Assembly: GCA_021904315.1 (NCBI GenBank)
Contig: CM038907.1
Location: forward strand, 1,364,001-1,428,000
Reading direction: 5' to 3'
Length of the DNA: 64,000 nt
Origin: Sphagnum magellanicum
Taxonomy: Eukaryota; Streptophyta; Sphagnopsida; Sphagnales; Sphagnaceae
Shown here piece by piece: positions 1-64,000 of this stretch (its first letter is position 1; each line of letters begins with the position of its first letter). Made by a program: the position numbers and the translations under genes. The notes beneath the pieces were generated by a model. The model was not told the DNA's origin. It did no database searches and was given only the letters and a program-made list of their open reading frames with translations.

Positions 1-108
1 ATTCAAAAGATATTTCAATGAATTTAATGTATTATTTTGATTTATTTATTAATGTAAAGTGAAAAACAATTTTATAAAATCAAAACAACAAAAGCACATG
101 GTCACAAC

Positions 109-3085
109 CATTTCATTTCGTAAGATATGTAAGGTTTTTTTTGGGTCCCATAATCGATTCTTTTGATCTTGAGATGCAATTTTTCGACCCAAGTCTCGTA
201 GTTGGTCATGTATGATTATCTCTCCATTCTTGCCCACTTTCAAGAATGATTTACTTTGCAAGTTTGACAAATTGATTCTAGGAGACCTTGAACTATCCCA
301 TATTCGAATTACAGTCTTTAGTTTGAAACCACAAAAAAAACAAGCAACGTCCAAAAACATATTACGTTCTGATTTTGCCAAGGCATTATAACAAATTTCC
401 AAGGTACTACAAAGCCTGTCATTTTCATCCCCATACAATGGCTCCATGTTATTCAATTTTTGTAAAGCCTCTTCCCAAATCAATAATTGGTCTTCAACTT
501 CCAAATGTATATGGGTGTGCAAAAATCCACCCATCACTTCAAGGCTTAATGGAAGCCCGGCACAAGCTTTCACAATCTTGTCAAATATGTTTTCAAATCC
601 TTTGTGTATAGGTTTTGAAAGGTCCTTAAACACATGGTATGAAAATAATTCTCTTGCTTGCTCCACATTTAATAGTGCCATGTCCACTTTTCCATCCTCA
701 CTTACACCTTGTGATTTCAAGATTTGCCAATTTCGACAAGTGATAATAACTTTGTTATTAATTTCATCTCCTTTAACAACAAGAACTTGTAATAAAACCT
801 TGAGATCTTTTTCTGTTTGAACATCATCTATAACCACCAACACTTTTTTTGACATCATACAATTTGTAATACACTTGAGATCGTAGTTATTCACATCTTC
901 ACCATTGGGTTTTATTTGACCACACAAATCATGTAAAAGACGTCTTAGAAGAATATCCAAATTTTTTGATTTCACATCTTCCAAGAAGCTAAACTTTTCA
1001 TATTGTTTGTGGAACATATGATATATTTTTTGGGCCAAAGTAGTCTTTCCAATACCACCCATTCCAATCAAACCAATGATAGGGACCTTTTCTAACTTCT
1101 TGTTAATATCTTTTGCCCTTTCTTCCAATCCCACTTCATATGGAGGTAATGATGGAAGCCATGGTTCCTGCCACAATTGATACATGCCATATATCAATAA
1201 GGATTAATGATTCTTTTAAATTACATAAACCTGAATGTTCAAATCATTTTGAATGTTATCAACTTGACATGAATGTACAAAAATCAATTTTTTTTGTTCA
1301 AACATATAATTCAAAAAATTAACTTTCATGAATTACTTGTGTATGATTATATTACAAATCTTGCACAATATTTTGTACACACACAATATAGATAAGTTCC
1401 ATTTCCATGGTATAATGAATACATATGACAACCATTGTCATTTGAAGTTGATGTTTTACCTGCAAACAAACATTCAAAATTTGCACCAATTTTGTATAAC
1501 TTATATGGTTTTTTGTAGGTGGTTGACAAATTGTCAAATGGTTTGCATCTTCTATTTTATAATTGTTGTTATTAGATAATCGTTGAGCTGATGCATATGG
1601 AACTAGAACTTCCTGCACATGATTCCAACATTTTAAGACTTAATACATGCTTGAAAATTTATTAAATGTTGGCAAGCATATATTCTCATAAATTCTAAAT
1701 TGAAAACTTTGCTAACATGATTTTCCTCTTTAATGGCTTTCTAAATATTGATAGAAAATAGCTTGTATTTGAATTTAGTGTATAAATTTTGGTTACCATG
1801 CAATATAATAACATTTAAAATTATGAAAACTTGGGGAAGATTTACAAAAGAAATTTAATATTGATCGAAAATTTAAAAGGTTTCAAAATAATGAAAATTT
1901 GTATAGGATTCAAGGTGATTGGATTGAAAACTTGCCCCTTTTTTGTTAATGGGTTGTCCTTCACCAAAAGCATAGACATTAAGGTTGGCTTTGACTTGAT
2001 CAAAATTCACTGAAAGTTCTTCCATTTGTCGATTTAATAATTGAACATTCATAAGTAGGTTTGGTTGTGTTTTTGAATACATCTTGTTGAAAGAACCAAA
2101 ATTTTGACATTGTTGTTTAAAATATGTAGAATATTTGTTTGTCCCACCTCCATGTGGAACACCATAAAAAACCATCCCATTGAGGTTATTAATAAAATTT
2201 CTACAATGTTTATTCATAATTAAATCCACATCATTTCTCATACTTTGATTGCATCGTGTTTTGGCTTCCACCACCAAACTTTTGGTTATCAAACCACCAA
2301 AGCTATAACCAACCAATACAATTGGAGCGCACCAAAGGTCTGCAAATCTACACATACAAAAATAAATTATGATAAGAAATTACAAATTAACATATAACGA
2401 TTTCATTCAAATTCCATTGATGATGTCACATAAGATTTTTTTGAAAGATTGTGCACAAAATGTATTAAATGAAGGTAAAGCCAATTACCCTCATTTTAAG
2501 ATGATACCTTAATTTTAAATTGTTTCTTTTATTTTAAACATATTTTGACACAGGAAACACCATAATGAAATTTTGAAAAGGTGACACCAAATTACAAACG
2601 AAAAACCTACATGACTTTTGACTACCATATGTTGAGCAATATATAATTACCAACAAAACACTTGATTAAAAGGATTTTTTTTGCTTAATACATTGAAATA
2701 TGGAAGGGTATTTTGAATACATATTAAAAACACAATACTTTCAAGAAAGGGGGACAAAGGGGTTGGGAAGGAAATTGTTTCACCTTTGATTCCCCACCAA
2801 ACTTTGAATGAGGTTTTTGCCAATATCTGTTATATCTTCATTGACACCAAAAATATTGGCATCATATGACAAAGAAAGGATTTGGATATTTTCTCCCATG
2901 TCCTCAGGCAACCATTCTTTTATCCAAAATGTCGGTTTCCCTCCTTCACTATTGTTGGTTGATGTCCATGTCTCTTCCCATGCATGGGCAATGTTTCTTT
3001 TAGAAACAATGCCGTGAAAAAAAATTCTAACCAATTTTGGGTCCTTTAAAATTCCATTTGGATAGACTATATGAACTGGATCTAT
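109..3085 (-). CDS. alpha/beta-hydrolase NB-ARC immune receptor (HNL-type NLR), partial
   Basis: Intracellular NLR-type immune receptor with a SERAC1-like alpha/beta-hydrolase domain in front of NB-ARC. Four exons join in frame: 3085-2784, 2347-1936, 1612-1460 and 1167-109, giving about 642 residues. The hydrolase shows an FFHG motif, the nucleophile elbow GYSFGG (2310-2293) and a late His in DANHLTI (about 1540). NB-ARC shows P-loop GMGGIGKTT (1065-1039), kinase-2 VVIDDV (about 820-835), GLPL (558-547), FLDVACFF (357-334) and an MHD-like IHDQL (about 215-200). All introns keep frame; the second appears to use a GC donor (GGG|GCAAGT). The donor at 109 is weak, so the last exon end is uncertain. 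The LRR region would lie off the left edge. No first exon or start codon was found upstream. No internal stop is seen, so the gene may be functional. Hydrolase-NLRs are known from liverworts and other bryophytes; that placement is family knowledge, and the domain calls are read from the sequence. Confidence 0.85.
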
Positions 3086-5284
3086 CTGCAAGTGATAATC
3101 AATACAACAAAATTTGTCAAATGTATCAACTTTTGTTTCATAACTTTCAAGTCAAAGGATTTGAATTTGTTATCATATTAATGTCATTTTTCATATTAAA
3201 AAAAAATTGCACATATTTTAGTTGAACATATATTGAACAATCACCAAAGTTTTCATGGCTAAAATCAAACTCAAAATATCCCAATCAATTATTATTTTTG
3301 CATATTCACACACACACACACATATATATAACAAAGATCAAACGCTTCCAAAGAATAGATCTATATGATAAATTTCCATTAATAAAAAATGATAATGAAA
3401 TTCCAGTGACAAGTAATCAAAACTAGTATATAACTTGGGATTTTTTGGAATCCTTTGTATGGTTGTCCATGGACCATTCCAAAGACAATTTCAGAAATAA
3501 TTATCTCATTTTCAAGCCTAACTACATTTCTTTCTTAATAACTACCTCCATGTTATAACTACCTCACTTCTTTTCCTTATCCTCCAACATGTATATGAAA
3601 GAAAAATTAACATGTGTGTTTTCATGTCCATGAAATATATATTAATTTAAATTCAGTTTGACATTGAAATAAATAATGATGAATTATTGAAAACCATATA
3701 AAAACATAAAAATTAATATAAATATAGTTGATTGTCACTGGTAGTCCATAGCAAAGCGGAGCTCAAATTGTTATTAAGGAAAAATTTAGAGGATCAGGGT
3801 TGAAAGCCTTAAGATAGCCACTTTTTTGACCAAAATAAAGGCTATTATCCAATGCTAAGGGTTGATGTACTTGTCTTTCTCCACTCAAAGGCAGTGCTCT
3901 TTTCCCAAACAATGCCTTGAAACGATGGCCAATTTTGCCCAGGGTTTTTAAAAATGTGATTAAAATCCAGATTAATCATGGACCTAATCTACAAGTGGTA
4001 AATAAACAAGACCTTGACACAACTTGTTCAACACATCAACTTGTCTTTATTTACTATAGTGTTAAAGATATGTGATTGATTAGCTGGGCTGTTAATGGTA
4101 TCATGCTTATTAACAAACATGTTCATTACAATGCAAAGTTGTAAACTTGCAATAGGTAATACATGATTTACCACAAATCTGCTAAAATTATATTCTATTC
4201 AACTTTAACTTCATATTTGACTGAACTACCATTTTTGCATAGTTGTACAGATTTTACCAACAAAATCAAATTTCTTACAAGCTCATTACACAATAAGACA
4301 TCTTCAAATTTCAAGGTCACCCATTTGTTTTGTAGAGCAACATTTTATATTCAAGACCTTGGCAAGTATGAAGGGTGTTTAATTACTTCCATTTTAAATT
4401 AACTTGAAGGATCATGAATTGTTTTTTGACAAATTGACGTTAGAGAGATTTCAAGTCCAAGGAAAAAAAGTAAATTTGTTGAGTTTATATGATGAAATAG
4501 ATTGTAACAAAAGAAAAGGAGCAAAAACAAATTGGAACATAACCCAAGAATAAAAGGACTGAATAGAAAAATAAGGTCACCAAGACTGACCTCTCGTATT
4601 GGCTCAAATTCAAGAGTAGCGTTGTTGACCCATATTCTTGAGAATGGGATACAACAGTCAATCGATGATATCAAACTATCCATAAATATAACATATGGGA
4701 ACTGTTGAGATGTTTTCACAAATGATGCTTATGACATCAATCATGCACAGAAAATTGGAAATCGACTGCGATGGAAATGACCCTGAGTGCCCACTCTGAA
4801 CTAATCACGCCTCATGGTCAACTTTTACTCCTTCACTGGTGGAGTACGTCATGATTGCATGAGCACCCTTCTCTCCGATCCGGACATCGCTACATCTTTT
4901 TTTTTGACAAGAAGCTTACTTTCGGTATTATGAGATAATTTACCGAATCCGGGCATCAGCTACGCAGTGATGGGCTCGACACAGACGTCCTAGTTCTCTA
5001 GCACTTCTACTAGGTTTGATACACTTCCGCTCGCCTCGTTGGGCCATCTATCCCGCCAAACGTACATTGCTTCTGGCATCAATAACAAGTGAACCGTACT
5101 TGACTCAGCAGATATCTATTGGAGTTTCAGCAGAAAAACTCTAACGGTCGAGGCTGTTAGAGTCTGCTAAGAACTCAGTTAGTGTCTTCCATGATACCTT
5201 GCACTCAGAACTCTCGCCTGGAATACATATTTATTGTCACTCCATGCTTTTGAGTTAGTTCAGATTTTCTCGCATCGTTCCCCG
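3086..5284. other. region upstream of the NLR gene, no gene recognised
   Basis: The missing 5' exon of the NLR probably lies here or farther right, but I could not identify it. A minus-strand open stretch around 3930-3770 has no recognisable domain. The stretch contains a CA/TA microsatellite at 3307-3330, a 22-bp sequence at 3724-3745 that recurs at 12722-12743, and a weak hairpin at about 3998-4062. From about 4740 the base composition becomes less AT-rich and richer in CpG, leading into the repeat array that follows. Confidence 0.4.
3307..3330. repeat. (CA)n(TA)n microsatellite
   Basis: Eight CA units pass directly into four TA units. It is a simple sequence repeat within non-coding DNA upstream of the NLR gene. 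Confidence 0.9.
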
Positions 5285-7560
5285 CTCTCAAAGGCTTTTT
5301 CAAGGTTCCAATTTCGTACAAGGTCATGCATGCGAGTGCTCTAGACTTGAAACTTCCCTATGAATTTCTTGGCCTTTAGATCAGAATGGAATCTGGGTGC
5401 AAGTGGTCCTTTTTCCATGGCGCATGCGATGTTTCAGCAAGGAAAACAAAGTGACGCGGCTAGTTATTCCGCCGAATACTTGCCCCATCGAATCTGTCCT
5501 TTGGAAAACTCCATGTTGACTTTTTCTCCCGTCGCTACCGAATCTCGTACAATGCTCAAGCATAAACCGTATTGGCAAAGAAAATTCAAGCGATTTGGCG
5601 TCTTCATTCACCGTATGTTACCCCACCTCAGGACTTCCCTCCTGCATATGGATACATTATTGCACGCAACAGAACTCTATGGTTTGCCGACAATATCGGT
5701 GCTATCCAGTCTTCACCCATATCCTGGAGTAGGGAATTTGAATTCAAGGTATTTGAATTAAATTTAAGAATTTGAATTCAATTCAACTCAAGCGGTGTGC
5801 AATGTCATTCAATATTTTCATTCAAATGGAACTTAATTTCCACAAAAAATCAATTCATTTTGTCCAATCACACGTTGATCATCATTGATAGTTTGCATCA
5901 CCATGCACGGAACCCAAGTTAAATGCTTACGTATGGGCTGCCATGCTTACCGCTTATGCGGAATATCAGTGCAGGTGATTATTTTCAATTACAAGATACT
6001 ATCACTGAACCCATCTTTGTTTTCAAACTAATCACTTTGACAGATCAGAGCTCATTTGGTTGTGTCAATTATTTGATAATTCTACTACCTTAAGAATCTC
6101 TCATGAAGTGAAGATCTGTCTGTCAATTACATTATACTGTCATGTCAATGTCCCTTATTTCATTAATCAACTGAACGGATCAAGGCTTGTTATTTGGTTC
6201 CGTCTTTGATAATTCTACTACCTTAGCAATCTCTCATAAAGTGAAATCTTGATGCATTGATCAGAATTTCGGGCCCAAGCAACCAATGCTCTTGAACGAC
6301 AAGAAAGAGCACGGTAATATATGCATAGACCTTGGTACCTTGAGACTTATGGGGTTTTCGTTTTGGGAGTATCATCATCTCAAAGCAGAGACAGGTAGCA
6401 GAAGCTTAGCAGAAACTTAATGTCTATATAAGTCCGTCGTCCTTACCGAATTTCCAAACACTGTTCAATATTCCAATTTCTGATAAGATCATGCATGCTG
6501 ATCTGGTACGCCTGCAACTTCCCTGTGCTTTGTCAGACTTTTGCCCTTTAATCAGTATTGGTTGCATCATGCAAGTGGTCCTTGATAGATGGTGGACACA
6601 GTGTCAGCTGCAAAGGTGAGGCTCGCGAGAGTTCGCCGCGATTCCAGATCAGAAGTTCCTCCCCCTCATTACCTGCAGTGAAACACTGTCCCGATATTCC
6701 AGTTTGTGCAATAGAGTCGTGCATGCGCATGTGCTAGACCTGCAACTTACCTGTGATCAGGGAACGTCTCTGCATTTATTGGCCTTTAGGGAATAGACGC
6801 AAGTGGTTATGGTCGGTCGATGGTGCATATCGTGTGTCAGCAGATAGAATTGAGACTGTTTCCAATCTTCCGCGATACCCTACACTTAGAACTTCCGTCT
6901 GGAATATAATTTTGTAACTCCATGCTAATTCGTTGACATTTTTTCCCATCGTTACTGACTCTCAAACACTGTTCAAGGTTCCAATTTCGGATATTGCAAC
7001 CTCCTCTGATCAATGAAAAACTTGGGCTTGATAATTAAAGAATGGATGCATGTGGAGCTTATTTTATGGTGCGCAGAATGTGTCAGGAAAGAAAGGGAAG
7101 CAGCTAGTTAGAGTCTTCTGCGATACTCACCCACGCCAGAATTTCCTCTGGAATACGTTATTGTAAATCCAAATTTTGCTGACTTTTCTGCTGTCGTTAC
7201 GTGTCGCATATCCTATGCTAATGAACACCGCCTGTTAGCAAAGAAAATGAAGGCCATTTGGAGTTTTCCGCGACATTACCCACCTCAAGACCTGCCTCTG
7301 GTATACACATATTATTGCACGCAACAGAACTCCATGGTTTGGAGACATCTGTGCTGTCCATTTTTCACCCATATCCTCAGGCCTGGAGTCGGGCATGTAC
7401 GTTAGCACACCTGAGATCTATGCTGATATTTTCAGCTCTCGTTACCTAGTCTAAAACACCATTCAAGATTCCAATTTCTTAGAAAAATCATGCATGCATA
7501 TGTGCTAGTTTCTGAGACCTGCAATTTCCCTGTCATCAGTGAATATTTTGGGGACTTGGC
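5285..7560. repeat. degenerate tandem array, about five units of 300-1100 bp
   Basis: A recognisable block recurs near 5293, 6463, 6683, 6970 and 7452. It consists of TTCAAGGTTCCAATTTC, then roughly AAGATCATGCATGC, then TGCTAGACCTGCAACTTCC, followed by a GCAAGTGGTCC-like segment. A second shared block (ACGCAACAGAACTC then ATGGTTTG, ending CACCCATATCCT) occurs near 5663-5740 and 7317-7390. Units differ in spacing and carry many substitutions and deletions, so this is an old array. It is less AT-rich and more CpG-containing than its surroundings. No reading frame runs through the units. The origin could be an old satellite or a decayed mobile element; I cannot tell which. Confidence 0.6.
6045..6247. 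repeat. local direct repeat, two copies of about 70 bp
   Basis: The segment around 6070-6114 (TTTGATAATTCTACTACCTT followed by AATCTCTCAT) recurs at about 6206-6247 with few differences. It lies inside the larger degenerate array but does not match that array's main unit. Confidence 0.65.
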
Positions 7561-10500
7561 CAGATTCCTAAGTACAAGATGTCGTCCTTATTTGAAAAAT
7601 CAGGGAGAGATTTGGTGAAGTTATTGCCCAATTTTCACCTAAAATAGTGGAAGTACCTACCCAACAAGATGGGCAGACGACACCAACTGAATTTCGAATA
7701 GCCTATTTCAAGTTTATTTCTTCACCTTGGTCCATTTTCAAAGTCCTGTTGTCATCACTAGAGTAGAATACCCTATCACCAAACACTTAAATATTCAGAT
7801 GATCGTGGCATGTTGGAGAGGCTTGATTGGTCTTAGAGAGATTGCTTCAGATCGAGAGTTACGCCTCCTGAAAGCTGGGAACCTCAAGAAGCTGGAAAAC
7901 ATTCACATTGAACAAATCCTAGCCTACTCACCACACATTTTAGAGCAATGTGATCAAAGTACAACTTGTTGACAAATGGACAACATTTGGCCATTGGTTA
8001 TCATCTTGGAAAAGGCTGTGTAAATTTTTTTCACTAAACGTTCAGTCATAGGATGAGTCCTGAATGCTGTTGGCAGGTGCATGGGTGCCTGGTCCTTAGC
8101 CTGTTTTTGAATGAATCAAGTGTTTGATCATAGGCGAGCATTTGGTGATGGGGTACTCTACCCTACCCACTTGTATATGCAAATACTGTCATAACTACCC
8201 ACTTCCCATTAGTGTTTTGGTGGGTGCTTGGTGTAGGGCAATGCGGGTCAGGGTGTTCCCAAAATAAATCTCGCTTTAGGTAGAGTTGAGGGGGGCTTAT
8301 TTTGGGAGCGCCTTGTGCCAATGGTGTTACCCAGGGAAAAGTATTCCAGCACAAAAATATATATTTCAATTTTCCTCATGATACGCAATGAGTATCTGGT
8401 GGGTACCCATCAGGTATCATTGGAAAAAGAAAAAAAAGGAGAAACAACGTGGGGCATTCCAAAAATTGAAATGGGCATCTCATTTTTGGAAATGCCCCAC
8501 AAATTTGCATGCTTTGTAACATGACCTGCAAATACATAGTTAAAGTTTTCTGCCCAGTGTGTTGTGTTTTAGACTAGCCCATTTTTGTCAAGCCTTGCCA
8601 TCTACCATCCAGCTTGGTGGCGGAATTTTTTTTCCACCCCCCCCTCCACTTTCAATGGAGTCTCCATGTGTTAACCATTTGCCACCACTTGGTGTGGTTG
8701 TGGGCATCATTACACACCATGACCCATTGTCGCTCCCTTAGTATCACAATTCACTGTGATGTGTTGGTGGGTTTAACATCACTTTCCATGTGGTCCACCC
8801 AACTGCTAGTTTTTTTTAAGCACCCACTAATGAATCACCAAAAATGTAATGATAAAGTGTTCACATGTAATTTCAATTTTTCCCACATCTCCATGGCAGG
8901 GTTTTTTTTTCAAATTCCTCCAGTAAGTGTACGGCGAGGTCCTCAGCATTAAATAGCAATAAATGGCGACTGTCCTGGTCGACTAGTAGATTTTTTTGGA
9001 ATCCTGTCTAAATCCGGCGACCTAATGGAACACACTGTCTAAATCTGGCGACTTCTAACTCCTTTTTTTCCTCGAGATATGGCGATTTTTTTTTTAATTC
9101 TCAGAAATCCCTTTGTTGGATTCGCCAGCCCTTTTTTTTTTCGCCAGGTGGCGAAAATTCGCCACAAAAAAAAACCCTGCTCCATGGACTGAAACTGACC
9201 CTTCCACTTGTAATTTGTTTGAACACTTGGTAACCTAAGAAAAGCCCATCACTAGGTGCCCATTTGAATTAACAAATATTGGGCACACCCAAATCTAGTG
9301 AGTTGGGGAACCACCAACCAGCCCACCCCATCATACCCGCCAGAAAGTAATTGGTGGGTGAGGCCATTACGGAAATGGAAACCCACCCCAGCCTCTATTT
9401 TCCAGAAAATAGTGGGTCGCTGGGCCAGATGGAAACTAAAACTTAGCACACTAGACTTGGTGGATTGGTGGAAGTAGATGTCAACTTGCCAATTTGGCAA
9501 CGAAGAATTTGGCTAAAATCCAAAGTCAACTTGGTAATTAAGCTGAGAAAACTTTATTCCATAAAGATGCCAGATCCACAAACATGGGTTGTTTGTGTAA
9601 GGTAGTCTTGAAACTTTACAAATTCAAAGAATTTCTCAAAATTGTTGGAAAATTTCAAGTTTTCAAAAAACAAATTATCACATGTAAATGAGGCATAATA
9701 TGCATGATATATTGAAAAAAATTGTAGCTTATAATAATGAAAAACTAAAAATATAAACAATAAACTTTTGATGATGATTTGAAATTGTGATCTCAATTTT
9801 GAAAATGAAACATTGAATTTGCAAAGAATTTTCACATTTTAAAAAATTCGTATTTACTCAACAATGATTTTAAGAAAACATGTGATGTATTGAGATAACT
9901 ATAAGCATTTTTCATAAGAAGTTGTAAAAAAATCATGTATATGAAAAAATTATTTTGAGGAAAGCAAAGCCATTGACTTATTGTACCTTGTTTGAACCCA
10001 TGGTTCAAGTTGAAAACATTGTGAAGGACTAACTTGTAGTTTGTTTGACAAAAATGGGTAAGGAAAGTAAGCTAAATTTACCTATGGTGTCATTTTGATT
10101 TTACACCCTTCTAGTAGTAAGATGGTGCACAAGGCCTTTCATGAACAATAGTTACTGTACAACATTCATGTTGGCCGCCTTCCCATTCTACCACAACTCT
10201 ATTTGACTAAATTGAATATGAACACTCCTCCATCACAACATATAATAAGGATTCAAACTGTGACAACAAAAATAACAAGATTGTAAAGCCATCAACAATA
10301 AAGATAATCCTTTGGAATGAGGCAAGACCAGTGGTAGCTGACCAAAATTAGGCATGGTTTACTCAACTAGGATTGGAAAACAAAAACTTGTGGGACCATT
10401 GTTGCATGTGAGAAAACAAGGAAGATAAGGCACAGTTGGTCTACAACAAAAGAAAAAAGAAAAAGAAAAATTAATCATCCAATGAATTAAAAAAAGAATC

Positions 10501-10588
10501 AAACTTTTAATGAGATTTTTTGGACATGAAAGAAGGTGAGAATATTTATGAACCAATTTTTTTTATAATATTCCTACAGAAAGAAGAA
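7561..10588. other. non-coding stretch, no gene recognised
   Basis: Short frames here show no domain. Around 8930-9175 there is poly-T-rich DNA with short direct repeats (CTGTCTAAATC followed by GGCGAC, twice near 9005 and 9040). A vaguely similar 'ATGGCAATTTCGAAAA' segment occurs near 40237. The block 9640-9990 resembles 21365-21700 at low identity, suggesting a dispersed old repeat. Confidence 0.4.
8449..8500. repeat. 52-bp mini foldback, copy 1
   Basis: The arms 8449-8473 and 8476-8500 are near-perfect inverted repeats beginning GTGGGGCATT and ending AATGCCCCAC, with a 2-bp centre. A related foldback with the same outer GGGGCATT/AATGCCCC ends is found at 12943-12992, which argues for a short inverted-repeat element family rather than chance. 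Confidence 0.65.
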
Positions 10589-11031
10589 GGAATATCTTCC
10601 TTCACAAGTTATGCATTAAAAAAATAATTTGCTTGCCAAGAGATTTATATAGATTGTCACTGTCATATGCTTTGATACTTGCAAACATAAAAGTGAGAAT
10701 CACCCAATACTATGCATATATGGTTTATTGAAATCCCATTTGCCACCCAAAAAAGTGAGCATAGATACAAGGAATAGAGGGGCAGGGGCTTGGAACAACC
10801 AATAACCACATGAAGAAAAAGAAAATAAACATCTTTAAAGGGTAGTTAAGGCATTTTTTAGAAGGGAAACCTTCCTTATATACACTTTGTGCATTTAAAA
10901 ACTAATTTAGTTAACGATTCATACAGACCTTGGATATATTATGCTATGACACTTGCACAATGCAGAAAGTGAAAATCACATAATTTACTTTACTTGATTC
11001 CCATTTGCCATGTAGCAAACAAGAGTCACAT
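10589..11031. repeat. diverged direct repeat, units about 170 bp
   Basis: The segments 10589-10760 and 10863-11031 share an ordered set of short matches: CTTCCTT, GCATT-AAAAA, CAGACC/GATTGT, TATGC-TTGA-ACTTGCA, GTGA-AATCAC, and GATTCCCATTTGCCA. A third, weaker copy may follow at about 11049-11218. They are old duplicates of unknown origin, estimated by eye at well under 80 percent identity. Confidence 0.45.
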
Positions 11032-11241
11032 AATTTTTTTTTGAACTAAAATTTTCTTTTATAAAGGGTCTAGGCCTCTTCCATTTCTATTGTGACCTTA
11101 TCACATGTTCAAAATGATTCGAAGTCATTATACTATGCCTTGATAGGCTTTGCATAATGGAACAACTGGGAATCACCACACATTATGCATAGTTTGAGGT
11201 GCATTTCCATGTCTGGCGTTGCTGGCCCACATTCAAATGTA

Positions 11242-11863
11242 ATAAATTCTATCAAAATGTGGTAAGGCATTTCTATGCACTGGTGCCCAGTTGTTTATCC
11301 AACCCAACATGCCCAAGAACCAACACCTAAGGCAATTGCAAGTGTAGAAAGTCCATCCATGTGACTTTCGTACTCCGATTAAATGTCTTTTTTCAACCCC
11401 TAAGGGTAAAGAGAGTGAGGAGACCAATAGTTGTAAGTTTCGTGAGAATCTTCAATTAATTCGGGGGGTCAGCTATGGGACACCAACCAAAATAGGGGGG
11501 AATCCATTAAATTAATGGGTGGGTGTGTCAAAGTTTTACATTAAAACTTGATCTACACGAATGAGGATAATATAGATATTGGCCCATTGGTTGTCATGGA
11601 ATTGCACATACAAAGAAATTCAATTGTCAATTACAGTGCATTTCTAATTCGAAGCCATTTGTTAAAAGATTGCATTTTAGACAAGAGGATTAAAAACCAA
11701 TAGTTTCAAAGGGATTTTTCCCATGAAATTTTGGACATACAAGTATACAAGTAATTAAGGAACAAGATCTTCTATGGTGATTCTTACAATTTGGTGGGAT
11801 ATTAATTATCCATTGATATGAAGGCTATATTTTAGGCCTTACCACAATTTTGATAGAATTTAT
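11242..11863. repeat. inverted repeats of 27 bp about 570 bp apart; candidate non-autonomous element
   Basis: The segment 11242-11268 (reading ATAAATTCTATC and ending GGTAAGGC) is matched in reverse complement by 11836-11863 with a single 1-bp indel. A second small inverted repeat (ATTATCCATTGATA / TATCAATGGATAAT, about 11806-11820 and 11860-11874) overlaps the right end. No clear target-site duplication was found and no coding frame lies between the arms. It may be a short TIR element or a chance remnant of two. Confidence 0.45.
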
Positions 11864-14289
11864 CAATGGATAATATAATGCAAAATTGAATATCTATATT
11901 CCTAAAATGCACTATCAACATTATTGGGATTTTTACCATTGTTCCAATGTAGGTGCTGGTTCACCCGAACCATGCTAAATAATGTCATGTGTAAAAAATT
12001 GTAAAACAGCTAGAAGTGAAAGATTGAAAATCCAAAGTTCACTTAAAAGTTACTAGAAAACACATGATCCCAAATAATTAGTCAGTTCCAAATTTCAAAA
12101 ATTCTCTCATAGGGAATGGCTTGCCATTGAAAAATAACTAGTAACTGCTAATAGTTACTAGCTAAAAATAATAGGGAGAACAAAATAGCACTGAGACCTC
12201 AATCATGTATGAAATACTTGGAATTGCTGATGATACTGACAATTTTATTTTAATTTTTTCATCACCAAAAAGTAAACTGAAAACCCACCATTGCACCAAT
12301 TAGGAAAGCAAATTCAAAGAATTGTAGCACACTTGTATTCTGTTGTTACCAACAAAAATCGCATCCAAAATCATTTCAAAACAATCATAAACTCATAAAT
12401 GATGGCTTAAACTTGATTGTAAGATAAAATAGTTCAAAACATAATTTAATCTACACAGTGATGAACATGTAACATAGTTAGATGATTATGAATGCAGAAT
12501 GGATTTGATAGAAAAAGCAACTAAAAAGTGACAATTGGTCTCCAACTATATCACCTTCAAATTGATTCCCAGTTTAAAGCAGAATTAAATCCCAAATCTT
12601 AGATATGTGCAAAATCTCTTCCCTTTGGATAGAAACAATAAAATCTAGCACAAAGTACTCAACCAACACATTTTTAATGTGTTTATCCAAATACATGCTC
12701 AAAATTATTATATAAAAAGAAATAGTTGATTGTCACTGGTAGTGTGCAGAGGTGGTCATGAGGGGTGGGGATATGACTATGAGTGTTATTGCGGTCTAGA
12801 TGTTATCTGCCAGAGTGTGATTCAACTTCAATGACAGTTTGAAAAACATATACAAGAAGTTGAAAACCCATAGCCAAAACTATGGAAAAGACATGGATAT
12901 TTGGAATAAACTTGTTACATTAAAAAATAAATCAAAAACATTATGGGGCATTTCAAAAAAATGAACACCCGTAATTTTCCAAAATGCCCCATGAACAATG
13001 GAAGGAAAAATAATGTGCTCTCAAATTACACTACAAATATGCACACCCGAGCTTGGCTGACACTCTCACCCAATGCATGGACACCTTGCGCTGTCTCTTG
13101 TACTCTCAATCCTCTTGTTGGTTTTTTGCTATTGCATATTTGGCAATGGAAATATGATTTGTCATTTCTTTTTCCATCTCTAATTCTTCCTTGTGAAAAG
13201 GCTTTGATGAAATAAAATTTGGGGCCAGAATGAACCAACAGTCACCAACATATCATCCACTGAAAGTCAATAATAACTCAACTTTTTGAATGAACCCCCA
13301 CCATGTTGTTCATAACCTATCTAATGTTCTTTTTTTCCTTGTGAATTATCGTGAGATTTTTACTTTTTTTAAGGGGCAGGTATCATTATAAAGGGAAAAA
13401 GAGGGGATTTTCCATTTTGAAAGGGCCTACAAGTGGCCAAAAATTGCTTTTTTTGGAGGATGTCACCAAATTTATGTCTAAGGGTTACAGTTTCAAGAGT
13501 TTCTTGAAATTATGTCACCAACTTGGTGAAATCTGTTTGAATCTGCCTAGGGATGTTTATCACCCTGGCTGCTTCAGGAAATTTGGAGAAAACACAATGA
13601 ACCTATCCTCTATGGAAATATTAGGTCTTACAAGTAGGTAAGTAGCACATGAACCCAGCTGAGTTGATGTTGGATTTCACCCTGGTAACCTATCTTGTAC
13701 CTAAATATTAGGTCTTACAAGTAGGTAACTAGGTAAGCAAATACATGGTCACTGGGCAAATCAGCGTTTTTATTTTGGGTGTGAATTTTCACCAAAAGGT
13801 GAATCAAAAAAGGTGCATATTAATAGGAAAGGGGAAAACAAAAATAAATTTTAAAGTTGTGTCATCAAATGCACCTAAGTTGTTGGATTTTGTTCGCATC
13901 TATGGCTCCCACCTCTGCCACTTGGATGCCACTTCCACCATAGATGGTTTGTGATGGAGGGCCTAGACCCTACCCTTAAAAATAAGGGTATCATGCTCAC
14001 ACAACCTTCCTTCTCTTGCATTCGTCACCTAAGTTTCTTTGCTATGTGTTGAGTTTGCCACCTCCACCTAACAATATTTTGTTCATTTTCGCCACTTGCC
14101 ATAGCATTGGGATTTTGTAAGATTTTCCAAGTGACTATTGAAAATGCACAATGTTTGGAGTCAAGACTCTAGGCGAATTGCTAGAGGTTAAAGTTATGAG
14201 GTTTTGTTGCTTGCAATGCAATCATGGATTTTGGACCACAAACTTTAGACTCCATCAGCCTTCAAAGTTGTCGAACTACAACCCTACAA
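11864..14289. other. non-coding stretch with repeat fragments
   Basis: No gene is recognised. The stretch holds one mini foldback (12943-12992), a 22-bp sequence shared with 3724-3745, and a block near 12604-12650 (TCTCTTCCCTTTGG) that resembles 31000-31047. A 22-bp phrase around TTAGGTCTTACAAGTAGGTA occurs twice, near 13620 and 13709. The open frames 13351-13641 and 13745-13954 (plus) carry no domain I recognise. Confidence 0.4.
12943..12992. repeat. 50-bp mini foldback, copy 2
   Basis: Inverted arms begin ATGGGGCATTT and end AAATGCCCCAT. The outer 10-12 bp of each arm match the foldback at 8449-8500, while the centres differ. It is probably a second member of the same short inverted-repeat family. 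Confidence 0.6.
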
Positions 14290-14885
14290 GCAATAGTCCA
14301 TTTTTATAGGCACTAAGCAACATCAAATCATCATCGCGATGTGGCGGTCACACACTAACAAGTGCTAAAATGTTTCTTGATCATGTTCATGTTCATGGTC
14401 TAATTTTGTGTAGGCATTGGTGTTAGGTAGCATCAATCATGACCATGGTGTGATGGCAGCAAATGCCCATATTTTTTTCTTTTTTGTTCATGTTCTCATT
14501 TTGTGTAGGCATTAAACATAATCCATCATCGTCATGGTGCAATGGCCATGCAATGGCAAGTGCCCATCATTTTTTCCCCTCTTGTTCATGGTCTCATTTG
14601 TATAAGCAAAATTGATCATCATTGTGGTGCAACAATCACACTATGGCAAATGCCCATAATTTTTTTTCCTTCTATTCATGGTCTCATTTTGTGTAGGTAG
14701 AATTGATCATCATTGTGGTGTGGTGGTGGCAAGTGCACATAATGTTTTTCTTTTCTATTCATGGTTTTATTTTGTGTAAGTAATCTCAATCATCATCATG
14801 GTGCAATTTTTGTAAGCAGCCATATTTTTTTTATCATGTTCATCCTCTCATTTTGTGTAAGCATTGCCACAATAGTTCATGATCC
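14290..14885. repeat. degenerate minisatellite, about six units of 80-100 bp
   Basis: The phrase TCATGGTCTCATTTTGTGTA, with small changes, recurs near 14393, 14490, 14586, 14678, 14759 and 14840. Between copies lie conserved-in-order segments such as ATCATCATTGTGGTGCAA and AAGTGCCCATAATTTTTTT. Spacing shrinks from about 100 bp to about 81 bp along the array. No frame stays open through it. Confidence 0.7.
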
Positions 14886-15689
14886 ATCATTAGGCAAAAC
14901 ATGTTCATTATGATCACCCAAACAACAACCCAATCATCATGCAACTATCCATCATCATTAGTGATCACCCAAGCAGCACTACAATAGCCCATCAATCATC
15001 ATGGTCGTTTTTTAAGCTTGAGGTTTTGGACTAGTTTTATAAATTGATCATTGTGTTCATGTGTTGCATGCACTTTGTAGTGCATCCATCACCGTACTAG
15101 TGGTCCTTGCCATTACCACAAATCAACATTGCCCTTCCATTTTCGATTATATTTTTTAAAAACCAAACCTAATCATGGTGGTGTTGTGCACATTATAGAC
15201 CATTGCAATTGCCATTTGTGAGATAATCTTTTTTTATATCCATTTGAAGTTCATCGTCAAGTTATTAGAATCCATGGCCATCTTATGATTATCTTGTTGG
15301 TTTTTATCTTTTGTTGGTATTGGTTCTTGCAAAGTACTCTAAGTATCAACAGTCCATGATCCATCACCATTTTTTTTTGGTGATCATGCTCTTGGTCATC
15401 ATTTTATTCATTGACATGTCAAAAATACAGCCCCCTATGAATTTCAAATAAATACCATTATGGTGATAGAACTCTTGCCACTAACGTTGCTTCTTCTAAT
15501 AATTATCCACCGAATGATATTCTTACAATTGATATTGGGGAGTATAAATGCATGATTGTGGATCCAATAATGGTAGTTGAAAACATTAAAATTACAAAAA
15601 AAAAGGAAAAAAGAACTATGAGTTAAATAGGCACTTCCAAGATAATTAGGTAATGAAGCTTCTATGGGCTGAATCTATGTTAGGTTTTG

Positions 15690-17717
15690 ATGGGAAAGTT
15701 GTTCAAATGTGATGCAAGATTTAAACACAAATTAAAGACATAAATAAGCTCTTGGTTCCAAAATTGGAATCTCTATTGAAACATGTTCGTCTTCATAAGG
15801 CTTTGGTTGCCATGCTTAGGGTAAAAATGGAAGATCATTATTTCTCAGAAAAACAATTTCATGTGGCCAATGAAAAGCTTTATCTTTCTAAAGGTTTTGA
15901 AACAATGTTGCAACAAATAACAATGGTGCAATTCAAGTTGACAAGAAAAAAAATTTGTGCAATTTGCTTTAATTTTCCACTTGCTTATTCATGGTCATCC
16001 CATGATAAATTACACAACAATGCAAAAATTGTTTATTTAGTTAAATGTTCCTAACAATCCAATGAAACATTGGTCTAATGGGGCAAGTTGGAAAATGATA
16101 GATTCTATGTGCAAACAAGTTTTCAAAGAAACTTAGAATTTTGAGGGTGTTGGGAGGTTTCTTTCTTTAATTGCATATGAAGTTAATACTATTGATAACC
16201 AATCCTAGATCTCAATCCATGTGTATGTGATGCAAACATGGAAAAGGGTGCATGTTTTCCTCACACTTCAATGCATTGTTGAAGGTGTATTGCAAACAAT
16301 TTAACCCTTGTCATTACACAATCCTTGATGTAGCAAGGATGATTAATTAGAATGGAGGTCAATGAAAGGTTCATTTGCTTTGGTGCAAATGGAGCTTCTT
16401 TTTTTTACAGATGCCACATTAAAGTGACATCTCACTAAAGGAGAAGCATTATCCTTACATGATGGGGTAACATTGTATTGCCCATAAAACAAATCTTATA
16501 GTGCAAGTTTTGTTAAACCTTCCAATGGTGTTTGAGTTGGAGGATTTGCTCCAATCTTGTATGCTTACTTTTTGACCTTCCTTAAATGCCATTTCAAATT
16601 CATTAAGCTTGCCAAGATCACAGAAATAAGAAGACTTAAGATTTTGAAAATGTTAAAACTAAGTGGATTTCAATGCTAGAACCTTTGAACAACATTCTAG
16701 CAAAATACAAGATGTTGATTATGAAGATTTCACAAGATAACATTAATGTTGTTCAAGCAAGGTTGACTTTCAACCTCCTTTGTGATCTTCACACATTGTT
16801 AGCCTTATCCTATTTATTACCATTATTAGAGGTAGTTAATATTTTGATCAAGTTTGTTCAAGGAAAGAATATTTTCATTTGCAATTTTGTAACAAAAATC
16901 AAAATTTGTCAAGCTAACATTTTCATGATGTATTTTGATCCATTCACAAGCTACCAACATGAACATTTCCAAGTTTTTTGTGACATTGTGGACAATAGTT
17001 CTAGCACCATTATGCAAGATTGGGTTATTGACCTCAATAGTGGTACAAAAACTTATCTTTTCATATTGTTGGTCCCTCCTATCAAGCTCACATTTTTTAT
17101 GCAATCGTTGGGGTCAATCAACATGTGTATAAGGATTTTTCTTTTATGTCCATTACTCAAATGAAATGCCAATGTGTTGTTGTGGCTAAAATGTTTGTGA
17201 TAAAATTAGAAAGGTGTTTTGTGGGTTCAAAGTTTATGAATGCCTTGGCATTGTGTATCCTCAATTTTGGATGCAACCATATGCAAAATTTTCTTTTTCT
17301 TTGCATCTTAGTGTTATCAAAAAACATTATTGTGAATTGAAATGGGTGAAACCTTCACTAGGTCAAGTTGTTGAACCTTTGAATGTTAATATCCTTGACA
17401 TGTAGCAATCCATGTTTAAGTTCACTATGAAAGCACAAGCAACCAAGGCTATGGCTGAGCCATTTGATACAAATCCAATTATAAAGTTGTGGATGACAAT
17501 TACCAATAATTTATTATTATGTCAATGTTTAAATGAATATATGAAGTTAATAGAAATAGAAATTATTTGTATGTTTGGTACAATGGAAGATGAACGTATT
17601 TTCTCCATTCTTGCATTCATGAAAGATAAATTGCACAATCAATTGGGGACATTTGGATACAACTATTCGCATGTTTGCACAAAAGTTTTTTACTCAAAAG
17701 AACTTCCTTTATCATGA
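15690..17717 (+). pseudogene. decayed hAT-superfamily transposase
   Basis: Fragments of a hAT-type DNA transposase appear in order in shifting plus-strand frames with several stops. At 15752-16054 there is a segment like the N-terminal part of plant hAT proteins. At about 16057-16320 the frame reads PMKHWSNGASWK... and then, interrupted by stops, EVNTIDNQS and VYVMQTWKRVHVFLT, resembling the catalytic-core start. At 17214-17400 there is a 'GIVYPQFW' segment. At about 17589-17700 the C-terminal dimerisation region EDERIFSILAFMKDKLHNQL is clear. Stops and frameshifts mean it cannot encode an active enzyme. Terminal inverted repeats and target duplication were not found. The family call rests mainly on the C-terminal dimerisation signature and the order of the pieces. 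Confidence 0.75.
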
Positions 17718-20700
17718 GGCCATTACTAGTTGGGAAGAGAAAAAATGCAAATTGTTGCTACCACTTAAGAATGGGTGTTGGACCTTGACTAGTATTTTTA
17801 TGTTTTAATGATTTTGTTTCTACAATCTAGACAAGCATGGTGATGTTGTGTTCAAACTTCATCATGAATTGTACTAACGTTTGGGTGTGGTGGGTGGGAC
17901 TTTGAGTTGCATTGGGCAAAATATGTTATCAGACTAGGGTTCAACTCCTCATCAAAGTTTTAGTGTGTTATGTGCAAATTAGAAAGGATGTTACGTTTTA
18001 TGTCATTTGTGTAGCTAGATTAGGCCTTTGTGATGAACGAAATAGGCACATACATGCATTAGTTTTTTTATAAGTGTGAGTTGGACTTAGGTTTTTAAAA
18101 TTTGGACTTGTCATTTTAAACTTATTTTGAACAAATTATGTATGCCAAAAAAACTTACCAAGTGATTTAGGGCCCACCTATTTCTATGCCAAAATTGTCA
18201 TGGAAGCCACTTTGGCAAACAAAAAGACAAGAACAATGCCAAAATCATGCACATTTTAAAATTTATTTTTAAAAAAACAAGGGCAAATCCATCAATTAAT
18301 GAGTAAATAGGTATGGGTTAACGAATTGTTAAGATGTAACTAGTAAACACATCAATTTAGCTAACCGCCATGTTGCCATGGTGTTGCTAACCACCATGGT
18401 TAGTTAATGAATTCGAACCCATTGGAAAAGTGTCAATGTTTCCTATTTACCCAATCATCCAATGGAAAAGTGTTTTATGTCCACCCAATCATCCATCCCT
18501 CATGGTGTGCTTATGATTGTTGGTTCATTTTGGCCTAAGGATTCGGCATGTAAGGTTTATCAAATTACAAAAAACCATCAGATTTTTTTTAATGTAATAA
18601 GGTAAGTGAACCTTAAATGGAAAATTTGCTGAGTTGTATCATCATTTTTCAAAAATAAAATATTTATAAAATTCTCAGCAATTGGCAAATGGATGAAAAG
18701 CCCAAACAAATTGGAACCATAATTTTCAAAGAGGAAAAAAATTAATTATGAATTCCCAAAAATGGACACACATAAACACCTACATGTTGTAATCAAGTGC
18801 GCAAAAGAGTGACATTGGGTGCTTTGAAAATGGATTCAATTAAGATTTTTAATGATTTACATTTTATCAAAATTACAACATGGCAATTGTCATGAATGGA
18901 TACATGAGAAACTCAACTTTGATACAAGTGTGACTTAATGTTAATCACCTTGAATCAATGTAATGTGTAAAAACAAGTTGTTTTAGCTAGGAACATGGTA
19001 TTTGCATGGTATGGTGTACACACATTGTGTTGAAATTGGAAGTAATGTTATAATATCAAAAGTACTCACACATAAAATTTCATTCATTTTGAATTCTTTT
19101 AAAGATCACATATAATTGTTTTGGGCCTTGACAATAAGACAAGTTATATAAACCATGAATATGAAATTGATTCATATGTTTGTCTTTATGTAATTGAACA
19201 CCAATAATTTGATAAAAAATATTGAAAACACCAAGTGTTTAACAACAATTTATCTTTTTCATTAATTTTAAATTTTCACTTTATCTTTGTAGAATGATAA
19301 AAACAACACTTGACCCAACTACATCTCTAATGGGAAAACATTTTATAACTTAAAAAGATCATAATCATCAACATTATCATAACATAATGTACTACCAAAC
19401 ACTAATTTATCATTTTAAATGAACATTATGCCTTTAAAACAAATTGAAAGTTTTCATGGAAAAGATTGTTCGTTATGTTTGTTTCTTTGTATGTGAAAAA
19501 TTTCATGAACAAATTCCCATTAAAACTAGTATTTCTTAGTCTTTTTATTATGTTATAGTTTTTCTGACAAGCTCCTGCAAGTTAGAAATGTACTCCAATC
19601 AACCATTGCATTGTTCAAATGTACATCAATTTCATAACATAATGAAAGTTTAAGATGTTAGCCACCTTTAGTTGCATAATTCTATCACAAAATCTTTTCC
19701 AAATATTTAGAAAGACACATAAAAGATGTGTTACAATGAAAATTGTCAAACTATAACTCTTTTTTGCGTACATTGTACCATGGAAACACCCAACAAGTAC
19801 AAATTTCTTACATTATGCCTTTGTTCTTGTGAGATTCTCTCTTGGCAATGGAATGAAAAATTCTTTTGACAATGGTGATGAACATTCAGATTGAGATGAC
19901 AACAACAATCACAACATGAGGCTGTAATGTTCTTTTAGGCTAAATATTCTTAGCAAATCTTTACGATTCACAAAATTGGCATGGAGTGTGGCATGGGCTT
20001 GTACACCCATGGAGGATGTACTAACTACAAACCATACCCATCTACTCTTGCTAGTTTAGATTTTATTCTTTCCATTGCCACCTTCATGTTGTGGTGGCAC
20101 ACTAGAGGTGGAATGCCATAGAATGGAGTTGAATATGTTGTGATGGGGACTTGGGCTTGAATTGTTATGTGGAGTGCATCACCTTGAATTGCAATGTTTT
20201 TCACAAACCAAGCTTCATTGAACCTTCTCTTTTCCTCTATGTCCAAAAGTTGTCATTGTTTGTCTTTCTTTTTGTCAACTTTCTCAAACACCCTCTTTCC
20301 CTTGTTTGCAAGTTGTTTTTGTCTCATACATTTTTTATCTACATGGTTGTTGCGTACTTCCTAGTTGATTTTTGTTCTAGAAAGTTGTTAAGTAATGTTC
20401 TAAAATCATCATGATTGACTTTGTGTACTCGATTAGAGGTTCTTTGCATGGCTCCCTCGAAAGTAGAACAATCTCAACCTTAGGAAGAATAAGAAACTAG
20501 GTGATGGATGGCACTATTACAACATGTCATGCTTGATAATCATACATTCTTGGTGACCCCTAATTGTCCCTACTTGTTGATTTTGATGACCTTTGATTTC
20601 CACTATCTATTGAGTTTAATGCATCATCCTCCTTAAGACATGTGTCCACCTACCCTTGTTTTATTCAAATCAATGAAATAATGGCACACAAAATCTTCTT

Positions 20701-23700
20701 GCATTACTTTTAGACCTTCTCCCATAACTTCTTATATTTGCAAATCTTCAACAACATCCATTACATTAACTAATTCTTGCATTTCCATAAAGTTTTCTAA
20801 ATGGTAATCTCACTTGCCATGGTGTTAGGATTCAATGGCCATATGCTAATCATTTCAAAACCCTTTTGAATGTTGTGAGGGATTAGAGCCTTCTTGAGGG
20901 TCAGTGAAACCCATTACACCAAATCTTTCCTTCACACCTTTCCCTTCATTTGCTAAAGTCCAAACATCTTTATATGCCCCAAAAGTCAGTTTGAACAAGG
21001 TGCAATCACAATCAAATGAGCCAAAAACTATGTTAGATGATTGAAAAATTGTCAATTTTGTCACATATATTTATGTAATGCCATTTTAATGTCATGTTGA
21101 TAAAAGAAATTTGTGTTAAATGATTTATATGAACATTGAAATTTTCAAAATCAATTATTCAATTTAATAAATTTATTTTTTAAGTAAAACAAATTTGAAT
21201 TTTAACATTGGAAGAAGTCAATTTTATAAAGCATTAAGCTAAGGATTCTTTTAATAAAGAAATTTTGATGGGAAAAAAATTGAAATTTTGATAACTTACC
21301 ATCCACATTTGAAAAGCATTCATAATTTTAGAAAATTGTTACATGAAATTTTTTAAAATTCAAAACATAATTTCAAAATGTTCAAATTTCAAGAATCATT
21401 TGCAAGATGTAAGTGGGTGATAATGTATACATATGAAAAAACTTATAATGGATTATGATACAAAAAACTAAAGATTAAATTAATTTGCATATTTTAACAT
21501 GATTTGAAATTATGATAATTTTAAAGATGAAACATAGAATCTAATAAAATTTATACACTTTTAGACAATTCACATTTATTTAAAAGGAGTTAACATAAAT
21601 CATGGGGGGTTGTTAATATTTTTAACAACATGTTTAAAGAAAAATCCTTCAAAATTTTCTTTTCATGGAAAAATCAAAATGACCACAAAAGGTCCATTTG
21701 TGGTTGAGTTTTTTGTCATTGTTGGTTCATTTGATTATGATTGCACCCAATGGCCTAAAAAAGGAAACTTCTAATGGCTATAATGTGTGGGATGTGTGTG
21801 ACGACAACATGATTAGGTTTAGCCTCATTCTTCTTACTATTTAGATTACATCAATAATGACATGGGAATTGTGACTATCAAGAATCAATAATTTTTTATT
21901 TTTTTTTTTTTTGTTGCCTCCACATGCTTACATTGCTACAATGAAGTGAAAAATTCATGTGGAAAACAAATAAATAATCATCCATGCTTTAGGTAACATA
22001 GCCATGGTAGATACAAGTTCACAATGTTTAATGTAATTACATTTGTATTGTTACCTTTGAAGATGTAAAAGTTGGGGATTGAAACACTTTGCGTGTTGAT
22101 GCAAAACAATATAAACAACCATTTTGTTTCATTTAGAATAATTGAATGCGTTATTTTCATCTAATCTTGGCAAACATAAAGGCACCACCAATATGACTTG
22201 CTTGCACACCAAATTTGTCACAATTCCAAATCTTGGAAGCATTATAGTTGTGCATGCCATAAGCCTATTATAGGTTTTCATAGAATGTAGTGACGTTTTT
22301 GGGTCATAACCTTTTTACGCACCCAACCTCAAGTCCATGTGCGACACATAATGATAGTTCCAAGTTGTGTTTTCTAAACCATTGTAGCCAACCTCAACCC
22401 AAATTTCCATTCTTGAATTGAATTTCCCTTTATTATAAGAAAATAATTATTATCACTAGATGGTAGTACCATCAAATGAAAAAATACATGTAGCAAAATT
22501 CTACAGTGAAAATGTTCCATGACTATAATACCATAAGTGTAGTGAATTACCTTCACATGGTAGAATAACCATAAAATAATTATGAGGATGAATTCTAATA
22601 AAAGAGTACTTGTTAGTGGAAATAATCTCTTAGTCTAATTGACTTAGAAAGGCATCCTAGTAATTGTTTATTAGTGATAAGTATTCAATGTTCATTTATC
22701 ATCTTTTATTTATTAAAGGTTGAAATTATCTAAATTAATTAGTCCAAGTAGAAAGTGGATAGAGGATGAATGGTTTCCTTTAATTACAATTTGTGTAAGA
22801 TATTAGGATAAGGTGAAAAAATCTAGAAGGATAAGGAAACCCATGTGTGGTAGGGAACCACTTTTGGTTCTTTATTATCTCTTGGGTTCATTCCATTATT
22901 TCATTTTCACTTTTGGTTTTTTATAAGATTTTTTCTTTTTCTATCATTATGTGTATGTTATTCTAGGAATTTCAATGTGTGCAAAATGGAATAAGGTTGT
23001 ACTTATGTGAAGAAGAAATACAAGCATTGAATTATGATTGAAGGCCAACTTCTGTTTTTCTTTTAACATTTTTTCCTTGATTTCTTAAATGTAATGATAG
23101 TAACTTTTTTTTAGTTGATATAGAATATTGCTCTTTAATTTGGGGATTTTTTTTTACATTAAAAATACTATTTGTACTATTTATTGCATTAAGATGGTAG
23201 GTTTGTTGCAGGATGGTAGTTGCATTTAAAGGGCAGCAATTGAAGGTAGTTATTGATTTCTTAAACTATAAAGGTAAGTAGTAGCTACATGCAATTGTGG
23301 GTTTTTTTCAAGTTTATAGAGTATGATAATTGTTGCAAAACAATAGTTGCAACACATTAAACAAAAGGTGTCCTTGTACGCCAAGTGATTTCACTAGATG
23401 TTGAGTGAATCCACTAGTCATAGTGAACAGGACTTGATGGGGAAACAAATGAATTCAATGGCTTAGTGAACAAGGACTAGTGAACTACACACACATTTTG
23501 TAATAGTGACATGACGGTAAACAAATAGAAGACAATCCCAATCTTCAAGTCTTTCTATTTTTCTTTTTATTTTTTCATGCCTAGCAACTCTTTCCTTGAT
23601 AATAATAAGACCGCCAATCCCGCAGTCTTATGCACTCTTTCGTTTAACTTTTATTACATGTAATCATAATTGAAAAATTGCCAACTTGCTAATCATATAT

Positions 23701-26700
23701 TATTCTAACACAATATATGTCAACATGTTTTCAATATGCATTATATATATGCTATAATGTTGTCTAATATATATTGATTAGCATATTGACATGTATAATA
23801 TTATCATAATATTATTTGTGTGGTTGCATGTTGCAAGATTGGCCTAGAACAATATATCATAATTATGTGATTGATGAAAAAAACAATTGAGATCAAAATA
23901 TGAAACCATCAATCAATATGCAGCAAATGTTCTTTTTTTAAAAAAATACCTTACCCTAAGGTCAATTTTGTTATTAAATAGTCTTCAAAATTTCAAATGA
24001 CATTTTGTGAAAATTTTAAGTTGATATGTTGAAAATCATCATAATTATCATAGGCTACACTTTAAATAATTTGATTACTCATATCACAATATTATAGTAG
24101 ATGATGAAAATATATATAATTTTTAAATCAAAAAATGAATGCAATTTTTGACAAATAATAATTATTCATTTTGTTTTGATTGTGGAAACTAGTGGTACAC
24201 TACAATATTGTTATCTTCAGTTTATTATTTGGACCCACCTTCTAGTGTTAAATATGTTATTGGCTTGATTAATTATAGTAATTATGATTTAAAAACCATT
24301 TTAAAAAACCAAGAATGTGCTTAAATGAGAAAAACAGCTATCCTTTTTAAAGAACTTATAATTTAAAGTTCACTTACTTTAACACAGCTTCTTTATTTAA
24401 ATATAATTTTTGCCTCAAAAGAGGATGGCACCTTACACTAAAAGCTTTTCCTTTCCTCTCCAATGAATCGCAACCATGTAATCATTGTGCATTTATGAAA
24501 AAAGAATTTGACAGATTCTTTATGTTAAGTAAGGACTAATGTTGACCAACTATTGTTTTTTTTCTAATACCATAATACCTTTTCAAGTTTGGCATCGTAC
24601 TATTGAATAATTATTTTATTTTGAAAAATTGATTTGGACACTTGAATTTTTTTTTTTAAATCAAGAAATTTTCATTTAAACTTAAAAATATCCGCATGTT
24701 GTTCATCACCAATGTTCTATGCAAATGTTTTGCTTCACAACTCAAATTTTGATCCCAGATCCTCCCTTGCAAGAAATAGAACACTAACCACTAACATAAC
24801 ATCAAACATTAGAAAGCATGGTGTGACCTAAAAATAGTGTCAAATGTTTTTTGTGGATGGAACCAAAAAACCCTAATTCAACTCTATGGCTGAACTATTG
24901 AAGGCATGGTGTTTCAAGGGCGCCGAAAAAATTGTTTTTTTTTGTTTTGTAGGTTATTTATGGAGGGATCTTAGTGAGCTAGTTTCAGTGATAGAGTGTG
25001 ATTTTGGTTGCTCAATGGAGACTTTTTATGAGCTGTGTGAATCACAGTTCTGTAGGTGGATTGGTGCAAAGATTTCAGGGGAGTGAAAGGATGGGGAGAA
25101 AAAATATATATATGATGTTGGCTAAAGTGAGGAATAACATTTTTTAGCGAGGAGATGAAGTTAAGTTTCTAGATTTTATGATAACCAACAAGTGTGGAGT
25201 GGATTTTTGGAGATTTGGGTTGTAATCAATTAAGGGAAAAAGTTGATCTAGACTTCTTGCTCTCATAAAATCCTAACACTTGAGCTTCCACTATACCAAG
25301 AGTGTTAGAAAAAGATTAAGAGGTCTAGCGTTTTTTCTAAGGGACCAATACAAGGGAGATGATGAATGTGTCAAGGATTTCAAGAATGGTTGTTGTGGCA
25401 ACATCATCTTTGACAACTTGGGGGTCTTAATGTGAGTGTGCAATGTGTTCATTTTGAGAATTTTGAGAGTACTTGCTAATTAGTGGGAGCTCCGGGGATT
25501 TTGGGAGCAAGGGGATACTGGGAAGTGTAATAGATCACATTCATCACTTCTATCTTGAATCTTTGTCTAGTTTCTGACAAGAACCATGTGATGATGTCAA
25601 AATAATATTTGTGGGATTTCTATTGTTGGAATATGAGCTGCCACTCTCATTAAACAACTAATTGACTCCTCAAGAGGAAATCAAGAGAGAATCTAATCCC
25701 TTGTGGTCCATAGAAATAAGATGATAAAGTTTGATGTCTCTAAGGATCTATATGTAGAAATAATACTTGTAACAATTTTTTTGTCTCAAGAAGATTTCAG
25801 CAATTCACATTGAGTCTATATACCCAACATTAGAGGTTTACACACATAGAAAGCATCTCCCCTTTCTTTTTGGTGACAATGGTTTACTTTTTAGATTTAT
25901 TGCATACACAATCAAAAAAGGAAAAAAATTTAAAATCTCGCGACAAAATGAAGCACTACTTCACATGGTTGCATTAACAAGCCCATAAAAGGCACAAGAT
26001 AAAGCTCATTAGGGGTGTTTAACAACAAAAAGAAATATTTTTAATTGCTTAGGATTCCTATGAAATTTCAACTTAAATAAAAAATAATTTAAATTTTTTT
26101 AACAAGGGACCTTAATTTTTTTAAATTTTGGCATTTTAAAAAATATATATTTTCTACTAAACCTGAAAAGGTATTGTAGTAACCACCAAGTAAGTTTTTT
26201 TATGAATTTTTTGGGACCACACAAGTTATCAATATCAATATCAAAAAAAAAATTGCAAACTAGTTTGTCAAAAAAATTAAGTAATAGCCTTAAATATGCA
26301 TAAGGGTAAGTTATCAACTAATCACCTATTATCATGCTAGGTACTAGCTAGTTATAAGGAATTTTAAATTATTAATATTACTTTTCCTGTATTTAAAAAA
26401 AAATTTGTATTAGTGTTTGAAAACTGATAACCTACTTGGATTGTAATTGGGTCATCCAGATAGGCTATTAGATTTTTTAAATTTCAATACAAGGGAATTA
26501 TAAATTTAACCAATTATCCCAAAAATCAATAACCAGCTTGTTGGTTATCAATAAACAAGTTGATAACCAGGTCAAAACTCAATAACTAGCCAACACTGGT
26601 AAGGAGGAAGGACCTCCAAGGTGGCTATTCTTGAAAATTTGGGTGCCATGCTTCTTCAATAAAGAGTTCAAGCACATCATCTATTTACCAAGCTGCACTG

Positions 26701-28485
26701 CTTGCACCTCAAAGTTTCATCTCGGCCAAGCAAGGGTTTATATTGGGCTATTGGACAGGCTCTACAAGAAAACTTAGCAAAAACATGGAGACAAATTGGG
26801 AACACCATTGAGAACATGTGGGGCAGAAAAACTTCTAAATTGAAAAAATCTTCAAGTTCTAATCCCATGGACAAAAGATGATGATGGAGTAAAGGATGGG
26901 CAATGCTCCTAGTGTATCATCACTCATCATCATCATCGTACTAGTGTCACCAAAAGAGAGGGCTACAATAAAACCATATTTGCTTGGATAAAAATCAAAG
27001 GAGTTTTTGTCGTCTCTTGAAATTCACAGAGAGGTGTAACAGCAACTCAACACTGAGCCTAATTACTACATACAACACTAAAACCATAGACTATGGACCA
27101 TGAAGAATCAGTACTCTCCAGCTTATCTCTCTTGAGCCCAGCTGGTCTAAACACGGCAATTTATAAACCCAACCCCCAGCTCCAGAGAATGAACACCACC
27201 ATAATTCCCCACAGCTTGAAACCCAAGAGGTTGAACAAAAAGAAGGAATGAGCACCCAAACCACCCACTACATATGCATCTTCAGAATCCCAAATCTGTT
27301 TTGGTACACAATCATTTCCCTTCAGACCAGATCCCACAGTACCCCAACATTGTGAAATTCATCCCCATCACAGTCCCAATTGCCATGAATAGCTAGCTGC
27401 TCACGAAACCCCTGAAGTTTTCATCACCTTCTTCAATCAGTCCCTACACTAAGCATTATAGTCTGTCTATTTCTATAAGAGAACTGAGGCGCAATGGAGA
27501 TACAAAGTTCTCTACTTGACCAATTTTCACAACGCTAAGGCATTCTTCCCTCACAAGAAACACTAACAAACCTCTTATTGAAAAACCACACCAAACCACA
27601 CCAGCAAATTGATAAAACATCCATAATACATTTTGAAAAACTACTCAGTTTCTAATCTTGGAACTTAGCTTCTCATCTCAAGAAGCTCCCTTCTTATCTT
27701 GACAGTCCGCACTTCCTTCCCTTCACATACATCCAAGAAGTTATGCAAAGAACCAATTGATCAACGCTGAGCGCCATCCAAATTGTGAAGAATGCAATCC
27801 AAAACCCATCATCTGCAAACAACAAGCAACATCAAAAACAAGAAGGAAATAGAAGCGGGAGCATTGCAGCCTGCTCCACGCCTCATGATTACAAACCATC
27901 TTCCATCTTGGCACTTTCTGCCAGTCCAAATCTGCACAGTCATCCATCCATCAGGTTATCTCTTCATCCAGCCACCAGAAGAGTCTTGTTCACACAGCAA
28001 AAAAAAACCCGGACACAAGTTCTGGTCACACTAGAGCATTGCCCATCCTTTACTCCTACTGACTCCTGAGGCAATAGCTTCTTGTAAAGCACCCAGTAAC
28101 AAGGAAGGGTAGTGCTCCAGTTTGTTGCTAGACTCATTCCCCAACATGGCATTTCAGTTTCTTTCTCCGAACTCCTCAAGATACTCTGACACAATCTGTT
28201 TCCATACCTGAGAAAGTTCCCCCAGGTGAATTTAGCAACAATCCTGAAAGAAGAACTTGCTGGGTGTACGGTCTTTTCTTTTATCAATGGCCACTTAAAA
28301 ACCTTCGAAATACCCCATGGCTAGTAGATAACCCACATATACATAAAGTGAAAAGAAAAGCGCATTTAAAAAGTACACTCACAAAATTGACATTCAATAT
28401 GGTGCCAGCAATTGCAATAGGTTATGACAAGTAAGAATACACTACAAGGCTATCAATGATTCAAGAGGAAGGAAGAAGACAAAGA
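17718..28485. other. long gene-poor AT-rich stretch
   Basis: No gene is supported. The stretch is AT-rich with homopolymer runs and short frames that lack domains. The region 21365-21700 resembles 9640-9990 at low identity. A TA-rich hairpin-prone patch lies near 23690-23815. From about 26880 to 28480 the sequence is less AT-rich and may be the transcribed flank of the gene fragments that follow, but the short frames there (27741-28287) show no known domain. Confidence 0.4.
20025..20246 (-). other. short unidentified coding-like remnant
   Basis: A 73-codon minus-strand frame reads with a protein-like composition (KRRFNEAWFVKNIAIQ, then YGIPPLVCHHNMKVAMERIK). It lacks an upstream continuation and carries no domain I can name. 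It may be a piece of a mobile-element protein. The confidence is that it is a coding remnant, not that it is a gene. Confidence 0.25.
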
Positions 28486-28861
28486 CCAGTGTTGGGCTGG
28501 TATCAACTTTTGAACATACTAGACTGGTCCTTGTATTGGATACTTTCTGAAATTTTCACACAAGACTGCTCCTAGTATTGGGTACTTTCTGAAATTTTCA
28601 TACCAACCTGGTCCTGGTATATGGTCTTTTTCAGAACTTTCAAAACAGCCTGGTCCTAATATTGGGTCCAAAACTGATTTTGGGCTGGTATGAGGCAGGT
28701 ATAATATCTCTGGTATTGAAACTGGTATAAAACTGGTCCAAGGCTGGTCTTAACTGAGGTCCCTACAAGGCTGGTATTGCCCCAGTTCTACTAGCCTGGT
28801 AGGGTCCTTGATACCAGTGTTGATACAAGGCACAAGCTTATACATACCAGACCAACACTGG
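28486..28861. mobile_element. 376-bp TIR element (MITE-like) with internal subrepeats
   Basis: The terminal inverted repeats are 28486-28503 (CCAGTGTTGGGCTGGTAT) and 28844-28861 (reverse complement matches 17 of 18). Inside, a 42-52 bp subrepeat built on CTGGTCCTAGTATTGGGT and CTTTCTGAAATTTTCA occurs three to four times (about 28520-28670), followed by several CTGGTAT/CTGGTCC pieces. Termini starting CAGTG would fit a hAT-type non-autonomous element, but the flanking 8-bp sequences match only weakly, so the superfamily is uncertain. It sits immediately 3' of the gene fragments at 28862-30400. Confidence 0.65.
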
Positions 28862-30364
28862 TAGACACACAGGAAACTTAGCATTTTCCTTAAAAAGACC
28901 CAAGGTCTTAAAGAGTACCTTGCGAGCATAACCAACATATGCAACTCCAGCAATTACTGCATCCCTACCTGGTTTATTAGGAGATTGAATTAACCCCTCC
29001 TTTTTCAATGCATCTACTGTGTGAACGCTTGTTCCACCTGCTAATTGAAGAAATCCTGCACAGAAAATTTCAAGCATTCCCATGTTTTTGGTAGAACTTT
29101 TGTCAATAGGCCACAGAACTTAAGTAAGGAACTCTGAAGAAATTATACCCAGCAGAAATGATCTACAAAGTATGATGATGTTATAGTAGTACAGGTATGG
29201 TTGTTGGGTTCAATGTGCAGGATTTATTTTTTAATTCAGTTATTTGTTCACATCTAGCATAACTGGTGGGCAGTCAGGAGATGTCAGCAAAGGAGAAGCA
29301 AGAGCAACTGATGCCCGGGTGACACCAGCTCCGACATCACCACTCATGGGTCATCCATCCAGCTTCACAAAACCAACTACTCAGTCTTAAACATCTTGAA
29401 GCATGTAAGACAAAATTGCAAAATATGTCACCACTGCAGAATCTACGTCACAATCCATGCAATCCACTGCACCAGGAAATTTGGATCCTGCTAAGCTTCA
29501 TCTGACCATTTCCTTTGATGAACATTGGCTCATCAAATCACAGGAAAAACAATAACACAGAATATGATGGCACCTCCAAGCACAAAGACCAACTACAAAA
29601 CGTCAAAAAACAGACGGATTTGCTAAACCTCGATGCAGATTGAGTTTTGACTTCAGGTTAAGAGAAAAGTTCATAAGATGAAAAAACACTTTGAAGCCTG
29701 GTTGTGTGACTGTTACCCCCTGCAAATGTGTACACAAGAGACAAATTTCAAATATTCGCTAAATCCTGCATCTCCCACACATCATTTCCCTTCAGTTCAA
29801 AATCGCTTTCTTTGCGAAATTCAAATCACTGAAAAATAAACCCTGCAACAAATCCATCTCAAAACCGAAGTTATTGTGAACAAATCATTTGAGAATGTCA
29901 GGATAGGTCTCAAGAGACCTTGTTTTGGGCATCTACTCTCAAGATAATAAAGGATTCAAATTGATATCCAATGGCCTACTGAATGAATACAGGGTTCTGA
30001 TCCCATTCGTGTTTCCTGACATGAAAACCTTCTGGATACAGAAACTTCAATCAACAAGTTTCACACAGCATTTGTCAAGAAAATGAATTGAGCTTTTCGC
30101 CAAGAGCCATGAAAACGAAAAGACAAACGAACAAATAAAACAAAAAATAAGCACCTGATGTTATTACTTCTCTGCAAGTGCAGTTTCTTCACCGCCAAAA
30201 CTAGCCCTGATTTTTCCATAGCTATTCTCATATTTGCAAGAAGGCAAATCGACAAACAAAACATCACCATTGCAAGCAAGAGTGGAAACAACCGCGATGC
30301 CACTCAGGATACAAACAGCTCCAACCACAATTTCTGCAACGATGGGAAATTTGTGAAGATGCAA
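28862..30364 (-). pseudogene. exon-like fragments of an unidentified protein-coding gene
   Basis: Several protein-like minus-strand segments lie in order, some beside splice-like signals. The segment 30340-30165 reads EIVVGAVCILSGIAVVSTLA then CNGDVLFVDLPSCKYEN. About 29510-29420 reads GSKFPGAVDCMDCDVDSAVV after a TTAGCAG acceptor. About 29345-29265 reads GDVGAGVTRASVALASPLL then TSPDCPPVMLDVN. From 29070 to about 28900, after CTGTGCAG, it reads FLQLAGGTSVHTVDALKKEG then GRDAVIAGVAYVGYARK. The region is less AT-rich than its flanks, as genes here are. The GG-V/DV-VD style is faintly like TIM-barrel DUF561/Ycf23-type proteins, but I cannot confirm that. I could not build one continuous frame, and a TIR element abuts the 3' end, so this may be a broken gene or one whose exons I mis-assigned. 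Confidence 0.35.
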
Positions 30365-30695
30365 AAGAGACCTTCATTTCAAAGTTGGTAGTAGCAGAAA
30401 CAGCTGCACCATTGAAGGGCGTCATCTATGGACAAGTCTACCACCCCCTAAGCAGCTTCATTCCTGATCTGGTGAGATTCAAAATAAAACCTGCTAAAAA
30501 GTACATTAGCATTCAGAATGGGTGGAGGGGGTGGGGTGGAGCTCAAAAAACCATCAATTTTTGTGGGAAACTGAGTTTCATCCTATCTTTCCTTTTTTTT
30601 GGGAACGTCTTCACTGCTGCTACATATACTTACACGTACAACTACTATAATTATTCTCGAATCTTGTCCATGAAATGTACAACCTTGGGCATTAA

Positions 30696-30842
30696 ACCCT
30701 GTTTGCAGTAGTAGTCTGAGAACCTGACCCGGGTAATGGGGTTTTACCTCACCTGGGTTTCAATGTATATATATATAAAGTCAATCCTCATCATCCGGTT
30801 CTCACACTAGTGAGAACCAATGACCAGGTTTTCAAACAGGGT
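30696..30842. repeat. 147-bp inverted-repeat element with central palindrome
   Basis: The outer arms ACCCTGTTTG (30696-30705) and CAAACAGGGT (30833-30842) are inverted. Inside lies a near-palindrome, GGTTCTCAC (30797-30805) with GTGAGAACC (30810-30818), and a short TA run at about 30768-30777. It could be a small MITE; no target duplication was seen. Confidence 0.45.
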
Positions 30843-33800
30843 AGCACTCGAAGTGATACCTTGAGAGGTTGGATAAGCAAACTCAAATGATGCTCAGGTA
30901 ATATCCAAGGATATTTTTGATACCCGTTCAACGGTGGTACAAACAACCATTTTGAACAAATTGCCTCAAACCACTTTCAAGTTTGGATCCCCAATCCTAC
31001 ATGCATGTGAAGTCTCTTCCCTTTGGTTAGAGCCAATGAAATCTAGCTTTACCAAAAGAAACTTCATCCAAAAATAAATAGAATTTGTTAAATTGTTGAC
31101 AAGACCAAAAACAGATGATTACCAGCTGTGACATGGTCTTGCACTGGATATACACCACTTTCTTGGGGCTTGCAGGTTGACCTAGAAAGGCAACCACTTA
31201 TAATTGTGAGACGAAAACAATTGCCCTAATATGATAGGTGCAAGCTTCAAAGGGTGGAAGCACCTTTCCTTCTTCCTTATAGCTACACACACCGATTGCG
31301 TATGAGGCTGAAAATAAGTTATCGTAGTACCTTTACCATTTCGGCAACAAACTATCAAAGTTCAGATGTCAAATTTTGACACTTGGTTTTTTAATTCTGA
31401 AATTATGGGCAGGTAATACTTATACAAAATAATAAACAAGATCTTGTCAATGTTATGGAATAATGTAGTATGTCTAAACTACCTTAGTTTTAAATCCTTA
31501 TCATGGAAAGGTTCGCAGTTCAAAACTTGATAGTTGAACTTTTGATTTTATTAAAATTTCGGCACAAATAATAAATAACTTTTCAAAAGTTTGAAAAAAT
31601 GAAAAATCATTTAATTTATGCCGAAATGGTAAAGGTACTATGATATTAGAGATTGCCCAATTTTTTTACTTATGCATGTGTCCCATCATCTTCACTTCAT
31701 AATTGGCTCTAGTGTGCACCACATGCTATCTAGTGTCATGTTCACTCTAGATAGGGAACATAAGGCATGACAATGCACCTTGGATTTTTGTTAGCATTTA
31801 TGTCATAACACTCTTTTGGAATATGGTTGTTCAAATGCACCTTTGGGTGAATGCACAATATAGTGGCTCAAAAGTGATAAAAAATGCACTCCCTATAAGT
31901 TTATGTAAGATTTTTTTAAATGATTCAAGTGAACATGGTTGTTATTTTTTTAAATATTAGTATTTTAATATTTGAATAATATGTGTTCAATCACCGACAA
32001 ACATTCCCAAATCTATGTGAAAACTAGTATTTAATGTAGCTGATGTCATTTTTTGATTTGGAAATCCTAGAAAAAAAACCCATAAAATTCAAAGGAATAA
32101 TGCCTCATCTAGAACTTTCAAAAAATATGTTTTTGGGACAAATTTTTTGAAGAACAAACAAAAAACTATTAAACAATTAATTTTTTCAAAGAAAAGATTC
32201 TTCATATGAATTTATCATCTTTATTACATTATATATTGAGTTTCAATAACAAATTTGGAATGTGAATAATTTTTTTTTTTTTCATTTTGTGATGTTTCAA
32301 TTAAATGACCAGTCCATATTTTTTGACCTCAAAAGTCCGTTATTACTAACAAACGAATTTTTTATCAATAAGTAACCACACATTGCTTTTCATAATGAAT
32401 TTATTAATAATAATTTGTTAGATTCAAGTCCCAATTTGTAGATCTAAAGATATATCAATCACCACGAACATTTGAATAAATGATACTTGGGGGCAAAACA
32501 TCGTTTTGTCACAAAAATGAACCACTATAGCTTGCATTCACCCCTTTCACATCCATGATAAAACATTGGTAAATTTTATATTCTCCAAACATTAAAAAAA
32601 GGTGTAGAATGATTTCATTTCCCAAAAACTAATATGAATGTGCCCTTATTGGAATTCATACAAGCTTAAAACATACATAATGAATTTTTTCCTTGCAAAC
32701 ATCTATATTGGATATACAACATTCACCTTTAATGTGACAACAACAATTATATCCATTAAGGCACTTTGATAATTACCAAATTGGAAACAATATTGAACAC
32801 AAATCACATTCCCAGGGTTGATGTTGAATGTCATTTGCTTAATTTACATTGTTGTCACTCTACTCCATAATGTGTCATAGTCCATGTAAGTTCAACTTTG
32901 CTAGCAAACTTTTGGATAATAGGTCATATACATTAAATTGTGCTTGGTTTTGGGGTTTGTGGTGTGGAGTGTGTGAGTCATGGCATGTCCCATTACCCAT
33001 GCTTATGAATCAATGTTCTTGATTTGTGGAACATCAAGTAAAATTTCATATAATGTGTCATGGCATGAAAAGTTGAAATTCCTTCTATCAAACCATTTGC
33101 TCTAAATCTATTGATAGTCCAACCCCATCATCTACAACTTGAATATATGATCTTGTTATATTTACACCTTCTATTCCAAAAATATTTTCATGTTGGTTTA
33201 ATGAATTTTTAATACATTGATATTGATTTTCTGTCCTTTTATTTTAACACCAATTGCATGTTGTGGTTAATTGATGTTCATTGGTATGTATCAATCTTGA
33301 TGCACTCACTTTTTTCCCTTTTGAATCCTAGTACATTCTTTGATCTATTTGTTTATGTACATTTCTTGTAACAATTCTAGACATTCTAAACCTTACTATA
33401 AAATTATGAAAATTGATATTAGTATGCCTCAATATTCCAAACTTCCTAGTAATCAAAATTAGATTATTTTATAGGTTAGATCAAATCCATATCAATATCC
33501 TACTCGCAATTTCAAATCGATAATGTAGAAAAGAAACTTCCAAATATGTACTTTAAAAAATCCACAAAAACAAACTTAACAAAAAAAAATCAAATCCATG
33601 TTACAACCAAAGGTTAAACAAAATCATTTCCCAAAATGGTTGCCAAATGGAACAAGGAGTATTTCTTATGTTCTTTTTTCTACAAAGCTTATTTATGCAC
33701 AAAATTTGAAATTCTCCAACCTATTATGTGAACATCATCTTTGATCTATACATTTCTTAAAGAGTAGCAAAATAAATTCAATAAATTTTTTTTTGAAATT

Positions 33801-36199
33801 TACAAAATACAAATATATGTAAGTAAAAAAAATTCAAATGATTTATTCTTCTAATTTCAAAGACTTCATAACACAATAACTTGTTAATATCTTAAAACTC
33901 AAAACTCAAGTTATGTTAAATTATGTCCAAAATTCTATAACAAATCTTATTTAAACTTGTTATGCAAAGGTTTGAAAACATGACTAGTAAAATTTAATTG
34001 GTAGAAATTAGAATTATGATTAGTATAAGTTATTAGTATAAGTCTTGATATGAACTTTGTTCAAAATAACTACCATATGATAAATTATAAATTTGAATAT
34101 GTTTATACATCTTATTTACAAATATTACCACATATTAAAACCACCCATTAACACAATTATGTTTATATATATATATATATATATATTACTTGAAGATATA
34201 ATCATTTTTATAACTTAATTTAGTACATATTTATTTCAATAAATTTTCTATTGAAAAAATATATTTGAGCACAATTTTAACTAATTAATTTCAAAAGTAC
34301 TTAGTTTTAATACTTTTATTATTTTATGTAGAAAAAACCTAGGAAAAAATGTGTGGAGACCTTGTGCAAAATCATATGGGTGTCATTGCATGGTAAGAAT
34401 GTTTAACAATCAATCAACCCATCAAAGCCTTGAATAGGCAAAAAAAAATGTTTTAGTAAAATGTAAAACATGTAAGTTGTCAAATAAGTTTTACTAAAAC
34501 AACTTTCTAAGTACAAGCATTCAAAAATACAAATAATAAAGAATTATATATATATTTAGTTTTTCAAGATTTTTTAAATGATATTTAATTTAATTTTCAT
34601 TAATATTGAATTTAAAATAAAAAATGAAAATAACTCAATTTGATCATACATAACTTACAAGTAGAAACTTTTGAAAACCTTTTTTCAAATTAATGACCTA
34701 GAATTTGATAGATGTAACAATACATGTGAATTATGGATGAACAAAAAAATGATGGCCATTATTCAATGTTAATACCTTTTACAAATTTTCATTGTGGGAA
34801 AATTGTCTAATCATCCAATTTAGTATAAGTATATGACTTGACCATCTCTATTCTGAAAGTCTTGTTATTGAATGCAATTATGATCTGTGTAAAATGATTT
34901 AGTTGAAGATATCATTATTTGAATGCCCTTGATCATAAATTATTTGGCTTCGTGCATAACATAGAACTTTTTTTTCAATAAATTTAAACTCATTTAAAAA
35001 TTACATAATGGAAGTGTTTATGATGTCAAGAAGGCCATGATGACAAATTACAACATGGCTTTCATAAATTTTTAAGTCGAATATAATTTTATTTTTATTT
35101 TTAAAAAAGTTGTTTCATTTAAAAAAAATTTATAGACTTCACATGTTTTTTAATGTGTTTTTTATCACAATTTTCATAGGACTTGTTGATCCAAAAAATA
35201 AAACAAAACCTACTTGCACATTAGATCATGACCTTGATACAAAGCACATTAGCATCACCCCATATTTATTTGCAAACGCCAGGATTCACACTTTGTGTTT
35301 AGAATAGGGTCAAGATCTTCCTTCATAATCTATGCTTTTCAAATTGTCAAAAAATGTTGACATAATGGACAACAACAATCAAATCTCATTGGATTCTTCC
35401 AAAGAAAGCATAGTGAAATGGATGGATGGTAACATTGCCATTGTTTCACACCTAAGTTTTTGTGTAGTACGAAAATAGATTTCATTAGACATTGTGCACA
35501 TTATCATAATCTTCCTTCATTTGAAGAAAAATGCATTTAACATAAATGAATCTACGATTGTTGTAAGGGAAATGCACATATCGAGTAGTAGGTCGGTTTT
35601 CTAACAAAAATTGCTTAATTTGAAAATCCTTGTGAGAATTGTTAGGAGGTAAAAAAAAACCCCAATTCTAGTGTCATTCAATTTTAATGTAAGTTTTAAA
35701 ATTCAAGATCACTTTCATCAATTTCACTCACTAACTAACTATTGCACACATTGTCATTCATTTCCTTTGTCTCGAACTTGTTCCTCACAATAGATTTATA
35801 TTGAACGTTTCTTCCCATGTTTCCAAAGCCCCCTCAAATTGCAATATTGGTAGTTGTGAATGAGTTGCTTCATAGAGTTGTCAATTATTGGTTTCATATT
35901 TTTGCACGCTATTCATTTAGGGTTCCATGTTACTTTGCATAACCATTTACACTCAATTTATGAAAATAAATAATTTACTTTTAGGATATCAATATGGGCT
36001 CCAAATTTTTATATGTCAAATACCAAATATACAATCAATAATACTTGCATTTAATATACAATTCAAAATTTTCTCAATAATATAAAAATTTTATTTCATA
36101 TTTTCCCACATCATTGAACATTTGGAAATCCTAAGGCCAATGAATGTATTAAAAAATAATTTGGATCCACTTTCCCATTAAGCATTAAAACAAGTTTTG
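30843..36199. other. AT-rich intergenic stretch, no gene recognised
   Basis: No coding region is supported. The block 31000-31047 resembles 12604-12650. A (TA)n microsatellite lies at about 34163-34187. Short frames (for example 35110-35307) show no domain. Confidence 0.45.
34163..34187. repeat. (TA)n microsatellite
   Basis: About twelve TA units lie in AT-rich intergenic DNA. Confidence 0.85.
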
Positions 36200-36667
36200 A
36201 ATAATGTAATACCCTAGAAGTCCTTGCCCTTGGGTTTTACCCTGCACATAAAACCCACTTCCAGCCACCGGATATCCCCGGTGGCCGATGACCGGGTGAC
36301 CGCGAGGAGCGAGAGTGTTTGATCTAGGCAAAGCCACGCCCATCCAGGACCGTCAATTCTGATATCCAACGGCCTCGATTGCGGTAGAGCGCTCCTTCGC
36401 TCCCGGTGTTGCAGCAGGTGGGACGACTCCGTTGCTGCACACGAAGAAAACGGAGCAGCAGCGACAGTGTGGCTGGATTCCTTCGGCAACTGTTTGCCGA
36501 TTCCCTTCGGCGACGGAGTGTCTGCACACTGTGGTTCGCGGCGCTGGTGGGGATTGCGGGTGTGCGCGCGGGATTGTGGTTTTGCACAGATTTCAGTTGA
36601 GGAAAGAGGAAGAGTAGGTGGCGAAGGGGGGGTGGGGAAAGAAGGGGAGAGAAGAAGTGGCAGCAGC
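36200..36667 (+). promoter_or_regulatory. GC- and CpG-rich promoter/5' leader of eIF5A
   Basis: Base composition changes abruptly from the AT-rich flank to a CpG-rich stretch that ends at the eIF5A start codon. A purine-rich GGAAAGAGGAAGAG-like leader directly precedes the ATG. I did not find a convincing TATA box. Long open frames on both strands here are by-products of the high GC content. The role is inferred from position and composition. Confidence 0.45.
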
Positions 36668-37954
36668 ATGTCGGATGATGATCATCACTTCGAGTCGAAA
36701 GCGGATGCAGGGGCTTCCAAGACCTTTCCACAGCAGGCCGGTACAATCCGCAAGAACGCCTACTTAGTCATTAAGACAAGGCCGTGCAAGGTAAGGCCAT
36801 CCTGTGTATCGATTCTTTGCTTAGAAAAGATGACATCCTCTTCGTGCTTCTCCCTAGGACTCATGCTGCGGGATGTCCTTCATTTCCTCGCTTCCTCTTC
36901 ATTTGGCAGACTGTCTTGTTTGGCAGGTTGTGGAGGTGTCTACCTCCAAGACCGGAAAGCATGGCCATGCGAAGTGTCATTTTGTGGCGATTGACATCTT
37001 TACTGGCAAGAAACTTGAGGATATTGTTCCCTCGTCCCACAATTGTGATGTGAGTACTTCAAAACCCCACATCCACGCATGTGCATTTGGTGTTTTGTCA
37101 CCTTCAGCTGTTTGAATAATTGAATATCTGAATAACAGCAGATTGACTTCATTTCTGCAATCTACTTGCACTTCTGAATGTCTTGAGGATTTGGGATCAA
37201 TCTGTCCTGGCTGCTGCATTGCAGGTGCCAGAGGTAGTTCGCACTGATTATCAGCTTATTGATATCTCTGAAGATGGATTTGTAAGTTTCTTTCTTTTTC
37301 TCTGCAATGGTGTGTATGTCTGGTGACAGATTTGTAGGGTTTTAGGGTTTTAGGGTCTCTGCTAGACAATGGATCTGTGCTGTTGTTCTCACATGTATGT
37401 CAATGTTCATGTCCTTGTGCCATCTGTCAAAGCATGCTTGGGTGGTGGCCATGTTTTAAAGTTTCTCTGTTCAAATGGGTTTCAAAGCATCTAGTGTTGA
37501 TGTATGCTTCTTGCTTTGTGAGTAAATTCAGGTGAGTCTATTGACTGAGAATGGAGACACCAAAGATGATTTGCGCCTGCCTACAGATGAGCAGCTTCTT
37601 ACTCAGGTTGAACTTTTACTAACACAAAATTTCTGTGCTTCTATGTATGTCCTTCAACCCATGGCATGTTGCCTTGTTGAAACTATTTGTCTCATGATAG
37701 AGATTTCCTAGGTAGACAATTTATCTGCCCTCTTGGTGCATTCTTTAACGTAGGAGAAAAGCTTTGAATATGTGGGTCATTATTCAGCAAGCTTAAATGT
37801 TTTTCTACATGCACATGTGACTAAGCTGCCAAAAATTTTGTGCTTGCAGATAATGGATGGGTTCAAGGATGGTAAAGACTTGGTGGTTACTGTCATGTCT
37901 GCCATGGGAGAGGAGCAGATCTGTGCTCTGAAAGATGTTGGTCCCAAGAACTAG
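36668..37954 (+). CDS. eIF5A: eukaryotic translation initiation factor 5A
   Basis: Cytosolic translation factor that helps ribosomes through poor peptide-bond substrates and promotes termination; active after hypusination of one lysine. Five exons, all phase 0: 36668-36790, 36927-37049, 37225-37281, 37532-37606 and 37850-37954, with GT-AG introns. The product is 160 residues, the normal plant length. It starts [20 protein letters not shown]. The hypusine loop [12 protein letters not shown] is intact, with the modified lysine at residue 52 (36957-36959). The C-terminal OB-fold region ends [15 protein letters not shown]. No disruptive change is seen. The ATG follows a purine-rich leader, and the conserved N-terminus fixes the start. 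Intron 3 contains a telo-box-like run. The gene stands alone in a CpG-rich island, as expected for a constitutive gene. Confidence 0.97.
37341..37356. promoter_or_regulatory. telo-box-like TTTAGGG repeats in eIF5A intron 3
   Basis: Two adjacent TTTAGGG units lie just after the third exon. Telo-box motifs (AAACCCTAA and reverse) are known in plant promoters and first introns of translation-apparatus genes. A regulatory role here is inferred. Confidence 0.4.
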
Positions 37955-38447
37955 AGTCTTGGGTGTGTAGCAGCCATGTCTAGAATGTGACCATTATTAG
38001 GTGGTTGGTCATGAATGCACCCTCTGTTGAATATCTAGTACATGGCCACAAAGCTGATTGATGACAGAGCTCATCAAAATATGGGCCATCCATGAACAGC
38101 TGTGGCAGCAAGGTCCATGGTGTTTGATGGCTCCTTTGGAACATCTTCAGGAGATCTGGATTCAGTGGTGGTTGGTGATGAGAAAATGGTTGTTAGCAAG
38201 AGTAGATGATTTCTTGCTTGCAGGATAGGGTAGTAGACTTGTCATAGTGTTGACTTCAGTCTAACTAAACTGTGGAGGAATAAAACACTTAACACCGACT
38301 TAACATTAGGTGTGAATGCACCTTTAGACCCACAAGTTATATCACATTGCCGGAGATTTTTGCAATGGGCAAAGTTACATGAATCAGAATTGAGAGAAAC
38401 TGCATCAGATGGAGGGTTTAGGGTTTAAGGTTTTAGGGTTCACTCAC
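37955..38447 (+). other. eIF5A 3' flank with repeat fragment and telomere-like run
   Basis: The eIF5A 3' UTR must lie in the first few hundred bases, but no clear polyadenylation signal can be fixed. The segment 38291-38322 matches 49488-49519 at 28 of 32 positions. The segment 38415-38440 contains three TTTAGGG-like units, directly next to the donor of the REC-type exon on the other strand. Confidence 0.45.
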
Positions 38448-38823
38448 ATTGAATTGGTGGTGTCAAGTGTGAGAAGGACAAAAGCTCGTAAAATTGGCCC
38501 AGTTTGGAGGGAGGGCACATCCCTGTCATGTCTCCCTTCTCTGTAGCTTCTTTTGCAGCTGCCATTGCAGCTGCAGCTTCTGGTTTTCCTTTGAAAACTC
38601 CCCTCTCAGTAGTAGTAGCTTTTGTCACTACCCCAGATTTTGCAACCTCTGGCGTGATGGTGGTGGTCTTCTTTGTCTCCCCGCCTTCAGAGCTTCTTCT
38701 TCTTCTTCTTCTTCTTATCACTGCTCCTGCTGCATCATCACTATCCCTAATCATAATTTCTTCCTCCTGAACTCCTGCTGCTGCTGATGATGACTGTGGC
38801 CTGTCCTCACCACTGCTAATTGC
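38448..38823 (-). pseudogene. orphan exon of a REC/TSS/CLU-family (clustered-mitochondria-like) gene
   Basis: The minus-strand frame ends in MCPPSKLGQFYELLSFSHL followed by TPPIQ, which closely matches the conserved segment of plant REDUCED CHLOROPLAST COVERAGE/TSS proteins (relatives of CLU/FMT). Before it lies a low-complexity Ser/Arg/Ala-rich linker, also typical of this family at this point. A donor CAAT|GTGAGT (exon end 38448) splits a codon after T, as expected for the Tyr that follows PPIQ in the family. An acceptor GCCAG fits at 38823. The exon is 376 nt and in frame throughout. No neighbouring REC exon is present: downstream lies the eIF5A 3' end and upstream a palindromic element. 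It is therefore best seen as a displaced or captured fragment. Whether it is transcribed is unknown. Confidence 0.75.
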
Positions 38824-38838
38824 CTGGCTTGATGGACT

Positions 38839-39337
38839 CCTAACGTTAAACCAGAGTTAATTAGAGGCGGGGGGGGGGGGGGGGGGGGGGGGAAAGAATC
38901 CAGCGGACAGAATGGGGTAGCTTCTATCCGGGAGACGGCTACCCCATTCTTCTCTACTCATTATTACTCCTCTACCGCCGACCGACTGTGAGATGAAGTA
39001 ATCACTAGCCGTCCCCCGGATAGAAGCTACCCCATTCTGTCCGCTGGATTCTTTTTCCCCCCCCCGCCTCTAATTAACTCTGGTTTAACGTTAGGATTAA
39101 AGAGTAAGTATTGTTGGTGCACGGGGCACACAGAAGTAAATAAAAACACGCGTCATCAATGGCCCCTTTCTGACAGCACGCTGAATTATGTAACCGCTGG
39201 ATAAAAGTGATTACTTCATCTCACAGTCGGTCGGCGATAGAGGAGTAATAATGAGTAGAGAAGAATGGGGTAGCCGTCCCCCGGATAGAAGCTACCCCAT
39301 TCTATCCGCTGGATTCTTTTTCCCCCCCCCCGCCTCT
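38839..39337. mobile_element. nested palindromic element with 24-bp G run
   Basis: The arms 38839-38930 and about 39003-39095 are almost perfect inverted repeats beginning CCTAACGTTAAACC. The loop (about 38931-39002) is itself the inverse of 39207-39265. A third copy of the inner arm (CTACCCCATTCT, CCGCTGGATTC, then a C run and GCCTCTA) lies at about 39282-39337. The left arm carries 24 consecutive G (38869-38892); the equivalent C runs are 9 (39057-39065) and 10 (39322-39331). A small hairpin module with GAATGGGGTAGC/GCTACCCCATTC ends appears three times. Unique DNA lies at about 39096-39206. The order is A', B', A, unique, B, A, as if foldback elements had nested or been inverted-duplicated. 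No coding potential was seen. Confidence 0.75.
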
Positions 39338-42300
39338 ACTTTGTTTATATCCTCCACTGCACTCTTTGAAGTCATTAATAGTAGGTGTTGGAGACTGTAT
39401 CAAGCAGAGGCAATGGCTGATGGATTTGTTCATCATGTCTTTTCAAGTGCTATGAGCTGTAATGTCTTTAGCCTGAGGGATGGTTGTTTCGGTCACCAGT
39501 TTGTGATCTACCTTAGTTTTTCCTGCAGATTTTACAATGTGTATTCAAGTTGTGGAAATGGACTTTACAAACCTGATGCATGATGTGTCACATATTTCTT
39601 AATGTTGGTTTGAGTAATTCGTCGCTGATTTATGCACAGCAAGTTAGATGATCCTGCTGTACTTAATTCCAAGTTGAGTGGATCCTTCTTTTGCAATTGT
39701 TGATAAGAGCCATCTCTTGGCATGGTGACCATTATTTGGGTTAGAATTTGTGGACAGGGAGGATCGTACTCCACATCTTGAGGTTGCTTCTAGGTGTGTT
39801 GTGAAGAAGAAGATGGAGAAGCTCTCGTAGAACTACAGTGTGCATCTTTGGCTTGTATGTCATGTGCATATATTAATGTCGCTTCTCGCATGAGTGTCCA
39901 TGGTGTAAAATTCAAACGGACAAAAGCAAAAGGGACGAAGTTTGAAGGAAAATCTTTTGAGTCCAACGGGGTAAAAATGAGAGTTCTAAGATTCATGATT
40001 TCAAGCTTGGCGTACAATTGATGATGATCTCAAGCTGCACTTACATGCTTGTACTTGCACACAATAAGGCAGGTATTCTAATCCTAATCCAAGATCTTGG
40101 AGGGAGCGTTGCAAGCATCATTGCTGGGAGCATTACTAGCATGTCTCCCCATTGTGGCAATGTCAGGCTACTCTTGTAGGTGTTCATGGTAAGTAGAGAG
40201 GAAAGTAGACAAATTTGTTGGAACCCATTGTTTAAATATGGCAATTTCGAAAAAAAAATCCTTCAAATCTGGCAACTTTGACTCATGTTTTTCACAAATA
40301 ACGGCTCCTTTGTATGAAGCAGACTGGATTGTTTATTTTTGTTGCTCAGTGATGAGAATTTGACCAAAAAGACCCCCACTGTGGAGTGTGATCATAGGTT
40401 CCAAATGGCATGTTACCAAAGAGAGTCCATGTCAATTTGGAGGGACACACACACAACCCTGCAAAACACTACAGATGCAGAAAATGTAGAAAGGAATAAG
40501 AAAAAAAAAGGGGAGAATTTGAATGACATCAAGTTAGCACAAATTAGATGTCAAAATTTGTCCATCTCAACCATTGGCTACTTGTAATAGGTCAGCCACG
40601 ATGATGGGGGCGGGGTGGGAGGGGTGTACTAACAAGGTGGAAGTCAATAAGTAGCTAGGCCTACCACTATTGCTTGACTTAATATGGAAGATGCTTGTAT
40701 CCTTTGCAATGTAATTGATGTTTTTTGAGAAAAAAAAGTAACCAAAATAGTAAGAGGAGAGTCCTTTAGCCCTTTGAAGCTCCAAATGGCATTGGCACAA
40801 TTGTGTAGGAACACATTAACTTGTTTGTGTAAACATCCAAATACTTCAATTGTTAAAGAAAAAATTGATCAGTGGGGTGTCCGATGGGGTGTTTGATGTG
40901 ATAGCTCCTTTATTTAATTTGAATTGCATCAATGGCAACAAATTTTTGAGCTGCACAAGAAGGAAATAAATCCACTCACATTGAGTCAATAATGACAATG
41001 TCAACCAGGGTGTGAATTTCATTATTGGTGAGCACAATGTTGACTCGTCAATGACAAGATTTGAACATGGTTAAAAAAAGAGCATGTAGTTGTTTTCATC
41101 CCATGTGGAAGTTAACATTTTGGACAATGGTAGCAAAAGTGCCACGAATTATATCATGGGTTCCCATATGCTTGTTACCATGGGCGTAATGAAATGGTGG
41201 ATACCCATAGGGTCAACGGGATGTGTGCACATACATCAAAGGACATTTATAATTGAAAGATGTGATAATCCAAATTGTGTTCAAAATGTTAAATGTTGCG
41301 GAAAAACTAGGAAAAATAATCAAAAGATTAAAAAGATTAATTGAATTATAAACCAAACACCCACCCAAAAGCCAGAACATGATAAAATTCAAGCACAATG
41401 GGTTTTAGATATCTTGTCAAAAAACATGTTGAAATGGGTTTGATGGTGCAAATGGTCTTAAATGGAATTATAAAGTTGAACCGTTTGTCACTCAATGAGT
41501 TATTTAAAATAAGAAAGACTTTTGTGTGTTGGGGCTAATATAAGATCAAATGTTACCTTGAAATGTTATTAGAAAAAGAAAGTGTTATTCTTGATTCGTG
41601 TTAAGGCTTCCAAAAAGAAGGGGACATTGATTGAACATAAACCCAATAACTATGATTGAAATTAAATGGGTTTAGTTCCTTAAATAGGTTGTTCGGATGA
41701 TGGTGGTTATTAATATGATCTTAATGTCACCGAAAGTTATTGGGGGAAAGATTTGTTTACAATTAGAAATCCTTTTGGGTTATTAAAGAATCTTGGACTC
41801 AAAAGGCATCCAAACATTTGAAAGAAGGAATAATGAAAGGAAACAAAGGATTTTATGGAAGTGAAAAAAAAGGTGTGCATTATAATAAATACGATGGCCA
41901 TTGCATAAAACAATGAATTATAATTTCAAAGGCTACTTAAACATCATCCATTTTAGAGAAAAGGTTGACATGTTGAACATCTTTTAACAGGGCATCTCTA
42001 ATGAGAGATGATGTGAATGATGAAATGCCAAATGAAACCACCAAAACTTTAATTCCTTTTGATGGGGTGTTAAATTGGGATGGGATGTTGAAATTAAGCG
42101 GCATGAAAAAGGGGAACCATATTACACATCTTAAAAGTTGGATTGAAAAACTTATTTCATAGAGTTTAGTTTATAAGTGTTCATACGTAAATGATATAAT
42201 TAAAGTTGGGCCTATGATATAAATGTCATTTGCAATGAATGAAAATAAACAAGAGAAAAAACAATTAATTGTAAAAGGAGAAGCTTTAAAGTGACTTAAA

Positions 42301-43145
42301 ATGAATAATGCTCTTCTTAAGGGATCATTTTAATATGTTCCCATAGTAAATGGGATGATTGTGACAATGATTGCAAAACAAATAAAATTCAAATAAATAA
42401 AATGCATAAACAAAAGGGTCGAGTTGTGTGATGTCTTCACTTGTCACACAAAGTTCTTCAAGTATGACCCCCTCATGACACCAAAAGAAAAAGAAAGAAA
42501 AAACATTGACCCCCAAACTCCCAAGTAGGGCTTTTTAATTTTTTTCAATTTTGTGATATGATCAAATTCTCAATCATCCATAAGAAGATTTACACAAATT
42601 CAGCTTATACCATATATGCAAGTAAAAATTTTCTTAAACGTTTTTATATTTAGTTATTTGCTAAAACCTAATGATGAAATTTGACTTTTAAAAAAAATGA
42701 TTGAAAACATCAAAATATGTTGAATTAGGGCCATTTTTTCTAAAAAGAAATCCTTTGAGATTGTTGAAATCAGCATTTTAAAAACAGGGCGAAATTATGC
42801 TGAAGTGCAAAAAATAAAAAGGAAACATTATATTGCAATATTCCCATTTTTTCTTCAAAAAATCGCCAAAATCTGAAAAAAAAAATTGGTTCACATTTGG
42901 ACTCTGACTTTAGTTTGGTAACATTTTAAAAACTAATTAAAAAACTATTTAGGCAGGTTCTAAAAGCCTTTCACCATTTAATGCTTAATCCTTCTGGAGA
43001 TGAAATGACACAACATCAGAAAATTGAAAAACATATCAGTTTTAACTTGAAATCATAATTTTCAGGTCCAAACCCCTCCCCCCCCTCCCCCAGGGATTTT
43101 GATGAAAAACCCTTACTCTCCAACAAACTTCAAGGCTTAAAAAGA
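39338..43145. other. intergenic stretch, no gene recognised
   Basis: Short frames (for example 39251-39583, 39794-40021, 41090-41344) lack domains and neighbouring exons. The part from 40800 to 42900 is AT-rich. A CT-rich run precedes the RPS10 gene at about 43073-43092. Confidence 0.4.
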
Positions 43146-43154
43146 AAACCCTAA
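43146..43154 (+). promoter_or_regulatory. telo-box AAACCCTAA upstream of plastid RPS10
   Basis: An exact AAACCCTAA lies 120 bp before the start codon, followed by GA and CA repeats. This motif is known in plant ribosomal-protein promoters and leaders, where it supports expression in dividing cells. Its function here is inferred from the gene context. Confidence 0.55.
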
Positions 43155-43273
43155 ATGAGAGAGAGACACACACACAGAGGAAGAAACCCTCACCCCTTAT
43201 CCACAACACAGACGCTCCAAAAGAGTTCGGCTTCCTGTTCCCTTACCATTCACACTTTGAGCGTGGCAGGGAA

Positions 43274-44944
43274 ATGGCGATGGCGATGGCGTCCGCTGTG
43301 GTAACGACGACGACGGCGACAACGTTACTGCTGCCTTTCTCCTCCTCCTCGTCCTCCTCCTCCGCCCGCATGTCGCTTACTGTGGTGCCCTTGGCCTCCT
43401 GCAGCAGCTTCTCATCACCCTCCAAGGCAGACCTTTCCAACGTAAGTTTATCCTGGCGGTGGTTTTTCTTCATGTTTTGTTTTGGTGCGGGAAAGGGGGA
43501 GCGTTGGGGATGCATGGAATTTGTATCTATGCGGGAGAGAGAGAAAGGAAAACAGAAAGAGGAGACGGGGATGGATTGATTCCTTCTGTAAGATACATCC
43601 TTTAAGCCTATGTGCAGGCTGATAGTTGGTTTTTGTTGTGGTGGTGGTTGTAATGCGGGGGAATGCTGTAGGCTGGTCACCGTCTTTTGACAAGTGAGGA
43701 GGGACTTCGTACACAAGGTTTGGTGTGCAACAGCTCAAGACCAGGAAATTTGCTGTGGGAATCTTATGTACTAACAACAGCAAGCAAATCCCCCAGGTTT
43801 TCAGTTAGGGCAACAGCTGTGATTGATTCTCCACCTTTGGTAAGCCTTCCTTCCAGCTCAATCTTTTCTTTTCTTTTCTCTTCCACCTTGAGGAGCTCAA
43901 ACTTTTCTTTTCTTTCCTTGTCTTCTTCCACTTTAAGGCGCTCAATCTTTCTATTATTTTGTCTTCCACCATGAGAAGCTCAATCATTGCTTCTCTTTTG
44001 TCTTCCACCTTGAGGGTACTTCAGATAAAGAGCCTCTCACCAAGTTGCACCAGCAAAGCAAGCTTAGGAAGTTGTTGCAGCAAAAAATATTGTTTTCAAT
44101 ACCAAATGCTGCAACAAAACTCTGTAATCTGTTTCAGGGATGCCATCAAACCTCTCTCCTCTCCTCTACAGGAGAAAGATTGACACCATCGTTTGCAACT
44201 TTTGAAGCTTTTCTGAATAACTCTATCTGACCCAGTCTCTCTCAACCTGCATGGGAATATGTTGTATTATGGAATGTGCCAGGTACAAGCCAATTTGCCT
44301 GGTGAGGTAAATTCCTCACATGCACCTCACTTGGCACAATGGCCTGTACCTGGCATGGTCCATTAGGTTATGGTTTTCATGGAGCTTCTCATGAATTATA
44401 TAATGGTCATTATGATTTACACAATGGTCATGTGGATCTTGCAGAATGGTTTTATAGATGATAGGTCTTGGCAGTGCCTGCCCAAGTTAGGTCTGGACCC
44501 CACAGGAGCCCTCCATTGTGCCTTGCTAAGGGGACTAAAAGGAGGCAGTAAAGGTCACATGAAATCCATTACATCTGCATTTTGAGTGCTTTTATTCCTA
44601 TTTTGATTTTTTTTGGGGAGTCTTTGCAGGCAGCACCAAAGCAAAAGATTCGGATTAAACTACGGTCATACTGGGTTCCATTGATTGAGCAAGCATGCCA
44701 GCAGATACTGGAAGCTGCTCGCAACTCGAACTCACAGACAATGGGACCTGTGCCACTCCCCACAAAGAAAAGGGTGTACTGTGTGTTGCGCTCCCCTCAT
44801 GTCAACAAAGATTCTCGAGAGCATTTTGAGATCCGAACTCACCGGCGCCTTATCGATCTCGAGAATCCCAATGCTCAAACTATTGATGCCTTGATGCAGC
44901 TGGACTTACCAGCTGGTGTTGATGTAGAAGTGAAATTGTCATAG
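43274..44944 (+). CDS. rps10: plastid 30S ribosomal protein S10 (uS10c), nuclear-encoded
   Basis: Component of the plastid 30S ribosome head. Three exons: 43274-43441, 43672-43839 and 44630-44944, all phase 0, giving 216 residues. Exons 1 and 2 encode a Ala/Thr/Ser-rich N-terminal region (MAMAMASAVVTTTTATTLLL then a run of Ser) consistent with a chloroplast transit peptide. Exon 3 encodes the whole uS10 domain: KIRIKLRSYW, GPVPLPTKKRVYCVLRSPHV, then NKDSREHFEIRTHRRLIDLE and LDLPAGVDVEVKLS. The ending is typical of bacterial/plastid S10. The exon 2 acceptor at 43671 is the first one that leaves an open frame, but alternatives within 30 nt are possible, so the transit peptide length is less certain than the mature protein. 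Start choice: first ATG in a CpG-rich leader; ATGs follow in frame at codons 3 and 5. Confidence 0.93.
43850..44020 (+). repeat. degenerate short tandem repeat in RPS10 intron 2
   Basis: Three to four units of about 50 bp are built on TCTTCCACCTTGAGGAGCTC followed by T/C-rich spacer. They lie just after the exon 2 donor. Confidence 0.55.
44277..44355 (+). repeat. intronic foldback in RPS10 intron 2 (MITE or hairpin RNA candidate)
   Basis: The arms 44277-44308 and 44324-44355 pair at 27 of 32 positions without bulges, separated by a 15-nt loop. The left arm starts TGCCAGGTACAAGCC and the right arm ends GGCCTGTACCTGGCA. The five mismatches are scattered. In the RPS10 sense transcript this would form a stable imperfect stem-loop of miRNA-precursor size. 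It may equally be an old short inverted-repeat element. Confidence 0.6.
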
Positions 44945-45229
44945 CTTTTTTTTGGGGTGGCTGCTAATCAGTTCCTCCTTGTTCCCCCCTTTCTCTCCTT
45001 GTATGGCATTTTCAGAGCTCATTGCATCAGAGAGTGACAGAAAATGTAATATTGAAAACAAGAACAAAAAAGAAATTGTGGTATTCATAAAGACCTGCTC
45101 TGATTTCTCTAGTGTAGGTAGAGAGTACCTTGCAGAGTGTAAAATTCCACCAGGCTTTTTGAAAATAGAAAGTTCCACTCCTGTGGGCATTCTGTTTTTG
45201 TAAATCCTCATATCATGGGAAAAATAAAT

Positions 45230-48200
45230 AAAAAACAAAATGTGAGCTTGCTCATGATGCTTGGTAAAGCATATGAGCAAGGGCATCACCACAATCAGGT
45301 AGTGCTCAGCTGCTATCTCACATGGGCCCTTATTTTGGTAATGCCCTTGTCCTTGTTCTTTACCTACACTTAGAACTCATTGATTAAGCCCAGCAACGCA
45401 GTTCATTCAACAACAAACTCTGTTTGGAGTATATAACGATCACATTGGAAATGAGTATCTGTTCACCACATTTGAAAGGTTTGCATTGATGGAAATGTTT
45501 CTGAACATACCCTTATACTCTTCTCACCAGATTCTTCATGTACCCTCAAATTGTGGCTTGACTTCCTTTTCTTCTCCAAGCTTCGCTCTAGATAGTTTAT
45601 GTATCCTAAAAGAACTCTTACTCTCAAAGTTCTCCTTGTTTGTCTCTCTTTTCTTTCCTCCATTTTCTCAGTGTTTTCCCATGTCTAGCAGCTTTCTTTC
45701 TGTTCACTCTTGCTTTTCTGATTTTCTTTGGTTTTTATTCTCTTCTCTCTCACTTGTAGGTTTGCCAAGCTACCCAGCATCATGTACTGCTTATTGCTGT
45801 CAGTCTTGTGATATAAACTTGGTATAGTGCTTCATTGTGTTTGAGATTTGTCAACACCCAGTCTCAGAGAGCAAATGTTATAGCAAATCACCAATATTAT
45901 ACATTAGTTGAAGTTGCACATTTCTCACTTGTGTTTCTTTCCCCATGTGTTCTGTTGTACCTGCAGATTGGATTGCAGAGCAACAAAAAAACATGGCCAC
46001 AGTTGCTTTCTTTCCTCATCATTTACTTGACATGAGTTTGCTTCATCCCTACTTCGTGTTCTGAAGTTGTGTTAATTCCATGTGACACATATGGAAATGT
46101 GGAAGTCATAAGCACAAAGTAGATTCAGAAAGTTTTTCAAGAACTTAGTTCTTGTGTTACTTCCGCAAGTTAGCAAGTCTTTTGGGTTTGCTCAATATGA
46201 GCTATTTGAGCACAGCCCATCTGTGTTAGAAAAAGTGCCCATCTTTAAAATCAAATAACTGGTTTTCCCTTTCATCTTTGTCATACCATATTTGCAATGT
46301 GGATGCCACAGTGTTCATGGAGATTGCAGTGTTCGCAAGTAGTTACTGTAAACCTGAAGATTCTGCTTGGAAGTTCCACCCTCTGCCACAGCTTGTCTTG
46401 CATGACTTCTCATTTCTTTCATGTTGTTTTTTATGGACTCACCTTCCACCTCTTCCATCAGTGCCCTTATATTCCTCTCAACCTCCTGCTTTGATACAAA
46501 TCCATCTCTGTCTTTCTTCATCTCCATTGCCAGCTTTGCTGTGTGAACCAGGAACCTGCAGAGACAAATCACAGCACAAATCACATGGGAGGATGTAAAA
46601 TTGATTCTTCAAAGGTATGACAAGTTTTGAAGAAGCTGCAGGTTCTTCTGACCTGCAATTCAAGTGCTGCTCTGCTCTTAAAGGCCATGCAAGAAGAGGA
46701 ACGCCTTCACAGATGCTCTCCATTGTAGAGTTCCAGCCACAGTGCGACAAAAAACCACCTGTGGCTGGGTGCTGTAAGATCCGCTTTTGTGGTACCCAAC
46801 CTGAGACACACAATCCACGAGCTTTTGTGTGCTCTTTGAATCCTGGTCCCCACCAGAGCACAATAGAGAACAGTTTATTGGAGAACATCATATTGGAGCC
46901 ACCCTGCTGGAACAGACTGGATGCACCATCATCAATCATACTGCAGCTGCGGGTACAGATTGATTGTGCAAAACCAAAGTTTTTTAAATGCATGTCAAAC
47001 TTTCTGCAATGAATGGGATCTTTGGTAATGCAATCAAAATGAGAGAGATAGTAGAAGGGTTGTGCTACCTGGAGGGAGGACCAATCCAGAAGCATGCCGT
47101 GAAGAAGAACTGGAATCACTGGGTTGATCTGGTGTGCGTACAACCCACAGGAAGGATTGATTGCTAGCTTCAAGGCCTTCTGCAAGCTCCAGAATCTGAG
47201 CAGCTGAGATAGTTGCATAGCTCCCAAATGCAATGTACAAGACTGAAGACGGAGGCTGCATGTTGAGCCAAAGTATGCTCATGTCTTGCTCTTCATCTGT
47301 GGCTTTGTTGAGAGCATGAAGCTCTGATTCTTCATCATCCTGTTGCACATTTGTCTCCAGAAGCAGAGGACCAATTTCCAAGATGGTTTGAGTCTGCAAG
47401 AACCAAGCTATGGCATGCTGTTACAGGAGTCAAAATATCCCACAATGCTGACCGTTGCAAAAATTTCTGTGCTTTTCAAGGACAGACAATGCACAAGAGG
47501 TAATTGCAAAGCCTAGGACATAGCTAACCTTTACAGCTCCAGTGCCAATGACTTTCTCACGAAGAGCATTCAGAACTCTCCATTCCAAGGATTGGAATGT
47601 GTTGATGAGGATGACTGTGGACTGGCAGCAGGCAGGAAAGGTCCACAGAAAATCAGAGAAGGAAGGATCCAACTGCATTGTTTCTGGAAGATCGCATGCA
47701 GGAAATGGTGGAATTCCAGGTATGTCAGTTATAGGGACATCTCTGTTTTGAGGTGCCACAGGAACAAGACCTTCTTCACGAAGCCGCTGTGCCTGCCATC
47801 ATCATCATGACATCTGTAATTGCAGCATCCCTTTGCAAAAAAACCTTCTCAAACTATCAAAGCAACCACCAGTACATGGAGAAATCTTTGGCAAAATGTA
47901 CAAATATAATCTGCATCTTCAACTGTGCTGTCCCCATGATTTTTCTAGCCAGATTATCTTGTTTGATTCTCATTTCTTCATGTTATTTCTTGTTTAAGAA
48001 ACGAGAGAAGAGGTTGCAGCAACGAAGAAAGATCCTGAAGACCTGTGGAAGAAGAATAGTGCCTGGGAATAGTCGCAAAGAGCCATAGCTGCGGGAGACA
48101 GCATTTTTTCATGTTCTTTCTCGTACAAGAAATAACAGAAGAGATTGCAGCAACAAAGAAGGGTCCTGAAGACCTGTGGAAGAAGAATCGTGCCTGGGAA

Positions 48201-48441
48201 AAGACGCAAAGAGTCAAAGCTCCGGAGACAAACAAGAGATGTTTGGCGAGCTTGTGATTGTCAGCTACTTCCTGGCTCCAAGTGGAGAACATATCATACA
48301 AAATACAACAAGGTGTAGATCGTTGTTGTAATGCAGCTGCAGCAACCGAACTCGCATCACCGTTCTGCTTCAAATGATGAGATGATTGCAAAAGCTCAAC
48401 TACAACTTCCTCCAACAGATGTATCATATTCCTCTCCCCTT
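45230..48441. repeat. segmental duplication, copy A (UGT locus)
   Basis: This stretch is collinear with 60793-64000 at an offset of 15563-15566 bp, with only small indels and scattered substitutions. The homology starts at an A-rich phrase (AAAAAACAAAAT), directly after the presumed 3' end of RPS10. It includes the whole UGT gene body, introns and about 1 kb of 3' flank. The real right end is unknown because copy B is cut by the window. A direct tandem duplication with a unit of about 15.6 kb would explain it. Confidence 0.9.
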
Positions 48442-48766
48442 CCAATGAATGAACATATCTATGAAAGTCAAGCCCCGTCGGATGCTTCAATCCATCTCGT
48501 AGCTTCACAAACCGCACTCCACGAGATCTCAGCTCTCGAGAAGCTGCATTACTCGACTCCAAAAGCTGTGATATATGATCATCAGTACTGACATACGTGA
48601 TTGTGACTCCTTCATCAACCAAACGTTTCGCAGCTTGAAGAAACGGAATGCTATGTCCAGGAAGTGGACTCGATACCAAGATCACATGAGGAGGAAGAGG
48701 AGGAGAAGAAGAAGAAGAAGGTGGAAGAAGAGTTGGAAACTGATCCGTATTTGAACCATCCACCAT
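46315..48766 (-). CDS. family-1 UDP-glycosyltransferase, copy A
   Basis: Cytosolic enzyme that transfers sugar from a UDP-sugar to a small acceptor; the acceptor cannot be told from sequence. Five exons: 48766-48194, 47792-47529, 47393-47069, 46842-46653 and 46555-46315, in frame, about 530 residues. The N-terminal half has [20 protein letters not shown] with the probable catalytic His in PGHS. The 44-residue PSPG box (46798-46667) runs from [11 protein letters not shown] through [10 protein letters not shown] to PLRAEQ; a final Gln is usual for UDP-glucose users. The last exon ends YLRTLQSP. The exon 1 donor is uncertain: only CCCAG|GCACGA (a GC donor) gives the expected join [11 protein letters not shown] 131-bp tandem repeat covers this boundary. 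An in-frame ATG 84 bp upstream (48850) is an alternative start. All other introns are GT-AG. No stop interrupts the model. Confidence 0.88.
47970..48232. repeat. 131-bp tandem duplication across UGT exon 1/intron 1 boundary (copy A)
   Basis: Units 47970-48100 and 48101-48232 align along their length; for example, GAAGACCTGTGGAAGAAGAA occurs 131 bp apart. On the minus strand each unit contains the end of exon 1 (encoding ...SQ) plus the first part of the intron. The gene-proximal unit gives [10 protein letters not shown]; the inner unit gives [12 protein letters not shown], which looks equally like a UGT. The same tandem is present in copy B, so it predates the segmental duplication. Confidence 0.8.
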
Positions 48767-48850
48767 CTTGCAATCCTCCTTTTTGTGAGCTCCAAACACC
48801 AAACAAAGATCGTTGCAACAAAGCTTTTCAGCTAGTAGTTGTAAAGGCAA

Positions 48851-51800
48851 TACTCAACAGCTGATGATGATGATGATGAGCCCTAGCTTGTCAGTTCCTG
48901 AACTTCAACACCAAAAAACAAGAAGACCACAACTATAACAACAAGCAGACAAGAAGAAGAAGAAGAAAAAGAAGAACACAACAACAACAACAACACACAA
49001 AAAAAACAAATGTTCTTCACAACAAATAGACAAATCTTGCCTAGCTTGCCAATGCATGAGCTTTAACACCACCACAACAACAAGTGACTCCTGTCATAAT
49101 GGCTCTGCATTTTGAATGACATGCGAATCAGAAACACTGAGTAGCAGTTAGATCATATTTATTACACTCTTTTCTGCAAGTGCACAGAGCTGCTGAGCCT
49201 TTTACCAACCACAGCAACCTGCCCAATTCTGCTGAGCCAAAACCATTTTCCTGAGTCAAACGGGCAGTTGTTAGATTTTCTTCATCCATTTTTACTGTGC
49301 AGGATCACATACTGAGCACCGCTGGAGATGTTCTTAGGGACTCTAGTGTTAAGTCCCTTAACAGCATGCTAGTCATTTAGGACTTACACCTACTTACCAT
49401 GAAAATTTTATGTTAACGTCACTTAACATTAAGCTATTGCTCATTTAACATCGGGTCCCACCCAGGATGTCAACTAGATTTTCATGTAACACTGACTTAA
49501 CATCAAGTATGAATGCACCATAAGATATCAGTTTTCTACCAGGCTCTTGACATTTCTAAACTTTTTGGTTTCTAATTCTTCCCCTCAAACCAGAACCAAT
49601 TTTTTTCTTAAATTTAGAACCAGCAGTTCAGAGGTATATCTGTGTTTTTGGGCAAGTGTATTGGTTTTCATATCTTCACAGTCAACCAAGTAAAGGATTT
49701 TTTTCATTTAAAAAAAATAAAAATGTATCAGCCAAGCAAGGCTCAATCAACTTGGTCAAAATCCATCAATTGAGAAATGAAGGTATATGGACTATATAAA
49801 ATTTTCAATTAAAAGAAAATGGGTATAAAGGCATTGCAAATTATTCAATCTAAAACAAGGATGAAAAGATAAATGGCCAATATTCACATTTGTTTCACAG
49901 GGTAATCGCCTGGATAATTTATCATCTATCTTTATATTCTTACCTCATTAATGAGTAATTCAAAGATGGAAAGGGGAATGGGAAATGGGAATAGACAAGT
50001 ATAATGTATAATATGTGTCCAAGTATGACACATTGGCCTACTAGGGTAGAATGGCAGGTGAGTGAACACTTAAAGGGTTCAGATCCCTAGGGTTTAGTAA
50101 TGATGCATGTTTTCACCATGGTCTTCCAAGAGCTTAGGTGAAGCACTAGCCTGAGCACTGGTCAACACTTACAGCACTCAATTCCAATAAAAAATGAGAT
50201 AGTTGTGACACCCCAAAGCGGGGGTGGTCTCATTGTTTGAAAAACATTGGACAAAACACATGATGCTTTTTTTCTCCATACAAGCAATTTACAACATATG
50301 AAAAAACACATAAAACTCTTTGCAAGGACACTATTCATCTTATGAACACAAAATTAATAATTTAAATAGGTTTGAATAATTTGTTATTGTCATTCATATT
50401 TGAAAATTATTACAAAAAGATCAAGATTTTCAAAAACTTTGCAGGGCTAGTTGCACAATGATGGTGTGTGTTTAGGGTTTTAAAACATAAGGTTTTTTGA
50501 ACATCAAACCTAAAAGGCTAAACTCGGTGATCAACATGATGTCACATGAGGCAATCCCATGACACCTTACATCTCTCCCCTAGATCTCAAAGAGGGACGT
50601 TGTTGTGATACTAAAAGCAATGTGTATATTATACTAAAAATTCAATTTAGTGTACAAATTGATATGCCTATTTTTAACTTGATGATTTCTACCCAAATTC
50701 ATATTTAATATTTAATATTCAGTAATTTTTATTATTATTTAAGTAATTAATTAATATGAAGTTTATTAATTTTAATGAACTATTTAATTAAAATGGTGAT
50801 TAATTATTATGAATTATAAATAAGTTTGATTCATATAATTATTTCATTAATTAATTACAATAAATCATAATTGTTTTCAAAATTCAGATGATAAGTGGTT
50901 AATTATATGAATTTAGATAATTAATCATTTGATAATAGACTATTTGAAGTCAAATAAATAATTATTTGAAATAACTAAAAAGAATTAGATTGAATAATTA
51001 TATATATATAATTAAAATAATTAATTATCATATATTTAATCAAAATTTTAAGTTTCAGATAGTTATTTCTCATATAAAAATTAATATTTAATTATATAAC
51101 TTACATAATGAAAAACAAACACAAAACATGTGAAAAGAAAATACTATAGTTGTAACTAAATAACAAGTAAAAGATTCAATCTATGTGTTTTGTTTTTGAA
51201 TACCATGTGACAAACTATATAAAGAAGGTGCATTCTTTTATGTTTTCACATTAAAATACATGTGTCATTTTGAGATGAACTCAAAAAAATTTAACTTTAA
51301 AAGCAAAGCATAAAATTAAAAAATATATATTTTCATAACTATTCCTTAGTTCACTTAGTCTTGTGTTTTTTCACCTACTTATCTACCTACCTACGTAAGT
51401 AAATAGGTCCTATCTTTTTACCTACTTATATAGGTAGGTAGGTAGGTAGGTTTAAAATAATTAATAAGTATGTAGGTTTTAAGACCTACCAATCCACCTA
51501 ACTATGGTTAGGTACGACCTACCTAGTTGCTAAAATAAATATTTATTTTTTTCTTTTTTCCTAGAATACAATTAATATGCAATGTGGCAATTTTTGTTGT
51601 GTGAGGTGTTACAATTTTGAACCATCCATTAACAATCATAACGGACGATAATGATCAATATTTCAAAAAAAAAAAAGTTATAATGTTTGAAAATCTTCAT
51701 AATTTCATGTGTTGAATTTTAATGGATGGATAACAATTAATGATGTCAGCATGACATCATGGTGCAATTATAATGGAGTTGCATAGTAATCACTAATAAA

Positions 51801-53589
51801 AGACCCCTTTTTGTAATTATGTTCTCAACTAGTGTTCAATTACAAACCAAATCGAAAATTATGCATATAGTTACAACTTATTTTTTGCAACTACTAACCA
51901 ATAATGTTGACAAGTAAAAGTCGAAAATGAAATTACAATCGAACATGTATGCCATGTGTCAACACCATAACAATAGTCACTATTTACCAATTTAGTTGAA
52001 AATTGATGCACTAATTTAGTCAAGGGATGTTGTCAATTGCATTTGACTTGTGAATGAACTTCAATTGCAGATTATGCATGACATTAACCAAAATTACAAT
52101 CACAATTTCAACTAGGATGCAACTATGTAAATTAAACATATGGACTATGTTGTAACTATGTAAATTGAATATTTGGTCAGTTGTTTGGTAAGATGTGGCA
52201 CATTCACAAAATTTGAAGTCAAGGTGTAATCACATTAACAATAACCACAACAATGTAAGGCATGCTTAATTTTTCACATTTAAAAATAATAATTTAATTT
52301 GATGTTGAAAGATTTTAAGCTTTCAAAAACATTCATTAAACATTGTAATGCATGTTTTTTAACATTAAAAGGACTTATAAATAGACTTCCAAAATTTTGA
52401 AAATTACATATATTTTGAAATCTTTTACATAAATCTTGCCATAATAATATTTTTAAAAAATTTAAAAGATTTGAAATTTTTTTGAAGATTTTTTAAAGAA
52501 TATTTCAAAAAATTATTCCTCCAAAAGCATGTAGGTGTGATTCATGTTATCTTGTTTGCACCTGTCAACAAATAGTTAAATGACACGTTGCACACCAACA
52601 TTAATAAGTGAGGCCAAATGTTGCATAAACATAAGTTACGTCTAAACTTAGGCACCTAGGCAAAATTTAAACATAAGGCATTTAATTTAGGTTTAAGTCA
52701 AGGCTAGATTTAAACACTTATATTAGGCCTAAACATGTGTCACATGGCAATTAATGAATGAATTCCTATTTAATTTGGTTTAACCTTTAGGGTTGAACCT
52801 TTTTTATTGGTTCATCCCAAATGGATATTACATTTTCATGTTTATTTTGTTTTTCAATAATCCTAGTGCACTTTTTTATATAATATGGATTCATGGAATA
52901 AGGTAAAATTTTTAATTGTAACCTAGTTGTAATTTGGTTGCAACTTAATTGCAAGTCAAATAGTTGTGCTCTAGTTATAAAAGTTAATATGAATTTAGTT
53001 AAGCTCAGACTTAAATTGGTAATCTACCTTGCATATGTCTATTTTTAAATGTATAATCGTATAATTAAACAAATATACATATTATCATCATTTACTAAAT
53101 AATATGGTGATTCGTTAAATTCTTTAAAATCAGCAATTAAATGTACTTATCTATTAAATATTTAATTATTAATGAATATTTTTTTAAATTCCAAATTCAT
53201 TATAACTTCTTATTAACATTTCATAAAACAAAGAATTAACTAAAATATAGATATTCAATAATAATTTTTAAATTGATATTTAAATTATAATAAATATTAT
53301 AACGTAGTAATAATTAATAATTGGTTATAACAACAACATCAATAATAAAATTATAGTTAGTAGTTAGGTTAGGCTAGTTATTTAATTATTATTATTCATA
53401 TTTTTATCTAACTTGTTGGAATTATTATGAATTAATATAATAATTTATTAAATAAATTAAATAATTATTCTAATCATAATTTTAATTTAATCATAAATAA
53501 TAAAATACTACTAATAAAATGAAAAAATGGAAAAAAAAAATATTGGAATTTATAACCAACACTAGAATAAAATTAAATTCTAAAAAATA
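48851..53589. other. AT-rich intergenic stretch between the UGT copies
   Basis: No gene is recognised. Near the UGT 5' end there are short GAT, GAAGAA and AAC microsatellites (about 48863-49000). The segment 49488-49519 matches 38291-38322. AGGT/ACCT simple repeats lie at 51373-51530. The rest is AT-rich DNA with no open frames longer than chance. Confidence 0.45.
51373..51530. repeat. ACCT / AGGT simple repeats in opposing orientation
   Basis: A stretch with CTACCTACCTAC is followed about 45 bp later by TAGGTAGGTAGGTAGGTAGG, then by further ACCTA and TAGGT pieces. The opposing strands could pair as a hairpin. Confidence 0.7.
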
Positions 53590-55020
53590 CTAATTATGTA
53601 TCCTTACATGATATGTTGTAAACTAAAAATGAATCTACATGGAAATAATAAATTACACATGTATTGAACATATTCCCAAAAAATATTAATTAAGTATCAT
53701 TATTTGATATGTTGTAAACTAAAATAGAATCTACATAAAAATAATAAATTTTGCAGGTATTGAACATACACATTATTAAGTTGACTTATATTTGAGAATT
53801 TTCTTAAATTTTATTTTCAAATTAAAATGTAATATTTATATGCATAAAAAATTCATCGTACATAACCATTCAATATCTATACAAAATTACGATGCAAAGG
53901 TTGTTGATTATTGAACCATTTTATTCACTCCACCAAAACATAGCATCCATGATTAGGACATGTTGTGAGTAATGTCCAAACCTAATCATGGAATGATATG
54001 ACCTAGTCATATATGATTTTACTCATGATTATAGGACTTTTAGTCTCATATGACTACGATATTATGACTACATGACTAGTAATCATACAAGGTAGCTAAG
54101 TTAAACAGGTACATGGGTAGGTTAAATAATTAGGCTAAATAAAAAGGTTGAAAAATTTAGGTAGACCTTAAGTAGGCCTAAAGAGACATATTAGGTCCCA
54201 ACTAAACCTTAAATATAAGCTTAGGTGGATTTAAAGTTTTCCTAATAACTAGCCTTGGAATAGGCCTAGGTACCTATTCTAATATGAATTAATTTAAACC
54301 TAATTTAATTTAATTTAATTCAATCCTAATGTGGCTTAACTTAACCTACTTAAAGCTAATTTGCCCCAAGTAGCTTAGTTTATTTTAAATAACCTTATTT
54401 ATTTTAATTATCATATTTTAGTTTAATGTACCATAAATTAACATATGTAACTTAAAATTTAATTTGATTTAACCAAGTGTACCAACTTTAGCAACCTTTA
54501 AATTTCACCAAGTTTACTTAGCCAAACTTAGATTAATTAGCTGAATTTAGCTTAATTTTAGTCTTAATTCAAACAAATCACCTTTTAACACCTCATTTAA
54601 CAAATTTAAACCAAGTTTAGCCAAATTTATTTAGATTTAGCCAAGTTTAACTAGGTTTAACCTAAGTGGCTTAATGTAACTTGATTTCACCAATTTTAAC
54701 CAAATTTAATTTAAGTATCCAAGTTTAACCTAATTTATCAAATTTTAGCTAAATAGATAAATCATTTTGACTAGAAGAATTTTAGGTTTAACCAAATTTA
54801 TCCAATTTGAGGAATAATTAACCAAATTTAATTAAAAGTTTTCTAAGTTTAGCCAAATTTAGCCAAAATCATTTAGTTTAGTTAAATTTATATTTGCTTA
54901 ACCAAGCTTCAAAATGTTTCACCCAAGTTTATCAAAATATAAGCAAATTTATCCTAGTTTAACCAAAATAACATAGTATAGTTTGTTGAATATAGTAAAT
55001 TTAGAAAAACTTTATCAGAT
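52640..55020. repeat. low-complexity region rich in CCAAGTTTAACC-type motifs
   Basis: Short motifs such as CCAAGTTTAACC, GCCAAATTTA, TAGGTTTAA and CCTAAAC recur every 10-25 bp, most densely at 54300-54970. The pattern is degenerate and not a clean tandem array. It has no coding frame. Confidence 0.45.
53590..53766. repeat. direct repeat of about 80 bp, with a related copy at 57036
   Basis: The segment 53590-53670 recurs at 53687-53766, sharing GATATGTTGTAAACTAAAA, GAATCTACAT and GTATTGAACAT. A third, longer relative lies at about 57036-57200 and also matches 53767-53855. These appear to be old duplicates within the intergenic DNA. Confidence 0.55.
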
Positions 55021-57975
55021 TTATCCATGGGTCTAGGCTTAATAAATTTACAACATATTAAATTTATAAAATCAACTTTTTAAGAAAAATTGAATATAAT
55101 TTACACAATTTAAAATTGTGGTTTTACAAGAAATTTGTTAGATTATGGATATATATTTAAAATATTTCAATATATATTTGTATACATATTAAATGTGTAG
55201 ATTTTCGTTAATGCAAATTATAAAAATTGAACAAATGAAAAAGAAATATACAATTATAATGTTATATTGAGTGGTTGGACTCTAATAAATATGATATAAT
55301 TAATTTGTAAATATGTTTTTTGTAAATATATATTATATTATATTATAATCATCACGAATTTAATCAATTAATTATTAAAAATAAATAAATAATATATGAT
55401 TATTAAATTAAATGATATACTGAAAATTAAATATTCATATATAAAGTATAAATATTGAAAAAATATATATATGTAGATTAATAATTTAAATGTAAAATTA
55501 TGTTATGTGTATATAGTATGGTACATAATATATACAAATATATTTATATTAATAATATTATAGTGTATTCATATTTCAGAATTTTAAAATAAATTAAAAA
55601 TATTCTAGGTTTTATACTTAAATTATACATCTATTTATTAAAGTCTATCATGTATTGAAACATAACAAAGATTTAAAATTTTTTGAAATTCAAAAGTGAT
55701 TTTCTATGTTCAAAATTTGTTGTTTGAATTTTTAGTTGGTGCATGTATGTAGATTATGTTTGAAAGTTTAATAAGCTATATTCAAATTTTCATTTAATTA
55801 AGTGTAGAAAGAGAAATTATATTTTAAACTTTGTGTTTTTTTACATTCACACATTGAAAGATGATAAATCTTATATGTGAATACATTGTTCACATCTAAT
55901 CTACTAGGTGGATAGCAAAAGTTGTTGTCAATGTTGGGGTATGTTGATGGGTTGTATATATAATGAATGTGCAACATTGATATGGTATTGTATGTTTTTA
56001 TATTATTTCTATACAAACTGTACATATATGATATATAAATGATTCAAAATTATATTAAATGAATAACTTTTTAATATAATCAATATGAAAACATATATTC
56101 AAATATTAATAGGAAGTTATAAATATTATATTATATTATATTATATACATAAATTTATACTAAATATATAATTTACAAATAATATTTTGTAATCTTGTAG
56201 TCATTAGTGGCATATATGATTATAAACCTAGTCATGGATGTAATCATATATCCATCTTTTTCGTGTAGTGACTAGTAAATATTAATAAAATCATAAATAA
56301 GAATTGTACGCAAATCCAAAGGTGTACTTGGCGTTGTTGGAAAATAGTTGCTGAGTTAGATTGAATGAAATTTATTTCATAATTTTCATACTTAAAATGT
56401 GGAAGATATTGAATTTTGTTATTGAAAATTCAAAAAAATTACAAAAAAATGGGTCTAGAAAGGAAAATGAGTTGAGTGTGTTCACACTTGGGGCCAACAA
56501 CACATGTTACTTTATCTATCCATGAAGGAAGGTAATTTGTTTTGTTTTGTCTTAATGATATCTCCCAAACCATGATTTTTTAGGTCATGCTATGGAATTT
56601 ATCATTGGAAAGTTTTCAATGAGTAAAGGTGCATTGACTTGGTTTAAAATGTTTGAAACTATGGTGTGGAATTTTTTAATTATTAAACCATTTTTTCATT
56701 GATTTTTTAAAAAAAACCAAGATTGCAAATTATATTCAAATTTGGAAGCGTTTTTGGTATTGTTGGAAAGCCTCACCAAGTTTGATTTAATAAAATTGAT
56801 TTTGTAATTTGGAGACTTAAAATGTGAACAATAATATTGAATTTTTAATGGGTATTGTTGTTGGAAATTCAAACAAATCGCAAAAAGGGGTTTGGAAAGA
56901 AAATTCAATTGAATGCATTCAAACTTGGGCCAATGACAAAGGGTACATTATTTTTTAATGAGTTTTAATCATAATTTTTTTAAAATATTAAGATATCATG
57001 TGTATAAAAATGAATAAACATAGATATAAACATTGTGTATCATTATTTGATATGTTGTAATTACCCACATAAAATTAATAAATTACATGTGTATTGAACA
57101 TAAACATTATTACTAACATATATTTTAATTTTCTTTGAACTTTATTTTGAAATTAGATTATAATATTTACATGCACAAAAAAAATCATTCATTTATACAA
57201 ATTAAATTTACATGTAATGTATATTATCATAATTTTAAATTTGCCTACTAGTTGTTTAACCTAGTTGAAAGCGATAGTTGCAACAAAATTGCAAACAAGA
57301 TTGCATTTTAGCCATCCTTTAATACATTTTATCATCCATATATGTGTGTTGATGGTGTCACCAAAATAGTTGGACATTAGTCAATGTCTTGACTATGTGC
57401 CAACTAAAGAACCTTAGATGCCAAAAACATTTTGAAAATGGCCCTTTAATTGAAACATGCTTCACATTGTTTACCAATATAGTTGGGCATTCAATTTGGA
57501 GACATTGTTGATGCTGGGAATATTAGCAAATGACCACCTAGTTGAATATATTTTTCAAATGTATACCAATATAAATAGACAAATTGACTTGATTGATAAT
57601 TGCCATAATTAAATTTAAAAATTAAAAAAATCTCAATTGAAATATAATTGCAAAATGTCATGTAGTTGAAAACTTTTGGTTAAAAAATGGTTTCTATTAG
57701 TTAGTTTAAAATAAGTTGTTTTGACAAGGTTGTAATTGAAATACAATGAATTGCATTGCATATATAGTGAATTGCAACTCTACAATTCATGTGACTTGTC
57801 TATTAACATTCACGGCATATAAATACAATGAGTTGCAGGTGTCCAATGTAACTCAAAAATTGAGTTGCAAAGCTAGTTGTAAAACATTTTTTTTTTCATA
57901 GGACCACTAAACCTTAATTAGTTTTCTAAACACTTCTTATAGTGTATTGGAGAGTGTTGTTTGTGAATGGATTAT
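55021..57975. other. AT-rich intergenic stretch with two diverged duplicates
   Basis: No gene is recognised. The segments 56312-56512 and 56733-56945 share an ordered series of matches (GTTGTTGGAAA, ACTTAAAATGTG, TATTGAATTTT, GGAAATTCAAA, AACTTGGGCCAA), so they are diverged direct repeats about 420 bp apart. Confidence 0.45.
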
Positions 57976-58466
57976 GTGCATTTGGAAAGGTTTTTACATT
58001 GGTTTTAAGACTCATCATTCTATTGTTTTTCACAAACTATGAAGTAGGTGAGAGGCTATTTTAGTATGAAGGCTATGCGTTGGTTGTAGCACTATTTTTT
58101 TGCAAGATGTTGGAATCTTTATTCTAGCGACACTAGTATGTTAGAGCACACACAATTGGAATGGAACTTTGCTCAAGCTTTGTTGCCTCCATTTATGAAA
58201 AGCAACTTAGGTGATGATGAGTGCATTTGGAAAGGTTTTTACATTGGCTTTAGGACTCATCATTCTATTGTTTTTCACAAACTATAAAGTAGGTGAGAGG
58301 CTATTTTAGTATGAAGGCTATGTGTTGGTTGTAGCACTATTTTTTTGTAAGATGCTGGAATCTTTATTGTAACGACACTAGTATGTTAAAGCACACACAA
58401 TTGGAATGGAATTCTGCTCAGGCTTTGTTGCCTCCAATTATGAAAAACAACTTAGGTGATGATGAG
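57976..58466. repeat. 245-bp tandem duplication
   Basis: Units 57976-58220 and 58221-58466 start GTGCATTTGGAAAGG and are nearly identical, with about ten single-base differences visible. Each ends in CTTAGGTGATGATGA. No frame is open across a unit. Confidence 0.9.
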
Positions 58467-58932
58467 TGGATTTATTTCATTGCTCTAATAATGGGAGTTC
58501 ATTTTGTTTTTTCAGCATTATTGGATCGTTGATTGGATTCCACCAAATTCATTTTTGTTTTCTTCTTGTTTTTTTCCACCCAACATCTCTCAACCTATGT
58601 TTGTGATGAAAGTGATGCTTTAATACTTTGTTTGAATGGTTTTCATAAAATATGAAATGTGATTTTAGTATGGCTGCCTTAGAAAAACTAATGCGAACAA
58701 TTACAATCAAAAATCAAAATTTCTCTTCATGTAATAATTGTCATGTAAAAAAAACCTACACAGACCAACATATAAAAAAATCAAAGATTGAATTAAATAA
58801 AATCAAAGAATTAAAAATAAATATAAATAAACAAAGATGAGGAAAAAAACACAAAAAATGGAAATAATCAAAAAAAAGTTCCAAACTTACAACATGCAAC
58901 TTTAATAACGCAAAAGGAGGGCATAATAGTTA

Positions 58933-59225
58933 TACAAAGGCAAGAAGTACTAGCATGAAATGAAGCATAACAATGGTGTGAAGGAGCAAGTACCTAAACA
59001 ATAATGCAAAGACAAGAAACAACAACATGAACATAAATAATAGTGTGAAAGCAAAAAACAATTGCAACACAAAAGCAAAAAATGTCGCAAAGGCAAGTAA
59101 TAGCAACATAATAGGAAGCACAACAATGATGTGAAAGAGAAATTACTTGAATAATAACGTGCAACAATAATACAAAGGCAAGAAGTGGTGGCACAAAAGG
59201 AAGTAGCCACATGAAAAAATTGCAA
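58933..59225. repeat. degenerate tandem repeat, about four units of 75-85 bp
   Basis: Units beginning CAAAGGCAAGAAG or CAAAGACAAGAAA start near 58935, 59009, 59088 and 59175. Shared inner parts include AGCAACAT, ACAATGGTGTGAA and AATAATG. Long open frames on the minus strand here come from repeat composition, not a protein. Confidence 0.55.
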
Positions 59226-60792
59226 CTTGATCAAAACCAAAAAATAGCCCACTAGCACCCATGGAATTAAAAGTGATAACTTTCATCTCATATAAATGAT
59301 TGGCATCAACAATCCACCCATAATCACATACTCTATCAGCTTTGCAAGCTAACAAGTATCATCAAATGGGAAATCAACTCTGTTGAGCAGAAGCTTAGCA
59401 CACTTTATTAACGATTCAACCTTATGTGATATTTGGGAATTTCTACCCTTTCAATAAGATGTTAAAAGAAGTTGCACATGAGTGTCCAAGCTTAGAAAGT
59501 TAATAGTTTAAGGTTGATAGTAACTAAGATTGACTATACAATTATATCTACTTAAATGACCATTTCCTCAAACCATTCTTAAAATCAAGCATCCTTGTCA
59601 TTTAGTAAATCCAAGTATCCATGACCACTTTTGCATTCATTAGGAATTTTGGCAAGCACTATACATGAGAGGTTGTCTATATGCCCTCTTTCATGGAAGA
59701 TGGAAAACTCTTTAATTTAGGTTTGAAAATGATCTTATGTATTATGTTTGGATGGTGATGTGATATTATATGTGAAACTACTAAGAATATTATACATTTG
59801 TTTTGTTCATACATTTGTCGTCCATTTACAATTGTACTTTGGTATGGACCTATTGCTTTTGAGTCATGTTCTTTTTTAACATTCTGTTGGATCTTGTCTT
59901 CAACATTTATGTTAGAAATTAAAACTATTCACACTCCCAAAGGAATTAATGTGTGAAATCTTTTTTTTAAAAATCTTTTGCAAATATTTGAAAAAAAAAA
60001 ATCATTAACAAATAATATGATGCTAACATGAAATATCATTTTAACAGACCTATTATATGTGTTTGGCTCACCTTAGCCTTATAAATTGATAGCAAAATTT
60101 AGCAATATGTTCAACATTCATATCACATTTTAGTGATATGTTTCAAATATATGTACATGTGAGAGGTTTGACATGTTTTGTTTCCATGATTCAAGTGGAC
60201 ATAACCCTCAGATTGTGCCATGTAGATCAAGGTTGCTGCTAAAGTTACGAGTCATTAACATGAATGTAATAATATATACAACATGTCAGATTACCTTCAA
60301 GTAGTGACTGTAGTTGGAGATGGCATGACTCATGATAATGTTTTAGTGTACACGGCCCTTCACTTTCATAGATCCCTCTCATAAATTGTGAAGACCTGCC
60401 AAAATGTTTTTAAGTGTGTTTAGACAGCATGTTCTACACCAAAATTTGGTTTCTGAGAAATAACAGTGCATTCCGTTTTATGGAGTTGGCTTGGCTACTG
60501 ATTTTCTTGCAAGATGTGATCTTTCTTCTGCTTTTGAAGGTATCTTCCGTTCTTTCACAAATTTCAGCAGGTTTTGTTACATGGGGTTAAGGCCTCAGTT
60601 GAGGGCAGTACCCTCAGTACCAGAAGTGGGTCCATACTTGACTACTGCCTTGTGTGGCCTCTTCTTCTGGTAAAATACCCTCTTCGGGCCTTTACCTTGC
60701 ACTTAAGTCAATGCCACATAATTTGGCAGGTCAAACTGACCGAAGACTAGAATGACAAACCCCAAACAAAACACATGTAAATCATAGAAGCC
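59226..60792. other. intergenic stretch before UGT copy B
   Basis: No gene is recognised. The last 350 bp (about 60430-60790) are less AT-rich, but the short plus frame at 60491-60673 has no domain. The duplicated UGT segment begins at 60793. Confidence 0.4.
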
Positions 60793-61875
60793 AAAAAACA
60801 AAATCTCAGCTTGCTCATGATGCTTGGTAAAGCATATGAGCAAGGGCATCACCACAATCAGGTAGTGCTCAGCTGCTGTCTCACATGGGCCCTTATTTTG
60901 GTAATGCCCTTGCTCTCGTTCTTTACCTACACTTAGAACTCATTGATTAAGCCCAGCAATGCAGTTCATTCAACAACAAACTCTGTTCGGAGCATATACC
61001 TATCACATTGGAAATGAGTATCTGTTCACCACATGTGAAAGGTTAGCATTGATGAAAATGTTTCTGAACATACCCTTATACTCTTCTCACCGGATTCTTC
61101 ATGTACCCTCAATTCGTGGCTTGACTTCCTTTTCTTCTCCAAGCTTCGCTCTAGATAGTTTATGTATCCTCAAAGAACTCTTGCTCTCAAAGTTCTCCTT
61201 GTTTGTCTCTCTTTTCTTTCATTTTCTCAGGGTTTTCCCATGTCTAGCAGCTTTCTTTCTGTTTGCTCTTGTTTTTCTGATTTTCTTTGGTTTTTATTCT
61301 CTTCTCTCTCACTTGTAGGTTTGCCAAGCTACCCAGCATCATGTACTGCTTATTGCTGTCAGTCTTGTGATATAAACTTGGTATAGTGCTTCATTGTCTT
61401 TGAGATTCGTCCACACCCAGTCTCAGAAAGCAAATGTTATAGCAAATCACCAATATTATACATTAGTTGAAGTTGCACATTTCTCACTTGTGTTTCTTTC
61501 CCCATGTGTTCTGTTGTACCTGCAGATTGGATTGCAGAGCAACAAAAAAACATGGCCACACAGTTGCTTTCTTTCCTTATCATTTACTTGACTTGAGTTT
61601 GCTTCATCCCTACTTTGTGTTCTGAACTTGTGTTAATTCCATGTGACACATATGGAAATGTGGAAGTCATAAGCACAAAGTAGATTCAGAAAGTTTTTCA
61701 AGAACTTAGTTCTCGTGTTACTTCCGCAAGTTAGCAAGTATTTTGGGTTTGCTCAATATGAACTATTCGAGCAAGGCCCATCTGTGTTAGAAAAAGTGCC
61801 CATCTTTAAAATCAAATGACTGGTTTTCCCTTTCATCTTCGTCATACCATATTTGCAATGTGGATGCCACAGTGT

Positions 61876-64000
61876 TCATGGGGATTGCAGTGTTCGCAAG
61901 TAGTTAATGTAAACCTGAAGATTCTGCTTGGAAGTTCCACCCTCTGCCACAGCTTGTCTTGCATGAGTTCTCATTTCTTTCATGTTGTTTTTTATGGACT
62001 CACCTTCCACCTCTTCCATCAGTGCCCTTATATTCCTCTCAACCTCCTGCTTTGATACAAATCCATCTGTGCCTTTCTTCATCTCCATTGCCAGCTTTGC
62101 TGTGTGAACCAGGAACCTGCAGAGACAAATCACAGCACAAATCACATGGGAGGATGTAAAATTGATTCTTCAAAGGTATGACAAGTTTTGAAGAAGCTGC
62201 AGGTTCTTCTGACCTGCAATTCATGTGTTGCTCTGCCCTTAAAGGCCATGCAAGAAGAGGAACGCCTTCACAGATGCTCTCCATTGTAGAGTTCCAGCCA
62301 CAGTGCGACAAAAAACCACCTGTGGCTGGGTGCTGTAAGATCCGCTTTTGTGGTACCCAACCTGAGACACACAATCCACGAGCTTTTGTGCGCTCTTTGA
62401 ATCCTGGTCCCCACCAGAGCACAATAGAGAACAGTTTATTGGAGAACAGCATATTGGAGCCACCCTGCTGGAACAGACTGGATGCACCATCATCAATCAT
62501 ACTGCAGCTGCAGGTATGGATTGATTGTGCAAAACCAAAGTTTCTAAAATGCATGTCAAACTTTCTGCAATGAATGGGATATTCTTTGGTAATGCAATCA
62601 AAATGAGAGAGATAGTAGAAGGGTTGTGCTACCTGGAGGGAGGACTGATCCAGAAGCATGCCTTGAAGAAGAACTGGAATCACTGGGTTGATCTGGCGTG
62701 CGTACAACCCACAGGAAGGATTGATTGCTAGCTTCAAGGCCTTCTGCAAGCTCCAGAATCTGAGCAGCTGAGATAGTTGCATGACTCCCAAATGCAATGT
62801 ACAAGACTGAAGATGGAGGCTGGATGTTGAGCCAAAGTATGCTCATGTCTTGCTCTTCATCTGTGGCTTTGTTGAGAGCATGAACCTCTGATTCTTCATC
62901 ATCCTGTTGCACATTTGTCTCCAGAAGCAGAGGACCAATTTCCAAGATGGTTTGAGTCTGCAAGAACCAAGCTATGGCATGCTGTTACAGGAGTCAAAAC
63001 ATCCCACGATGCTGACTGTTGCAAAAATTTCTGTGCTTTTCAAGGACAGAGAATGCACAAGAGGTAATTGCAAAGCCTAGGACATAGCTAACCTTTACAG
63101 CTCCAGTGCCAATGACTTTCTCACGAAGAGCATTCAGAACTCTCCATTCCAAGGATTGGAATGTGTTGATGAGGATGACTGTGGACTGGCAGTACGCAGG
63201 AAAGGTCCACAGAAAATCAGAGAAGGAAGGATCCAACTGCATTCTGCCTGGAAGATCACGTGCAGGAAATGGTGGAATTCCAGGTATGTCAGTTATAAGG
63301 ACATCTCTGTTTTGAGGTGCCACAGGAACAAGACCTTCTTCACGAAGCCGCTGTGCCTGCCATCATCATCATGACATCTGTAATTGCAGCATCCCTTTGC
63401 AAAAAAAAACCTTCTCAAACTATCAAAGCAACCACCAGTACATGGAGAAATCTTTGGCAAAATGTACAAATATAATCTGCATCTTCAACTGTGCTGTCCC
63501 CATGATTTTTCTGGCCAGATTATCTTGTTTGATTCTCATTTCTTCATGTTATTTCTTGTTTAAGAAACGAGAGAAGAGGTTGCAGCAACGAAGAAAGATT
63601 CTGAAGACCTGTGGAAGAAGAATAGTGCCTGGGAATAGTCGCAAAGAGCCATAGCTGCGGGAGACAGCATTTTTTCATGTTCTTTCTCGTACAAGAAATA
63701 ACAGAAGAGATTGCAGCAACAAAGAAGGGTCCTGAAGACCTGTGGAAGAAGAATCGTGCCTGGGAAAAGACGCAAAGAGTCAACGCTGCGGAGACAAACA
63801 AGAGATGTTTGGCGAGCTTGTGATTGTCAGCTACTTCCTGGCTCCAAGTGGAGAACATATCATACAAAATACAACAAGGTGTAGATCGTTGTTGTAATGC
63901 AGCTGCAGCAACCGAACTCGCATCACCGTTCTGCTTCAAATGATCAGATGATTGCAAAAGCTCAACTACAACTTCCTCCAACAGATGTATCATATTCCTC
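61876..64000 (-). CDS. family-1 UDP-glycosyltransferase, copy B, 5' end off window
   Basis: Second UGT copy in the same orientation as copy A. Exons: 64000-63760 (partial first exon, same GC-type donor problem), 63356-63093, 62957-62633, 62403-62214 and 62116-61876. Splice sites and frame are conserved and no stop is seen, so it is probably intact. The PSPG box is complete, with one change beyond its last Gln (HMNC for HLNC). Other protein differences from copy A that I can see are KGTDG/KDRDG, RTH/RSH and YINY/YSNY in the last exon; KERT/KEHT in exon 4; SEVH/SELH, NIQP/NMQP, GSHA/GSYA and GSVL/GLVL in exon 3; [24 protein letters not shown] and AYCQ/ACCQ in exon 2; SSDH/SSHH in exon 1. Several lie in the acceptor-side half and could alter substrate preference; that is inference. 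Confidence 0.88.
63536..63798. repeat. 131-bp tandem duplication across UGT exon 1/intron 1 boundary (copy B)
   Basis: This is the same two-unit tandem as in copy A, shifted by 15566 bp and almost unchanged. Confidence 0.8.

Follow-up and report, generated by a model that had tools for sequence, protein, structure and literature searches.

The nested palindrome downstream of an eIF5A-type gene in Sphagnum magellanicum is real in the assembly and is most likely part of a long filler insertion of a known kind, drawn from multiple sources. We assign a probability of roughly 0.7 to the reading that this insertion is filler DNA from template-switching break repair, in which one donor segment was re-copied in reverse and so gave the palindromes. 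On this reading, the locus is a readable trace of apparent multi-template repair in a moss, with the empty site still present in paralogues. It also means that a long palindrome need not come from a palindromic transposon, and it is a caution that nested inverted repeats in raw sequence are not necessarily elements. The first-pass annotation had set the feature at 38839..39337; these coordinates take in the palindrome but leave out the left half of a composite insertion of ~1,047 bp (~38291-39337), which begins ~550 bp further left. The insertion comprises six pieces, and related DNA was found for five of them.

The window, the whole 64,000-nucleotide stretch analysed here (C1:1364001-1428000), was compared with a genome of 438,994,042 bases (439 Mb) in 31 contigs. 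It has the character of plant nuclear DNA (GC 34.5%, CpG observed/expected 0.31) and contains an eIF5A-type gene, an S10 gene, UGT exons and an NB-ARC gene. The NB-ARC resistance-type frame (52-1203) occupies part of a minus-strand region at 52-3151, where an upstream frame (1876-2379, minus strand) has no Pfam match but by eye is presumably an alpha/beta-hydrolase (GYSFGG); hydrolase-NLR genes occur in early land plants. Elsewhere, 45230-48225 and 60793-63791 form a direct duplication ~15.56 kb apart, 95-99% identical in the 300-nt stretches listed. A 131-bp tandem repeat is present in both copies, and a frame in the second (62042-62842) matches UDPGT. A further 245-bp unit occurs twice in tandem at 57976-58473 (94%).

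The insertion lies ~340 bp past the stop codon of the eIF5A-type gene (Table 1). An upstream exon of this gene matches IF5A-like_N (PF21485), while the last coding exon and its counterparts at three paralogous loci were recognised by their motifs, and we take them to be eIF5A-type on that basis. All four loci (L034, L035, L036 and the window at 36.6-39.7 kb) have similar DNA for several hundred bases past the stop codon. The two flanks of the insertion are contiguous in the paralogues at C1:28.48M and C2:34.81M, which therefore represent the empty site: in the C1 paralogue the left flank matches up to locus base 2022 and the right flank from base 2019 onward, with ACTT common to both, and in the C2 paralogue the corresponding positions are 2415 and 2418. 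Both flanks also match the paralogue at C5:7.68M, with a gap between them and a right match that begins only at 39396. The window reads AATAAAACACTT followed by AACACC at the left border and GCCTCT followed by ACTTTGTT at the right border, and the C1 paralogue reads AATAAACAACTTTGTT at the left border. The insertion ends, AACACCG... and ...GCCTCT, do not form an inverted-repeat pair, and the ACTT present at both ends may be an overlap with the MITE piece.

Table 1. Pieces of the composite insertion, its flanks and associated features. Positions are those of the window; L006 is the C15 locus.
Feature	Position	Strand	Remarks
Last coding exon, eIF5A-type gene	37850..37954 (start approximate)	+	Like exons in three paralogous loci
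Left flank	36900..38290	+	70-73% identity to C1:28.48M, C2:34.81M and C5:7.68M
ACTT, left copy of 4-bp duplication	38287..38290	.	Window versus C1 paralogue
Piece 1, truncated right end of ~215-bp MITE family	38286..38328	+	First 5 bases overlap target
Piece 2, 46 bp, source unmatched	38329..38374	.	A few MITE matches run on for up to 21 bases (to 38349)
Piece 3, part of C11 reading frame and ~68 bp past its stop	38375..38837	-	Antisense
Piece 4 (S1), inverted C15-type copy with G24	38838..39006	-	38838-38997 is 85% identical to L006:2517-2370
G24 homopolymer	38869-38892	+	Equivalents C9 at 39057-39065 and C10 at 39322-39331
Piece 5 (S2), direct C15-type copy	39006..39117	+	93.8% identical to L006:2426-2538
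16 bp between S2 and S3	39118..39133	.	No match to C15
Piece 6 (S3), second direct C15-type copy	39134..39337	+	39134-39341 is 90.4% identical to L006:2293-2496; last bases overlap target
ACTT, right copy of 4-bp duplication	39338..39341	.	Flank comparison
Right flank	39338..39660	+	66-70% identity to C2:34.81M and C1:28.48M

Piece 1 has at least 36 short matches in the genome at 84-100% identity (40 scored of 249 first-look candidates). Twenty of these 36 were read (L037-L056), and in 18 the best inverted counterpart lies 167-227 bp leftward, the exceptions being L046 and L055, where it is elsewhere. Full copies of this MITE family measure 203-216 bp at five of the six loci measured, and the family ends are AAGGTGCATTCACA... 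and ...TGTGAATGCACCTT. The piece in the window lacks the inner part of the element and has the outer end facing the inside of the insertion, which argues that the MITE piece was copied or truncated and is not the insertion's own terminus. The MITE copy used as source was not found among the matches. Piece 2 is possibly the neighbourhood of that copy; apart from the MITE run-ons, none of the genome matches listed covers it.

Piece 3 is 97% identical to C11:13810249-13810711, with 6 substitutions in 460 positions (1.3%) and two visible 3-bp gaps (another count gives three events, one of which may be an end effect). It begins inside the C11 frame, which spans 195 codons from stop to stop and has no Pfam match, and it stops where the palindrome starts, with TCCT common to both. 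C11 has the longer frame, with relatives of part of it on C18 (80%) and C13 (76%), and was therefore taken as the source. No intron could be shown inside the piece, and its template may have been either DNA or RNA. Telomere-like TTTAGGG repeats at 38413-38440 are present in the C11 source too. An insertion into an antisense coding exon (38443-38856), suggested by flanks that seemed to join in frame, was rejected when the exon itself proved to be inserted sequence that matches C11.

A repeat search of the window resolved the palindrome into three inverted-repeat pairs: 38878-39006 with 39206-39334 (129 nt, 95%), 38879-38941 with 39006-39068 (63 nt, 94%) and 38838-38877 with 39057-39096 (40 nt, 100%). 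The latter two combine into arms of 104 nt (38838-38941) and 91 nt (39006-39096) that differ by one base outside the homopolymer tract, plus the tract itself. The 64-nt loop between them (38942-39005) is the inverse of 39206-39270, and the 129-nt pair overlaps the arm palindrome to give two distinct centres of symmetry. These results reproduce the near-perfect arms of ~90 bp that had been described from the raw sequence, as well as the loop that inverts nearby DNA and the overall order A'-B'-A-unique-B-A. The same description counted a hairpin module three times, which is correct for the 16-base module GGATAGAAGCTACCCC in the window but not for the complete small hairpin (13-bp stem, 16-nt loop), which occurs only twice (38909-38950 and 39262-39303), the middle copy being one half of it. 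For a 21-base module with up to three mismatches, 0.00 chance matches are expected (100 shuffles), and none of 100 shuffles folds as well as the region does when folded as DNA (z = -21.5). At lax thresholds the region gives 13 RNA family matches, all below gathering scores and six of them to plant microRNA precursors (E < 0.001), which we take as what any long hairpin yields; no tRNA, and no Rfam family at threshold, was found in the window.

The homopolymer tract is a pure run in all three window copies, reaching 24 only in S1, whereas the tract of the C15 relative is interrupted (T6-C-A-C6-T-G). Run counts bear out the earlier remark that the length of the G run is unlike that of its C9 and C10 equivalents. 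G24 is the longest G/C run of the window, and 30 other fetched loci (90,040 bp) contain six G/C runs of at least 10, the longest being 16, so a length of 24 is unusual within the loci looked at. This length may reflect either slippage and expansion or a consensus error. PacBio CLR data are prone to errors in homopolymer length, and the outlying run would fit a palindrome created by assembly or sequencing. In the portion of the source consulted, the assembly of Sphagnum divinum is described as built from PacBio CLR reads (PMC9946827). An artefact of this kind is nevertheless very unlikely to account for the palindrome as a whole: the borders of the insertion fall at the paralogous empty site, the private substitutions and two symmetry centres would not be expected from a single strand-switched read, and the unit was found independently on C15.

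When the 499-bp palindrome was used as a query, the genome returned five matches in two places, the window and C15:13243292-13243515, and the C15 segment as query (E up to 10) returned four matches in the same two places. A genome-wide search for the module, proposed as a check in the first-pass annotation, was made with GGATAGAAGCTACCCC at up to one mismatch and gave five hits, comprising the three in the window, one on C15 and one on C20, while the backwards control gave none. The C20 hit is without further similarity. As judged by these sequence comparisons, the palindrome module is not dispersed through the genome. C15 carries it as one unrearranged copy, at whose ends no inverted repeats were found. 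Two candidate start codons (L006:3234 and L006:3645) follow 0.7 or 1.1 kb downstream of this copy, neither of their frames having a significant Pfam match; at a distance of ~3 kb and beyond, three exons match Choline_transpo (PF04515), the third below the curated cut-off. The C15 segment may be part of the promoter of a choline-transporter-like gene.

These results bear directly on the origin of the nested inverted repeats, which had been attributed either to an element nested into its own kind or to foldback replication. The second suggestion survives, in that strand-switching copying is the best reading of the palindrome. The first would make it a foldback transposon or MITE, as nested inverted repeats alone might suggest, and we consider this extremely unlikely: only two loci were found in 439 Mb at E up to 10 (match counts are lower bounds for large families), the C15 copy has no end repeats, and unrelated pieces adjoin the palindrome within the same insertion.

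The composition of the insertion (GC 51%, CpG observed/expected 0.76, against 0.12 and 0.34 in the flanks) raised the idea of an organelle insert, which was dropped given the related nuclear DNA on C11 and C15. Elsewhere in the stretch, 27 of 2500 windows reach 51% GC and 92 of 2500 reach that CpG ratio, including stretches where the eIF5A-type and S10 genes begin. Searches of other collections gave nothing of substance: four exact insert patterns had 0 matches each in viral_contigs, and one had 0 in genome_contigs. The plasmid collection had no match to the whole insert and two short matches to a sub-piece at E = 6, and the phage collection (25 records) had one 35-base match, also at E = 6. 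A literature search with sequence words from the insert matched one word in each of three papers, all on unrelated subjects to judge by their titles.

S1, S2 and S3 all map inside one 246-bp interval of the C15 locus (L006:2293-2538), and the last 9 bases of S1 match S3. Relative to C15, S1 and S3 have seven substitutions in common, with one private to S1 and two private to S3 (columns in the homopolymer tract, and one S3 column past the junction and hence in the target, were left out). The common differences and the few private ones indicate that the copies came from one template, and their divergence from C15 indicates that this direct template was not the present C15 sequence. Genome searches did not find the template, giving only C15 besides the window. 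With the tract left out, substitutions against C15 number 12/179 in S3 and 2/52 in the F-U1 part of S2, a total of 14/231 (~6%). The copies are closer to one another (S1 versus S3 3/111, S2 versus S3 1/46, S2 versus S1 1/46 and the F part 0/31), and the 3/111 between S1 and S3 exceeds the 6/460 of the C11 piece, though few bases are involved. If a single event had used C15 as donor, the C11 and C15-type pieces should show similar divergence, unlike the 6/460 and 14/231 observed, and a simple account leaves this mismatch unexplained. It could stem from another version of the template (a paralogue, another lineage or an extrachromosomal copy), from stepwise build-up or from differences in rate between loci.

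The order of S2, the gap and S3 is circularly permuted with respect to C15, with a 265-bp period and ~71 bp of terminal redundancy. This raises the alternative that a small circular DNA carrying a C15-type segment was integrated and that S2-gap-S3 represents its permuted unit. The donor order (2426-2538, 16 bp, 2293-2496), the direct-repeat spacing of 265 and a template that differs from the resident C15 locus are all compatible with this, but the inverted S1, the C11 piece and the MITE piece would each need further steps, and we regard integration of a circle as quite improbable. The permutation would suit a small circle as donor without requiring one. In a related version, which we consider distinctly unlikely, the donor of S1-S3 would be an extrachromosomal circle, or DNA of another Sphagnum lineage with a diverged C15-type segment, copied by rolling-circle and strand-reversing synthesis while the break was repaired. 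If true, such a donor would explain both the permutation and the contrast between ~6% and 1.3% divergence.

Several captured pieces in one insertion, a left end that overlaps MITE sequence and ACTT at both ends could also point to a non-autonomous, gene-fragment-capturing transposon of the Pack-MULE, Pack-TIR or Helitron type that entered as a single unit and duplicated 4 bp of its target. We think this unlikely, since the insertion ends lack terminal inverted repeats, and the MITE piece is a truncated right end with its outer end facing inward. Helitrons have a 5' TC, a 3' hairpin followed by CTRR and insertion between A and T, and direct reading of the borders revealed no such ends. A scan for terminal repeats with target duplications, run without a shuffled control, gave only weak pairs, and the composite was not found elsewhere by the genome queries made. 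A larger transposon bounded by TTATATC at 38337 and 39345 was also considered, but the pair was taken as chance, and the paralogous empty site puts the borders elsewhere.

Template-switching break repair is the reading that best accommodates pieces from different places, tiny overlaps at their joints, reversed re-copying and the lack of inverted repeats at the ends. At least three sources contributed pieces, which adjoin one another directly save for the 16-bp gap and the 46 unmatched bp. When the MITE end and the 46 bp are counted together, the insertion has six junctions, four of which show overlaps of 3-5, 4, 1 and 1 bp (counted without a chance control, and the 1-bp overlaps weigh little). 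These are CACTT between target and MITE (the paralogues confirm no more than CTT or ACTT), TCCT between the C11 piece and S1, T between S1 and S2, and A between S3 and target; the S2/S3 joint has the 16-bp gap and no overlap.

In the proposed sequence of events, the chromosome would have broken downstream of the eIF5A-type gene, and a repair polymerase would have copied short unlinked stretches, changing from one template to the next where they had minimal homology. The first to be copied would have been a MITE end, probably together with adjacent DNA, followed by part of the C11 reading frame and then by a ~250-bp segment related to the DNA upstream of the C15 choline-transporter-like gene. 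This last segment would have been re-copied three times, once in reverse, and the inverted re-copy would have generated the nested palindromes. We infer that a single repair event made the whole insertion and that the pathway was polymerase theta end joining or synthesis-dependent strand annealing.

Three known kinds of system come closest to this locus. Pack-MULEs are transposons that capture gene fragments, and like the present insertion they can hold fragments of several places in one unit; here, however, the ends lack inverted repeats, no copies of a family were found and the MITE end is truncated. Foldback elements and large-stem MITEs are defined by long inverted repeats, a feature that they have in common with this locus, but the palindrome was not found dispersed and its repeats do not reach both insertion ends. 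Plant filler DNA and templated insertions are, like the present insertion, copied patchworks of direct and reverse-complemented stretches at a site that is empty in relatives, with short overlaps at the joints to which those read here may correspond. In the excerpts available, templated insertions of Arabidopsis include direct, reverse-complement and multi-stretch matches (PMC5217109), rice has filler DNA of 1-123 bp at 58 of 94 putative excisions (PMC4423477), and fillers of 'a few bp to several kb' are mentioned (PMC5023962). Compared with the plant cases described in those portions of PMC5217109 and PMC4423477, the 1,047-bp insertion of S. magellanicum is longer, draws on more sources and contains one donor segment three times.
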